From Actinomycetes bacterium (GTDB taxonomy: Bacteria > Actinomycetota > Thermoleophilia > Solirubrobacterales > Solirubrobacteraceae), in contig JAJYHG010000251.1 in assembly GCA_021784895.1 (NCBI GenBank), positions 1 through 64,000 of the forward strand: DNA of 64,000 bases, given 5' to 3'. The translations under genes and the position numbers were made by a program. Below are positions 1-64,000 of this stretch, one piece after another. Positions within the stretch are counted from its first letter, which is position 1; every line of letters begins with the position of its first letter. The notes beneath the pieces were generated by a model. The model searched no databases, was not told the DNA's origin, and saw nothing but the letters and a program-made list of their open reading frames with translations.

Positions 1-545
1 CGGTCGAGGACGTCTTCTCGATCACCGGCCGCGGCACGGTCGCAACCGGACGCGTCGAGCAGGGGATCATCAAGACCGGCGACACGGTCGAGATCGTCGG
101 CGTCAAGGCGACCGCCACCACGGTTGTCACCGGGGTTGAGATGTTCAAGAAAATCCTCGACCAGGGCCAGGCGGGCGACAACGTCGGCTGTCTGTTGCGC
201 GGCACCAAGCGCGAGGACATCGAGCGCGGGCAGGTGCTCTGCAAGCCGGGCTCGATCACCCCGCACACCAAGTTCAAGGCCGAGGTGTACGTCCTCAAGA
301 AGGAGGAGGGCGGCCGCCACACGCCGTTTTTCACCGGCTACCGCCCGCAGTTCTACTTCCGCACCACCGACGTCACCGGCGTTGCCAACCTGCCTGAGGG
401 CACGGAGATGGTCATGCCCGGCGACAACGTCCAGATGGAGATCGAGCTGATCCAGCCGATCGCCATGGACCAGGGTCTGCGGTTCGCGATCCGCGAGGGC
501 GGCCGCACGGTCGGCTCGGGGGTCGTTTCCGAGATCGTCAAGTAA
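1..545 (+). CDS. tuf: Elongation factor Tu, C-terminal part (5' truncated by window edge)
   Basis: Frame 3 translation ...[25 protein letters not shown]...[42 protein letters not shown], classical EF-Tu domains 2/3. Confidence 0.97.
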
Positions 546-557
546 GAAGGTCTGCCT

Positions 558-589
558 TTTGGGGCTGGTCCCGCTGGACCAGCCCCAAA
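558..589 (+). terminator. Hairpin terminator after tuf (14-bp perfect stem, CGCT loop)
   Basis: TTTGGGGCTGGTCC-CGCT-GGACCAGCCCCAAA, 12 nt after the tuf stop. Confidence 0.8.
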
Positions 590-692
590 CCGAAGGCTGG
601 TAGCACCCATCGCAGCAGATACGACTGGGCGGGCATGAGCCTCGCAACCGAGGCCGGCCCGCTCTGAACACGAGAAGAGTCAAGAGTCAGCA

Positions 693-1019
693 GTGGCAAC
701 CATCGCCCAAAACAAAATCCGCATCCGTCTCAAGAGCTACGACCACTCGGCGATCGAGACGGCGGCCAAGGAGATCGTCGAGACGGCGACGCGCACCGGC
801 GCGACCGTCTCGGGCCCGGTGCCGCTGCCGACCGAGAAGAACGTGTATTGCGTGATCCGGTCGCCGTTCAAGGACAAGGACTCGCGCGAGCACTTTGAGA
901 TCCGCACCCACAAGCGGCTGATCGACATCCATCAGCCGACCCCCAAGACCGTCGACTCGCTCCAGCGCCTGGATCACCTGCCCGCGGGCGTCGACATCGA
1001 GATCCGGCTGGCCTCCTGA
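693..1019 (+). CDS. rpsJ: 30S ribosomal protein S10
   Basis: GTG start; [42 protein letters not shown]. Confidence 0.97.
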
Positions 1020-1636
1020 TGGCTGCGATTCTTGCCCGCAAGGTCGGCATGACCCAGCGCTTCCTCGAGGACGGGCGCGTGGAGCGAGTGACGGTGCTCG
1101 AGGCCGGCCCGTGCCCGGTGACGGCCGTGCGCAGGCAGGAGCGCGACGGCTACAGCGCCGTGCAGCTGGCCTTTGGCCGCGTCAAGGAGAAGCACCTGTC
1201 AAAGCCCGAGCTGGGGCACCTCAAGAAGGCGGGCGTCTCTGCGCACAAGCACCTGGTTGAGTTCCGCGACGAGGGGGCCGAGCTGCAGATGGGCGACAGC
1301 GTGACCGTTGAGAGCTTCAGCGCCGGCGACCGGGTGAAGATCTCGGGCACCTCCAAGGGCAAGGGCTTTCAGGGGACCGTCAAGCGCCACAACTTCAAGC
1401 GCGGGCCCAAGACCCACGGCTCGCACAACTACCGGGCACCCGGCTCGATCGGCGCCTCGGCCTGGCCGGCGCGCGTGATGAAGGGCATCCGCGGCCCGGG
1501 CCAGATGGGCAACACGCGCGTGACCCAGCGCGGCGTGACCGTGGTCGATGTGATCGCGAGCCAGAATCTGCTGCTCGTGCGCGGGGCTGTGCCGGGGGCC
1601 AAGGGCGGGGTCGTGGAGGTGCGCAGCGATGCCTAG
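1019..1636 (+). CDS. rplC: 50S ribosomal protein L3
   Basis: ARKVGMTQRFLEDGRVERVTVLEAGPC...KGKGFQGTVKRHNFKRGPKTHGSHNYRAPGSIG. Confidence 0.97.
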   Translation: MAAILARKVGMTQRFLEDGRVERVTVLEAGPCPVTAVRRQERDGYSAVQLAFGRVKEKHLSKPELGHLKKAGVSAHKHLVEFRDEGAELQMGDSVTVESFSAGDRVKISGTSKGKGFQGTVKRHNFKRGPKTHGSHNYRAPGSIGASAWPARVMKGIRGPGQMGNTRVTQRGVTVVDVIASQNLLLVRGAVPGAKGGVVEVRSDA

Positions 1637-2306
1637 CAAGCTCAACGAGCCGGGGCTCGCGGCGCCGGTGCTGGCGGGCTCGGGGACCGTCGCCCTCGAC
1701 GCGGCCGCGTTCGGGTCGGAGTTCAACATGGCCGTGGTGCACGAGGCTGTGCGCGCTGAGCAGGCGGCGCTGCGCCAGGGCACGCACGCCACCCGCACGC
1801 GTGGGATGGTCCGCGGCGGCGGCGCCAAGCCCTGGAAGCAGAAGGGCACCGGGCGCGCGCGCGCCGGGTCCTCGCGCAACCCGCTGTGGACCGGTGGCGG
1901 CACCGCCTTCGGGCCCCAGCCGCGCCATTACACCTTCAAGGTCAACCGCAAGGCGCGCCGGGCAGCGCTGCGCAGCGCGCTGTCGGTTCACGCCGAGCGC
2001 GGCTCGGTGGCGGTCTTCGATGCCGGTGCGTTCGCCGCGCCCTCCAGCAAGCAGGCCGCCGCGCTGCTGGCCGGCTGGGGGCCGTCTGCACCGACGCTCG
2101 TGGTCCTTGCCGAAGACGAGCTGAACGCCGGCCTCTCCTTTCGCAACCTGGAGCGCGTGCTGGTGCTCCCGGCTGCCGATGCAGGCGTCGCCAACATCGT
2201 CGGGGCGGCGCGCCTGCTCGTATCTGAGGCAGCGCTGCCCGAGCTGACGGCGCGCGCCGCTGGCCGTGGCGAGAACGCGCATGCCGCGCCGGAGGACGCA
2301 AGCTGA
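1629..2306 (+). CDS. rplD: 50S ribosomal protein L4
   Basis: RQGTHATRTRGMVRGGGAKPWKQKGTGRARAGSSRNPLWTGGG. Confidence 0.96.
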   Translation: MPSKLNEPGLAAPVLAGSGTVALDAAAFGSEFNMAVVHEAVRAEQAALRQGTHATRTRGMVRGGGAKPWKQKGTGRARAGSSRNPLWTGGGTAFGPQPRHYTFKVNRKARRAALRSALSVHAERGSVAVFDAGAFAAPSSKQAAALLAGWGPSAPTLVVLAEDELNAGLSFRNLERVLVLPAADAGVANIVGAARLLVSEAALPELTARAAGRGENAHAAPEDAS

Positions 2307-2602
2307 TGGACGCCACCCAGGTGATAATCCGTCCCGTCGTCTCCGAGAAGACCTACGTGCTGGCAGAGGTCGGCAAGTACACCTTCCGGGTGGCTGATAC
2401 GGCGCACAAGACGCAGATTCGCCAGGCGATCGAGGAGCTCTTTGGGGTCCGGGTGCTGGCTGTGCGCACGTCGTCGGTGAAGTCCAAGCCCAAGCGGCGC
2501 GGGCAGACCGCGGGCCGCACGCGCCGCTGGAAGAAGGCGGTGGTGCAGGTCGCGCCCGGTGACACGATCCCGATCTTCCGTGGCTTGGAGGCCAGCGAGT
2601 AA
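2306..2602 (+). CDS. rplW: 50S ribosomal protein L23
   Basis: [44 protein letters not shown]. Confidence 0.96.
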
Positions 2603-3441
2603 TGCCGATCCGCAAGCCCAAGCCAACCTCGCCCGGCCTGCGTTTCGTCAGCTATCCGGACTTTGCCGAGATCACGCGCTCGAGCCCCGAGAAGTCGCTG
2701 ACCGAAGGCCTCACCAAGTCCGGCGGGCGCAACGCCTACGGCCGCAAGACCTCACGCCACCGCGGCGGCGGCGCCAAGCGCCTGTACCGCCGCATCGACT
2801 TCAAGCGCACCAAGGACGGCGTGCCGGCCAAGGTCGCGCACATCGAATACGACCCCAACCGCTCGGCCTACATCGCGCTTCTGCACTACGCCGACGGCGA
2901 GAAGCGCTACATCATCGCTCCGAGCCGCCTGACCGTCGGCATGACCGTCGAATCGGGCCCAGGCGCTGACATCCGCGTGGGTAACGCGCTGCCGCTCGCG
3001 AGCATGCCTGCCGGCACGGTCGTACACAACGTCGAGCTGACCCCTGGACGCGGCGCCCAGCTCGGGCGCTCGGCCGGCGTCGGAATCCAGCTTCTGGCCA
3101 AGGACGGTGACTACGTCACCCTGCGCCTGCCATCCGGTGAGATGCGCATGGTGCGCGGCGAGTGCCGCGCCACCGTCGGCACGGTCGGCAACTCCGACCA
3201 CCAGAACGTCAAGGTCGGCAAGGCCGGGCGCAAGCGCCACCTCGGCGTGCGCCCGCAGACCCGCGGCACCGCGATGAACCCGGTCGACCACCCTCACGGT
3301 GGCGGCGAGGGCTCGACCACCCCCGGCCGTCACCCGGTGACGCCGTGGGGCGTGCCGACGCTCGGTTACCGCACGCGCAAGAAGGGCAAAGCCTCCGACA
3401 AGTACATCGTCCGCGGCCGTAAGAGGGGTAAGAAGCGTTGA
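2602..3441 (+). CDS. rplB: 50S ribosomal protein L2
   Basis: [28 protein letters not shown]...[13 protein letters not shown]. Confidence 0.98.
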
Positions 3442-3710
3442 GTCGTTCGAGCAAGAAGGGGCCGTTCGTACAGGAGCGCCTGATGGCACGGGTCGAGGCG
3501 ATGAACTCCTCGGGTGAGAAGCGCATGCTGAAGACCTGGTCGCGCGCGTCCACGATCTTCCCGGAGATGGTCGGTCACACGATCGCCGTGCACGACGGTC
3601 GCAAGCATGTGCCGGTGTTCATCTCTGAGTCGATGGTCGGACACAAGCTGGGCGAGTTCGCGCCCACACGGCTCTACCGCGGGCATGCGGGGACGGGTAA
3701 GAAGCGATGA
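3438..3710 (+). CDS. rpsS: 30S ribosomal protein S19
   Basis: [22 protein letters not shown]...[45 protein letters not shown]. Confidence 0.97.
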
Positions 3711-4432
3711 GCGACGAGAGCGTTGAGCCGGAGGCGGCGGACGGGGAGTCCGCCGCTCCGGGAGAGACACCGGCTGCGGAGTCCTCCGCTCCGGGAGAGA
3801 TGAACACAACTCCCTCCGCGGAGGCCTCCGAGCCGGTAGCTGCCAAGCCGGCGCGGAAGCCGCGGGCGGCGAAGGCCAAGGCCGATGTGCCGGTGGCGGA
3901 CGAGACGGCGGCGGAAGCGGCTGTCGCCGAGAAGCCCAAGCGCGCGCGTGCGGCCAAGCCCAAAGCTGATGCGGCGCCCGTCGAGGCTCCCGCAGCCGAG
4001 AAGGCCGCCGAGGTGGAGAAGCCGGCGTCAGCCGCCAAGCCGACGGCGGCGCCCAAGCGGGGCGCCGCCAAGCGTCGTGAGGCGCCGGTGGCTGCCACGG
4101 TTGTGCGTGCCCAGGCCAAGTACGTCCGCTCCTCGGCGCGCAAGGCGCGGCTGGTGTGCGACAACATCCGCGGCAAGAGCGTCACCGACGCACGCGCTAT
4201 CCTCGCGCATACGCCGCGTGCGGTCGCTCGCGATTGGAGCAAGCTGCTCGAGTCAGCGGTCGCCAACGCCGAGAACAATCACGAACTCGACGGCGAGGAT
4301 CTGGTCATCAAGGCGGTGCACGCCGATGAGGGTCCGACACTCAAGCGCTTCCGCCCGCGCGCGCAGGGCCGCGCGACCAAGATCCGCAAGCGCACCGCGC
4401 ACCTGACAATCCTGCTTACGCCGAAGAACTGA
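3707..4432 (+). CDS. rplV: 50S ribosomal protein L22 with about 125-aa Ala/Glu/Pro/Lys-rich N-terminal extension
   Basis: C-terminal core [101 protein letters not shown]. Confidence 0.95.
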
Positions 4433-4444
4433 CAAGAGACATCC

Positions 4445-5533
4445 ATGGGTCAAAAAGTCCACCCCGAATCGATCCGCGTGGGTTACATCCACGACTGGAA
4501 GTCCAACTGGTTCAACGAGAAGAACTTCGCCGACTACCTGCACGAGGACACACAGATCCGTGAGCACATAGTCGGGCGGCTGTCACACGCGGGCCTGTCG
4601 GACATCACGATCCGCAAGAGCGCGGGAGAGGTGGAGGTCAACATCCACACGGCGCGACCGGGGATCGTGATCGGCAAGTCCGGCTCCGAGGTCGACCAGC
4701 TGCGCCGTGACCTGCATCGCATCACCGGCAAGCAGGTCAAGGTGAACATCCTCGAGATCAAGCGGCCCGAGCTCGATGCGCGCCTGGTGGCACAGTCGAT
4801 CGCCGAGCAGCTGCAGAACCGGGTTGCCTTCCGGCGCGCGATGAAGCGCGCGCTGACGAGCGCCATGCGCTCCGGCGCCAAGGGCGTCAAGGTCCAGGTT
4901 TCCGGGCGTCTCGGCGGCGCTGAGATGGCTCGCACCGAGGGCTACACGGACGGCCGCGTGCCGCTTCATACCCTTCGTGCCGACATTGACTACGGCTTCC
5001 ACGAGGCCCGCACCACCTTCGGGCGGATCGGTGTCAAGTGCTGGATCAACAAGGGCGAGATCATGCCCGAGGGCTACACCGGGGCTGACCTCACGATCAT
5101 GGATGCGCCTTCGCCTCAGGCCGGCGACCGCCGCGACGGCCGTGACGGCCGTGACCGGCGCGACAACCGCGGCCGCGGTGGCTCCGGCGGCCCGGGTGGG
5201 CGTGGCCGCGGGCGTGGGCCTGGCCAGGGCGCCACTGCCGGTGGTCCTGGATCAAGTGGTCCCGGGAGCCGTGGCCGTGGCCGCGGGCCGGGCGGCCCGG
5301 GACAGGGCGGCGCTGGGCGCGGGCCCGGTTATGGGCAGGGCGGCGGCGCTGGCCGCGGGCCGGGCGGCCCGGGGCGCGGCCCGCGTCCCGGCGGGCCCGC
5401 GCCGAACCGCGGACCACGCCCCCAGGGCGGGGCGGGTAGACCTGCCGGAGGGGCCGGTGGCGCAAGCGGCGGCTCTGGTAACGGCAGCGCGGGTAACGGC
5501 AGCGGCAATTCGCAGGGCACAGGGAACAGCTGA
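4445..5533 (+). CDS. rpsC: 30S ribosomal protein S3 with long Gly/Arg/Pro-rich C-terminal extension
   Basis: [42 protein letters not shown]...; tail [28 protein letters not shown]... Confidence 0.96.
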
Positions 5534-5946
5534 TGCTCGCCCCCAAACGTGTAAAGCACCGCAAGCAGCACCGCGGCCGCCGGGCCGGGCTCTCGCGTGG
5601 GCAGGTCAAGGTCCAGTTCGGCGAGTACGGCCTCAAGGCGCTCGACGCTGGCTGGATCACCAACCGCCAGATTGAGGCGGCCCGCATCGCGATGACCCGC
5701 AAGATCCGTCGTGGCGGCAAGGTCTGGATCAACGTCTACCCGGACAAATCGTTCACAAAGAAGCCGGCCGAGACTCGCATGGGTTCCGGCAAGGGCTCGC
5801 CCGAGGGCTGGGTGGCGGTGGTCAAGCCGGGCCGCGTGATGTTCGAGCTGGCCGGCGTCCCCGAGCCGCTGGCGCGCGAGGCGATGCGGCTGGCGGGACA
5901 CAAGCTGCCCGTGCGGACCAAGTTCGTCGCCCGTGAGGAGGGCTGA
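5533..5946 (+). CDS. rplP: 50S ribosomal protein L16
   Basis: [23 protein letters not shown]...[40 protein letters not shown]. Confidence 0.97.
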
Positions 5947-5949
5947 GCG

Positions 5950-6150
5950 ATGAAGGCCAGTGAACTGCGTGATCTCAACGAGCGCGAGCTCAGGGAGCAC
6001 ATCAAGACGGCGCGCCGGGACCTCCTCGGGCTGCGCTTCCAGCACGCCACCGGCGAGCTGGAGAACACGGCGGGGATGCGGCGTGCGAAGCAGGAGATCG
6101 CGCGGGCGCTGACGGTCGCGAGCGAACGTGGGATGAAAACAAATGGCTGA
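5950..6150 (+). CDS. rpmC: 50S ribosomal protein L29
   Basis: [40 protein letters not shown]. Confidence 0.96.
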
Positions 6151-6685
6151 CGAAACCAAGAACGAGAACACTGCGGACGCCCTGCCGGAACCGGAGGCAG
6201 CTGCGGAGCCCGAGGCAGCTGACGACGCCCCCGCGCGGCCGTCCAGGCCGCGTACACGGAGAGCCGTGAAGAAGCCGCCAGCGCCAGCGGTGCTGACGCC
6301 AGCGGAGCGCCAGGCTGCGCGTGAGCAGGTGCGCGCGGGCAAGGCCAAGGCCCGCCGCGCGGGACGGGCGGCCGCGCGGATTGAGTGGCAGGCCGGTGCG
6401 CATGAGCGGGTGGCAACGCCGCCACGCGAGCATGAGAGCGGAACGCAGAAGACCAGGCAGGGAGTCGTGATCTCCGACAAGGCCGACAAGACCATCACGG
6501 TGCGCATTGACGTGGCCCGGCGGCACCGCAAGTACCAAAAGATCGTGCGCACGTCGACGACGCTCCACGCCCACGACGAGAGCAACGACGCCCACGTTGG
6601 TGACACGGTAATCGTGCGAGAGGCACGGCCGCTGTCGCGCACCAAGCGCTGGCGGCTGGTGCAGGTTGTAGAGAGGGTCAGGTAA
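6143..6685 (+). CDS. rpsQ: 30S ribosomal protein S17 with about 100-aa N-terminal extension
   Basis: C-terminal core [76 protein letters not shown]. Confidence 0.94.
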
Positions 6686-7053
6686 TGGTTCAGAACGAGA
6701 CCAGGCTCCGTGTGGCCGATAACACCGGCGCGCGCGAGATCCTCGTGATTCGCGTGCAGGGTGGGCACCGACGCCGCTACGCCGGCGTCGGTGACGTGAT
6801 CACTGCGACCGTCAAGCAGGCGAGTCCCCAGGGCTCGGTGAAGAAGGGCGAGGTTGTCAAGGCCGTGGTCGTTCGCACCAAAAAGCCCTACGGGCGCGAA
6901 GACGGGACCTACATAGCCTTTGATGAGAACGCCGCCGTGATCATCGACAACAACAACAACCCGCGCGGCACCCGTATCTTCGGGCCCGTCGCCCGAGAGC
7001 TGCGCGAGCGCAACTTCATGAAGATCGTCTCGTTGGCGCCGGAGGTGCTCTAG
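6685..7053 (+). CDS. rplN: 50S ribosomal protein L14
   Basis: [27 protein letters not shown]...[37 protein letters not shown]. Confidence 0.98.
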
Positions 7054-7055
7054 CG

Positions 7056-7382
7056 ATGCCCGCGCGCATCCGGACCGACGACCAGGTGGTTGTGATCAGC
7101 GGCAAGGACCGTGGCAAGCGTGGTCGCGTGCTGCGCGTCGATCGCAAACACGACCGCGTCTATGTGGAGGGCTTGAACATGATCAAGCGCCACCAGAAGG
7201 CCAATCCTGCCTCCTCGCTTGCGCAGCAGACCAGCGGTGTGATCGAGAAGGAGGGCGGGATTCACGTCTCCAACGTGGCGCTGGTTGACCCCAAGGATGG
7301 CCGTCCGACCCGGATCGGGATCGAGGTGGCCGACGGCAAGCGGATGCGAGTCGCGCGCCGCAGCGGAACGAGGCTCGACTGA
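7056..7382 (+). CDS. rplX: 50S ribosomal protein L24
   Basis: [44 protein letters not shown]. Confidence 0.96.
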
Positions 7383-7954
7383 TGGCCGCACGCCTCAAGA
7401 CCCGTTATGAGCGTGAGATCCGCCCCGCCCTGATCGAGCGGTTCGGCTACAAGACGCCCATGCAGGCTCCGAAGATCCTGAAGGTCACCGTCAACATGGG
7501 CGTCGGCGAGGGCAAGCAGGACTCCAAGGTGTTCGACGCCGCGGCTGAGCAGCTCGCCAAGATCACCGGCCAGAAGCCCAACGTCCGCCGCGCGCGCAAG
7601 TCGATCGCGCAGTTCAAGCTGCGCGAAGGCATGCCGGTCGGCTTGGCCGTGACGCTTCGGGGCGACCGCCAGTACGAGTTCCTCGACCGGCTGTTCTCGG
7701 TGGCGATGCCACGGATACGCGACTTTCAGGGCGTCAACCCACGCTCGTTCGACGGCCGCGGCAACTTCACGCTCGGCCTCCGCGAGCAGATCATCTTTCC
7801 CGAGGTCGATTACGACGAGGTCGACCAGACGCGCGGCCTCGATGTCACGATCACGACCAACCGCTGCACCGACGAGGAGTCCTTCGCTCTGCTGGAGGCT
7901 CTCGGCATGCCATTCGCGAAGCGCGCCCGCTCCCGGGCCGCCACACAGAGTTAG
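7382..7954 (+). CDS. rplE: 50S ribosomal protein L5
   Basis: [61 protein letters not shown]. Confidence 0.97.
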
Positions 7955-7963
7955 GAAGCACAA

Positions 7964-8149
7964 GTGGCCAAGACCTCACAGCGCGTCCGTCAGGCGCGGA
8001 CCCCCAAATTCAAGACCCGGGGCTACTCCCGTTGCCGTCGCTGCGGCCGTTCGCGCGCGGTTTACCGCAAGTTCGGCCTCTGTCGGATCTGCCTGCGCGA
8101 GCTTGCGCACAACGGTTACATCCCCGGCATGACCAAGTCGAGCTGGTGA
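7964..8149 (+). CDS. rpsN: 30S ribosomal protein S14 type Z (zinc-binding)
   Basis: [41 protein letters not shown], four-Cys form. Confidence 0.96.
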
Positions 8150-8153
8150 CCTC

Positions 8154-8561
8154 ATGTCGATGACGGACCCGATCGCCGACTTTCTCACGCGGCTGCGCAA
8201 CGGTGCCAAGGCGCAGCACCACGACGTAACGATCCCCTCCTCGAAACTGAAGCGCGAACTGGCCCGGATCCTCGCGGAGCAGGGCTACATCGAGGGCTAC
8301 GAAGTGCTGCCGGCCGGCGCCGGCAGGCCCGGAGAGCAGATCACCGTAACGCTCAAGTACACCAAGGACCGCAAGCCGGTGATCAGCGGCATCCAGCGCG
8401 TATCGCGTCCGGGCCAGCGCCATTACGTGGACCACGCCAACATCCCCAAGATCCAGGGCGGCCTCGGCACAGCCATCATCTCGACCTCGCGAGGTGTGAT
8501 GACCGGGCACGAGGCGCGTCAGCTCGGCGTCGGCGGGGAGGTTGTCGCGAAGGTCTGGTAG
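8154..8561 (+). CDS. rpsH: 30S ribosomal protein S8
   Basis: MTDPIADFLTRLRNGAKAQHHDVTIPSSKLKRELARILAEQGYI...IISTSRGVMTGHEARQLGVGGEVVAKVW. Confidence 0.97.
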   Translation: MSMTDPIADFLTRLRNGAKAQHHDVTIPSSKLKRELARILAEQGYIEGYEVLPAGAGRPGEQITVTLKYTKDRKPVISGIQRVSRPGQRHYVDHANIPKIQGGLGTAIISTSRGVMTGHEARQLGVGGEVVAKVW

Positions 8562-8579
8562 ACCTGAGGACAAGCCGCA

Positions 8580-9125
8580 ATGTCAAGAATCGGTAGACAG
8601 CCAATCCCACTGCCGGACGGCGTGACCGTCACGATCGAGCCCGAACTCGTGACCGTCAAGGGTCCCGGCGGTCAGCTCTCAGAGCGGATCTCACGCGACA
8701 TCACCGTCGAGCAGACGGCCGCTGAGAGCGGCAGCCAGCTGGTGGTCACGCGGCCCACGGACCGCGGCGAGCACCGCGCGTTGCACGGGCTCACGCGCAC
8801 GCTGGTGGCGAACATGGTGGTCGGCGTAACGGACGGCTTCCACAAGAACCTCGAAATCCAGGGCGTCGGCTACCGTGCCGCGCTGAAGGGCCGCGACCTC
8901 GAGCTTGCGCTCGGCTACTCCCACCCGGTCGAGGTCAGGGCGCCGGAAGGCATCACCTTTGAAGTGCCACAGCCGACCAGGATCACGGTCCGCGGCGCCT
9001 CCAAGCAATTGGTCGGTGAGATCGCCGCGCAGATCCGCAAGCAGCGCAAGCCCGAGCCCTACAAGGGCAAGGGGATCCGCTACGAGGGTGAGTACGTGGC
9101 CAGGAAGGTCGGTAAGCGAGCATGA
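8580..9125 (+). CDS. rplF: 50S ribosomal protein L6
   Basis: [34 protein letters not shown]...[21 protein letters not shown]. Confidence 0.97.
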
Positions 9126-9475
9126 CCGTCAAGACCAAGGAGGCGCTCAGACTGCGCCGGCGACGCCGGGTGCGCGCCAAGGTGCGCGGCAGCGCCGAGC
9201 GCCCGCGGATCTCCGTGTTCCGCTCCAACCGCGGTATCACCGCGCAGCTGATCGATGACCAGGCCGGCCACACCCTGGCCGCGGTCAACTGGACCGAGCC
9301 GGGTCTGCGCGAGCTCAGGGGCAGTGAACAGGCCAGGAAGGCCGGCGAGCTGCTGGCGCAGCGCGCCGCCGCGGCCGGCATCCAGGCCGCGGTCTTTGAC
9401 CGCGGCGGTTACCAGTATCACGGGCGCGTGCAGGCGCTCGCCGACGGTGCCCGCGAGGGCGGGCTCAGCTTCTAG
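9122..9475 (+). CDS. rplR: 50S ribosomal protein L18
   Basis: [33 protein letters not shown]...[26 protein letters not shown]. Confidence 0.96.
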
Positions 9476-9508
9476 GCGCTCTCCGGACGCTACTCTGGAC
9501 TTCAAGCA

Positions 9509-10114
9509 ATGGCACGAGATCGCACAGTTTCAGCACAGGGACTCGACCTCCAGGAGCGAGTCGTAGAGATCAATCGCGTCGCCAAGGTCGTCAAAGGCGG
9601 CCGGCGCTTCTCGTTCACCGCACTGGTGGTGGTCGGTGACGAGCGCGAGGTCGTCGGGGTTGGCTACGGCAAGGCCAACGAGGTGCCGGTGGCGATCCAG
9701 AAGGGCGTCGAGAAGGCCAAGAAGAACCTCTACCGGGTTCCCAAACACGGTTCCACCATCACCCACCAGACGACCGGCGTCTTTGGAGCCGGTCGCGTCT
9801 TTCTCAAGCCCGCTGCCCCCGGTACCGGTGTGATCGCCGGTGGTGGTGTCCGTGCGGTGCTCGAGCTGGCCGGGATCCACGACATCCTCTCCAAGTCGCT
9901 GGGCTCGCAGAACCCGATCAACCTCGTGAACGCAACCATGGCTGGGCTGGAGTCGCTGCGCACGCCCGAGGAGGTCGCGGAGCTCCGTGGTTTGTCCGTC
10001 AACAAGGTGCTCGGCCTGAGCGCTGAGGAGCACGCAAACGGTGTCGGCTTGGCGGCCGCTGACGGCGAGGATGACCTGGAAGCCGCTGGCGATGACGGCG
10101 AGGCTGCAGCATGA
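9509..10114 (+). CDS. rpsE: 30S ribosomal protein S5
   Basis: [31 protein letters not shown]...[43 protein letters not shown]. Confidence 0.97.
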
Positions 10115-10293
10115 CCGAGACGCTCAAGGTGACTCAGCGCAAGTCCAAGAATGGCGCGGACCGGCGCCAGCTCGACACCCTGCGCTCGATCGGGCTGCGC
10201 CGCGTCGGCCACACGGTGCAGGTCGGAGACACGCCGCAGATGCGCGGGATGCTGCACAAGGTCCGGCACCTGGTCGAAGTGGATCAGACATGA
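10111..10293 (+). CDS. rpmD: 50S ribosomal protein L30
   Basis: [53 protein letters not shown]. Confidence 0.95.
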
Positions 10294-10814
10294 GCGAGCG
10301 CACTGAACCGATTTCGGCCGAAGCGATCGGCCTGCACAGCCTGAAGCCGGCGCCTGGTTCACGCAGGCCGCGCAAGCGCATCGGACGCGGCGAGGGCTCG
10401 GGTACCGGCAAGACCTCGGGGCGCGGCCAGAAGGGCGCTGGTGCGCGCAGCGGATCGAGCTCACGCCCGAACTTTGAAGGTGGCCAGATGCCGATCCACA
10501 TGCGGATGCGCAAGCTGCGCGGGCCGCATATGAAGAAGTCGATGCCGTTTGAGCCGTTCCGGACCCACACCCAGGCAGTGAACCTCAAGGACATCGAGGC
10601 GCGGTTTGAAGCCGGTGCTGTGGTCGACCCGGGGTCGCTGCGGGCCAAGGGCCTAGCGACACGTAAGGGGATAGCGATCAAGGTGCTAGCCGAGGGCGAA
10701 CTCTCAAAGCCGCTCACCGTCAGCGTGCACGCGGTCAGCGCCAGTGCCCGCGAAGCGATCGAGAGGTCAGGCGGCACGGTGCAGCTGATCGGCACGGCCG
10801 CGCCCGCGTCCTGA
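10290..10814 (+). CDS. rplO: 50S ribosomal protein L15
   Basis: GLHSLKPAPGSRRPRKRIGRGEGSGTGKTSGRGQKGAGARSG. Confidence 0.96.
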   Translation: MSERTEPISAEAIGLHSLKPAPGSRRPRKRIGRGEGSGTGKTSGRGQKGAGARSGSSSRPNFEGGQMPIHMRMRKLRGPHMKKSMPFEPFRTHTQAVNLKDIEARFEAGAVVDPGSLRAKGLATRKGIAIKVLAEGELSKPLTVSVHAVSASAREAIERSGGTVQLIGTAAPAS

Positions 10815-10879
10815 GCACTGGTGGCCGCTGCCGCTTTCAGGACTACTGCCGTGGCGCTTGAGAGAGGAGAGGTGCGCAG

Positions 10880-12163
10880 GTGATCTACACGATCCTCGGG
10901 GCGTTCCGGGTACCGGAGATCCGCCGCAAGGTCCTGTTCACCTTCGCGATGCTCGGGCTCTACCGGCTCGGGGCCTACATCCCGGCGCCGGCGGTGAATG
11001 CCAGCGCGCTCAGCCAGATCCAGCAGTCTGTCGGCGGCACGGGTGTGCTCGGCCTGCTCAACACCTTCTCCGGTGGTGCGCTGGCGCGGGTCGCGATCTT
11101 CGGGCTCGGGATCACGCCCTACATCACCTCGTCGATCGTCTTGCAGGTTCTCACCGCCGTGGTGCCGTCGCTTGAGAAGCTCTCCAAGGAGGGCGAGGTC
11201 GGCCAGGCGCGGATCACCCAGTACACGCGCTATCTGACCGTCGGCCTGGCGTTTGCGCAATCGATCGGCTACGTGTTCCTGTTTAAGAGCCTTGAGACCC
11301 AGGCGGGCGTCAACCTGATCCCGAACTTCAATATCGGCAAGGTCTTCATGATCGCGATCACGCTGACGGCCGGCTCCGTGCTGGTGATGTGGCTCGGCGA
11401 GCTGATCACCCAGCGCGGCATCGGCAACGGCATCTCGCTGATGATCTTCGCCTCGATCGTCTCGAGCATCCCGAGCGGGGTGCAGTCCTGGTGGAACAGC
11501 CCCAACCAGTCGTTCAAGGTGATGATGCCGTTCATCGTCTTCGCCGTGGTGGCCGGCGTCGTGTTCGTGCAGACGGGTCAGCGCCGGATCCCGGTTCAGT
11601 ACGCCAAGCGCGTGATCGGCCAGCGCATGACGCAGGGCGGGCAGACCTACATCCCGCTCACGGTCAACATGGCCAACGTCATCCCGGTGATCTTCGCGGC
11701 GACCGTGATGTCGGTCCCGCCCACGATCGGGCAGCTCATCGGCCAGAACCGGATCCACAACTTTGGGACCGCGCTGTCGGCGTTCCTGTCTCCGGGGGGC
11801 TGGCACTACGTGGTCGGCGAGTCGATCCTGATCATCCTCTTCACCTACTTCTACACGGCGATCATCTTCAATCCGATCGACCAGGCTGAGAACCTCAAGA
11901 AGTACGGCGGCTTCATCCCTGGGATCAGGCCCGGACGGCCGACGGCAGAGTTCCTTGACCGTGTGCTCGCGCGGCTGACGTTCCCGGGCGCGCTGTTCCT
12001 CGCGTTCATCGCCGCGCTGCCAACGATCCTGGTGGCACAGACAGGCGCCACCTTCGCCTTCGGTGGCACCGCCATCCTGATCGTGATCGGCGTCGCGCTG
12101 GACACCATGCGCCAGCTCGAGGCGCAGCTCATGATGCGCAACTACGAGGGCTTCCTGAAGTAG
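10880..12163 (+). CDS. secY: Preprotein translocase subunit SecY
   Basis: YRLGAYIPAPAVN...GLGITPYITSSIVLQVLTAVVP...QRGIGNGISLMIFASIVSSIPSG. Confidence 0.98.
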   Translation: MIYTILGAFRVPEIRRKVLFTFAMLGLYRLGAYIPAPAVNASALSQIQQSVGGTGVLGLLNTFSGGALARVAIFGLGITPYITSSIVLQVLTAVVPSLEKLSKEGEVGQARITQYTRYLTVGLAFAQSIGYVFLFKSLETQAGVNLIPNFNIGKVFMIAITLTAGSVLVMWLGELITQRGIGNGISLMIFASIVSSIPSGVQSWWNSPNQSFKVMMPFIVFAVVAGVVFVQTGQRRIPVQYAKRVIGQRMTQGGQTYIPLTVNMANVIPVIFAATVMSVPPTIGQLIGQNRIHNFGTALSAFLSPGGWHYVVGESILIILFTYFYTAIIFNPIDQAENLKKYGGFIPGIRPGRPTAEFLDRVLARLTFPGALFLAFIAALPTILVAQTGATFAFGGTAILIVIGVALDTMRQLEAQLMMRNYEGFLK

Positions 12164-12322
12164 CGGCCGGCTGTTCAGTGGTTGCGGGGCGCCTGTTCTC
12201 TGGCTACGTCACTGGGACGAAGGGCGCCATAAGATAAGTTCCCCGTAAGCTAGACCTAACGATTACATGAGGGTGCTATAACGCGGCGATTAACTCATGC
12301 GGCCTCCGGGTAGTCCCATGGA

Positions 12323-13465
12323 GTGGACCGCGACCGCGAGATACCGCGCCGGCTCGGACGCCGCCCGGTGCTGGATGGGCTCAGAGGCATCGCGATCTTG
12401 CTCGTGGTGCTCAGTCACACGGGCCTGTTGCCAAACGGCTACATCGGCGTCGACCTCTTCTTCGCGCTCTCCGGCTTCCTGATCACCAGTCTGCTCCTGG
12501 AGGAGTGCGAGCGCCAGGGCAGGATCTCGCTGAGGCGCTTCTATGCCCGCCGGGCCAGGCGGCTGTTGCCGGCACTCGGCCTGTTGCTGGTCCTCGCGCT
12601 GATTGTCAACCTCGCGTGCTACCGCCTGACAGGCTGGCCCTTCATGGTAAAGGCGGCGTCCACAACGCTGTTTATGAACAACTGGCTGGCGGCCACTGGT
12701 CACGCGCGGGATCTCGGCAGCCTCAGCCCGACCTGGTCGCTGGCCCAGGAGGAGCAGTTCTACGCGGTCTGGCCGCTGGCGCTGCTGCTGCTGCTGCGCG
12801 CGCAGGTACGCCCGCCGGTGATTGCCGCGCTGCTCTTGGCTTCGGCAGCGGCGCTGATCTCGCTGGCGCCCACCGGCACGCCGCACGGCTACGCGATCTA
12901 CTACTCCCCGGCCGCGCGTGCGGCGGAGCCGTTGCTCGGATGCCTCACAGCGGTGATCTGGCGTCACCGCTTGATGCCGGCGCTCGGAAACCCACGGTGG
13001 CCACGGCGTGTGCGCGCGGCGCTGGCGATCGGTGGCCACTGGCGCTCAGTGGTATTGGCCGCCGCCACCGGATTGTTCGTCTTCCTGCTGCGCTACCACG
13101 GTCTCCCGGTGGCGCAGGTCTACCTCGGGGCATGCCTGCTGGGAGTGGTGCTGATCCCAAGCTTGCTCGAGTCGCCCGTGAGTCTGGTCACGCGCGTGAT
13201 CGGCTCAGCGCCGCTCAGGTTCCTGGGGCGGATCAGCTATGCCCTCTACCTCGTGCACCTGCTGGTGCGAAACGTGGTCTACCACTACCTGCCTGGCGGC
13301 TCACCCTACCTCAACGCGCTGCTGACAATCACGGTCAGCGTTGGGCTCGCCACGGCCAGCTGGGAACTCGTGGAATCGCGGGTGCTTGGCCGTGGGCGGG
13401 CGGCCGTGAACCGGCCGGGCAAGGTTCGCTCCAGTCGTGCGCAGCTGATGCCGGCCCGGACATGA
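12323..13465 (+). CDS. Acyltransferase family 3 (OafA/YrhL-like) membrane protein
   Basis: LDGLRGIAILLVVLSHTGLLPNGYIGVDLFFALSGFLITSLLLEE; F.ARRARRLLPAL; multiple TM helices. Confidence 0.93.
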   Translation: MDRDREIPRRLGRRPVLDGLRGIAILLVVLSHTGLLPNGYIGVDLFFALSGFLITSLLLEECERQGRISLRRFYARRARRLLPALGLLLVLALIVNLACYRLTGWPFMVKAASTTLFMNNWLAATGHARDLGSLSPTWSLAQEEQFYAVWPLALLLLLRAQVRPPVIAALLLASAAALISLAPTGTPHGYAIYYSPAARAAEPLLGCLTAVIWRHRLMPALGNPRWPRRVRAALAIGGHWRSVVLAAATGLFVFLLRYHGLPVAQVYLGACLLGVVLIPSLLESPVSLVTRVIGSAPLRFLGRISYALYLVHLLVRNVVYHYLPGGSPYLNALLTITVSVGLATASWELVESRVLGRGRAAVNRPGKVRSSRAQLMPART

Positions 13466-13544
13466 CCGCAGCCTGGCAGCTCGCAGGCTGGCAACTGCGT
13501 CTGCAGGCGGTGTGCTTGCGCTCAACGGTAAGATCACCCCTCCT

Positions 13545-14222
13545 ATGCCACCCCAGCTAAACCTGATCCTGCTGGGGCCGCCCGGTGCCGGCAAGGGCAC
13601 GCAGGCCGAACGCCTCGGGGAGGATTTCCGGCTGGCCTTCATCTCCACCGGCGAGATGCTGCGCGCGAACGTAAAGCAGGGGACGCAGCTGGGCGTGGCA
13701 GCCAAGGAGCACATGGATGCCGGCGCGCTGGTCCCCGACGACCTGATCCTGGCGATGGCTGCTGCGCGGCTCGGCGAGGACGACACCCGCGATGGTTTCA
13801 TCCTCGACGGCTTCCCGCGCACAACTGCGCAGGCGCTCGCGCTCGAGCGCCAGCTCGGCCAGGGGGGCCGCCGGATCACGGCCACGCTGCTCTTGGACGT
13901 GCCCGACGAGGAGATCATCAGGCGGATCGCTGGGCGCCGCGTCTGTGTCAAGGCTGGTCACAACTACCACGTCGACTATGACCCGCCAAAGCGGCCGGAC
14001 GTGTGCGATCAGGACGGCTCGCGGCTCATCCAGCGCGACGATGACCGGCCCGAGGTGGTCGAGAACCGCTTGCGGGTGTATCACGACCAGACCGCGCCGC
14101 TGATTGACTTCTACGAGGAACGTGGCCTGCTGCGCCGCGTGGACGGAACCCGGCCGCCGGCTGCGGTGCACGATCACATCCGCGCGATGATCGCCACCCT
14201 GCGCCTCGAGGACTCGCTCTGA
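13545..14222 (+). CDS. adk: Adenylate kinase
   Basis: LNLILLGPPGAGKGTQAERLGEDFRLAFISTGEMLRANVKQGTQLG...GFILDGFPRTTAQA. Confidence 0.97.
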   Translation: MPPQLNLILLGPPGAGKGTQAERLGEDFRLAFISTGEMLRANVKQGTQLGVAAKEHMDAGALVPDDLILAMAAARLGEDDTRDGFILDGFPRTTAQALALERQLGQGGRRITATLLLDVPDEEIIRRIAGRRVCVKAGHNYHVDYDPPKRPDVCDQDGSRLIQRDDDRPEVVENRLRVYHDQTAPLIDFYEERGLLRRVDGTRPPAAVHDHIRAMIATLRLEDSL

Positions 14223-14265
14223 GCGGGCCCCGGCGGATGCGCGCACTACGCTGAGAGCTCAGGTC

Positions 14266-15051
<786 letters not shown>

Positions 15052-15218
15052 CCAGCAGCGCGCAAGCAGCGATCTAATTGCTAGTATGCAGCTTTGCGTC
15101 TGCAGCGCCCAGCTTGCGCTGCGCGCAAACTCCCACCTCGGTAGCGGCGGCCTGCAGCGGTCTCCAGAGCCGCAGGTGTGGATCCAGAGCCAATAACTCA
15201 CGACGAGAGCGAAGCGAC

Positions 15219-15332
15219 GTGAAAGTAAGACCGTCGGTCAAGCCGATGTGTGAAAAGTGCAAGATCATCCGCCGGCACGGCCGCGTGCTGGTGATCTGCT
15301 CCAACCCGCGCCACAAGCAGCGGCAGGGCTAG
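15219..15332 (+). CDS. rpmJ: 50S ribosomal protein L36 (zinc form)
   Basis: GTG start; [37 protein letters not shown]. Confidence 0.96.
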
Positions 15333-15336
15333 CGAG

Positions 15337-15720
15337 ATGGCGCGTATCGCGGGGGTCAACATCCCGCTCAACAAGCGTGTCGAGATCGGCCTGACCTATA
15401 TCTATGGGATCGGCCGCCCGATGTCCAATCGTTTCCTGGCAGAGCTCGGGATCGAACCCGATCGCAAGGTCCGTGATCTCACCGAGGAGGAGGTCGTGAA
15501 GCTCCGCGATCTCATCGACAGCTCCGCGGTGGTCGAGGGTGACCTGCGCCGGGAGCGCTCGCAGAACATCAAGCGCCTACAGGAGATCGGCTGCTACCGG
15601 GGTCTGCGCCACCGGCGCGGTATGCCGGTGCGCGGCCAGAACACCAAGACCAACGCGCGCACGCGCAAGGGCCCCAAGCGGATGCAGGTGGCCGGCAAGA
15701 AGAAGGCAGGTAAGAAGTAG
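15337..15720 (+). CDS. rpsM: 30S ribosomal protein S13
   Basis: [31 protein letters not shown]...[26 protein letters not shown]. Confidence 0.98.
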
Positions 15721-15723
15721 TCC

Positions 15724-16122
15724 ATGAGCCCCGCTCCTCGTAGGCCGCAGCGTGGCCGCCGCCGGGTCCGTAAGAACATCCCGATCGGCCAAGCGCACAT
15801 CAAGACGTCCTTCAACAACACGATTGTCTCGCTCACCGATCGCGACGGAAACGTGATCGCATGGGAGTCCGCCGGCGGCGCCGGCTTCAAGGGCTCGCGC
15901 AAGTCGACGCCGTTCGCGGCGCAGGTCACCGCCGACGCCGCTGCCCGCAAGGGCATCGAGCACGGCCTGCAGAAGGTGGAGGTCTTTGTCAAAGGCCCGG
16001 GTTCCGGTCGCGAAACGGCGATCCGTTCGCTGCAGGCGGCGGGCCTCGAGGTCACCGGCGTCAAGGACGTGACGCCGCAGGCACACAACGGCTGCCGCCC
16101 GCGCAAGCGCAGGAGGGTCTGA
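15724..16122 (+). CDS. rpsK: 30S ribosomal protein S11
   Basis: [46 protein letters not shown]. Confidence 0.98.
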
Positions 16123-16124
16123 CC

Positions 16125-16745
16125 ATGGCGCGTGACACGGGCCCGCAGTGCAAGCAGTGCCGCCGCGAGGGGCAGAAGCTGTTCCTCAAGGGTGAGCGGT
16201 GCCTGACCGACAAGTGCGGCGTCGAGCGCCGTGGCTATCCGCCCGGCGAGCACGGCCGCGGCCGTCAGAAGCAGAGCGAGTACCGCCTCCAGCTGCGTGA
16301 GAAGCAGAAGGCCAAGCGCTACTACGGCGTGCTCGAGCGGCAGTTCCGGATCTATTACGAGAAGGCTTCGCGCCAGCCCGGGATCACCGGCGAAAACCTG
16401 CTGCGCACGCTCGAGTGCCGCTTTGACAACGTGCTCGTGCGGCTCGGCTTCGCGGCCTCCCGCCGCCAGGCCCGCCAGCTGATCCTGCACGGACACTGGA
16501 CCGTCAACGGGCGCCGCGTGGATATCCCGAGCTACCAGCTGCGGGACAACGACGTGATCGCAATCTCGGCGAAGTCAACGGCTACGCAGGTGATCCGCGA
16601 CGCGACCGAGCTGACCGGCCAGGTTCCCGCCTGGCTGCAGGCTGACCACGACTCGCTCACGGCGAAGGTGCTCCGCAGGCCCGAACGGCGTGAGATCGCC
16701 GCTCCGGTGCAGGAGCAGCTGATCGTCGAGCTGTACTCGAAGTAG
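16125..16745 (+). CDS. rpsD: 30S ribosomal protein S4 (zinc-binding form)
   Basis: [44 protein letters not shown]...; start refined inside the longer ORF. Confidence 0.97.
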
Positions 16746-16850
16746 ACCGATTGCTCGCCGGGCGCCGTGGAGCGATCCACTGGCGCGCGGCCTTGAACCA
16801 CCGACTGGGCCACCGACCGGCGCCAGAACCAACGATGTTAGGAACGCGCG

Positions 16851-17834
16851 ATGCTTGACTTCCAAGTCCCCCGAATCACAAGCGAGTCAGTCGAGGAGAA
16901 CCGCGGCTCGTTCACGATCGAGCCGCTCGATCGCGGCTTCGGCTACACGTTTGGCAACTCGCTGCGGCGCGTGCTGCTGTCGTCACTTGCCGGCGCCGCC
17001 GTGACCAGCGTGCGGATCGAGGGCGTCGCACACGAGTTCTCGACGATCAAGGGCGTGAAGGAGGATGTCACCGACATCGTCCTGAACCTCAAGGGAGTCG
17101 TCTGCAGGATGCACTCCGATGCCACCGAGGTCGAGGCGCCGCTGGTGGTCTCAGGTCCCGGTGAGATCACCGCCAAGGACATAGACCTGCCCTCGGGGGT
17201 GGAGATCCTCAACCCTGACGCGCACATCGCGACGCTCGAGAAGCAGACCAAGCTCGAGGTCTACCTGACCATCGGACGCGGCCGCGGCTACCGGCCCGCC
17301 GAGGAGAACAAGTCTGCCGATCAGCCGATCGGCGTGATCCCGATCGACTCGATCTTCTCGCCGGTCCGCCGCGTGGCCTACAACGTCGAACAGGCTCGTG
17401 TCGGGCAGAAGACCGACTTTGACAAGCTCACCCTCGACATCGAGACCGACGGGTCGATCGACCCGCACGCGGCGCTGCGCGAAGCCGCGGAGATCCTGAT
17501 CAGCCAGCTGGCGATCTTCACCGATGCTGACCGCGTGATCGAGCTGCGCGACACCCACACCGGCGCGATTCTCGACAGTGGTCTGCTCGGCGGTGATGCC
17601 CTGCGCGGGACCAGCGGGCGTGCCCCCAACGCCATGGACGACATCCTGATCGAGGAGCTGGAACTCGGGGTGCGCTCGTACAACTGCCTCAAGCGTGCCG
17701 GCATCCAGACCGTTGGCGACCTGGTGTCGCGCAGCGAGGGCGAGCTCAACGCGATCCCGAACTTCGGCAAGAAGTCGATCGACGAGGTGATCGAAACCCT
17801 GCACGCACGCGGCCTCACGCTCCGTGACGGCTAA
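16851..17834 (+). CDS. rpoA: DNA-directed RNA polymerase alpha subunit
   Basis: IEPLDRGFGYTFGNSLRRVLLSSLAGAAVTSVRIEGVAHEFSTIKGVKEDV...LIEELELGVRSYNCLKRAGI. Confidence 0.98.
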   Translation: MLDFQVPRITSESVEENRGSFTIEPLDRGFGYTFGNSLRRVLLSSLAGAAVTSVRIEGVAHEFSTIKGVKEDVTDIVLNLKGVVCRMHSDATEVEAPLVVSGPGEITAKDIDLPSGVEILNPDAHIATLEKQTKLEVYLTIGRGRGYRPAEENKSADQPIGVIPIDSIFSPVRRVAYNVEQARVGQKTDFDKLTLDIETDGSIDPHAALREAAEILISQLAIFTDADRVIELRDTHTGAILDSGLLGGDALRGTSGRAPNAMDDILIEELELGVRSYNCLKRAGIQTVGDLVSRSEGELNAIPNFGKKSIDEVIETLHARGLTLRDG

Positions 17835-17870
17835 GCTTCCACGGTCACAGGACTCCACAGGACTGATCAC

Positions 17871-18224
17871 ATGCGCCATCAACGCAACCGCTACCAGCTA
17901 TCGCGCAGCGCCGCCCACCGCAAGGCGCTGCTGATGAACCTCTCCAAGGAGGTGATCGAGCACGAGCGCATCGAGACGAGCGAGACCAAGGCCAAGGCCG
18001 TCAAGCCCGAGCTCGAGAAGCTGATCACGCTCGCCAAGCGCGGCGATCTGCACGCCCGCCGGCAGGCGCTGTCGGCGCTCGGCCAGGACAAGTTCGCGGT
18101 CCACAAGCTGTTCGATGAGGTCGCCCCCCGCTACAGCGCCCGCGACGGCGGCTACACGCGCATCCTCAAGCTCGGCCCGCGCCGCTCGGACGCGACCGAG
18201 ATGGTCCTGCTCGAGCTCGTCTGA
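17871..18224 (+). CDS. rplQ: 50S ribosomal protein L17
   Basis: MRHQRNRYQLSRSAAHRKALLMNLSKEVIEHERIETSETKAKAVKPELEKLITLAKRGD. Confidence 0.97.
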   Translation: MRHQRNRYQLSRSAAHRKALLMNLSKEVIEHERIETSETKAKAVKPELEKLITLAKRGDLHARRQALSALGQDKFAVHKLFDEVAPRYSARDGGYTRILKLGPRRSDATEMVLLELV

Positions 18225-18251
18225 GCTACGCGGGGTTCGCCGCTGTGATCG

Positions 18252-18277
18252 CCGGCCGGTCCCGCTGGACCGGCCGG
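18252..18277 (+). terminator. Hairpin terminator after rplQ (11-bp perfect stem, CGCT loop)
   Basis: CCGGCCGGTCC-CGCT-GGACCGGCCGG, 27 nt after the rplQ stop. Confidence 0.78.
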
Positions 18278-18285
18278 GCCCACCT

Positions 18286-18696
18286 TCAGCCCGGGATGAC
18301 CGTGACTCCGCGCTGGCGGAAGTGCTCGTCGAACGCGAACGCCGTGGTGATGTTCTCGCGCTCCATCAACGCGAACGAGGTCGCGTCCACGTAGCTCCAG
18401 TCCTTGTCTGCGTGTGAGGCGAGGATCTTCCAGGCCGCGTCATCCATACCGTCGTCGACGCGGACGAACTCGACCAGCGAGCCCCCGCGTGCCTTCAAGC
18501 CCCATTCGAAGGCCAGCCAGCGTCCCTCCCTGCTCAGCAGCGTGTTGTAGGTCTCGGCGAACACGTAGCTGGTGGCGACCATCCGGACCCCGCGCTCGAC
18601 CAGCGCTGCCAGTGCATGGATAGCGGCCTCGTGCTCCTGCTCGCGGCTGCGTTGGACGGCCACGAACGCGCTTGTGTCCACCAGGACCGTCGTCAC
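18286..18696 (-). CDS. PIN-domain ribonuclease toxin (VapC-like)
   Basis: MTTVLVDTSAFVAVQRSREQEHEAAIHAL...ATSYVFAETYNTL...WSYVDATSFALMERENITTAFAFDEHF; conserved acidic PIN positions. Confidence 0.88.
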   Translation of the reverse strand: MTTVLVDTSAFVAVQRSREQEHEAAIHALAALVERGVRMVATSYVFAETYNTLLSREGRWLAFEWGLKARGGSLVEFVRVDDGMDDAAWKILASHADKDWSYVDATSFALMERENITTAFAFDEHFRQRGVTVIPG

Positions 18697-18947
18697 CCGT
18701 AGAGGTCCTCATCGATCGTCGTCACCGACGTGATCGGCCCATCGTCGCTGCCGTGTGGCCCGTCGAGCATGAACCTGATGAGCGGGTCGTCGCGGAGCTT
18801 GACCGGGTCCACACTCATCTCGGAATCGATCCAGTCGCGCACGACCTGGGCGATGCTGCCCGCGCTGGCTGCCCGGACCTTGAGCCAGCGGTACTGGGCA
18901 TCGGTGAGGAAGAGCTGCGTGCGGTGGGTGAGCTTCACATCAGGCAC
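18693..18947 (-). CDS. Cognate antitoxin-like protein (ribbon-helix-helix/CopG-like)
   Basis: LTHRTQLFLTDAQYRWLKVRAASAGSIAQVVRDWIDSEMSVDP...; start refined to GTG at 18947; overlaps the PIN gene by 4 nt. Confidence 0.75.
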   Translation of the reverse strand: MPDVKLTHRTQLFLTDAQYRWLKVRAASAGSIAQVVRDWIDSEMSVDPVKLRDDPLIRFMLDGPHGSDDGPITSVTTIDEDLYG

Positions 18948-19073
18948 AAGCAGCAGCTTACAGCACGCTGTAGCAGCGCAGAACGCGTGCCCGGTGAGAC
19001 GGTCGTGACGGCCCTTGTTGTGCGCGGCGGGCATCTCTTTGACCGGGCGTGATGCGCGTGCTGCAATCAAGCC

Positions 19074-20030
19074 ATGAGCAACCTGGTGGACTGGATCAGC
19101 CGGCTGCTCGAGGATTGCAGTGCGCGCGCTCCGTTCGGCATTGCCTTCGAGCTTGACTGCGCGCGGGCGCCGCTGGTTGCCTCCGTCACGCCGGCGGACA
19201 TGCCGGCGGTCCATGTGCGGCTCGACCGCGACGACATCAGGGGCAGGATCGACTTTGCCTGCCGGCTGCAGGCGCTGCTGGACATCGCGCTTGACCATCC
19301 CGTTCCCCGGTGCCCTGCGGATGGCATGGCGCTCGCGCCCGCGCGCGCCGGTGACGAGGTCGTATGGGCCTGCCCGGCGGGTGATTTCGGCTGCGCGATC
19401 GGCGAGTACGAGCTGGCGGCGTTCTGGCCCCCGGCCGAAGCCGATCAATGGGCCGCGCCGCTGCTGGCCAAGCGCTTTCACCGCGCCGGCGTCACCGGCC
19501 TGTCGCACTTTTCGGTGCAGAGTCATGGCGGAGCGCTGGTGGCGCGCGTCAGGGTACGCCCCGGCGCCGGCGAGGCGGCGGTGCGGGCGGCCGCCTCACC
19601 GCTGGCAGTCGAGCTCATCCGGGCTCCCGCGATCAGCACCGTCAGGGAGCGGCGCCCAGCGGGTGACCGCGAGGCGGCCCACGAGACGCTCACGCTCACC
19701 GGCGTGGCGATGCGTCTCGCGCGTCTGGACGGTGATCTGCACCGCGCAACCGCCGGCCAGGACTGCGACTTTCTGGTTGGCAGCACAATGGTGCGGCTGG
19801 CCGCAGCCCACCTGATCGGAGCGCCGGGAGAGACGCTGCTGATGGACGCCGACCGCCGGGCCTTCGCCGATGAGGGAGACCGTGTCAGCTGCGCCGGCGG
19901 CTTCGCTGCCGCCGGTCCGATCCGTGAAGCTGCACCGGCCTTCCTCGCAGCCCAGATCTCCGTCTACCGTGACGGCGCGCCGCTCGCCACCCACCCGCCC
20001 CGCTTTCAGCGGAAGCTTGGGGCCAAGTAG
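19074..20030 (+). CDS. Hypothetical protein
   Basis: Single long ORF, MSNLVDWISRLLEDCSARAPFGIAFELDCARAPLVASVTPADMPAVHVRLDRDD...; no family recognised. Confidence 0.65.
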   Translation: MSNLVDWISRLLEDCSARAPFGIAFELDCARAPLVASVTPADMPAVHVRLDRDDIRGRIDFACRLQALLDIALDHPVPRCPADGMALAPARAGDEVVWACPAGDFGCAIGEYELAAFWPPAEADQWAAPLLAKRFHRAGVTGLSHFSVQSHGGALVARVRVRPGAGEAAVRAAASPLAVELIRAPAISTVRERRPAGDREAAHETLTLTGVAMRLARLDGDLHRATAGQDCDFLVGSTMVRLAAAHLIGAPGETLLMDADRRAFADEGDRVSCAGGFAAAGPIREAAPAFLAAQISVYRDGAPLATHPPRFQRKLGAK

Positions 20031-20061
20031 CTCATTTTTGAGCCATAACGTCCACGGCTTC
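20008..20061 (-). repeat. 54-bp dispersed palindromic repeat, copy A
   Basis: Reverse complement GAAGCCGTGGACGTTATGGCTCAAAAATGAGCTACTTGGCCCCAAGCTTCCGCT; 44/54 identical, ungapped, to copy B. Confidence 0.8.
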
Positions 20062-20225
20062 ACGCATCTGGCTGCTCATTGAGCTCGTTGCGGCGCGGGC
20101 GCCGGCTCCGGGCAGGCGGCGGGACCGCCCCGCCGCCCCGCCGCCGGGCGGCCGGGCGGCCCGGGCGGTGGGAACGGGGTGCTGCCAGGCTGCTGGCTGT
20201 TGCTTGGAGCATGAGTTATTCGAGG

Positions 20226-20247
20226 AACGTGTGACAGCTGACACGTT
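20226..20247. promoter_or_regulatory. Inverted repeat upstream of the 14-repeat secreted protein gene
   Basis: AACGTGT-GACAGCTG-ACACGTT, 7-bp perfect arms, 35 nt before the start codon. Confidence 0.45.
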
Positions 20248-20282
20248 GCGACGCCGCGGCCAGCGCGGTAGGGTGCCAGCCG

Positions 20283-22391
20283 GTGAGGACTAGCGCTCAT
20301 CTGCGGCGCAGGCGGCCGGCCTGGCTGATCGGCGACCCCGTCGGCGCCCTGGTGGCCGCCATAGCGGGCCTCGCGTGGCTCGGCCAGGCTCCGCCGCCGG
20401 CGAGCGCCGCGCCGGCCGGCGCGGCGCTCGCGTTCTCGGCGCCCACCTACCTGAACGCTGGGCTGGGGTACGGCCCGACCACGCTCACGGGCGTGAGTTG
20501 TCCGTCGGGCACGCTGTGCGTGGCCGTTGACAGCCTGGGCCGCGAGGTCGCGTTCAGCCCGACTGACCCCTCCGCGTGGTCGGCCTACCAGATCGACGGC
20601 AGCCGCGCCCTCAACGCCGTGAGCTGCATTGCACCGTCGCGCTGCGTCGCCGTCAGCGTCCGCGGCGATGCGATCAGCTTCGACCCGCTGCGAGTCGGTG
20701 CGGTGCCACGAGCGCATGCCGTCGACCCACACCACGAGCTGACCGCGGTCGCCTGCCCGCGTAGCGACCTGTGCGTCGCTCTGGACGCAGGAGGGCGGGT
20801 CGTGAGCTTCAACCCGCAAACGGGCGCCACCCTGCGTCAGGCGCGGTTCGGCGAGACCTCGCTGATTGCGCTCGCCTGTCCGACGCAGACCCAGTGCACC
20901 GCGCTCGACAGCGGCCGGCTGCACGCCGTCGAGCAGGTCGCGCCCGAGCGCATGCTCACCTTCGACCCGCAGACGCTGGCCGTGCTCGCGGTCATCCCCG
21001 TCCCGGCCACGATCGACGCAACCGCCCTGGCCTGCCCGGCGGCCGGCGAGTGCGTCGGCGCGGGCAGCACGGTGTGCCCCACGGTGCCGGCGGGCCAGCC
21101 CTCGGCCTGCAGCAACAGCGGCGCGAGTGTCACCTTCAACCCGCAGACCGCGACGAACCTGGCGGTGAGCACCAGAAGCCAGGTCGGCTACCTGGCTCTG
21201 GCCTGCATCTCCGCGTCGCTGTGCACGGCGATGGACCGCAGCGGCACCGAGGTGAGCTTTGACCCGGCAGCCGCCGGAACGCTCGCGCAGTCGCTGGTCG
21301 ACCCGCTCGGAGACTGGCCCAAGGGCTATAACCCCTCGCTGATCGCCTGCCTACCGGCCGGCGGCTGTGTGGTCGCGGCGCGCTCGTCCTACGGCTCGGG
21401 TGCCGTCAGCGCGTTTGCGCCGCTGGCCGCCGGCAGCCCGGCTCTGGTGCCGGTCGATGACGGCGGCCCGGTCGCCGCGCTCGCCTGCCCGGCACATGGT
21501 GCGTGTGTGGCGCTCGCCAACACAGAGGGGGCGTTCGACCCGTCGCAGAGCGTCGAGGCGGTGATCGCTTCCCCGGCCGCACGCCACGTCAGCGCCGTGG
21601 ATTCCTTTTTCGGGGCGGTCTCAGGGCTCGCCTGCCCACAGCGCAACCGCTGTGTGGGGCTCCTGACGCTCCCGGCGTTCGCGTCAAGCTGCGGCTGCGC
21701 GCGGGTGGGCACGGCTGTGGCGTTTGACCCCGCCGGCCCGGCGCACACCTACGACCACAACGCCCGCATCGACGCAGCCCGCTTGACCGGGGTCTCATGC
21801 CCGGCCGCTCGCGAGTGTGTGGCCGTCGACACCTCGGGCCTGGAGCAGGCCTTCAACCCGGCTCGTCCGCTGGTACGGACGCCGCATCGCGTGCTCGCAG
21901 GCCCGCTCAGTGCTGTCGCCTGCCCGTCGGCCGGCCAGTGCACCGCCGTGTCCGGTCGCGGCTTCGAGGTCACCTTCGCCCCTCGTAGCGGGGCGTTCTC
22001 CAGCCGGCGGATCGACCTGGGCGGACGGCTGGCGGCGCTCGCCTGCCCCACCACCAGCCAGTGCACCGCGACTGACAGCCGGGGCCGCGAGCTCACCTTC
22101 GACCCGCTCTCCCCAACGCCTCCGCTCGTGCACCAGGCCGCCCGGGCCGGCCTGAACGCGATCGCCTGCCCGTCTACGAGCTGGTGCATCGCCGTCTCGG
22201 GTGCTGGCACCGTGGTGACCGGGAACCCCGCCGGCGGCGGCCGGCTGACCGTAAGCGCCGTCCCCGGCGCAAGCGCCCTGCTGTCTGTCGCCTGCAGAGC
22301 GGTGCGCGCCTGCACGGTCGGCGACTCGATCGGCCAGACCTTCACCACGATGCGTAGCCCGGCCCGCGTTGCCGCGATACTGGGCCGGTGA
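20283..22391 (+). CDS. Secreted repeat protein, 14 Cys-paired repeats, predicted beta-propeller
   Basis: N-terminal hydrophobic segment; repeats such as LTGVSCPSGTLCVAVDSLGREVAFSP, LNAVSCIAPSRCVAVSVRGDAISFDP, LAALACPTTSQCTATDSRGRELTFDP. Confidence 0.85.
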   Translation: MRTSAHLRRRRPAWLIGDPVGALVAAIAGLAWLGQAPPPASAAPAGAALAFSAPTYLNAGLGYGPTTLTGVSCPSGTLCVAVDSLGREVAFSPTDPSAWSAYQIDGSRALNAVSCIAPSRCVAVSVRGDAISFDPLRVGAVPRAHAVDPHHELTAVACPRSDLCVALDAGGRVVSFNPQTGATLRQARFGETSLIALACPTQTQCTALDSGRLHAVEQVAPERMLTFDPQTLAVLAVIPVPATIDATALACPAAGECVGAGSTVCPTVPAGQPSACSNSGASVTFNPQTATNLAVSTRSQVGYLALACISASLCTAMDRSGTEVSFDPAAAGTLAQSLVDPLGDWPKGYNPSLIACLPAGGCVVAARSSYGSGAVSAFAPLAAGSPALVPVDDGGPVAALACPAHGACVALANTEGAFDPSQSVEAVIASPAARHVSAVDSFFGAVSGLACPQRNRCVGLLTLPAFASSCGCARVGTAVAFDPAGPAHTYDHNARIDAARLTGVSCPAARECVAVDTSGLEQAFNPARPLVRTPHRVLAGPLSAVACPSAGQCTAVSGRGFEVTFAPRSGAFSSRRIDLGGRLAALACPTTSQCTATDSRGRELTFDPLSPTPPLVHQAARAGLNAIACPSTSWCIAVSGAGTVVTGNPAGGGRLTVSAVPGASALLSVACRAVRACTVGDSIGQTFTTMRSPARVAAILGR

Positions 22392-23172
22392 GCGCCCGCC
22401 TGACGATCGAATACGACGGCACGAACTTCGCCGGCTGGGCCGCCCAGCCCGGCCAGCGCACGGTCCAGGCCGAGCTCGAGCGCGCCCTGCAGACCGTGCT
22501 GCGCCGCCCCGTGACGCTCACGGTCGCCGGCCGCACCGACGCCGGCGTGCACGCTTGGGCTCAGGTCGCCTCCCATGAAGGTGATGCTGCCCCGCTGGGC
22601 AGCATCAACGCCCTGCTGCCGGCCGACGTGGCGGTCACCGCCTCAGAGCCCGCGCCGGACGGCTTCGACGCCCGCCGCGACTGCACCTCCCGCGCGTACT
22701 GCTACCGGGTCCTGACCCGTGTTGCGCGGCCGGCGCTCGAGCACGGGCGGGCGCTTCACTGGGGCTACCCGGTCGACCGCTCGGCGCTTCACGCCTGCGC
22801 CGCATCGCTGGCCGGCACTCACGACTTCACCGCCTTCACCCCCGCCGACACCTATCACGTCCGCTTCGAGCGCGACATCTATGCGGCGTACTGGTTCGAG
22901 CGCGGGCACGGGCTGCTCGAGTTCTGGATCGAGGCCGACACCTTCATGCGCCACATGAACCGCACTCTGGTCGGCACGATGCTGGATGTCGCCCGCGGGC
23001 GGCGCTCACCTGAGAGCTTCGCGGCGCTGCTGGATGGTGCCCCCCGCAGCGCAGCCGGCCCCACGGCGCCCGCACACGGGCTGTACTTTGCGGGCGCCGG
23101 CTACGCCGGCGCCCGCCTGCTTGGCACGACCCACCTGCTTGCCGCCCCGCCCTCTAGCCTTCAGGCCAGCTG

Positions 23173-23173
<1 letters not shown>
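22388..23173 (+). CDS. truA: tRNA pseudouridine(38-40) synthase TruA
   Basis: IEYDGTNFAGWAAQPGQRTVQAELERAL...VAGRTDAGVHAWAQVASH...FMRHMNRTLVGTMLDVARGR. Confidence 0.96.
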
Positions 23174-26057
<2,884 letters not shown>

Positions 26058-26076
26058 CTGACCTTGAAGAGGCTAA

Positions 26077-26105
26077 TTGCAAGGTAGCTAAACGTTTGCT
26101 ACCAT
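26077..26105 (+). promoter_or_regulatory. Predicted promoter (TTGCAA-17-TACCAT) with embedded operator GGTAGC-TAAACGTTT-GCTACC (26083..26103)
   Basis: Hexamers and 17-nt spacer read directly; inverted repeat 6-bp arms plus inner AAACGTTT palindrome. Confidence 0.65.
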
Positions 26106-26112
26106 CGCTTTC

Positions 26113-27612
26113 ATGACGACCGACAGCACATTTACTGAAGACACCGACGCCGACCGGATCCCGCGCCACGTCTGGGTCATCTCCGCCGTGGCGATGCTCG
26201 GCGCGGTGATGTCGATCCTCGACACCACGATCGTGAACGTCGCCCTGGCCACACTCGGCCGGCAGCTGCACTCAAGCCTCGCGAACATCCAGTGGGTGAT
26301 CACCGGCTACATGCTGGCCCTGGCCGCGGTGATCCCGGTCACCGGCTGGGCGTCACGGCGCTTTGGCGCCAAGCCGCTGTTCCTGGTCTCGCTGACGCTG
26401 TTCACGCTCGGCTCGCTGATGTGCGGGCTGTCCACCTCCGCGACGGAGCTGATCTTCTTCCGCGTGCTGCAGGGCGTCGGCGGCGGCATGATCATGCCGG
26501 TCGCTCAGATCATCATGGCCGACGCCGCCGGCCCCAAGCGGATGGGCCGTGTGATGGCGCTGGTGGCGGTGCCGATGATGCTCGCGCCGACGCTCGGGCC
26601 GCTGATCGGTGGCGTCCTCATCCAGACCCTGAGCTGGCACTGGATCTTCTTCGTGAACATAGTCGTCGGCGCCTTTGCGATCCCGCTCTCGTTCCGGCTG
26701 CTGCCCTCGCCCGCCGTCGGCGAGCAGACGGGCGAGACGCTCGACTTGCTCGGCCTCGTGCTGATGTCAACCGGCCTGGTCGGGATCACCTACGGTCTGG
26801 CCGAGGCGGGCACGTACGGCACCTTCAACAACAGCCACGTCTGGCTGCCGACGGCCGCCGGCGTGCTGCTGGTGGCGGCGTTTGTGGTCCACGCGCTGCG
26901 CACCGAGCACCCGCTGCTGGACCTGCACCTCTACCGCCGCTGGCACTTCTCGGCGGCGTCGATCGTGATGTTCGCGCTCGGTGCGGCGGTGTTCGGCGCG
27001 ATGATCCTGATGCCGCTGTACTGGCAGGAGCTGCGCGGCTACGACGTGATCGACACCGGCCTGTTGACCGGCCCACAGGGGCTGGGGATGGCGGTCACGA
27101 TGCCGCTGGCGGCGCGGATGACCGACCGCTTCGGCGGCGGGCCGATCGCGCTCGTGGGCGTGGTCGCGACGGCGGTGCTGACAGTGCCCTTTGCGCTGAT
27201 CGGCGCCCACACGTCGGTTGCCTGGCTCAGCTTCGCGATGTTCCTGCGCGGCGCGGGCATGGGCGCCAGCTTCATGCCCGCCATGACGGCGGCCTTTGCG
27301 GCGCTCGACCGCAGCGAGGTCACCGATGCGACCCCGCAGCTCAATGTGCTCAACCGGGTCGGGGGCTCGGTCGGGACCACGATCCTGGCGGTCGTGCTCG
27401 CCAACGCCTTGCGCGGAGCCCACACGGCCGGCGCCGCCGCCGCGGCCTATGGCACGGCGTTCTGGTGGTCGGTGGGGATCGCCGCGCTGGCGGTGATCCC
27501 GTGCGTGGTGTTGTTGCGCGCTGAGCGTGGCGCGCGGCGCAACGCTCCGGACGGTGTCGACCCCGACCGCTTCGCGATCGACAGCGGGGCGGTGGCGGAG
27601 GCGCTGGCATGA
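26113..27612 (+). CDS. MFS transporter, DHA2/EmrB-QacA type (14 TM)
   Basis: VAMLGAVMSILDTTIVNVALATLGRQL...WVITGYMLALAAVIPVTGWASRRFG...RVLQGVGGGMIMPVAQ. Confidence 0.95.
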   Translation: MTTDSTFTEDTDADRIPRHVWVISAVAMLGAVMSILDTTIVNVALATLGRQLHSSLANIQWVITGYMLALAAVIPVTGWASRRFGAKPLFLVSLTLFTLGSLMCGLSTSATELIFFRVLQGVGGGMIMPVAQIIMADAAGPKRMGRVMALVAVPMMLAPTLGPLIGGVLIQTLSWHWIFFVNIVVGAFAIPLSFRLLPSPAVGEQTGETLDLLGLVLMSTGLVGITYGLAEAGTYGTFNNSHVWLPTAAGVLLVAAFVVHALRTEHPLLDLHLYRRWHFSAASIVMFALGAAVFGAMILMPLYWQELRGYDVIDTGLLTGPQGLGMAVTMPLAARMTDRFGGGPIALVGVVATAVLTVPFALIGAHTSVAWLSFAMFLRGAGMGASFMPAMTAAFAALDRSEVTDATPQLNVLNRVGGSVGTTILAVVLANALRGAHTAGAAAAAYGTAFWWSVGIAALAVIPCVVLLRAERGARRNAPDGVDPDRFAIDSGAVAEALA

Positions 27613-28163
27613 ACGCCACCGACTCGCTGACGCAAAGCCCGGCCACCGCGGTGGCCGGGCCTGCCGGTGGCCAAGCGGGGCCACCGGCAGGGGGCAGCGC
27701 GCTTTACGACCCGGCGACCGCCAGCGGTCAGCTCGGGCTCGCCTTCAAGCGGGCGATGGTGGCGGTGCGGCGGCTGCGCGGGCGCGAGACGCAGCGGATC
27801 GGGCAGCTGAGCTACGCCCAGTACGGGCTGCTGCACGGGCTCGCGGGTGGGTGCGAGTGCTCGGCCAAGGAGCTGGCGGAGCAGACTGACCTCTCGCCCG
27901 CGACGGTGACGCAGATGCTCGAGCACCTCGAGGCGGCCGGCCTGGTGACGCGTACGCGCTCCGAGCATGACCGCCGGGTGGTCCTGTCGGTACTGACCGA
28001 CGTCGGTGCCGCGGTCGTGGCCGATCGCCGCGGGCAGCTGGAGCGCCACTGGCGCGACGCGCTCACAGAGTTCTCAGACCGCGATCTGCGGGTGACCGCC
28101 AGGGTGCTGACGCGGATCGCCGAGGTCTTTGACTCGCTCTCGCGTGAGGGCACCGGCGACTGA
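27609..28163 (+). CDS. MarR-family transcriptional regulator
   Basis: LSYAQYGLLHGLAGGCECSAKELAEQTDLSPATVTQMLEHLEAAGLVTRTRSEHDRRVVLSVLTD. Confidence 0.93.
   Translation: MNATDSLTQSPATAVAGPAGGQAGPPAGGSALYDPATASGQLGLAFKRAMVAVRRLRGRETQRIGQLSYAQYGLLHGLAGGCECSAKELAEQTDLSPATVTQMLEHLEAAGLVTRTRSEHDRRVVLSVLTDVGAAVVADRRGQLERHWRDALTEFSDRDLRVTARVLTRIAEVFDSLSREGTGD
27637..27691. repeat. Two adjacent strong palindromes in the marR 5' coding region
   Basis: 24-nt perfect palindrome GCCCGGCCACCGCGGTGGCCGGGC (27637..27660) next to 13-bp stem CCTGCCGGTGGCC-AAGCGG-GGCCACCGGCAGG (27660..27691, arms end at 27691). Confidence 0.8.
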
Positions 28164-28602
28164 GCGCGCGGCGGCCGCAGCACCCCGGCCGCCGGCGGAG
28201 CTACGAGACGACCTGGAGCAGCTGTTTCGCGCCGGGCCGCCGCTGACCGGGCAGCAGCAGATCGGACGGCGACCAACAACGACCGAGGATCTCGCAGGCC
28301 GGTTGCCGTGCGGTGAGGTCGAGCGCACGCCGCTGCTCTGCTGTTCAGTTTGCTCACAAACGCACGGCGATCTTGGTGACAGATCGAGCAAACCAGCGCC
28401 GGGCGAGCCAGTTCGCTCGCTTGAGCTGGCCAGCAGCACCAGTGACCGGCTGCACCACTAGCCAGCTCATCCCCCTACCTGCGCGCCGGGAGGCTTAGAG
28501 ACCGATGCTCAGCAGCCCGCCGGGCCAAGCAAGCGGCACTCGGGCGAGCTCCCCGCCCTCCTTGACTGCTCCGCCTCGCAACGCCGCGGCCGCCCATGAT
28601 CG

Positions 28603-28634
28603 CCTCAGCCTCACCCTCAGCCTCACCCTCAGCC
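28603..28634. repeat. Short tandem repeat, 12-mer CCTCAGCCTCAC x about 2.7
   Basis: CCTCAGCCTCACCCTCAGCCTCACCCTCAGCC. Confidence 0.85.
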
Positions 28635-28640
28635 GGTCGA

Positions 28641-28739
28641 AACCGACAAACTGGGCACAACAGCGGCAGTTTGTTACACACGGCCCCTGAACCAGCTCGT
28701 TTTCGACAAACTGCGGACAAGCGGCACAGTTTGTCGGTT
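28641..28739. repeat. Nested inverted-repeat element: two 30-nt hairpin units inside a 13-bp outer inverted repeat
   Basis: Outer arms AACCGACAAACTG (28641..28653) / CAGTTTGTCGGTT (28727..28739); inner CAGTTTGT (28667..28674) and ACAAACTG (28706..28713). Confidence 0.85.
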
Positions 28740-28943
28740 CAAGCCGGTTGGCGCACGCGCGCCTCGCCGAGCGGCAGCATGAGCCGCAGCCCGCAGCAAC
28801 ACCAGGGCGCAGCAGCACCAGCTCCCGCCCCCGCAGGGCCAGCCAGAGCTCGATCCGGTTATCACGGGTCGAACCGAGGTCGACCGTGTCGACGCGCGGC
28901 GGGCGGCCAGACTCCGAGGATGGGTCCGTCGCGCTCGCGCACG

Positions 28944-31268
28944 TCAACCAATCGTGTAGCCAAGGGTCGCGTACGCCCTCTGCCGCTTGGCGAACATGCG
29001 CCGCAGTACCGGCACGGCGTTGTCGACGTAGTCGATGATGCGGACTTCGCGCTTGGCGTCGTGGTGACGGTGCAGCCGGCCCGCGTATTGGGTCATCGTG
29101 CCCTTCCACGCGATCGGCATCGCGAGCACGAGCGTGTCAAGACGCGGATCGTCGAATCCCTCGCCGATGTAGCGGCCCGTGGCGAGCACCACACGGGGTT
29201 GCGATGCGGTCAACAGCTCATCTGCTCGCCGCCGGGCACGCTTGCCGATGCTGCCGTGGAGAACTGCGACTCGATCGGTGTGGGCGGTGATCAGCTCGGT
29301 CAAGACGTCGAGGTGGTCGCGGCGCTCGGTCAGGACGAGCGGGTAGCGCCCTTCAGCAAGTTCGGCGAGCACGTCAGCGGCAATCCGTCCGGTCCGGTCG
29401 CGGTCAGCTGCCACAGCGCTCAGCACCTCCTGTATGCCCGGCTCCGGTGGCAGCGCCGTGACGTCAAACGGCGGCTCCCTGACGAGCAGGACGCGCCTCG
29501 CCGCCGTTTCGGCCTGGGTGGTCGCTGTGATCGTGTGCCGGACCGGCCCGCACTGCATCGTGATGATCGGGTGGTGGCCGTCACGGCGCTCGGGAGTCGC
29601 GGTCAGGCCGGTCACCAGGCGCGCCCGCAGCTCACGCAGCGCGCGCTCTGCAGTGAAGGCCGGGACGTGATGGCATTCGTCGACCACCACGTGTCCGTAG
29701 CGCGCGAGCTCGCTTGGCTCGCGCCGAGCGAGCGACTGGACCATCACGACGTCGATACCGCTGGTTCCTGGTTTGTCGATGCTCGTGCCGACCGAGCCGG
29801 GGTCGACGTCGAGGAACTCTCTGAGTCGGCCGACCCACTGCTCAAGGAGCGGCCGGCGGTGAACGACAATCAGCGTCGACCGTGCCCGGGCCGCGATCAG
29901 CGCCGCCGCAACGACCGTCTTGCCCGCGCCTGGAGGCGCGACCAGCACGCCGATGTCGTCTCTTGCGAGCGCCGTGACCGCCGCGTGCTGGTGCTCGGAC
30001 AGGACTCCGGTGAACGCAGCGCTGATCTCGTCGCCGTCGCTGCGCAGGTCGTTGACGCTGGTGGCGACCCCGTACGCCTCCAGCTCGCCGACGGCACGGC
30101 CGAGGCATCCTCGTGGCAGCAGCAGGTGTGTCGCAGTCTGTTCGTGGCAGGAGACAACTCTCGGCGTGTTGTGGGTCGGGAGCCGGGCACGTTCGCGCTC
30201 GTGGAACATCGGGTTAGCGAACATGGCCGTTCGGACCAGACGGTCCCGCAACGGCGGTGCTAGATCCGGCAAAGGGATCTGGACACGCCCACCCAGGGTG
30301 ACCTGCACTTCGCTTGGCGCGAGCGCACCGGGTGACAGGGGTAGCGCCTGTGTCCTGCTGCACGCGGCGGAGCGCAGGCCAAGAGCCCCGCCAGCGCGGT
30401 CCGCCTCGTCCGCGATCTGGACCGCACGATCAGCAGTGAGACGCTCCACGCCGGCGAGGTAGGCCCACTGGTCGGGGTAGGGCTCGAGCTCGCCATCGAG
30501 AAAAACGGTGCATCCCGCGCCACGACGCTGACGCTGAAGCGGCAGCGCGATGAGGTTGCCAAGACCACCGGCGGGCATCGTGTCCTGGCTGGGGAAGAGG
30601 CGGTCATACGAGCTCATCGCGATCGCTCGTCGTGACATCGCGCGCGTGAGCAGCAGGGACCCAACGGACCGCGCGACATGCGCCGGGACAGGCTTGGAGA
30701 ACAAGACCCACAGATGCGCGCCATCGCCAGAACGCGAGCGCTCGATCAGAACGGGGATGCCAAGTTCTTGCGCACTTGCGCGCAGCGCGGAGACATCTTG
30801 TCGCCAGGCGTCGCCGTCGAGATCGATCGCGACCAGCCAGCAGGTTTCGTCGGTCAGGAGCGGGTAGATCCCGATCGTCTGCCGGCCCTCGAGGTGCCGG
30901 CGCAGCTCGATGGATGTCAATGCCACGAACTGTCTGCTCGCACACTCGGCGCACTTGACCTTCGGCTTATGGCACACGCCCGTCCGCCACTCGTTCGAGC
31001 AGCGCGGCGCCCACCCCGAGCGGCCAGGAGATCTTGTGCTCTCCCAGCGCGTCGCGAACACGTCATCCCGCCCGCGGAACAACAGCTGGAACAGCGCGAC
31101 TCGCCCCTCTGCGGTGGCGATATCCGGCGCGCCCGCCGCCGACCTGATCGCTGCGATCTGCCGTGCGAGCGTCGCTCGCTCCTGATCGAGCCCGTTCAGG
31201 CGTGCTTGCGCCTGCTCCAGGTCGAGAAGCACCATCATCAGCCAGATGGTTCCGGACACCGCGGACAT
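28944..31268 (-). CDS. TOTE-type archaeo-eukaryotic primase domain fused to SF2 DEAD/DEAH helicase
   Basis: Primase part: GVCHKPKVKCAEC, IYPLLTDETCWLVAIDLDGDAW, SRSGDGAHLWVLFSKPV, YDRLFPSQDTMPAGGLGNLIALPLQ; helicase part: APPGAGKTVVAAALI, VVDECHH, GLTATPERRDGHH, YAGRLHRHHDAKREVRIIDYVD. Confidence 0.92.
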   Translation of the reverse strand: MSAVSGTIWLMMVLLDLEQAQARLNGLDQERATLARQIAAIRSAAGAPDIATAEGRVALFQLLFRGRDDVFATRWESTRSPGRSGWAPRCSNEWRTGVCHKPKVKCAECASRQFVALTSIELRRHLEGRQTIGIYPLLTDETCWLVAIDLDGDAWRQDVSALRASAQELGIPVLIERSRSGDGAHLWVLFSKPVPAHVARSVGSLLLTRAMSRRAIAMSSYDRLFPSQDTMPAGGLGNLIALPLQRQRRGAGCTVFLDGELEPYPDQWAYLAGVERLTADRAVQIADEADRAGGALGLRSAACSRTQALPLSPGALAPSEVQVTLGGRVQIPLPDLAPPLRDRLVRTAMFANPMFHERERARLPTHNTPRVVSCHEQTATHLLLPRGCLGRAVGELEAYGVATSVNDLRSDGDEISAAFTGVLSEHQHAAVTALARDDIGVLVAPPGAGKTVVAAALIAARARSTLIVVHRRPLLEQWVGRLREFLDVDPGSVGTSIDKPGTSGIDVVMVQSLARREPSELARYGHVVVDECHHVPAFTAERALRELRARLVTGLTATPERRDGHHPIITMQCGPVRHTITATTQAETAARRVLLVREPPFDVTALPPEPGIQEVLSAVAADRDRTGRIAADVLAELAEGRYPLVLTERRDHLDVLTELITAHTDRVAVLHGSIGKRARRRADELLTASQPRVVLATGRYIGEGFDDPRLDTLVLAMPIAWKGTMTQYAGRLHRHHDAKREVRIIDYVDNAVPVLRRMFAKRQRAYATLGYTIG

Positions 31269-31662
31269 CTGGCCCGAGCCAGGGCCCGACGAGTGCCGGT
31301 CAGCATCGTCACGACGCTGCCAGCCTGATCTTCGCGCTTGCAGTCGCGTTCACGGGCCGCATCGCGAGCTTCGTCGAGCACCAGGGTCTTGCCAACTCCG
31401 CGAAGATCGCCGAGGCGCAGCTTGCGACGCTTCTGTGGGAAGTCCCGCAGCTAGGCTCGGAAACGTTGGCGCTGCACCTCGCGCTCGGCGAGATCCGGAG
31501 GAGGTGCCGGCCACGGCGATCAACCAGAGCAACGGCCTCTGCAGTGGACTTGCAACGGAGGGACACCGAACACCCCCGAGCGTCAAAGCACACCGCGCGA
31601 ACAAGCCCAATGACTGCGGCCTGTTCGGCGGTGTTTGCGGGTCGACGTACTACGTGAACCAG

Positions 31663-31736
31663 TCGGGGCGCCCGGATTCGAACCGGGGACCTCACCGACC
31701 CGAACGGTGCGCGCTACCAGGCTGCGCCACGCCCCG
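31663..31736 (-). tRNA. tRNA-Pro (anticodon CGG), no encoded CCA
   Basis: CGGGGCG TG GCGC AGCCTGGTA GCGC G CACCG TTCGGGT CGGTG AGGTC CCCGG TTCGAAT CCGGG CGCCCCG A; full cloverleaf. Confidence 0.95.
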
Positions 31737-31882
31737 AGTCGGTCCATTGTGACACGGAAGGCGTCAGGCCGCTGACCGCTTGGCTGCCATGGGATCCGTC
31801 TCCTGTCCATAGCGGTTGCGTCCATCTGGGGGCAGCGACATAATGGTGCCATGTACTGATCGTCACAAGGAGGCAGGGACCA

Positions 31883-32065
31883 ATGGGAAATCACCTGACG
31901 CCTAGCGAGCTTGCGAAAGAGTCTGGACTCGAGCGCAAGGACGTGATCGCTAAGTGCGTCGAGTTGGGTGTCCCGATCTTCAACGGAAAGATCGACAAAA
32001 CCCTGTTTCAAACCACCATGCAGGAGTTCTCGGAGCTCGGCCCCGCGCGGGCCGCGAGCATCTGA
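31883..32065 (+). CDS. Small (60 aa) conserved-looking protein with possible HTH/IF2N-like fold
   Basis: MGNHLTPSELAKESGLERKDVIAKCVELGVPIFNGKIDKTLFQTTMQEFSELGPARAASI; strong Shine-Dalgarno AAGGAGG just upstream. Confidence 0.7.
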   Translation: MGNHLTPSELAKESGLERKDVIAKCVELGVPIFNGKIDKTLFQTTMQEFSELGPARAASI

Positions 32066-32169
32066 GGCGGCGCGGGAGGTCGCCACTGGATCGATAGGAC
32101 AGATGGCCGCGTGAGTCCCGTGTGAACTGCTCGTCTCACGCAGGCCAGGACCAGACGATCACGACTTGG

Positions 32170-32188
32170 GCGCCCCAGCCAGGGGCGC
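32170..32188. terminator. Hairpin GCGCCCC-AGCCA-GGGGCGC
   Basis: 7-bp perfect stem in the intergenic region after the small ORF. Confidence 0.45.
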
Positions 32189-32285
32189 AGCGCCGCCTGA
32201 TCAGCAGGGAGCCTCGCGGACGGGAGTACGCCGGCGGGCACCCTCTCAGGCGGCGCATCGCGCTGGTGGGCGCTGCTGAAGGGGG

Positions 32286-33167
32286 CTAGGCCGGTGGGTA
32301 GGCGCGGCGCAGCTCAGGCAGGATCTGCTCGGCGACGGTGGCAGTGGTGCTGACCGGGTCTGAGTCGGTCGCCATCGAGCCGCCGCTCAGCATGATGATG
32401 ACGTCGCTGAAGCCGGCCTGCGCAAAGCCGTGCACGCGTTCCAGAAGCGCGGCTGGGTCGGCGCCCGCGGCGAGCTGAACCGAGCGGCGGATCTCACGGG
32501 GGTCGCGGCCGATCGCGGCGCAGGCCTCGTCGAGCTGGCGCGAGGCGGCCAGCGCGCCGGCGACGTCACGGCCGGCGGCGCCGCTGGCGTTCCAGACGTC
32601 GGCGTGGCGGGCCGTCAGCCTGAGCATTGCAGGCCCGCCGGAGCCGACCCAGATCGGCGGGTAGGGCTGCTGCACCGGCTTGGGGTTGGCGACGGCGTTC
32701 TTCATCGTGTAGTAGCGGCCGGCGAAGTCGGTCCGCTCCTGGGTCCACAGCGAGCGCATCACCTGCAGGCCCTCGGAGAACAGGCCCACGCGGTGGTCGA
32801 GGCCGGTGATCCCGTACATCTCGTGCTCGTTGGCTGCCCAGGCGGCGCCGATCCCGAACTCGAGCCGGCCGCCTGAGAGGTGGTCGACGGTGGTCGCGAT
32901 CTTTGCCAGCAGGGCCGGGTTGCGGTAGGTGATGCCGGTCACCAGCAGACCGATGCGGACGTGGCTGGTCGCGACCGCCATGGCAGCCAAGAGCTCCCAG
33001 CCGTCGAAGATCGGCCGGTCCTCGCCGATCGGGCCGATGCTCGCCAGGTGGTCCATCGCCCAGCAGTGGTCAAAGCGCGCCTCGTCGGCGATTCTCCAGA
33101 CGGCCCTGTAGCTCTCGATCGAGGCGTCCTGGGAGAGCTTGATCCCGACGCGCAGCGACTCTGTCAT
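32286..33167 (-). CDS. LLM-class (probably F420-dependent) oxidoreductase
   Basis: DEARFDHCWAMDHL...LLVTGITYRNPALLAKIATTVDHLSGGRLEFGIGAAW...PPIWVGSGGPAMLRLTARHADVWN. Confidence 0.92.
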   Translation of the reverse strand: MTESLRVGIKLSQDASIESYRAVWRIADEARFDHCWAMDHLASIGPIGEDRPIFDGWELLAAMAVATSHVRIGLLVTGITYRNPALLAKIATTVDHLSGGRLEFGIGAAWAANEHEMYGITGLDHRVGLFSEGLQVMRSLWTQERTDFAGRYYTMKNAVANPKPVQQPYPPIWVGSGGPAMLRLTARHADVWNASGAAGRDVAGALAASRQLDEACAAIGRDPREIRRSVQLAAGADPAALLERVHGFAQAGFSDVIIMLSGGSMATDSDPVSTTATVAEQILPELRRAYPPA

Positions 33168-33277
33168 CAGATCTCCTTACTGTTCGTGATCGCCGCGGGC
33201 CGCAGGAGCCTCCGCTGCGCCACCGCGATCGTGCCAGTTACCGACCAGAGCCTACGCGTTCCACTAGCCTGGGACCC

Positions 33278-34318
33278 TTGAAGCCCGAGACCAAGCTCGC
33301 CGCAGGGGCCCCGCTGGCCGTTGACCGGGCCACCGTCCACGCCTACGCTGACGGGCAGCCGGGGCCGTTCTACTACCAGCGCGACGCGCACCCGGTCGGG
33401 GTCGAGGCTGAGCGCAGGCTCGGTGAGCTCGAGGGCGGCGAGGCGCTGCTCTTCCCCTCGGGGATGGGCGCGACGACCGCGCTCGTGCTTGCGCTGCTTT
33501 GGCCGGGCGCGACGGTTGCGGTCGCCGACGGGGGTTACTACGGGACGGTCGGGCTGCTCAGCGGCGAGCTGACGCGCTGGGGGCTCGAGGTTTCGACCTT
33601 TGACCAGACCGGCGAGCCGCCCCGCGCCGACCTGGTCTGGATCGAGCCCTGCTCAAACCCGATGCTCACCTTCCCCGACATTGCCGCCGTGTGCGAGCGC
33701 GTCCACGCGCACGGCGGCCGCGTGGTCGTCGACAACACGGTGCTCAGCCCGATGCTGCTGCGGCCGCTGGCCCACGGCGCCGACCTGGTGCTGCACAGCG
33801 CCAGCAAGATCCTCTCAGGCCACCACGACGCCCTGCTCGGCGTGGTTGCGTGCGCTGACCCGCAGACGGCCGCGCGGCTGCGCGCCTTCCGCACCGCTTC
33901 GGGGATTGTCGCCGCGCCCGATCCGGTCTGGCTGCTGCTGCGCGGGCTCAAGACGCTGGCGCTGCGGGCCGAGCGCCAGTCGGCGACCGCAGCCGAGCTG
34001 GCGCGGCGGCTGGCCGGCCATCCGGCGGTGGCGCGAGTCCGCTATCCGGGCCTGGGTGATGCTGTGGCAGCCCGTTATGTCAGCGCCTACGGGCCGCTGC
34101 TCTCATTCGACGTGGCGGGGGCCGAGCGGGCGGCGGCGGTTGAGCGCTCGCTGGTGCTGATCGAGAACGCGACCAGTCTCGGCGGGGTGGCCTCGACGCT
34201 CGAGGCCCGGGCGCGCTGGGAGGGCCCGCGGGTGCCCCCCGGGCTGCTGCGCCTGAGCGTGGGCCTGGAGGACGTAGAGGATCTCTGGGCCGATTTGGAC
34301 CGGGCGCTCGCGGTCTGA
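33278..34318 (+). CDS. PLP-dependent Cys/Met metabolism enzyme (cystathionine gamma-synthase/lyase family)
   Basis: TTG start; LEGGEALLFPSGMGATTALVLAL...VVVDNTVLSPMLLRPLAHGADLVLHSASKILSGHHDALLG. Confidence 0.9.
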   Translation: MKPETKLAAGAPLAVDRATVHAYADGQPGPFYYQRDAHPVGVEAERRLGELEGGEALLFPSGMGATTALVLALLWPGATVAVADGGYYGTVGLLSGELTRWGLEVSTFDQTGEPPRADLVWIEPCSNPMLTFPDIAAVCERVHAHGGRVVVDNTVLSPMLLRPLAHGADLVLHSASKILSGHHDALLGVVACADPQTAARLRAFRTASGIVAAPDPVWLLLRGLKTLALRAERQSATAAELARRLAGHPAVARVRYPGLGDAVAARYVSAYGPLLSFDVAGAERAAAVERSLVLIENATSLGGVASTLEARARWEGPRVPPGLLRLSVGLEDVEDLWADLDRALAV

Positions 34319-34334
34319 GCGATGTTCTGCCGGG

Positions 34335-35090
34335 TCAGGCGCTCGCAGGCCGCGCGTCGGCGGCGAACGCTTCGTCAGCCGCGTCGGCCAGCTCTGCCAG
34401 CGAGCGGAACTCAGCGGCGAACGCGACCTCGCCCTGCGGCTGGGGTGTGGCACCCCAGCCAGGGCGGTCGTGGCGGCGGTTGATCCAGACCGACTGCAGC
34501 CCCGCGCGTCTGGCCGGCAGGTGGTCGTGAAAGAGGCTCTGCGCGACATGCAGCAGCTCCTCGCGGGCGACGCCGAGCTCCGGTAGCTTCGCTGCGAGCG
34601 CCTTGAAGTGGTTCTCTGCGGGTTTGTAGGCGCCCACGTCCTGGGCGGTGATGATCGCCGCGAACTCGCCCCGCAGGCGCCGGTTGCTGGCCGCGAAGCC
34701 GGCCCGGTCGACGTTTGAGACGATGATCAGCTGGTAGTGCGCTGAGAGCCGCGCGAGCGCGGCCGCTGAATCCGGGAAGGCGGGCCAGTCCGGGACCGAC
34801 ACCGCTAGGCGTTGCGCCCAGCGGTCGTCCACCGCTGCCTGGAGCGTCGCGCCGGTGCGCCGGAAGGCGGCGGCAAGCACCTGCGGGTAGAGGGCCGCCG
34901 GCAGCTCTCGCTCCACGGCCGCCTCGTTGTCCGCGTATGCGACAAGCAGCTCCTCCGCCGTGTGGCCGAGGCCCTGTTCCCGCGCCCACGGGGCCAGCAC
35001 CGCGGCGATGCCAGCCTCCCAGTCGATCAGGGTGCCGTAGCAGTCGAAGCTGAGCACCCTGAATCGAGTGAGGTCGATGGCGAGACTCAT
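34335..35090 (-). CDS. HAD-family hydrolase, haloacid dehalogenase type II-like
   Basis: FRVLSFDCYGTLIDWEAGIAAVLAPW...LIIVSNVDRAGFAASNRRL...DVGAYKPAENHFKAL. Confidence 0.92.
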   Translation of the reverse strand: MSLAIDLTRFRVLSFDCYGTLIDWEAGIAAVLAPWAREQGLGHTAEELLVAYADNEAAVERELPAALYPQVLAAAFRRTGATLQAAVDDRWAQRLAVSVPDWPAFPDSAAALARLSAHYQLIIVSNVDRAGFAASNRRLRGEFAAIITAQDVGAYKPAENHFKALAAKLPELGVAREELLHVAQSLFHDHLPARRAGLQSVWINRRHDRPGWGATPQPQGEVAFAAEFRSLAELADAADEAFAADARPASA

Positions 35091-35110
35091 AGGTAGGTCA
35101 GTCTACCTAT
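35089..35110. promoter_or_regulatory. Putative TetR operator ATAGGTAG-GTCAGT-CTACCTAT
   Basis: 8-bp perfect arms, 6-nt spacer, in the divergent HAD/TetR intergenic region. Confidence 0.7.
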
Positions 35111-35122
35111 AACTTACAATGC

Positions 35123-35686
35123 GTGCACATGGGGTTGGCACGCGAGAAGCTGCTCAAGGCAGCGGCCCGGCTCTTCTACGCCGATGGGATCGCCGCCACC
35201 GGCATCGACACGATCACGGCCGAGGCCCAGGTGGCCAAGATGAGCCTCTACAACAACTTCGCCTCCAAGGATGAACTGGTGGTGGCGTATCTGAACGCCC
35301 GCCACGCAGAGTGGCTCAAGCTGCTGACCGGCCGCACGGCGCAGGCGGACGATCCGCGGCAGCGCGTGCTGGCCGTGTTCGACGCCTACCTCGACCACGC
35401 CGAGCTCTCCCGCGGCCAAGGCTTTCGTGGCTGCGGCTTGCTCAATGGTGCGGCCGAGCTGCCCCGCGCGCACCCCGGCCGGGGGGTAGTCCGAAGCCAC
35501 AAGCGTGAGGTGGCGCGGATCCTCGCCGAGCGCTGCGCGCTGGCCGGGGTGGCAGATCCAGAGCGGCTCGGCGAGCACCTCTTCCTGCTGGCGGAGGGCG
35601 CCGTCGCGAGCGCTGGCGTGGAGGAAGACCCGCTGGCGCTAAGGCGGGCCCGCGGCCTCGCGCAGCGCCTGCTTGACGAGGCCTGA
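35123..35686 (+). CDS. TetR/AcrR-family regulator (alternative start 35129)
   Basis: REKLLKAAARLFYADGIAATGIDTITAEAQVAKMSLYNNFASKDELVVAYL. Confidence 0.93.
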   Translation: MHMGLAREKLLKAAARLFYADGIAATGIDTITAEAQVAKMSLYNNFASKDELVVAYLNARHAEWLKLLTGRTAQADDPRQRVLAVFDAYLDHAELSRGQGFRGCGLLNGAAELPRAHPGRGVVRSHKREVARILAERCALAGVADPERLGEHLFLLAEGAVASAGVEEDPLALRRARGLAQRLLDEA

Positions 35687-35699
35687 TAAGAACCTCTCC

Positions 35700-39110
<3,411 letters not shown>

Positions 39111-39114
39111 AGCA

Positions 39115-39225
39115 CGGTCTCGAGCACGACCGACTCGATCCCCGCGCGGTCCGGCAGGTGCGAGAGCACCAGCCCCGGCGGGCGAAGCAGCGGCGAGCCC
39201 GCCGCAGCCAGGGTCCAGGGCTCAC
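39115..39225 (-). pseudogene. Possible N-terminal remnant of a flavoprotein monooxygenase
   Basis: Minus-strand LAAAGSPLLRPPGLVLSHLPDRAGIESVVLETVL*, resembling GPAGLxLSHLLxRAGIESVVLE of FAD-binding monooxygenases. Confidence 0.4.
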
Positions 39226-39394
39226 GACTCAATTACTGCGCGCTTTGGCGGCGTCGGGACGCGCCTGGATGCCGCCCGCGGGCAACGCCGATGCGCTGCA
39301 TCGACTCATCCCGCGTGCGGCCCCAGCCACGCCCAGCCACTCGTCAAAGCACTCCACTAATTTCGCCGTGAGCCCTTACGCTTGACGCCTGCCT

Positions 39395-39910
39395 ATGCAA
39401 GAGCACCAGCTCGCATTCGACCCGATTGTGGAGGCGCGCCGCCAGTGGGAGTCGCACTGGGGCGCGGGCGCGACCGCGCAGATGGTCGCTGTGACCTCGA
39501 TCATGCGCTCGCAGCAGATCCTGCTGGCGCGCCTGAACGCAGCGCTGGAGCCGTTCGCGCTGACCTTCGCACGCTACGAGACGCTGATGGTCCTCTATTA
39601 CAGCCGTCTTGGTGAGCTGCCGCTGGGCAAGCTCTCAGACCGCCTGCAGGTGCACCGCGCGAGCGTCACCAACGTGATCGACAAGCTCGAGACCAGCGGC
39701 TACGTCGTGCGCATAGCCCATGCGCACGACCGGCGCACGACCCTCGCGCGGATCACCGAGCGGGGCAGGCAGGTGGCCGAGCAGGCGACGCGCACGCTGA
39801 ACGGGGGCGGCTTTGCGATGGGGGCGCTGTCGGCCGAGGCCTGCGAGCAGCTGTTTCAGGTGCTCGAGCCGCTGCGCCGCGACGCCGGTGACTTTGCCGC
39901 TCAGCCGTAG
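39395..39910 (+). CDS. MarR-family transcriptional regulator
   Basis: RYETLMVLYYSRLGELPLGKLSDRLQVHRASVTNVIDKLETSGYVVRIAHAHDRRTTLARITERG. Confidence 0.93.
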   Translation: MQEHQLAFDPIVEARRQWESHWGAGATAQMVAVTSIMRSQQILLARLNAALEPFALTFARYETLMVLYYSRLGELPLGKLSDRLQVHRASVTNVIDKLETSGYVVRIAHAHDRRTTLARITERGRQVAEQATRTLNGGGFAMGALSAEACEQLFQVLEPLRRDAGDFAAQP

Positions 39911-40752
39911 TCGTAGAAGCCGCGTCCGCTCTTGCGCCCGAGATGACCCGCGGTGACCATGCGCCGCAGCAGTGGCGGGGCGGCGTACTCGGGGCGGGCG
40001 AACTCGTCGTGCAGCGATTCGCAGACCGCCTGCAGGACGTCCAGGCCGATGAAGTCACACAGCGTCAGGGGGCCCATCGGGTGGCCGCAGCCGAGTTTCA
40101 TGCCGGTGTCGATGTCCTCGCGGCTGGCGAAGCCCTGCTCATACATCCGTACCGCCGCCATCAGGTAGGGGACGAGCAGCATGTTGACGACGAAGCCGGC
40201 GCGGTCGGGGGTGTGGATCGGCTGCTTGCCGATCTGGGTCGCGAACGCCTCGGCGGCCGCGACGGTGGCGATGCTGGTGTCGATTGCGGCCACCACCTCG
40301 ACCAGTGCCATGACTGGTACCGGTGAGAAGAAGTGCAGGCCGACGACGCGCTCGGGCCGCTTTGTGTGTGCCGCGAGCGCCGCGATCGGGATCGACGAGG
40401 TGTTTGAGGCCAGGAACTGCGCTGCGGGCGCCAGCGCGTCGAGGCGCTCAAACAGCTCACCCTTGAGCATGGGGTCCTCGTAGACTGCCTCGACCAGCGC
40501 TTCGGCGTCGGCGAGCTCCTCGAGCACGGTGGTGTAGGTGATCCGCCGGGTCAGCGCATGGGCCTCCTCGCCGCTGCGCTTGCCGCGCTCGACCGCGCGG
40601 TCAAGCGAGGTCTGCAGGCGCTGGCGAGAGCGCTCGAGCGGTGCCTCCTCGGGTTCGTAGACGGTCACCTCCACGCCTGCGGCGGCCGCTGACTCCGCGA
40701 TTCCAGAGCCCATGAAGCCCGCGCCTACCACTGCCAGCCGACCGATCGACAT
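39901..40752 (-). CDS. 3-hydroxybutyryl-CoA/3-hydroxyacyl-CoA dehydrogenase
   Basis: IGRLAVVGAGFMGSGIAESAAAAGVEVTVYE...LASNTSSIPIAALA...GLHFFSPVPVMALVEVV. Confidence 0.95.
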   Translation of the reverse strand: MSIGRLAVVGAGFMGSGIAESAAAAGVEVTVYEPEEAPLERSRQRLQTSLDRAVERGKRSGEEAHALTRRITYTTVLEELADAEALVEAVYEDPMLKGELFERLDALAPAAQFLASNTSSIPIAALAAHTKRPERVVGLHFFSPVPVMALVEVVAAIDTSIATVAAAEAFATQIGKQPIHTPDRAGFVVNMLLVPYLMAAVRMYEQGFASREDIDTGMKLGCGHPMGPLTLCDFIGLDVLQAVCESLHDEFARPEYAAPPLLRRMVTAGHLGRKSGRGFYDYG

Positions 40753-40800
40753 GCCTGCGTCCCCTTGCTTCGCTGTGTGGCCGCGCCAGGTTGGGTTACA

Positions 40801-40825
40801 CGGCCTTCCAATAGTTGAAAGGCCG
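40801..40825. promoter_or_regulatory. Near-perfect 25-nt palindrome CGGCCTTcCAAtagTTGaAAGGCCG, candidate operator between hbd-like gene and icmF
   Basis: 7-bp outer arms and CAA/TTG inner arms; TATAAT on the minus strand at about 40829..40834. Confidence 0.6.
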
Positions 40826-40918
40826 CGTATTATAGGTGCTTGACCTGACGGATCGAGGAGCAGGCGCCGGGAACAGGCTGGAGAAGCTGGGTCCGGAGGC
40901 AGGCTCGAGGAGAAGACG

Positions 40919-43900
40919 ATGAGCGTTGCGGTGACCGCCGAGCAAGCCCAGCCCGAGCCCGGGCCCGAGCCCGGCTTGGTGCCGCTGCGGTTCGTGACCG
41001 CGGCGTCGCTGTTTGACGGCCACGACGCGGCGATCAATGTGATGCGGCGGCTGATCCAGGACCGCGGCGCGGAGGTGATCCACCTCGGGCACAACCGCAG
41101 CGTGTCTGAGATCGTGCGCGCCGCGATCCAGGAGGACGCGGACGCGATCGCGGTCAGCTCCTACCAGGGCGGGCACATGGAGTTCTTCCGCTACACGCTT
41201 GAGCTGCTGCGGGAGCGTGGAGCCGGCCACATCCTGGTCTTTGGCGGCGGCGGTGGCACGATCACGCCAGCCGAGATAGCCGAGCTCGAGCGCGACGGGG
41301 TGGCGCGGCTGTACCACCCCAACGACGGCATGGCGCTCGGTCTCGGGGGGATGATCGACGATCTGATGGCGCGGGCGCGCGGAGGGCTGGGCGCGCGCGC
41401 CGCCGGCGAGGGGCGACCGGCGCGCCCCGAGAGCGACGCCGACCAGAAGCCATGGATGAAATGGCTCAAAAATGAGCCACAATCCCCAAAGCTTCCGCTC
41501 GCCGACCTGACGGTCGCGCGGGCGCTGTCGGCGCTCGAGGACGGGGTGCTCGACGAGGAGGCGCTCCGTCGGCTGCGCGGCGAGTGGGCTGCGGCGCCGC
41601 GCCGGGCTCCGGTTGTGGGGATCACCGGCACCGGCGGCGCCGGCAAGAGCACGGTCACCGATGAGTTGCTGCACCGCTTCAGCGAGGCGCTGCCGGACCT
41701 GCACGTGGCGATCATCGCGGTCGATCCGACCCGCCGGCGCACCGGCGGCGCGCTGCTCGGCGACCGGATCCGGATGAACAGCCTGCGCAACGAGCGGATC
41801 TACATGCGCTCGGTCGCGACCCGGGCCAGCAACCGCTCCACCAGCGCGATGCTCGCCGACGCGGTGGCATTCCTGCGCAGCGCCGCCGGGTTTGACCTGG
41901 TGATTGTCGAGACCGCGGGCACCGGACAGGGTGACTCTGAGGTGGTGGACCACGTCGACATTCCCGTGTATGTGATGACGAGCGAGTTCGGTGCCGCGAG
42001 CCAGCTCGAGAAGATCGACATGCTCGACCTGGCCGAGCTGGTCGTGATCAACAAGTCAGACCGGCCGGGCGCGTCAGATGCGCTGCGCGATGTCCGCAAG
42101 CAGTGGCGGCGCAACCACGCGGCCTTTGAGCTGCGAGACGAGCAGATCCCCGTCCATCCGACGGTCGCAAGCCAGTTCGCCGACCCGGGCGTGACGCGGC
42201 TGTTTGAGGATCTCTGCCAGCGGATCGGCCGTCTTCCCGGCGCCGAGGCCGCTGTTTGGGAGCGGCAGCCAGCCGCCTCCGGGCCCGAGCCTGCCTCTGG
42301 GCTCGAGCCCGCCTCCGAACCCGAGCGCGAGCGGCCGCCCGCCGGCCTGATCCCAGCGGCCCGCACCCGCTACCTGGCTGAGATCGCCGAGCAGGGCCGG
42401 GCTGTCAACGCTGCCGTCGAACACGCCGCCCGGCGCGCAGCCCAGGCTCAAGCCTACCTGGAGGCGGCGCGGGCGCTCGGCGCAGACTCCCCCGCGGCCG
42501 ATGAGCTCAGCCGGCGCGCCGAGGAGGCGCTCGCCGAGCTGGGCGACGAAGCCCGGGCGCTGCTCGAGCGTTGGGACGAGCGGATTGCCGGCATCACCGC
42601 AGAGACCTACAGCTACACGGTTCGCGGCCGCGAGGTCACGGGTGATAACCACAGTCGCTCGCTGAGCGGCCTGCGGATACCGAAGCTCGCGCCGCCGCGC
42701 CTGGATGGCTGGGGCGACCGGCTGCGCTTCCTGCTCAAGGAGAACCTCCCCGGCCACTACCCCTACACGGGCGGCGTCTACCCGTACCGCCGCGCCGGTG
42801 AGGACCCGACCCGCATGTTCGCCGGCGAGGGCACCCCGGAGCGCACCAACCGCCGCTTCCACTACCTCTCCGCCGGCCAGCCGGCCGCGAGGCTGTCAAC
42901 CGCCTTTGACTCCGTCACCCTCTACGGTGCCGACCCCCACGAGCGCCCGGACATCTTCGGCAAGGTCGGCAACTCGGGCGTGTCGGTCGCGACCATCGAC
43001 GACGCCAAGAAGCTCTACTCGGGCTTTGACCTCTGCGACCCGGCGACGTCGGTCTCGATGACGATCAACGGCCCCGCCCCGATCATCCTCGCGTTCTTCA
43101 TGAACGCCGCGATCGACCAGCAGGTCGAGCGCCACCTGCGTGAGACCGGCACGCCGATACCGGAGCCGCTCGCGCGCTACTCAGGTGAGCTTCCGGCCGG
43201 TAGCGACGGCCTCGGGCTGGCGCTGCTCGGTCGCTCCGGGGAGGAGCTGGTCGAGCGTGACGTCTACGAGCGGATCAAGGCGGAGACGTTGCGCACGGTC
43301 CGCGGCACCGTGCAGGCGGACATCCTCAAGGAGGACCAGGCCCAGAACACGTGCATCTTCTCCACCGAGTTCGCGATGCGGATGATGGGTGACGTCCAGC
43401 AGTACTTCATCGACCACGGTGTGCGCAACTTCTACAGCGTCTCGATCAGCGGCTACCACATCGCCGAGGCGGGCGCCAACCCGATCACGCAGCTGGCGTT
43501 CACGCTCGCAAACGGCTTCACGATCGTCGAGTACTACCGCTCCCGGGGGATGGCGGTCGACGACTTCGCTCCCAACCTGAGCTTCTTCTTCTCAAACGGC
43601 ATGGACCCCGAGTATGCGGTGATCGGCCGGGTCGCGCGCCGCATCTGGGCGCGGGCGATGCGCGAGCGCTACGGCGCCTCGCCGCGTAGCCAGATGCTCA
43701 AGTACCACATCCAGACGAGCGGTCGGTCGCTGCACGCGCAGGAGATCAGCTTCAACGACATCCGCACCACCCTGCAGGCGCTCTATGCGCTGCTCGACAA
43801 CTGCAATAGCCTGCACACCAACGCCTACGACGAGGCGATCACCACACCGACCGAGGAGTCGGTCCGCCGCGCGATGGCGATCCAGCTGATCATCAACCGC

Positions 43901-44404
43901 GAGCTGGGTCTCAACCAGACCGAGAACGCGCTGCAGGGCTCCTTCATCGTCAGCGAGCTGACCGACTTGGTCGAGGAGGCCGTCTACGCCGAGTTTGAGC
44001 GGCTGTCCGAGCGCGGCGGCGTGCTCGGCGCGATGGAGACGATGTACCAGCGCTCGAAGATCCAGGAGGAGAGCCTGCACTACGAGCGCCTCAAGCACTC
44101 CGGTGAGCTGCCGCTGATCGGTGTCAACACCTTCCTGCCGCGCGAGGGCCACGGCGAGCGGATCGACGAACTGGAGCTGATCCGCTCAACCGACGAGGAG
44201 AAGCGCCAGCAGATCTCAAACCTCCGCGCCTTCCAGCAGCGTGGCGCGCGCGAGCGCCCCGCCGCCCTGGCCCGCCTCAAGGACACCGCCCGCAGCGGCG
44301 GTAACGTCTTTGAGAGCCTGCTTGAAGCGGTCAAGCACGCCTCGCTGGGCCAGGTCACCGACGCGCTCTACGCCGTCGGCGGCGAGTACCGGCGCAACAT
44401 GTGA
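40919..44404 (+). CDS. icmF: Fused isobutyryl-CoA mutase (B12 domain, MeaB-like GTPase, mutase large subunit)
   Basis: [111 protein letters not shown]. Confidence 0.95.
41446..41499 (+). repeat. 54-bp dispersed palindromic repeat, copy B (in-frame within icmF)
   Basis: GAAGCCATGGATGAAATGGCTCAAAAATGAGCCACAATCCCCAAAGCTTCCGCT with perfect hairpin GGCTCA-AAAA-TGAGCC. Confidence 0.8.
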
Positions 44405-44475
44405 GCTCTCCCCTCCGGGCGCTCGCCGCTGCTTCGCGCCCGGAGCCACACGCTTGGCTCTCACCACGGCCCACC

Positions 44476-44760
44476 TCACCGGGTCGCCGCGGAGCGCATC
44501 GCACCACTGTTGCGCTCCCTGGCCAGGCGTGACACTTTGGGGAGATCCTCCATCGAGCGCACGCTCTGTTCCACAGGGTCGGTCATGCCCAGCAAGCTCG
44601 AGAGTTCGGCGGTATCCGCCGGCGTCAGCTCGCCAGCCTGTGTCGCCCGCCGTCCGTCACCGACAAAGCTGAGCAGCTGCTCGCTGTCCATCAGTCCGAA
44701 CTCATCCGTGCGGCCGGCTCCCGAGCACCGCCGGCGCCGCAGGCCCGAGGGCGCGCTCAC
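44476..44760 (-). CDS. Small hypothetical protein downstream of TolB-like gene
   Basis: 94 aa, GTGA overlap with the upstream gene's stop codon; no family recognised. Confidence 0.35.
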   Translation of the reverse strand: MSAPSGLRRRRCSGAGRTDEFGLMDSEQLLSFVGDGRRATQAGELTPADTAELSSLLGMTDPVEQSVRSMEDLPKVSRLARERNSGAMRSAATR

Positions 44761-45929
44761 CGATTCCAGTCCGGGGCGCCGGCGTTGCGGGCGAGCACCC
44801 GGATCAGGCCACCGTTGTAGGGGACACTCACCACGTTGCCCAAGCTCTCACCCTCGACACCCCCGATCTCCCCGAGGATCGTGCTGCCGTCGGCTGACAG
44901 TGCGGTGCCGACGACGTTCCCGGGCACGGTGCGCTCCGCGCCGGTGCGCACGTTCACAGTGACCGCATAGCTGGTGTCGGTGCCGGTGAACTCAGCCAGC
45001 AGCCGTCGGCCGCTGGCCGACCATGCGGTGGGTTGGAGCCCGGTCATCAGCGGCACGATCGCGGGATTGATGTGCGTGTAGGTCAGCCGCCGCAGGTGCC
45101 GGCCCTCCGGGTTGATCAGGTACAGCTCCTGCGAAAGCGTGGCGCGGGTCCCTGAAATCCGGCGGGCGAACACGATCCGCCCGCCCGGCCCCCACAGCGG
45201 GTCAAGCGCACGCTGATCGTGCGTGACCACAAATGGTGCGCCGCCAGCGACAGCGACGCGGTACAGATCGCCGTACGGCACCGTCTTCTGGCTGCTCGCG
45301 AGCGCGTATACCAGTTGCCCGCCGTCCGGGGCGAAGCTCAGCCCGCCAAAGCACCCGGAGCAGCCGGTCGCGATCGTGCGCTGCACGCCGGTCTGCAGAT
45401 CGATCACCACCAGTCGCTCACGACCGCCCGGGGTGCCCAGCACCGCCGCGATCGTGCGCGAGTCCGGCGAGAAGGAGAACGGCCACTGCAGGCCGTGCGC
45501 GAGCGTCCGCGGTCGCCCGCCCCCAGCTGCGGGCATGAGCATCAGATCCTGCTCGCATGAGGACCCGTGGCAGCGGCTTCTGTAGGCGATCAGCCGCCCG
45601 TCGGCGGAGATCTGCGGGTCCTCGCCGGCCGCGACCCGGCGCGCGCTGGCGCCGTCGGCTGCCGCCACCCACACCGACGTGCTGCGCAAGCCGCGCGAAA
45701 ACACGAGCGCGCCGAGCGCGCGTGTCGCGGTGAGCGCGCGTGTCGCCGCGCGCGCGGCCGAGGGCGATCCGGCACGAGCGCCCGTCCGGCCCGGCGGACG
45801 GGCGGCCGAGGTCCCCGGCCAGGCGAGGACGCCCGCGACCACGGCCGCCAGGATCAAGCTGGCATGGCTGCGCATCGCCCGCACCAGCCGCGGGATCCGG
45901 GCGCGACCAGTTGCAGCATCCCGGTTCAC
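44757..45929 (-). CDS. Secreted TolB/WD40-like beta-propeller protein
   Basis: Signal peptide; PQISADGRLIAYRSRCHG, WPFSFSPDSRTIAAVLGTPGG, GLSFAPDGGQLVYAL, DPLWGPGGRIVFAR. Confidence 0.85.
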   Translation of the reverse strand: MNRDAATGRARIPRLVRAMRSHASLILAAVVAGVLAWPGTSAARPPGRTGARAGSPSAARAATRALTATRALGALVFSRGLRSTSVWVAAADGASARRVAAGEDPQISADGRLIAYRSRCHGSSCEQDLMLMPAAGGGRPRTLAHGLQWPFSFSPDSRTIAAVLGTPGGRERLVVIDLQTGVQRTIATGCSGCFGGLSFAPDGGQLVYALASSQKTVPYGDLYRVAVAGGAPFVVTHDQRALDPLWGPGGRIVFARRISGTRATLSQELYLINPEGRHLRRLTYTHINPAIVPLMTGLQPTAWSASGRRLLAEFTGTDTSYAVTVNVRTGAERTVPGNVVGTALSADGSTILGEIGGVEGESLGNVVSVPYNGGLIRVLARNAGAPDWNR

Positions 45930-45939
45930 GCCGGCCGCC

Positions 45940-48165
45940 TCAGAGGCGAGTCAGGATCGTGCCGCCGCTCCCCACCGCGACGCACAGCTGCCGCCTCGGG
46001 TAAGAGACGTTCGGGCAGCTGATTGCCTGCAGGCCGCTCGTCACGCCCGAGGGCTCGCGCACCCAGCTCGCTCCGCCGTTACCGGTGCGAACGATCAGGC
46101 CATGGTCCCCGACCGCCCAGGCGTCGCCCGTGGGCGGCGCGCCGCGGAGCACCGCCACCCCGCGCAACGCCGGCAGGGTGCCATTTGGGGGTGAGCTGGG
46201 AGGCGTCCACCTGCTGCCGCTGGTCACTGTCATGTAGATCCGCTGGTGAGCAGTCGAGTTGTCGGTGCCGACCGCGATGCAGTGGCCGTGGCCGGCGATC
46301 CGCGCCGGGGTGCATGCGATCGCGGTGAAGTAGCCCGAGCCGAGGCTGAGCTGCGAAAACCACAGCCGTGAGCGGTAGTCAAACTGGGCGACGATGTCGC
46401 CTCCGCCACCGACCGCCCAGTGCTCATCGGGCGAAGCGAGGGCCACCCCGTTCAGGCACGCGTTCGTGGTGCCGGCGCAGGTGCCGCTCGTACCGTGGAC
46501 GGTGAACAGCGTCCAGCTTGCGCTCGTCACGCTGCCGATCGCGGCAACGCCGGACCCCACTGCCCAGCAGCGCGTTCCTCGCGGCTGGCAGGTGACCGCG
46601 TTGAAGCCAAGCCTTGTCGCTGGGCGGGTGGAGATCCTGGTCCAGTGGGCGCCGCCGCTGCCGGTGGTAAGGATCGTCCCGCCCGCACCGACTGCGAGGC
46701 CGCGCGATGGCCCGACGAAGGCGACGCCGCGCAGCCTGGCGAGCGTCCCCGAGTGCTGCGCGCGCCAGACCGAGCTGCCGTTGTGTGACACGACGATCGT
46801 GCCGCGCGCCCCGACCGCCCAGCAATCGGCGCTCACCCCGCCCGCCGCGGTTCTGGCGGGCACACACGAGACGCCGTCGAGGGCCTGGCGCGTGCCGGAG
46901 TGCCGCTTCACCCACGCCAGCACCGTGTAGGTGATCTGGGCCGTGGCCGTCTGCCCATCCTTGGATGTGGCGGTCACGGTGTAGGTGAGCACGCCGCCGG
47001 TTGAGGTGTCCAGGTGGCCGCTTCCGCCGCTCACGGTGTTGGTGCCGTTGCTGTCGTCGCACGACCGCAGCCCGGGGCCGCCGGCGCCCTCGGCGCAGCT
47101 GAAGCTCGTCGCCACCGACTGGCCGAGCGTGTACAACCCGCCCGAGGCTGGTGAGGAGATCGAAGCCGTGGGCGGGGCCGTCACGGGCGTGATCGTGACC
47201 GATGGCGTTCCGCTCGTGTCGGTGCTGGTCGAGCCTGATGTCGCCGCTGACTCGATGAAGCTCGACCCGGCGCCACCGCCGCCACCGCCGGCGCTGTGGG
47301 CCGAGGCGTCGACGCCACCGCCACCACCGCCGCCACCGCCGAAATAGCCGCCGCCACCACCGCCGCCACCGCCCCCGGTCGCGCTCGCGCCACCGCCGCC
47401 ACCGCCACCGCCGGCCTGCGCTCCGGGCAACCCTGCCAGGCCTGAGATCCCGCCCGCGCCGCCGCCGCCGGCGAAGCCTGCAGTACCCGTGGCGCCGGCG
47501 CTGGCCGGTCCGCCGCCACCGCCGCCGGTGGCAGAGCCGTTCGGGACGCCCTGGCCGCCCGACTGGGGAAACATGCCTGCGTACCCGCCGCCACCGCAGT
47601 AGAGCATCGGACCCTGGCAGTTGCTGGACTGACCAGAGCCGGCGCCGCCCGCGCCGCCACCGCCGGCCGCGACCAGCAGCCGCGATCCGAGCGTGCCGCT
47701 GGTCTCACCCGGGCATGAGGGCGCGCATGACACCGTGCGCACGTCAGATGCCCCACCGCCGCTACCGCCAAGCGTCCCGCCAGTACCACCCGCGCCGCCG
47801 CCGTTGAAGCCGCCCGCGCCGCCGCTGCCGGTCCCGCCAACCTCCACGTACAGCGTCTGTCCCGCGGTGACTGGCACGATCGCGCCCACCACGGCCCCGA
47901 AGCCGCCACCCGCGCTGGACACGCTCTGCCCCGGCGCGCCCACCGCGACGACCCGCGCCTGCGTCACGCCCGCTGGCACCGTGTAGCACTGCTCGCTGCC
48001 AGTCGCAGTGAAATGCGCCGTCCCGGTCAGACACGACAAGGACGCCCCCGCCTGCTGCGCCAGCGCCACCCACAGCACCAACAGCGCTGCTGCGGCAGCC
48101 CCCAGGGCCAGCGGCAAGCGGCGCCGGCGCGGCCTGCGCAAACGCGAGCCGGCGCGGGTGGTCAT
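45940..48165 (-). CDS. Secreted Gly-rich domain protein with C-terminal seven-blade Ycf48/BNR-like propeller
   Basis: Signal peptide; long GGGGG tracts; blades such as LRGVAFVGPSRGLAVGAGGTILTTGSGGAHW and LRGVAVLRGAPPTGDAWAVGDHGLIVRTGNGGASW. Confidence 0.85.
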   Translation of the reverse strand: MTTRAGSRLRRPRRRRLPLALGAAAAALLVLWVALAQQAGASLSCLTGTAHFTATGSEQCYTVPAGVTQARVVAVGAPGQSVSSAGGGFGAVVGAIVPVTAGQTLYVEVGGTGSGGAGGFNGGGAGGTGGTLGGSGGGASDVRTVSCAPSCPGETSGTLGSRLLVAAGGGGAGGAGSGQSSNCQGPMLYCGGGGYAGMFPQSGGQGVPNGSATGGGGGGPASAGATGTAGFAGGGGAGGISGLAGLPGAQAGGGGGGGGASATGGGGGGGGGGYFGGGGGGGGGVDASAHSAGGGGGGAGSSFIESAATSGSTSTDTSGTPSVTITPVTAPPTASISSPASGGLYTLGQSVATSFSCAEGAGGPGLRSCDDSNGTNTVSGGSGHLDTSTGGVLTYTVTATSKDGQTATAQITYTVLAWVKRHSGTRQALDGVSCVPARTAAGGVSADCWAVGARGTIVVSHNGSSVWRAQHSGTLARLRGVAFVGPSRGLAVGAGGTILTTGSGGAHWTRISTRPATRLGFNAVTCQPRGTRCWAVGSGVAAIGSVTSASWTLFTVHGTSGTCAGTTNACLNGVALASPDEHWAVGGGGDIVAQFDYRSRLWFSQLSLGSGYFTAIACTPARIAGHGHCIAVGTDNSTAHQRIYMTVTSGSRWTPPSSPPNGTLPALRGVAVLRGAPPTGDAWAVGDHGLIVRTGNGGASWVREPSGVTSGLQAISCPNVSYPRRQLCVAVGSGGTILTRL
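47260..47480. repeat. Imperfect GCC/ACC trinucleotide repeat tract encoding poly-Gly
   Basis: ccaccgccgccaccgcc... runs within the Gly-rich gene. Confidence 0.7.
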
Positions 48166-48803
48166 GGCGCCAGGGCCCTCGGCGGCCGCGGCGGCCGGCC
48201 CGAGATGAGAATCAGGTGATGACCGTTCCAGCCGTAGACATAGCTATCTGTCCCGGCGCTCCCGAACTGGTAGCAGAAGGCATTCCCAGACGGGTTGACC
48301 GCATAGCGGACAGCGAACCGCCGCGGGCCCGCAGCGGTGACAGCTCGGAAGAGGTATGCGACTGCTGCGTGGGGAGCGAGCCGCCCGGTCGTCGCGATCA
48401 GCCGCTCCACATCGAAGAAGTACACGACGCCGAGCCCGCACGAATCCCCGGCCGTCTTGCGCACGTCGATCGCGTACAACAGCCCGCCGCGCCCGTTCGC
48501 CGTCCACGCGGTCGCGCCGAACGGGCAGCCATGCAGCGCGAACGCCCGGCAATCCATCATGATGCGGCTCACGACGGCCCTGTCGTGGCCCACCACGCGC
48601 TGGCTGGGATCAAGCCGCGCGCTCGCCGAGCGCGCGGCGGCCCCGGCCGATGCGCTCACCGCCAGGCACACACCCAGGCAGATCGCGGCCGAGGCGACAC
48701 CCGAGGCCCGCAAGCGCCATGAAGTTGGGGGGACGCCGACTCGCTTCGGCTTCGCGCGTGGGCGTCTCCTCCATCGGGTGCGGTGCCGCGGAGGCGAGTT
48801 CAT
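48162..48803 (-). CDS. Hypothetical secreted protein
   Basis: 213 aa with N-terminal hydrophobic segment; 4-nt overlap with the Gly-rich gene. Confidence 0.7.
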   Translation of the reverse strand: MNSPPRHRTRWRRRPRAKPKRVGVPPTSWRLRASGVASAAICLGVCLAVSASAGAAARSASARLDPSQRVVGHDRAVVSRIMMDCRAFALHGCPFGATAWTANGRGGLLYAIDVRKTAGDSCGLGVVYFFDVERLIATTGRLAPHAAVAYLFRAVTAAGPRRFAVRYAVNPSGNAFCYQFGSAGTDSYVYGWNGHHLILISGRPPRPPRALAP

Positions 48804-48959
48804 CGGTTCGCTCGGATGACGCTGTCGCTGTAGCGTGAGGCGTAGTCTGGCGTGCGTGCTCGATCAAGTCAAACTTTCGGTGGCCGCTCGGCACTAGCCA
48901 CAGACGCGCTGGACGCAATGGCCAAGAAATCTCGAGCGCACTCCAAGCGCCATCCTCGG

Positions 48960-49151
48960 TCGCGACCTCGGGGTCGGCCCGGCCGGTTTGTTGCCTCGAC
49001 CCAGCGCTGCTCAAGCTGCGGCGAGCAGACCGGCCCCAAGGGACTCACGGAGTTTCACGTCTGCCGGTGGGAGTGCTCGTGCGGGACGGTCCATGGCCGG
49101 GATGTGAACGCCGCCCGCAACATCCTGGATCAAGGTCTCAAAGACCCATGA
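48960..49151 (+). pseudogene. C-terminal zinc-ribbon/RuvC remnant of an IS200/IS605-family TnpB
   Basis: GRPGRFVASTQRCSSCGEQTGPKGLTEFHVCRWECSCGTVHGRDVNAARNILDQGLKDP*, Cys pairs plus HGRDVNAARNIL motif. Confidence 0.85.
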
Positions 49152-49182
49152 CCGCCCCGAGATGACCGCCCCGAGCGAACCG

Positions 49183-49323
49183 AGAATCCCCGGCGTTCAT
49201 GGCAGGGTCAGTCAAATAGATGACCTCGGCCTGGCGATGTACTGCGGCTTCGGCCGCCAGCCTGGCCAGGACGGCGACGAGACGCTGCGCGAGCACGCGC
49301 GCGTGATCGGCTCGCTCTCATGA
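49183..49323 (+). pseudogene. C-terminal fragment of a truncated gene, ATGA-coupled to the next CDS
   Basis: RIPGVHGRVSQIDDLGLAMYCGFGRQPGQDGDETLREHARVIGSLS*, no start codon context, stop overlaps the next ATG. Confidence 0.5.
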
Positions 49324-49766
49324 GCCGCGCCGATCTCGTCCGCCAGGTCCACGCCGCGATCGCAGGCGGCGACTACGACACCTTCGCGCAGCTGCTTGAC
49401 CCAGACGTGCGCTGGCACGCGGGCAGCCCGCAGGACGGCTGCCAGAACCGCAAGCAGGTGCTCGCTTGGGTCCGCCGCGCAGGACGGTCAGGACAGCCCC
49501 TGCCGGCGATCGTCGACGTGGTCGAGGCGGGTGACCACCTGGTGGTGGTGCTTGAGCCTCCGGCGAGCGCCGAGGAGCCCGACCCGCCGCGCACCGCGAA
49601 CCTCACGACCATCCGTGACGGTCTGGTGACCGAGATGGTCCACTACGACACTGCCGAGGCTGCACTCGCGGCCCTGGCCGCGCTGGGAGAGCGCAGCCTG
49701 GCGGCCAGCTCCGCGAGCGCGAGCGAGCCGCCGATCGCGAGCAGCGGCACCGCCGGCAGCAGGTAG
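49320..49766 (+). CDS. NTF2/SnoaL-like fold protein
   Basis: LVRQVHAAIAGGDYDTFAQLLDPDVRWHAGSPQDGCQNRKQVLAWVRRA. Confidence 0.7.
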   Translation: MSRADLVRQVHAAIAGGDYDTFAQLLDPDVRWHAGSPQDGCQNRKQVLAWVRRAGRSGQPLPAIVDVVEAGDHLVVVLEPPASAEEPDPPRTANLTTIRDGLVTEMVHYDTAEAALAALAALGERSLAASSASASEPPIASSGTAGSR

Positions 49767-51136
49767 CGGATGCCAAAGCCGGCGGTGGCGGCGGTGCCGA
49801 GCAGCAACAACAGCCCGCCGCCCGAGAACAGGAAGATCTCGCGCCGCCAGCGCCTGGCGAGCGCAAACCCGAGCACCGAGGCCACCGCGAGCAGGGCGAG
49901 CAGCGCCCGCGGCACGTGGACCAGACGGCGGTAGGCGCGCACCAGTCCCGCCGGTGCCTGCACGTGCAGCACCAGGCCGGGGAGGTCCGCGTGCTGTGCC
50001 ACGGATGCGTGCGCCTCGGCGGCCGCCGTGCGCGGCAGCGCGGTGGCGCTGATCGCGTTCGCGTACGGCGTCACCCCGGGGGTGAGGTAGTCAAGGAAGT
50101 CGCCCAGGGTGGCGTCCGCATAGGCGAGCGGGTGGGCCAGCATCATCGTCTCAGCGAACGAGCTGAGCACGCGGTTGGTGGGCGCGACCTGCCCCAGGCT
50201 CTGGGTGTCGGGGTGAAAGAGCCGCTGCGCTGGTGACGGCTCCCAGATGTACCAGTCGGGGGCCGTGGGGTGGCTTGCGCGCTGGGCGCTCGTCTCGCAC
50301 AGGCGCTGCTCGAGCCGGCTGAGCTGCACGCCGCTGCAGTCGGCAAAGCCGGCCACCCGCCCGTAGAGCACCCAGCCGGAGGTCGCGGTCAGGCCAAAGA
50401 CCCGGTAGCGCGCGTCGACCAGGGCGCTGTAGGCGAGCAGCGGCAGCGCCGCTCCGAGCGTGAACGCCAGAATCGCCCGCCATCCGGTCCGCGTCCAGAT
50501 CAGGTAGAGCAGGAACACCGGGAAGGTGAATGGCATCGCCTCGCGCACCAGCGCGGCGAAGGCCAGCACCAGGCCGGCCAGCAGCGACCGCCTGGTCCAG
50601 GCACGGCAAGCAAGCGGCGACCGGTCACCGGCCAGCTGCGGCCAGGCGACGATCAGCGCTGCGGCCAGGAGCAGCGCCGTGAAGAAGGTGTCTGACATCA
50701 CGTACTGCTCGAGCGTCACGGTGAAGCCGTCGAGCAGCACCAGCGCCGCGGCGGCCGCGGCTGCCCAGCGGGGCAGCCGCGCGCGGTAAAGCGCCGCGTA
50801 GATCGCGACGCCCACGGTGATCGCCGCCAGGTGCTGGAAGGCGACCAGCTCGGCGAGGCTGCGGCCGGGCAGCGTGAGCAGCTTCACCAGCAGCGGGTAG
50901 CCGGCTGGGTGCTGGCTCGGCAGTGCGACGAAGCCGCCAGAGAGGCCGGCGGCGATGTAGCCCCAGGAGTCGGGGAAGAGCAGCGCCGGTGGGTAGGCGG
51001 CCATCGTCAGGGCACGGATCGTGGCGCCGGCCAGCACCAGCACCGCGATCGGCCAGTGGGTGGCCAGCCGCCCCGGCCATGCTCCCCGCCGGGGATGCGC
51101 AGAGGGCTGCGTGGTCCGGCGCTCGGCGATCACCAT
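49643..51136 (-). CDS. Multipass membrane protein, ArnT/PMT-like glycosyltransferase-type
   Basis: GATIRALTMAAYPPALLFPDSWGYIAAGLSGGFVALPSQHPAGYPLLVKLL; many TM segments; start refined to 51136. Confidence 0.75.
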   Translation of the reverse strand: MVIAERRTTQPSAHPRRGAWPGRLATHWPIAVLVLAGATIRALTMAAYPPALLFPDSWGYIAAGLSGGFVALPSQHPAGYPLLVKLLTLPGRSLAELVAFQHLAAITVGVAIYAALYRARLPRWAAAAAAALVLLDGFTVTLEQYVMSDTFFTALLLAAALIVAWPQLAGDRSPLACRAWTRRSLLAGLVLAFAALVREAMPFTFPVFLLYLIWTRTGWRAILAFTLGAALPLLAYSALVDARYRVFGLTATSGWVLYGRVAGFADCSGVQLSRLEQRLCETSAQRASHPTAPDWYIWEPSPAQRLFHPDTQSLGQVAPTNRVLSSFAETMMLAHPLAYADATLGDFLDYLTPGVTPYANAISATALPRTAAAEAHASVAQHADLPGLVLHVQAPAGLVRAYRRLVHVPRALLALLAVASVLGFALARRWRREIFLFSGGGLLLLLGTAATAGFGIRYLLPAVPLLAIGGSLALAELAARLRSPSAARAASAASAVS

Positions 51137-51239
51137 CGCGCAGAACTCTAAACGCCCAGCCAGCTTTCGCTCAAGCCGCCACGGGCTCGAATAGGATTGC
51201 CCGTGCATGCCCGATCTGCTGCCGTGCTGGGGGGGATAG

Positions 51240-53093
51240 GTGCGCCGGCTGCGCTGGCGCCGTCGGCGCCGGCTGCTGCTGGCGCTGGTCGCCGTGCTCG
51301 CGGCGGGCGTGGGCATCCTCTCCTACGCGACCGGCGCCCTGCACCGCACCGAGCTGCAGACCCTCGACGCCCGCTACCAGGTGCGGGGCACGAACCGCTC
51401 GCTGCTCAAGCGCTTCCTGGTGGTCGGGATCGACACGCCCACGCTCAGCTTCTTCGCCACGGCCAGGGCTGAGCGCGACCACTACGCCGCCAACTGGCCG
51501 TTCCCGCGCCGCTACGACGCACGCGTGGTTGACAACCTGGTCAGGGCAGGCGCGGCGCACATCGCGATCGACCTGCAGTTCTCGCAGCCGACCGATATCC
51601 GTGATGACTATGCGCTGGCGGAGTCGCTCGCGCACGCCAGGCACGTGGTGCTCGCGACCACGGCGGTGGGACCACACGGCTCGACCGACATCCTCGGCGG
51701 CAACGCCAACCTGCGGCGTTTCGGTGATGCCGTGGCCGCCGACGCCAGCGTCCTGACCGACGCCACCGGGATCATCTCGACGACCCAGTACTCCTACCAG
51801 GGCCTGGAGACGTTCCCAGCCGCGATCGCTGCGCGGGCGCTGGGGCGGCCGGTCTTGCCGGGCCTGTTCGGGGGCGCAACGCGGGCCGTGCCGATCGACT
51901 ACGCCGGGCCGCCTGGCACCGCGCCCTACGTCAGCTACTGGCGCGTCTTCAGTGGCCACTTCCCGGCGTCGCAGGTGCGCGGGCGGACGGTGATCATCGG
52001 CGGTACCGCGCCGGTCCTGCAGGACCGGCACGCAACGCCGATGGGGCACGGGCTGATGTCGGGCACGGAGATTGTCGCCAACGCCGCTGCCACCGTGCTG
52101 CACGGGATTCCGCTGCGAGACGCCCCCGGCTGGGTGAACCTGCTGCTGATCCTCGCGCTCGGTTCGGTTGTGCCGGCGCTCGGCCTGCGTGGCTGGGCGC
52201 TACGGGCACTCGGCGCCGGGCTGGTCGTGGGCGTTCTCTACGCGGCTGTGTCGCAGTTGACGTTTGACTCCGGGCGGATCGTCGCGGTCGTTGACCCGGA
52301 GCTCGCGCTGCTGCTCTCGAGCTTCGGCACGCTGGCCGTCACCTACCTGAGCGAGGCGTTTGAGCGCCAGCACGCACGCTCGACCTTCGCGCGCTTCGTG
52401 CCCCCCGGGGTCGTGGATCAGGTGCTCTCGAGCACCGACGACGATCTGCGCCTGGCCGGTGTCGAGCGCGTCTGCACGGTCATGTTCAGTGACCTGCGCG
52501 GGTTCACCAAGTTCTCTGAGTCTCAGCCCGTGGACAGGGTGATCGCGGTCGTCAACCACTACCTCAACGAGATGACAGAGGCGATCCTCGCCGCCGGCGG
52601 TACGCTGATCGCCTACATGGGGGATGGCATCATGGCGGTGTTCGGGGCGCCGCTGGAGCAGGACGACCACGCCGACCGGGCGCTGCGCGCTGCGCGCGAG
52701 ATGATCGGCCCGCGGCTTGCTTCTTTCAACGCCTGGCTGGCCGATCAGGGTTACCAATCCGGCTTCCGGATGGGAGTCGGGCTCAACACCGGCCCGGTGA
52801 TGTGCGGCAACGTCGGCGCCGAGCAGCGCGTGGAGTACACGGCGATCGGTGACACGACCAACACCGCCTCGCGCCTGGAGGGCATGACCAAGAACACCGA
52901 CCACATGCTGTTTGTCGCCGAAGCGACCCGGGCGGCCCTGCAGGCCGTGCCCGACGACCTGACGTTCGTCGACGAGTTCGAGGTCCGCGGCCGGCAGGCC
53001 AAGATGCGCATCTTCTCGATCCCGGACCCGTCCGGGGGCCTGGCGCTAAACGCTGAGACGGCGCCTGCCGATCGCAGGATCGAGGCAACCTAG
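51240..53093 (+). CDS. CHASE2-domain adenylate/guanylate cyclase
   Basis: N-terminal CHASE2 region, three TM helices, class III cyclase CTVMFSDLRGFTKFSESQP...GDGIMAVFGAPLEQDDHADRAL...AIGDTTNTASRLEG. Confidence 0.92.
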   Translation: MRRLRWRRRRRLLLALVAVLAAGVGILSYATGALHRTELQTLDARYQVRGTNRSLLKRFLVVGIDTPTLSFFATARAERDHYAANWPFPRRYDARVVDNLVRAGAAHIAIDLQFSQPTDIRDDYALAESLAHARHVVLATTAVGPHGSTDILGGNANLRRFGDAVAADASVLTDATGIISTTQYSYQGLETFPAAIAARALGRPVLPGLFGGATRAVPIDYAGPPGTAPYVSYWRVFSGHFPASQVRGRTVIIGGTAPVLQDRHATPMGHGLMSGTEIVANAAATVLHGIPLRDAPGWVNLLLILALGSVVPALGLRGWALRALGAGLVVGVLYAAVSQLTFDSGRIVAVVDPELALLLSSFGTLAVTYLSEAFERQHARSTFARFVPPGVVDQVLSSTDDDLRLAGVERVCTVMFSDLRGFTKFSESQPVDRVIAVVNHYLNEMTEAILAAGGTLIAYMGDGIMAVFGAPLEQDDHADRALRAAREMIGPRLASFNAWLADQGYQSGFRMGVGLNTGPVMCGNVGAEQRVEYTAIGDTTNTASRLEGMTKNTDHMLFVAEATRAALQAVPDDLTFVDEFEVRGRQAKMRIFSIPDPSGGLALNAETAPADRRIEAT

Positions 53094-53492
53094 GTGACCT
53101 GGCCCGCCGTCTTCATCGTCTTCTTCGTCAGCCATCAGCTGGGTGACTACGTCCTGCAGACCGATTGGCAGGCGACGCACAAGCGTGGCGGGCTCGGCCG
53201 GGATCCGCGGGCACGCCGGGCGCTGTTCAGCCACACCTTCACCTACACAACTGGCTATGTCCCGGCCTTCATCTGGATTGCGGGGCGCATGGGGTGGGGC
53301 ACGCTGGTGATCGCGGCCGCGGTGGCACTGCCACACCTGATCCAGGACGATGGGCGGCTGTTGCTTTCCTACCTGCGGCGCGTGAAGCGCATGGACCCGG
53401 TCGCCAACCACGTCGTCGCCGCGCTCGTCGACCAGGCGCTGCACATGATCGCGCTGTTTGGTGCGGCGCTGCTGGTCAGCGCCATGCGCTGA
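53094..53492 (+). CDS. DUF3307-like membrane protein
   Basis: VFIVFFVSHQLGDYVLQTDWQATHKRGG...HLIQDDGRLL...VDQALHMIALF; GTG start immediately after the cyclase stop. Confidence 0.75.
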   Translation: MTWPAVFIVFFVSHQLGDYVLQTDWQATHKRGGLGRDPRARRALFSHTFTYTTGYVPAFIWIAGRMGWGTLVIAAAVALPHLIQDDGRLLLSYLRRVKRMDPVANHVVAALVDQALHMIALFGAALLVSAMR

Positions 53493-53515
53493 AGCCGGCC
53501 GTCCGGCGGCGTCCG

Positions 53516-55276
53516 TCAGTTGACGCGCAGCTTGACCAGGTACAGCAGGCCGCCGTCGCTCACGCCCACGTTCCAGTCCTGGAAGTGGCTGAGGTTGGGC
53601 GTGATGTGGAAGATGATGTGCCAGCGGGTGGTGCCGTTCACCTCACCGTCCGGGTAGAGCGCGTTGTTACCGCCGCTGGGCAGCAGCGGGGCGACCGCGG
53701 CGTCCACGTAGTAGGGCTGAAGGTCGCCGACCACGGTCAGTTCGTAGTAGCCGCTGATCTGGACGTTGTAGCGCCCACCGGTGCTCGCTACCGGCGTCAC
53801 CGAGATGATCGGCGCCGGGTTGGGGGCGAAGAACGAGTGGCCCTGGGTGACGAGCACCGTGTGCGGGTGCGGGTAGTCGACGGTCACCCGGATCTTGTCG
53901 CGTGCGACCTTGAAATAGGTGCCCGCGCAGGTGACCTCGGTGAACCAGCGTGTGCCTAGCACCGCCGCCGCGGCGCCCGAGCCCTGGGTTGTGAAGCTGC
54001 CGTGGGCGTTTGCCCAGAGGCTGCGGAGCCGCTTGCCTCTGGGCTTGTTGCTCGTGTGGCCAGGCTTCTTGCGCTTCTTGCCTCGGCGCGCGGCTTGACC
54101 CCGTTCTGCGCCCGCGGCGGCGGCGTGTGCGGACGGCGCGACGACGACTGCGCTGCCGCTGCCGGCAGCCCCGGCCGAGCAGGCGGCAAGCGGGTTGCCG
54201 CCCGTCAGGGTGGCTGTGGTCGCCCCGGTGCGGCGGTTCTGGTGGAGCTTGAACTGGCCGTCGTAGAAGACTCCCGTCTCTGATTTGCCGTGCGGCAGCC
54301 CCAGGGTGAGCTGGACCTGGCCGTGGCTTACGTCGATCTCCGAGCCGTTGGGAATCTCGCGCGCCTGCTTCAGGTTGTGAAAGCGGCGCGCGCCGGGCGT
54401 TCTGATCGCGCTCGTGCCGCTGACCAGGGTGACGTCCACCGTCTTGCCCAGACGCGGCGGCCGGAGCGTGCCGATCACCACAAACGCGCCGTCGGCAGGG
54501 TGGGTGACGCTGGCATGCGAGCCGGTGTTTCCGTGCCAAGCCGAGGAGCTGCTCGCGGCTGGCCGGAAGTTCAGCCGAGCTCCGCCGACGCTGAAGGCGC
54601 GGAACACGACCGGCGCAAACGGCGCCGGCCCGGCGTCGGCGTTTGGCCCGCCGGTCGGCGAGTACTCATCGACGAGCGGTAGCGCGCCCCGCAAGATCGG
54701 CTCTCCGTTGGCGCCGGCGTAGATCGGCAGCATCCCGGCCGCCCAGCCGGTTCTGAGGCCCAGGCTCGGCCCCACGGTGCTCCGGCTGCGGTGGGTGTTC
54801 ACGTCCGTCATGGTCAGTCTCAGGCGCGCGCCCACGACGGTGATCGTGATCCGCAGCGGATCGCCGGGGGCGACCGCGAAGCCGGCCGGGCGGAACTGGA
54901 GCAGCCCCGCACCGGGCTCGCTGATCAGGAACTCAGCCCGGTAGCTGCGGCGGTGGCCGCTGCAGTAGCTGTAGAAGCCGGCGAAGTCAAAGGGACGTAC
55001 GAGCGTGCCACCGTGGCTGTAGGTGCCGAACAGCTCCATACCGCTGCGCTGGCCGGCAACCTGGCCCGGGCGGACGTGCTTGCAGCCCACGGCCGAGACG
55101 TACACGGTACCCGACAGTGAGCCGGCCGGGCCAGCGCCGGTCCAGAATGCGCCGGTGCCTACCAGGCCCGTGCGGCCGGCTGAGGCGGACGGAACCAGCA
55201 GCGCCACGAGCAGCGCACTCGCCGCCACCAGCATGAGCGCCCTCGTCCCGCGGCGTACGTGAGCCGTCACCCCCAC
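53516..55276 (-). CDS. Hypothetical secreted protein (586 aa)
   Basis: Signal peptide MLVAASALLVALLVPSASAG; no family recognised. Confidence 0.7.
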   Translation of the reverse strand: MGVTAHVRRGTRALMLVAASALLVALLVPSASAGRTGLVGTGAFWTGAGPAGSLSGTVYVSAVGCKHVRPGQVAGQRSGMELFGTYSHGGTLVRPFDFAGFYSYCSGHRRSYRAEFLISEPGAGLLQFRPAGFAVAPGDPLRITITVVGARLRLTMTDVNTHRSRSTVGPSLGLRTGWAAGMLPIYAGANGEPILRGALPLVDEYSPTGGPNADAGPAPFAPVVFRAFSVGGARLNFRPAASSSSAWHGNTGSHASVTHPADGAFVVIGTLRPPRLGKTVDVTLVSGTSAIRTPGARRFHNLKQAREIPNGSEIDVSHGQVQLTLGLPHGKSETGVFYDGQFKLHQNRRTGATTATLTGGNPLAACSAGAAGSGSAVVVAPSAHAAAAGAERGQAARRGKKRKKPGHTSNKPRGKRLRSLWANAHGSFTTQGSGAAAAVLGTRWFTEVTCAGTYFKVARDKIRVTVDYPHPHTVLVTQGHSFFAPNPAPIISVTPVASTGGRYNVQISGYYELTVVGDLQPYYVDAAVAPLLPSGGNNALYPDGEVNGTTRWHIIFHITPNLSHFQDWNVGVSDGGLLYLVKLRVN

Positions 55277-55417
55277 GCGCGCAGTCTAACGCTAGGCGGA
55301 CCAGGGGGTACGATTTTTCGTAAATCTTTGCGCACGTCGCGCGTCCGGCCGGCGGAGATCGGCTAACGTCGGCGTGAGGTGCCGCGCAACCTGGTGGGGA
55401 GAACGTAGGAGAAGCCG

Positions 55418-55882
55418 ATGGAGACGATCGAGATGACCGCCGCTGAGCTCAGCCGGCTGCGCGAGGAGCTGGGTGAGCTCGAGGGCGCGGGACGCTCCCA
55501 GATCGCTGCCCGCATCAAGACCGCGCGCGAGTGGGGTGACCTCAGCGAGAACGGCGAGTACCACGCCGCCAAGGAGGCGCAGGCGCACCTGGAGACGCGC
55601 ATCCTGAGGCTGCGCGAGCAGGTCCGCGCGGCGGTCGTGGTCGAGCACCAGGCGGGCGGCGAGGAGGTCCACCACGGCAGCACGGTCGCGGTCACCGACC
55701 TGGACAGCGCCGCCGCGCAGACCTTCAAGATCGTCTCGCCGAACGACGCCAACCCCAAGCAGGGGCTGATCTCCTCGAGCTCGCCCGTGGCGCAGGCGCT
55801 GATCGGCGGGCGGGCTGGCGACGAGGTTGAGGTGGCGATCCCGGCCGGGGTCCGCAGGCTACGGATCGAGTCGATCGCCTGA
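55418..55882 (+). CDS. greA: Transcription elongation factor GreA
   Basis: [57 protein letters not shown]. Confidence 0.95.
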
Positions 55883-55887
55883 GCAGC

Positions 55888-56658
55888 GTGGCCATGCAGA
55901 TCAAGGGAACAGCGGCGATCGTCTTCGGCGGCGCATCGGGTCTCGGTGAGGCGGCCGCGCGGCGGCTCGCGGCCGAGGGCGCGACGGTGGTGGTGGCCGA
56001 CCTCAACTCGAGCCGCGCCGAGCTGGTCGCCGCAGAGATCGGCGGCATCGCCCGGACCGCGGACGTGACCGATGCGGATGCCGTGGCGGGCGCCGTCGAG
56101 GCGGCTGCGCAGGCGTGCCCGGCGGGATTGCGGATCTCCGTGTGCTGCGCGGGGGTGGGCTGGCCCGCGAAGCTGATCGGCCGCGACGGACCGACGCCGC
56201 TCGAGCACTTCGCGCAGGTGATCAGCATCAATCTCCTCGGCACGATCAACGCGCTGCGCCTGGCCGCCGCCGCGATGATCGGCAACGAGCCGGACGCTGA
56301 GGGTGAGCGCGGCGTCTGCATCAACACCGCTTCGGTGGCCGCCTATGACGGCCAGATTGGCCAGGTCGCCTACGCGGCTTCCAAGGGCGGCGTGGTTGGG
56401 CTCACGCTCCCCGCCGCCCGTGAGCTGGCCGCCCGGGGCGTGCGCGTCATGACCATCGCCCCCGGGATCTTCGATACGCCGATGCTCGCCTCCCTATCTG
56501 AAGAGGTGCGGCGGTCGCTCGGCGCTCAGGTGCCGTTCCCGCCACGGCTCGCGCGGCCCTCCGAGTACGCCGACCTCGCCTGCCACATCGTCGCCAACAC
56601 GATGCTGAACGGCGAGGTGATCCGGCTTGACGGCGCGATCCGGATGGCACCGCGGTAA
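55888..56658 (+). CDS. SDR-family oxidoreductase (3-hydroxyacyl-CoA dehydrogenase type-2-like)
   Basis: [31 protein letters not shown]...[39 protein letters not shown]. Confidence 0.93.
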
Positions 56659-56672
56659 CCCCGCTCCGGCGC

Positions 56673-56888
56673 ATGCAGGAGATTGAGATCAGCGGCCAGA
56701 TGATCCGCCTCGGCCAGCTGCTCAAACTCGGCGGTGTGGTCGAGAGCGGCGCCGGCGGCAAGGATCTGCTCGCCGCCGGCGTGGTGCTGGTCAACGGCCG
56801 CGTGGAGAACCGCCGGGGCCGCCAGCTGCACGACGGGGACGTGGTCGAGGCCGGGGAGTGGGAGCTCCGCGTCAGCGCGCGCGGCTGA
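56673..56888 (+). CDS. S4-domain RNA-binding protein (YbcJ-like)
   Basis: MIRLGQLLKLGGVVESGAGGKDLLAAGVVLVNGRVENRRGRQLHDGDVVE. Confidence 0.88.
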   Translation: MQEIEISGQMIRLGQLLKLGGVVESGAGGKDLLAAGVVLVNGRVENRRGRQLHDGDVVEAGEWELRVSARG

Positions 56889-59031
56889 GCAGATCGCCCA
56901 GGCGTGAGTGGCGTCTGTCGGTGTCGGGCGTGCGCGCGGCGCGAGCGACCACCGCACGGCTCCCGACGATCACCGTCGCCAGCCGCGCGCGCGTGACCGC
57001 CGTGTAGAGCATCTCGCGGCGCAGGAAGAAGCCGCCGGCCTGATCGTGGGCGACGATCACCGCCACCGGCAGCTCGATCCCCTGGCCGCGGTGCACCGAG
57101 CAGGCGTAACCGAGGCGCAGGCTCTCGGCCTCCTCAGGTGGTAGGCGGAAGAGCTGCTCGTCGCCGCGCAGCAGCAGCGCCGCGTCGTCACCATCGGCGC
57201 CTGGGATCTCGTCCTCCAGGTAGAGGACCGTGCCGTTCATGAGGCCCTTCTCGTGCAGGTTGCGCCCGGTCATCATCAGCTTGTCGCCGATCCGCAGGCG
57301 CCCGGCACCCACAGGGCTGCCGTGGGGGTTCAGCGCTTCGCGCAGCATCCGGTTGAGGGCGTCGATCCCCAGCTCGCCCCTGTACACCGGGGCGAACACC
57401 TGGATCTCGGCCACCGGGTCCACGCCAAAGTGGCGGGGCAGCCGGTGCGCGACCAGGTCGACAATCAGCTCCGCGGCATCGGCGGCGCCGGTGCGCTCCA
57501 TCAGGAAGAGGTCCTGCTTCATGCCCTCGCCGGGCTGGAACTCAGGCAGCTCACCGCGCCGGATCGCGTGCGCGCCCTGAACGATCATGCTGCCAGCCGC
57601 CTGGCGGAAGATGTGGCCCAGGCGCGCGGTCGGGATGACATCGGAGGCGACCAGGTCGGCAAACGGCTTGCCCGCGCCCACCGGCGCCAGCTGGTCGGCG
57701 TCGCCGACCAGCACCACGTGTGACCCGGGTGCCAGCGCCCGCACCAGCGCCACCATCAGTTCGAGGTTCGCCATCGAGGACTCGTCGACGATCAGCAGCT
57801 CACAGGCCAGCGGGTCGTCCTCGTTGTGCTCGGGCGGCTGGCCCGGCACCCAGCCGAGTGCCGAGTGGATCGTCCTCGCCTCGATGCCGCTCGCCTCCGT
57901 CATCCGCCGCGCGGCACGACCGGTGGGCGCTGCCAGCATAACCTTCGCCCCCTGCCGCGTAGCGAGGTCGGCGATCGCGCGAATCGTGGCCGTCTTGCCG
58001 GTGCCGGGACCGCCGGTGATCACCGACAGGCGGTATGTGAAGGCGGCGCGCACGGCGGCCTCCTGCTCAGCTGTGAGAGTCAGCTCTCCGCTGGCCGGCG
58101 TGGGCGCCTGTGGACCGCTGGTGCGCAGACGGCCGCCGCCACCGCCACCGCCAGCGCCGAGGAGCTCCAGGATCCGCTCACCCAGCTCCTGCTCGAGCTC
58201 CCAGGTGGGCCTGCGGTAGACCCAGTCGCCGCTGCGCACGAGTTCACCGTCTTCGACCAGCGTTGCGATCGCTTCCTCATCCGGCAGCTGGCCGAGCAGA
58301 TCGCGGGCCGCGGCCAGCAGCTGGCCGGTCGGCAGGCAGGTGCTGCCGACGTGAGACTCGGCCTCGGAGAGGGCGTAGACCAGCGCCGCGCTGACCCGGC
58401 CGGGGATCTCATCCACGGACTCAGCGCCAGCCCGCGCGATTCTGTCGGCGACGCGGAAGCCGACACCGAAAACGCGGGTCAGCTCATAGGGGTTCTCCGT
58501 TATCACGCGGTGCGCGGTGCGCGGGTAGGCGTCGTTGATGCGCTTGGCGAGATAGGCCAGTCCGTGGGGGGCGAGCAGCACGTGCAGCCGGCGGAGGGAG
58601 CGCATCTCATTCCAGGAGGCCGCCGCCTCGCCGGCGCGGAACGGGTTCAGGCCGGCCCGGCGGAAGGCGGCGGCTGGATCGGCGTCGATCGAGTCGAGCA
58701 CCTGCTCGGCTCCGTACCGGTCGACCAGCTTGCTGGCGCGGACCTCGCCGACGTGACGGATCCGGCGCAGGTAGGAGATCAGCGCCCCCCGCTGTTGTGG
58801 GGGCAGCGGCCGTGCCTGTTCCACCTTCACCTGTTCGCCGTAGCGGGTGTCGTTCACCCACACCCCGGTCACATGGGCGCGCTCGCCGACCTCGAGGTGG
58901 ATCAAGGGCCCGACCAGCACCACCGGGCCGCCTTCAGATTCCGCGTCGAGGACGGCAAACCCGCTGTCGCGGCTGGCAAAGCGCTGCCGGCGGACGGTCA
59001 CCTCGCGGTCGAAGGGCTCGGGCACGAGCAT
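56872..59031 (-). CDS. recD2: RecD2-like ATP-dependent DNA helicase
   Basis: VITGGPGTGKTATIRAIADL...GRAARRMTEASGIEARTIHSALGW...LIVDESSMANLELM...YACSVHRGQGIELPVAVIV; start refined to 59031. Confidence 0.93.
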   Translation of the reverse strand: MLVPEPFDREVTVRRQRFASRDSGFAVLDAESEGGPVVLVGPLIHLEVGERAHVTGVWVNDTRYGEQVKVEQARPLPPQQRGALISYLRRIRHVGEVRASKLVDRYGAEQVLDSIDADPAAAFRRAGLNPFRAGEAAASWNEMRSLRRLHVLLAPHGLAYLAKRINDAYPRTAHRVITENPYELTRVFGVGFRVADRIARAGAESVDEIPGRVSAALVYALSEAESHVGSTCLPTGQLLAAARDLLGQLPDEEAIATLVEDGELVRSGDWVYRRPTWELEQELGERILELLGAGGGGGGGRLRTSGPQAPTPASGELTLTAEQEAAVRAAFTYRLSVITGGPGTGKTATIRAIADLATRQGAKVMLAAPTGRAARRMTEASGIEARTIHSALGWVPGQPPEHNEDDPLACELLIVDESSMANLELMVALVRALAPGSHVVLVGDADQLAPVGAGKPFADLVASDVIPTARLGHIFRQAAGSMIVQGAHAIRRGELPEFQPGEGMKQDLFLMERTGAADAAELIVDLVAHRLPRHFGVDPVAEIQVFAPVYRGELGIDALNRMLREALNPHGSPVGAGRLRIGDKLMMTGRNLHEKGLMNGTVLYLEDEIPGADGDDAALLLRGDEQLFRLPPEEAESLRLGYACSVHRGQGIELPVAVIVAHDQAGGFFLRREMLYTAVTRARLATVIVGSRAVVARAARTPDTDRRHSRLGDLLSRAR

Positions 59032-59083
59032 GAAATTAGAGCGCGGGCAGACGCAAACGCCGCTTTGTGTCGAAAATGGCACA

Positions 59084-59824
59084 GTGATCCGCCACCTGCT
59101 CGGCATGCATGTGCCCGCCCTGGGCCGCAGCCTGAAGCTGCCGCTGACGCTCGGCGACCTCGAGCGGCCGGGTTTTGCGGCAGTCCCACGGCTGGAGCTG
59201 GTCGTGGGCGGCGCTCTGGCGACGCCGCCGGCCAGCGGGCCGGCGGCGTCGAGATACGTCGCGCTGACCTTCGATGACGGGCCGCACCCAGAGGGCACGC
59301 CGGCCGTGCTCGACGTGCTCGCCCAGCATGGTGCGACGGCCAGCTTCTTCCTGGTGGGCGAGCAGGTAGCTCGCTACCCAGGCCTCGCGGCGCGGATCGT
59401 GGCGGCCGGCCATACGGTCGGCCTGCATGGATATCTGCATCAGCTCCATCAGCGGCGTGGCGCGCCTGCGATGGCGGAGGACTTTCAGCGTGGCATTGCC
59501 GCGATCGCCGATGCGACCGGCATTACGCCGCGCCTGCACCGGCCGCCATACGGGATCTACAGCGCGGCGAGCCTGCGGGTCGCACGCGAGCGCCAGTTGC
59601 AGCCGCTGCTGTGGTCCAAATGGGGGCAGGACTGGCGCCGGGTCACCACGCCGGAGGAGATCGCAGGGCGTGTCGTTCGCGGTTTGCGGGCAGGCGACGT
59701 AATCCTGCTGCACGATGCGGACCACTACAGTGCGCAGGGTTCGCACCGGCGGACCGCGGCGGCGCTGCCGGCGATCATGAAAGCGCTGCAGTCTGCGGCG
59801 CTCGGTACGGTAAGGTTGGCGTGA
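59084..59824 (+). CDS. Polysaccharide deacetylase (NodB domain)
   Basis: YVALTFDDGPHPEGTPAVLDVLAQHGATASFFLVGEQV...HTVGLHGYLH...RPPYGIYSA. Confidence 0.92.
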   Translation: MIRHLLGMHVPALGRSLKLPLTLGDLERPGFAAVPRLELVVGGALATPPASGPAASRYVALTFDDGPHPEGTPAVLDVLAQHGATASFFLVGEQVARYPGLAARIVAAGHTVGLHGYLHQLHQRRGAPAMAEDFQRGIAAIADATGITPRLHRPPYGIYSAASLRVARERQLQPLLWSKWGQDWRRVTTPEEIAGRVVRGLRAGDVILLHDADHYSAQGSHRRTAAALPAIMKALQSAALGTVRLA

Positions 59825-59907
59825 CGAGCGCAGCCGGTGAGCCGCGCTCGAGGCGCCATGACACTTCGCCAGGCCAGCCAAGAGATGATCGATAGGGGCG
59901 TCACAGC

Positions 59908-61746
59908 ATGAAGGTCCGCGCCACCGGCCCGGCCGATGAGGAGGTTGAAGCCTGTCCCAGGAAGGTTCTGATCATCTCCGCTGACATCGGCGCCGGACAC
60001 GATCTCCCCGCGCGTGCGATCGCGCGCGAGTTCAACCACGAGGACCCGCAGGCCTTTATCGCGGTGGTCAACGGCCTGCCGGCGATGGGCAGCGTGGCCA
60101 CCGCTGTGCTGCGCAAGAGCTCGGCCTTCATGTTCCGCTGGATGCCGTGGCTGTTTGACCTGCAGTACCGGTTGTTCATGGAGTTTGCGCCGAGCCGCTG
60201 GGTCGCCTCACGGTTGCTCAGCCGCTTCTCGAGGCGCGGGCTGCTGCGCCTGATCAAGGCGCACGAGCCCGACGTGGTCGTATCCACCTACCCGGGCACC
60301 ACCCAGGTGCTGGGGGAGATGCGCCGCACCGGCCAGCTGGACGTGCCCTGCTACGCGTCGATCACCGACATCGCGGGACTGCGATTCTGGGCCCACCCCG
60401 GCATCGACCTGCACCTGATCTCGCATCCCGAAGCCCAGGCTGAGGTCGAGCGGATCGCCGGGCCGGGGAGCGTGCGCTGGGCCAAGCCGCCGACGGCGCA
60501 GGCGGTAGCCGAGCCACCGGCGCGCGAGCAGGCTCGCTCCGCACTGGGGCTCCCAGGCGACCGGACGGTGATCGCGGTGTCCGGCGGTGGCTGGGGGGTG
60601 GGGGATCTCGCGGGCGCGGTGGAGGTGGCGCTCGGGGTCGCGCCCGAGGCTTTGGTCCTCTGCCTATGCGGGCGCAACACACAGCTGCGCGAGCGCATGT
60701 CAGAGCGCTTTGCCGGTGAGCCGCGCGTGCGCTTGATGGGCTTCACCAACCGCATGGGTGAAGTGCTCGCCGCCGCCGACGTGCTGATCCACTCGAGCGT
60801 CGGGCTGACCCTGCTCGAGGCGCTGATCAGCGGCTGTCCGGTGATCTCCTACGGCTTCGGCTACGGGCACGTGCGGGTCGCCAACCAGGCGCTCGAGCGT
60901 CACGGGCTGGCGCGCGTCGCCCGCTCCGCCTCCAGCCTCGGGGTGGCGATCGCGCAGGTGCTTTCTGAGCCTCGCCCGGCGCCTGATGGCTCGTTCGCCT
61001 CGCGCCCGCCGACGGCCGCGCTGATCCTGGGCTCGGAGCGCCGGGTGGCGCCGCTGCCGGCCTGGCGGGTGCGGGCTGTGCGCATGCTCACGACCACGGC
61101 CGCCACCGCCACGGTCGTGCTGACCGCGTTTCTCTCGAGCGTTGCCTACGGGCTCGTCTCCTCGCTCGGCGCCGTGCCGCCGCTGACGGCGGTGCCCACG
61201 CTCAAGCCGCAGGTCGGCGTGATCGTGCAGGCGAGCGCGAGCCAGGCGCCGGCGCTCGCGCGCGCGCTCGGGCGCGACGGCATCCACGTCACCTTCGCGC
61301 TGCGCAGCAGCTCAGTGGCGTCGGCCGACATGCTCACCGACTACGGTGACGAGCCGCTGCCGCAGCTGAGCGGCAGCGGCCTGCTCGGCTGGGTCAGGAC
61401 CAAGGGCGACCTGCGCCGGCTCGTGCACGAGCTGAGCCTCGGCCCGATGCAGCACCGCTTCGGCTGGCGCCACCACTTCCTCTACACCTCCAGCGGGCCG
61501 AGCGTGATCCAGGTTCTGCTCGGCAAGAGCGCCGGCGGCACCTTCGTCGAAGGCAAGGTCACGATCAGCAAGCCCGGGCATCTTCCGCGGGCGCTTCACC
61601 GCGGAGAGATAGTCGAGATCAGGATCAAGAACCCGTCGGCGGCCTGGCACGAGGTGATCCAGCTCGTGCGTGAACTGGATCACCACCATCTGCGCGCGGT
61701 CCCGCTGGGCCCGCTGATGCTGAACTCGCCGTCAACGGCGGTCTGA
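59908..61746 (+). CDS. GT28/MGDG-synthase-like glycosyltransferase with extra C-terminal TM and deacetylase-like region
   Basis: VLIISADIGAGHDLPARAIAREFN...VVSTYPGTTQVLGEMRR...VSGGGWGVGDLAGAVEVAL...SSVGLTLLEALISGCPVISYGFGYGH. Confidence 0.88.
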   Translation: MKVRATGPADEEVEACPRKVLIISADIGAGHDLPARAIAREFNHEDPQAFIAVVNGLPAMGSVATAVLRKSSAFMFRWMPWLFDLQYRLFMEFAPSRWVASRLLSRFSRRGLLRLIKAHEPDVVVSTYPGTTQVLGEMRRTGQLDVPCYASITDIAGLRFWAHPGIDLHLISHPEAQAEVERIAGPGSVRWAKPPTAQAVAEPPAREQARSALGLPGDRTVIAVSGGGWGVGDLAGAVEVALGVAPEALVLCLCGRNTQLRERMSERFAGEPRVRLMGFTNRMGEVLAAADVLIHSSVGLTLLEALISGCPVISYGFGYGHVRVANQALERHGLARVARSASSLGVAIAQVLSEPRPAPDGSFASRPPTAALILGSERRVAPLPAWRVRAVRMLTTTAATATVVLTAFLSSVAYGLVSSLGAVPPLTAVPTLKPQVGVIVQASASQAPALARALGRDGIHVTFALRSSSVASADMLTDYGDEPLPQLSGSGLLGWVRTKGDLRRLVHELSLGPMQHRFGWRHHFLYTSSGPSVIQVLLGKSAGGTFVEGKVTISKPGHLPRALHRGEIVEIRIKNPSAAWHEVIQLVRELDHHHLRAVPLGPLMLNSPSTAV

Positions 61747-61797
61747 GCCAGGCCGGGGGGCTGGTGGCGGGGGCGCTCCGGGGCGAGCGCTCCTCGG

Positions 61798-63252
61798 TTA
61801 CGAGCCGAGTGCTACTAGCTGGTCGTTGCCGCTGCCCGAGCTTCCAAAGCCGGGCTCGATCGGGCCGTCGCCCTGGAAGGTGCCGCTGATCTTGGTGGCG
61901 TTGATGTTGTTGCCCTCGATCAATGTCGTCAGCATCTTGTTGCCGGTCATGTAGAGGTAAGCGGTTCCGTTTGGCACGTACATGTCGCCGTTGAGCGTCT
62001 GGCTGCCGGAGACGGTGACATTCAGTGCCTGTGAGCCCGTTCCGGTGGCGTAGAAGATCGGGTAGTTGCCTGTGACCGGAGTCGGGACCGACGGGTTACA
62101 CGTGGAGGCGTTGTAGCCGGTTGAGTCATATCCGCAGGCCGAAAGGGTCTCGTTGCCGTTGACCTTGTAGTCGATGGTGCCGCCGACGAAGGTGTCATAC
62201 CAGTCGTGGTTGGCCCTTACGTTGATCGTGATCGCGCCGTTCCAGGTGCTCGGATCTGAGGGCGTGCCCGTGCCGACGGCGCAGTAGATGTTGCCGGTGA
62301 TTGGCAGGTCGCCGTTGGCGCTGCCGCTGAAGGTGATGTTCGAGCCGCCGTTGGTGCAGAAGGGGGGATAACCCTTGAGCGTCCCACTGGCCTGGCAGGG
62401 GAGCTCGCCGCTTACGGCACTGCCGCTGTTGTAACAGGCGGGGAAGTCAAGCGCGTAGTCGACTGGGAACGGGTAGTACGCCGATGCCTGCGTGGGTGGC
62501 GATGTCCACGGAATCTGGCCGTTTGAGGTGATCGAATCGGAGCAGGCGCCAAGCGGCCCGTTGGGGCCGTATGAGGCCGTTCCGAACTTTGGGGTGCCAT
62601 TGGTTGAGCCGCTGAGGTTTGAGTTGCTGATGATCACACCGGTCACCCCGGTTGTCCCGGAGGAGTTCAGGTCGACGCCGTTGGTTGCGCTGGAGCAGTT
62701 GCTGTTGTCGGCGAACATGAAGGCGCAGCCCGTGTCGTTTCTCGCGCTCGGACAGGGACTCGGACCGTTGTCCCAGTGCGCGGCTGCCTGAGCGCTCTCG
62801 GTCACCTGACCGATCCCGAACAGCCGCGCGAATAGCCCTGGGGACTGAACCGATGGGCTCACGGTCACCAGGTCGCTGGTGGTGTTGACGTTCACCTGGC
62901 TGGTGGTGATGGTGACGCCGTTGGCGGCCGCGTAGTCGACCGCGACGGTCTGTGCGTCACTGACGTCGGTGCCGGAGGTGCAGGCCGGCACGCTCGTCAG
63001 CGTGCCGTTGATGTCCATGCTCGTCGGTGTGGCGCTCGGGTTGGCCAGGCAGTTGGCGGCAGCCAGCGCTGAGGAGTCGGCCACCACCTGCGCCTGGTGG
63101 CGCCTGACCATCCAGGATGCTGTATCGATCCCGACGGCGGCCATGCCGAGCAGCACCATCAGCGAGACCAGGACGACGACGAGCGATTGTCCGGACTCTC
63201 CGGACAGTAGTCGCTCGGAGTGCTTGTCTCGGGCCAGCATGTTGTGATTCAC
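61798..63252 (-). CDS. Tad-like (TadG/TadE-type) membrane-anchored protein
   Basis: GESGQSLVVVLVSLMVLLGMAAVGIDTASWMVRRHQAQVVADSSALAAANCL. Confidence 0.85.
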   Translation of the reverse strand: MNHNMLARDKHSERLLSGESGQSLVVVLVSLMVLLGMAAVGIDTASWMVRRHQAQVVADSSALAAANCLANPSATPTSMDINGTLTSVPACTSGTDVSDAQTVAVDYAAANGVTITTSQVNVNTTSDLVTVSPSVQSPGLFARLFGIGQVTESAQAAAHWDNGPSPCPSARNDTGCAFMFADNSNCSSATNGVDLNSSGTTGVTGVIISNSNLSGSTNGTPKFGTASYGPNGPLGACSDSITSNGQIPWTSPPTQASAYYPFPVDYALDFPACYNSGSAVSGELPCQASGTLKGYPPFCTNGGSNITFSGSANGDLPITGNIYCAVGTGTPSDPSTWNGAITINVRANHDWYDTFVGGTIDYKVNGNETLSACGYDSTGYNASTCNPSVPTPVTGNYPIFYATGTGSQALNVTVSGSQTLNGDMYVPNGTAYLYMTGNKMLTTLIEGNNINATKISGTFQGDGPIEPGFGSSGSGNDQLVALGS

Positions 63253-63442
63253 AGTCGGTGCGGTTTGATCGGCCTTGAGCGGCGGCGGCAGGTTCTAGAC
63301 GTTTGGTCTACTCCGGGCGCGTGCGGGGCTGTGGTGACCGGGTAGCTGGCATCGCTCTGGTATCGGCTCATGGGGCGAGGGTCTTGAGCCTGCGAGGCGG
63401 CGGGGCAGAACTGGCGTGGGTTGAGAGAACGGGCTGCAGATG

Positions 63443-63456
63443 CGAACATACGTTCG
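63443..63456. promoter_or_regulatory. LexA/SOS box CGAACATACGTTCG
   Basis: Perfect CGAAC-N4-GTTCG palindrome adjacent to the polymerase start. Confidence 0.88.
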
Positions 63457-64000
63457 TGCCAGCAGCCGGCCATCACTCCAAACTGATCACCTGCGTCCTG
63501 CTGCCACGCTTCGATCTGGTGCACGCCGCCGAAGGGCGAGCCGAGCTGCTGGGCGTGGCGGCGGCGATCGCGCCCGAGCCGGGCAGCCAGCTGATCGGCG
63601 GCGTCTCGGCGACCGCCGAGACGTTTGGCGTGAGCCCCGGGATGCGCCTGGGCGAGGCGCTCGCGCGTTGCCCGCAGCTGCGGCTGATCCCGCCCGATCC
63701 GGCCGGTCTCGAAGAGCGCTGGGAGCGGATGCTGTTCGCGCTGGAGTCGATCGGGGCGGCGGTTGAGCCACTGCGCCCAGGGGTCGCGTGCTTCGACGCC
63801 CGCGGACTCTTGCGGCTGCACGCCGGTAGCGGGGCCGCTGGGATCGAGAGCGTGCTGCGGGCGGCCAGGCGCGCACTCGGCACGCCCGCTCGTTTCGGGG
63901 TGGCGCCCACCCGTTTCGCTGCGCTGGCAGCGGCGGCGCGGGCGCGGGCCCGCCAGCCGCTGATCCTCGCTGGCGATCTCCGAACGACCCGTGAGTTCCT
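63456..64000 (+). CDS. Y-family DNA polymerase, ImuB-like (3' truncated by window edge)
   Basis: GTG frame: VPAAGHHSKLITCVLLPRFDLVHAAEGRAELLGVAAAIAPEPGSQLIGGVSATAETFGVSPGMRLGEALARCPQLRLIPPDPAGLEERWERMLFALESIGAAVEPLRPGVACFDARGL...; missing from the ORF track because there is no stop before the edge. Confidence 0.85.
   Translation, partial: MPAAGHHSKLITCVLLPRFDLVHAAEGRAELLGVAAAIAPEPGSQLIGGVSATAETFGVSPGMRLGEALARCPQLRLIPPDPAGLEERWERMLFALESIGAAVEPLRPGVACFDARGLLRLHAGSGAAGIESVLRAARRALGTPARFGVAPTRFAALAAAARARARQPLILAGDLRTTREF

Follow-up and report, generated by a model that had tools for sequence, protein, structure and literature searches.

Introduction

Proteins of the AbiEi family are autorepressors that bind inverted repeats (PMC3985639, PMC7319586). 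AbiEi itself binds two 23-bp inverted repeats in its own promoter (PMC3985639). The operator of Rv2827c, an AbiEi-family antitoxin of M. tuberculosis, consists of four 23-bp repeats with a gap of 13 bp within the pairs and 4 bp between them (PMC7319586). All four repeats were bound in EMSA, the outermost, IR1 and IR4, more tightly than the inner ones (PMC7319586). Long recognition sites are also known for the EDxHD homing endonuclease I-Bth0305I (PDB 3r3p), the target of which measures nearly 60 bp and is bound by a dimer (PMC3943268). Among dispersed palindromes, REPIN/RAYT systems (PMC3116915) are built from small palindromes that occur between genes as inverted doublets and can adopt a long hairpin or a clover fold. 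A dedicated DNA enzyme is encoded next to one of the copies, and the words are genome-specific and match the local enzyme gene. Imperfect intergenic palindromes of about 120 bp are also found as ERIC/IRU and other MITE-like elements. ERIC has one conserved sequence, and to our knowledge no enzyme partner of it is known.

The palindrome described here was found in a stretch of 64,000 nucleotides, referred to as the window. It belongs to a family of dispersed palindromes of constant length with compensating arms, which has a fixed association with one clade of genes for AbiEi-EDxHD proteins, and in which gene-side and dispersed copies match in a genome-specific manner. No paper linking DUF559/AbiEi proteins with dispersed palindromes was found in the literature.

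Results

Anatomy of the palindrome

The element is a four-armed imperfect palindrome of 118 nt at 28632-28749. The covariance model R2 assigned it 94.9 bits (E 3.5e-24), this copy being a member of the R2 training set, and a sequence-only profile matched it as well (E 9.6e-25). Its + orientation was assigned from the asymmetric centre. An earlier sequence-only reading had recognized the repeats correctly and had given them an extent of 99 bp, which is too short, as the outer stem of the 118-nt unit is 78% complementary and extends past the 13 bp claimed. Two ACAAACTG-N13-CAGTTTGT hairpin units, with 60 bp from start to start, were present where that reading had placed them (28646-28674 and 28706-28734), and the ACAAACTG/CAGTTTGT pairs recurred in both, so the arm words are shared as described. 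The enclosing perfect 13-bp inverted repeat is formed by AACCGACAAACTG (28641-28653) and CAGTTTGTCGGTT (28727-28739). The paired motif of ACAAACTG and CAGTTTGT occurred twice in the window against 0.00 expected from shuffles.

On the + strand, the element begins with the left outer arm (box 1, 28632-28653), which ends in ACAAACTG and pairs with 28727-28748 in the R2 outer stem. It is followed by spacer 1 (28654-28666), the left inner arm starting with CAGTTTGT (box 2, 28667-28689), the right inner arm ending in ACAAACTG (box 3, 28691-28713), spacer 2 (28714-28726), and the right outer arm starting with CAGTTTGT (box 4, 28727-28748). Boxes 2 and 3 form the R2 inner stem, and their inner edges are approximate. 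Both spacers are 13 nt long, unpaired, and variable. At its minimum free energy, the region adopts the long hairpin (z -3.9 relative to dinucleotide shuffles), and the competing folds that had been suggested, local hairpins and a long outer stem, are both possible.

A second, decayed copy with the word GAGCAAACTG lies on the - strand at 28312-28430 (R2 33.5 bits, E 1.2e-6), where the match with the sequence-only profile was weak. It is located about 200 bp from the main copy, and a similarly close pair (about 220 bp) occurs in contig C176 of genome G005.

Conserved structure

The structure underlying R2 was derived from an alignment of 43 copies from eight genomes. The long hairpin comprises 43 pairs, with 74.5% of the cells paired compared to 61.7% after shuffling and 32-38% when partners were slid. 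Compensatory substitutions, which the sequence-only reading had named as a check, were identified in 39 of the 43 pairs, while the arm sequences themselves differ between species. An alternative with two local hairpins pairs 72.5% of the cells and thus scores nearly as high as the long hairpin, because all four arms usually carry one word. As the sole structure, local hairpins were rejected, since the outer stem keeps its pairing past position 11, where local hairpins stop, and since inner and outer words differ in G012 and G025, where by eye only the long stem fits.

Of 83 copies, 56 measured 118 nt and 76 fell within 117-119 nt. The outer arms span 22 nt and are more conserved than the inner arms of about 23 nt, and the centre mostly spans 5 nt. 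Spacers 1 and 2 were 13 nt long in 74 and 76 of the 83 copies, respectively, with a G+C content of 78-80% (78% for spacer 1) and poor conservation. Pairing between the two spacers reached 7.2 of 13 positions against 7.0 expected. Spacers acting as guides were considered and discarded, as their match to the flanks was no better than that of swapped controls. Three copies are orthologous between G012 and G020, and in these 28 of 270 arm positions had changed compared to 135 of 817 in spacers, centre, and flanks (P = 0.014), a comparison drawn from a small sample in which one of the three copies does not follow the effect.

Copies in the genome and the genus

The own genome (G000) comprises 2.8 Mb in 287 contigs and is 90% complete, and most of the genomes compared are drafts as well. 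A search of its contigs returned 15 exact units with the order arm, 13 nt, inverted arm, about 31 nt, arm, 13 nt, inverted arm, the arms starting at 0, 21, 60, and 81. With R1, a sequence-only profile derived from ten copies, the number rose to about 20 loci, among them diverged subfamilies and two derivatives of half size. R1 also matched elements with different arm words in genomes of the same genus. Across the genus, R2 matched the element in 19 of 28 genomes (E <= 0.01; hits counted on both strands). The best-scoring R2 copies include the training set, and the weakest hits may be unrelated palindromes, since the model rewards any long hairpin of this geometry. Further copies had thus been rightly anticipated. 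The absence of conserved structure and of copies in close relatives had been named beforehand as grounds for rejecting the element, and the outcome was the opposite, with both present.

Outside the genus, exact patterns and one DNA query were used. The exact words of the own genome were absent from 231 other genomes of the order, and an exact-pattern scan of 85,462 genomes, from which the own genome was left out, yielded no match. A single match in a viral contig was dismissed as chance.

Dispersed copies occupy tandem, convergent, and divergent intergenic positions between unrelated genes. Neighbours in the own genome encode an FGGY kinase, an Indigoidine_A-type protein, an acyl-CoA dehydrogenase, a short-chain dehydrogenase, leucyl-tRNA synthetase, and DNA polymerase III gamma/tau. 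Some copies are orthologous between species, and species-specific arm words were found at orthologous positions. Integron attC sites were considered and rejected, as some ends read AAC/GTT but by eye lack the RYYYAAC...GTTRRRY context, and the copies stand singly between chromosomal genes.

The half-size derivatives (C243:24797-24855 and C143:13654-13703 in G000) retain one arm pair, as if the centre had been deleted. Four contigs of G000, the pairs C71/C158 and C24/C9, end within a copy, and beyond it the two contigs of a pair have about 50 bp of flank in common (99% identity). These shared flanks may be repeat-caused assembly breaks, strain variants, or duplications.

Recognition as DNA or RNA

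G.U and A.C mismatches were equally frequent when the orientation was taken from the sequence-only model (59 vs 55 in the outer and 53 vs 45 in the inner stem), so neither strand is favoured. Both strands also fold alike, with means of -59.6 and -59.4 kcal/mol. In the R2-fitted alignment, G.U exceeded A.C (126 vs 81 outer, 121 vs 103 inner), an excess that was given little weight because R2 picks the strand and rewards G.U. No match for the element was found in Rfam. A structured RNA, such as a regulatory hairpin, a guide RNA, or a terminator, would agree with the strong compensatory evolution and the stable folds. It is nonetheless highly improbable given the parity of G.U and A.C, strands that fold equally well, spacers that match neither one another nor the flanks, and the lack of an Rfam match, and on the same observations the guide or ncRNA suggested by the sequence-only reading is unsupported in a strand-specific form. 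Compensatory change without strand bias makes the selection look DNA-level. Recognition as DNA, or as a hairpin on either strand, is supported, while selection on a single RNA strand is unsupported.

An AbiEi-nuclease family as probable partner

In two groups of orthologous copies, the element was located at the start of genes of one protein family, in which Pfam identified AbiEi_4, DUF559, and MTES_1575. A profile built from eight such proteins (A4) detected the family in every one of the 28 genus genomes, with 1-14 paralogues each. No specific function for AbiEi-DUF559/MTES_1575 fusions emerged from the family libraries searched, and no homologue of the nuclease was found in plasmids and phages.

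Scanning 50 loci of the nuclease family with R2 identified 14 with an element that ends 15-18 nt before the conserved domain. These are G000 C71, G004 C15, G005 C337, G006 C189, C260, and C11, G012, G013 C55, G015 C111, G020 C340, G024 C89 and C34, G025 C174, and G026 C58. In G023 C295, the element stands 27 nt before the domain start. Fourteen of the 15 element-bearing genes fall into one clade of 15 proteins. Other paralogues (e.g., in G009, G018, G019, G027, G008, and G026 C80) carry strong hairpins of unrelated sequence at the same place (z below -3), which were lacking in coding-sequence controls.

Long palindromes of very different sequence were also seen upstream of the domain in the AbiEi-nuclease paralogues L256, L257, L258, L260, L267, and L290. 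The word type ACATAAGC occurred among dispersed R2 hits as well as before nuclease genes of other genomes (L164 in G018, L165 in G022, L281 in G023, and L288 in G007).

In 14 genes of the main clade, no stop codon interrupts the reading frame across the element, and 13 of these have an in-frame start (ATG in 10) located 47-53 codons upstream of the domain and immediately ahead of the element. As these conserved starts precede the element, the site may lie inside the coding sequence, unlike the operator of Rv2827c. Translation of the element in main-clade genes is likely, although another frame is also often open.

The partner protein is predicted to be an AbiEi-antitoxin fold fused to an EDxHD homing-endonuclease/Vsr fold. 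For the protein of the own genome, an AlphaFold model based on an alignment of 48 sequences reached a pLDDT of 94.9. Foldseek matched the first 200 or so residues to the AbiEi antitoxin 6y8q (E 1.5e-5) and the remainder to I-Bth0305I 3r3p (TM-score by target 0.72-0.82) and Vsr 1cw0. Residues E207, D234, E245, D247, H252, E259, and D261 of the nuclease part show little or no variation among the 48 proteins.

Matching of gene-side and dispersed copies

Gene-side elements resembled the dispersed copies of the same genome, with a mean top-3 stem identity of 0.729 compared to 0.585 (maximum 0.637) for shuffled genome labels. As this permutation ignores the relatedness among copies, it indicates genome-specific families and does not yield a strict probability. 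Most of the dispersed copies in G006 match the element of C260 (0.66-0.81), while one clearly matches that of C189 (0.66 vs 0.48). No matching dispersed copy was found among those fetched for the second gene-side element of G024 (C34).

The neighbouring primase-helicase

A gene for an AEP-TOTE primase with a DEAD/ResIII helicase (Pfam) lies next to the element at 28944-31268 on the - strand, and the sequence-only reading had considered an att- or origin-like site for this primase. AEP-TOTE exceeded the cut-off in only three of 28 genus genomes (G000, G006, and G002), while the element is present in 19. With this differing phyletic distribution, the gene is not the partner of the element and stands outside the system, its rarity in the genus probably reflecting patchy acquisition.

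Discussion

We consider it fairly probable that the element is the four-box site of an AbiEi-EDxHD nuclease, with an operator beside the gene of the nuclease and dispersed copies spread by it. Our confidence is high for the binding site and its partner gene, while spread by the nuclease is about as likely as not. The anatomy of the element, its family, and the association with the gene were established computationally, while binding, cleavage, and mobility are inferred in the following scheme. The AbiEi winged-helix part would bind the arms, one protein per arm, and the four boxes of about 22 bp, paired as 22-13-23 and mirrored around a short centre, form the predicted binding site. The gene-side copy would serve as an autoregulatory operator, as for AbiEi and Rv2827c, and the other copies, about 20 per genome and including that of the window, would be dispersed copies of this operator. 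Judging by its fold, the nuclease may cut or nick its sites, and repair or insertion from another copy may then spread and homogenize them. Such spread and homogenization would let arm words and protein specificity co-diverge by species. The action of the nuclease on its sites is suggested by the fold and by the concerted change of words at orthologous places.

Of the guesses made by the sequence-only reading, a protein-binding array came closest, since the geometry is that of the four-repeat operator of Rv2827c. The layout of 22-13-~23-~5-~23-13-22 compares with 23-13-23-4-23-13-23, both amount to about 120-130 bp in total, and both adjoin a gene for a protein with an AbiEi fold, which holds for the gene-side copies and not for the dispersed ones. 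In contrast to Rv2827c, the AbiEi fold carries a nuclease here and is not paired with a nucleotidyltransferase toxin, and the element sits in front of the conserved domain and probably downstream of the start codon, with about 20 more copies across the chromosome. With I-Bth0305I, the partner protein shares the fold of its C-terminal nuclease. It differs in being encoded outside an intron or intein and in having an AbiEi fold as its recognition part, and its candidate site is multi-copy in its own genome. All features named above for REPIN/RAYT systems recur here, from the dispersed intergenic doublets and their folds to the copy beside an enzyme gene and the genome-specific words. However, the enzyme is an AbiEi-EDxHD nuclease and not a Y1/HUH transposase, copies are counted in tens while REPINs occur in hundreds, and a Y1 gene was not found in element-rich genomes. 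The comparison suggests an analogue of REPIN/RAYT, not described before, that uses an unrelated enzyme. A mobile, homing-like system, in which the four-box operator of the nuclease is itself the mobile unit and operator-like sites are cut so that repair copies the operator in, is put forward tentatively, as possible rather than probable.

The main rival is a pure regulon, in which an AbiEi-like transcription factor would bind dispersed operators at its target genes, kept by regulatory selection, and the nuclease domain would serve defence or repair. A plain regulator with some 20 operators explains the binding-site part without mobility, the AbiEi family has known autorepressors on inverted repeats, and the geometry matches the Rv2827c operator. 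It would also agree with the better conservation of arms than of spacers and flanks in orthologous copies, and with copies located 60-170 bp before gene starts. We regard this regulon as unlikely, however, because several copies lie between convergent genes (the window, G000 C27, and G012 C1:515567) or just past a stop codon, the neighbours in the own genome have no obvious common theme, and coordinated replacement of words at about 20 sites is hard to achieve by point selection alone.

Transposition by another enzyme was weighed in two forms. One is an ordinary non-autonomous MITE- or ERIC-like repeat moved by some other transposase, its copy at the nuclease gene being an old insertion recruited as operator. 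The sequence-only reading had raised a MITE-like element, and half of that suggestion stood. The copies are short, intergenic, dispersed palindromes with terminal inverted repeats, their outer arms having genome-specific ends such as AACCGGCT...AGCCGGTT, and half-size derivatives exist (C243 and C143). No target-site duplication was visible by eye at the ends of 40 copies. Unlike ERIC, the present family has arms that vary together within each species, and it is linked to a candidate enzyme. This origin is made improbable by the unrelated elements or hairpins found at the same place before many paralogous nuclease genes, by the resemblance of gene-side and dispersed copies within genomes, and by the geometry of an AbiEi operator. 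The other form, REPINs proper mobilized by a Y1 tyrosine transposase (RAYT), would share the inverted doublet of small palindromes that folds into a hairpin, and Y1_Tnp proteins are present in the own genome. It is contradicted by the phyletic pattern and can hardly be expected, as Y1_Tnp was not found in the element-rich G005, G006, and G013, and no element adjoins the Y1 genes of the own genome, one of which lies beside TnpB. IS200/IS605-type Y1 transposase genes or fragments were observed in contigs C279, C64, and C143 of G000.

REPs and REPINs are the chief example known so far of dispersed palindromes in bacteria with a dedicated DNA enzyme of their own, and they raise the question of how such populations persist over long periods. 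Finding a REPIN-like design with a second, unrelated enzyme family would show that such a design has arisen independently, and an enzyme that joins a homing-type nuclease to an AbiEi fold reading the DNA would suggest a concrete mechanism of cutting and converting. Such a second family would also point to a role for the AbiEi-DUF559/MTES_1575 fusions that are present in all 28 genomes of the genus. If the mobile, homing-like reading is true, a homing-type nuclease would take the place of a transposase in driving dispersed palindromes, and regulator, operator, and repeat population would form a single evolving system, selfish or domesticated.
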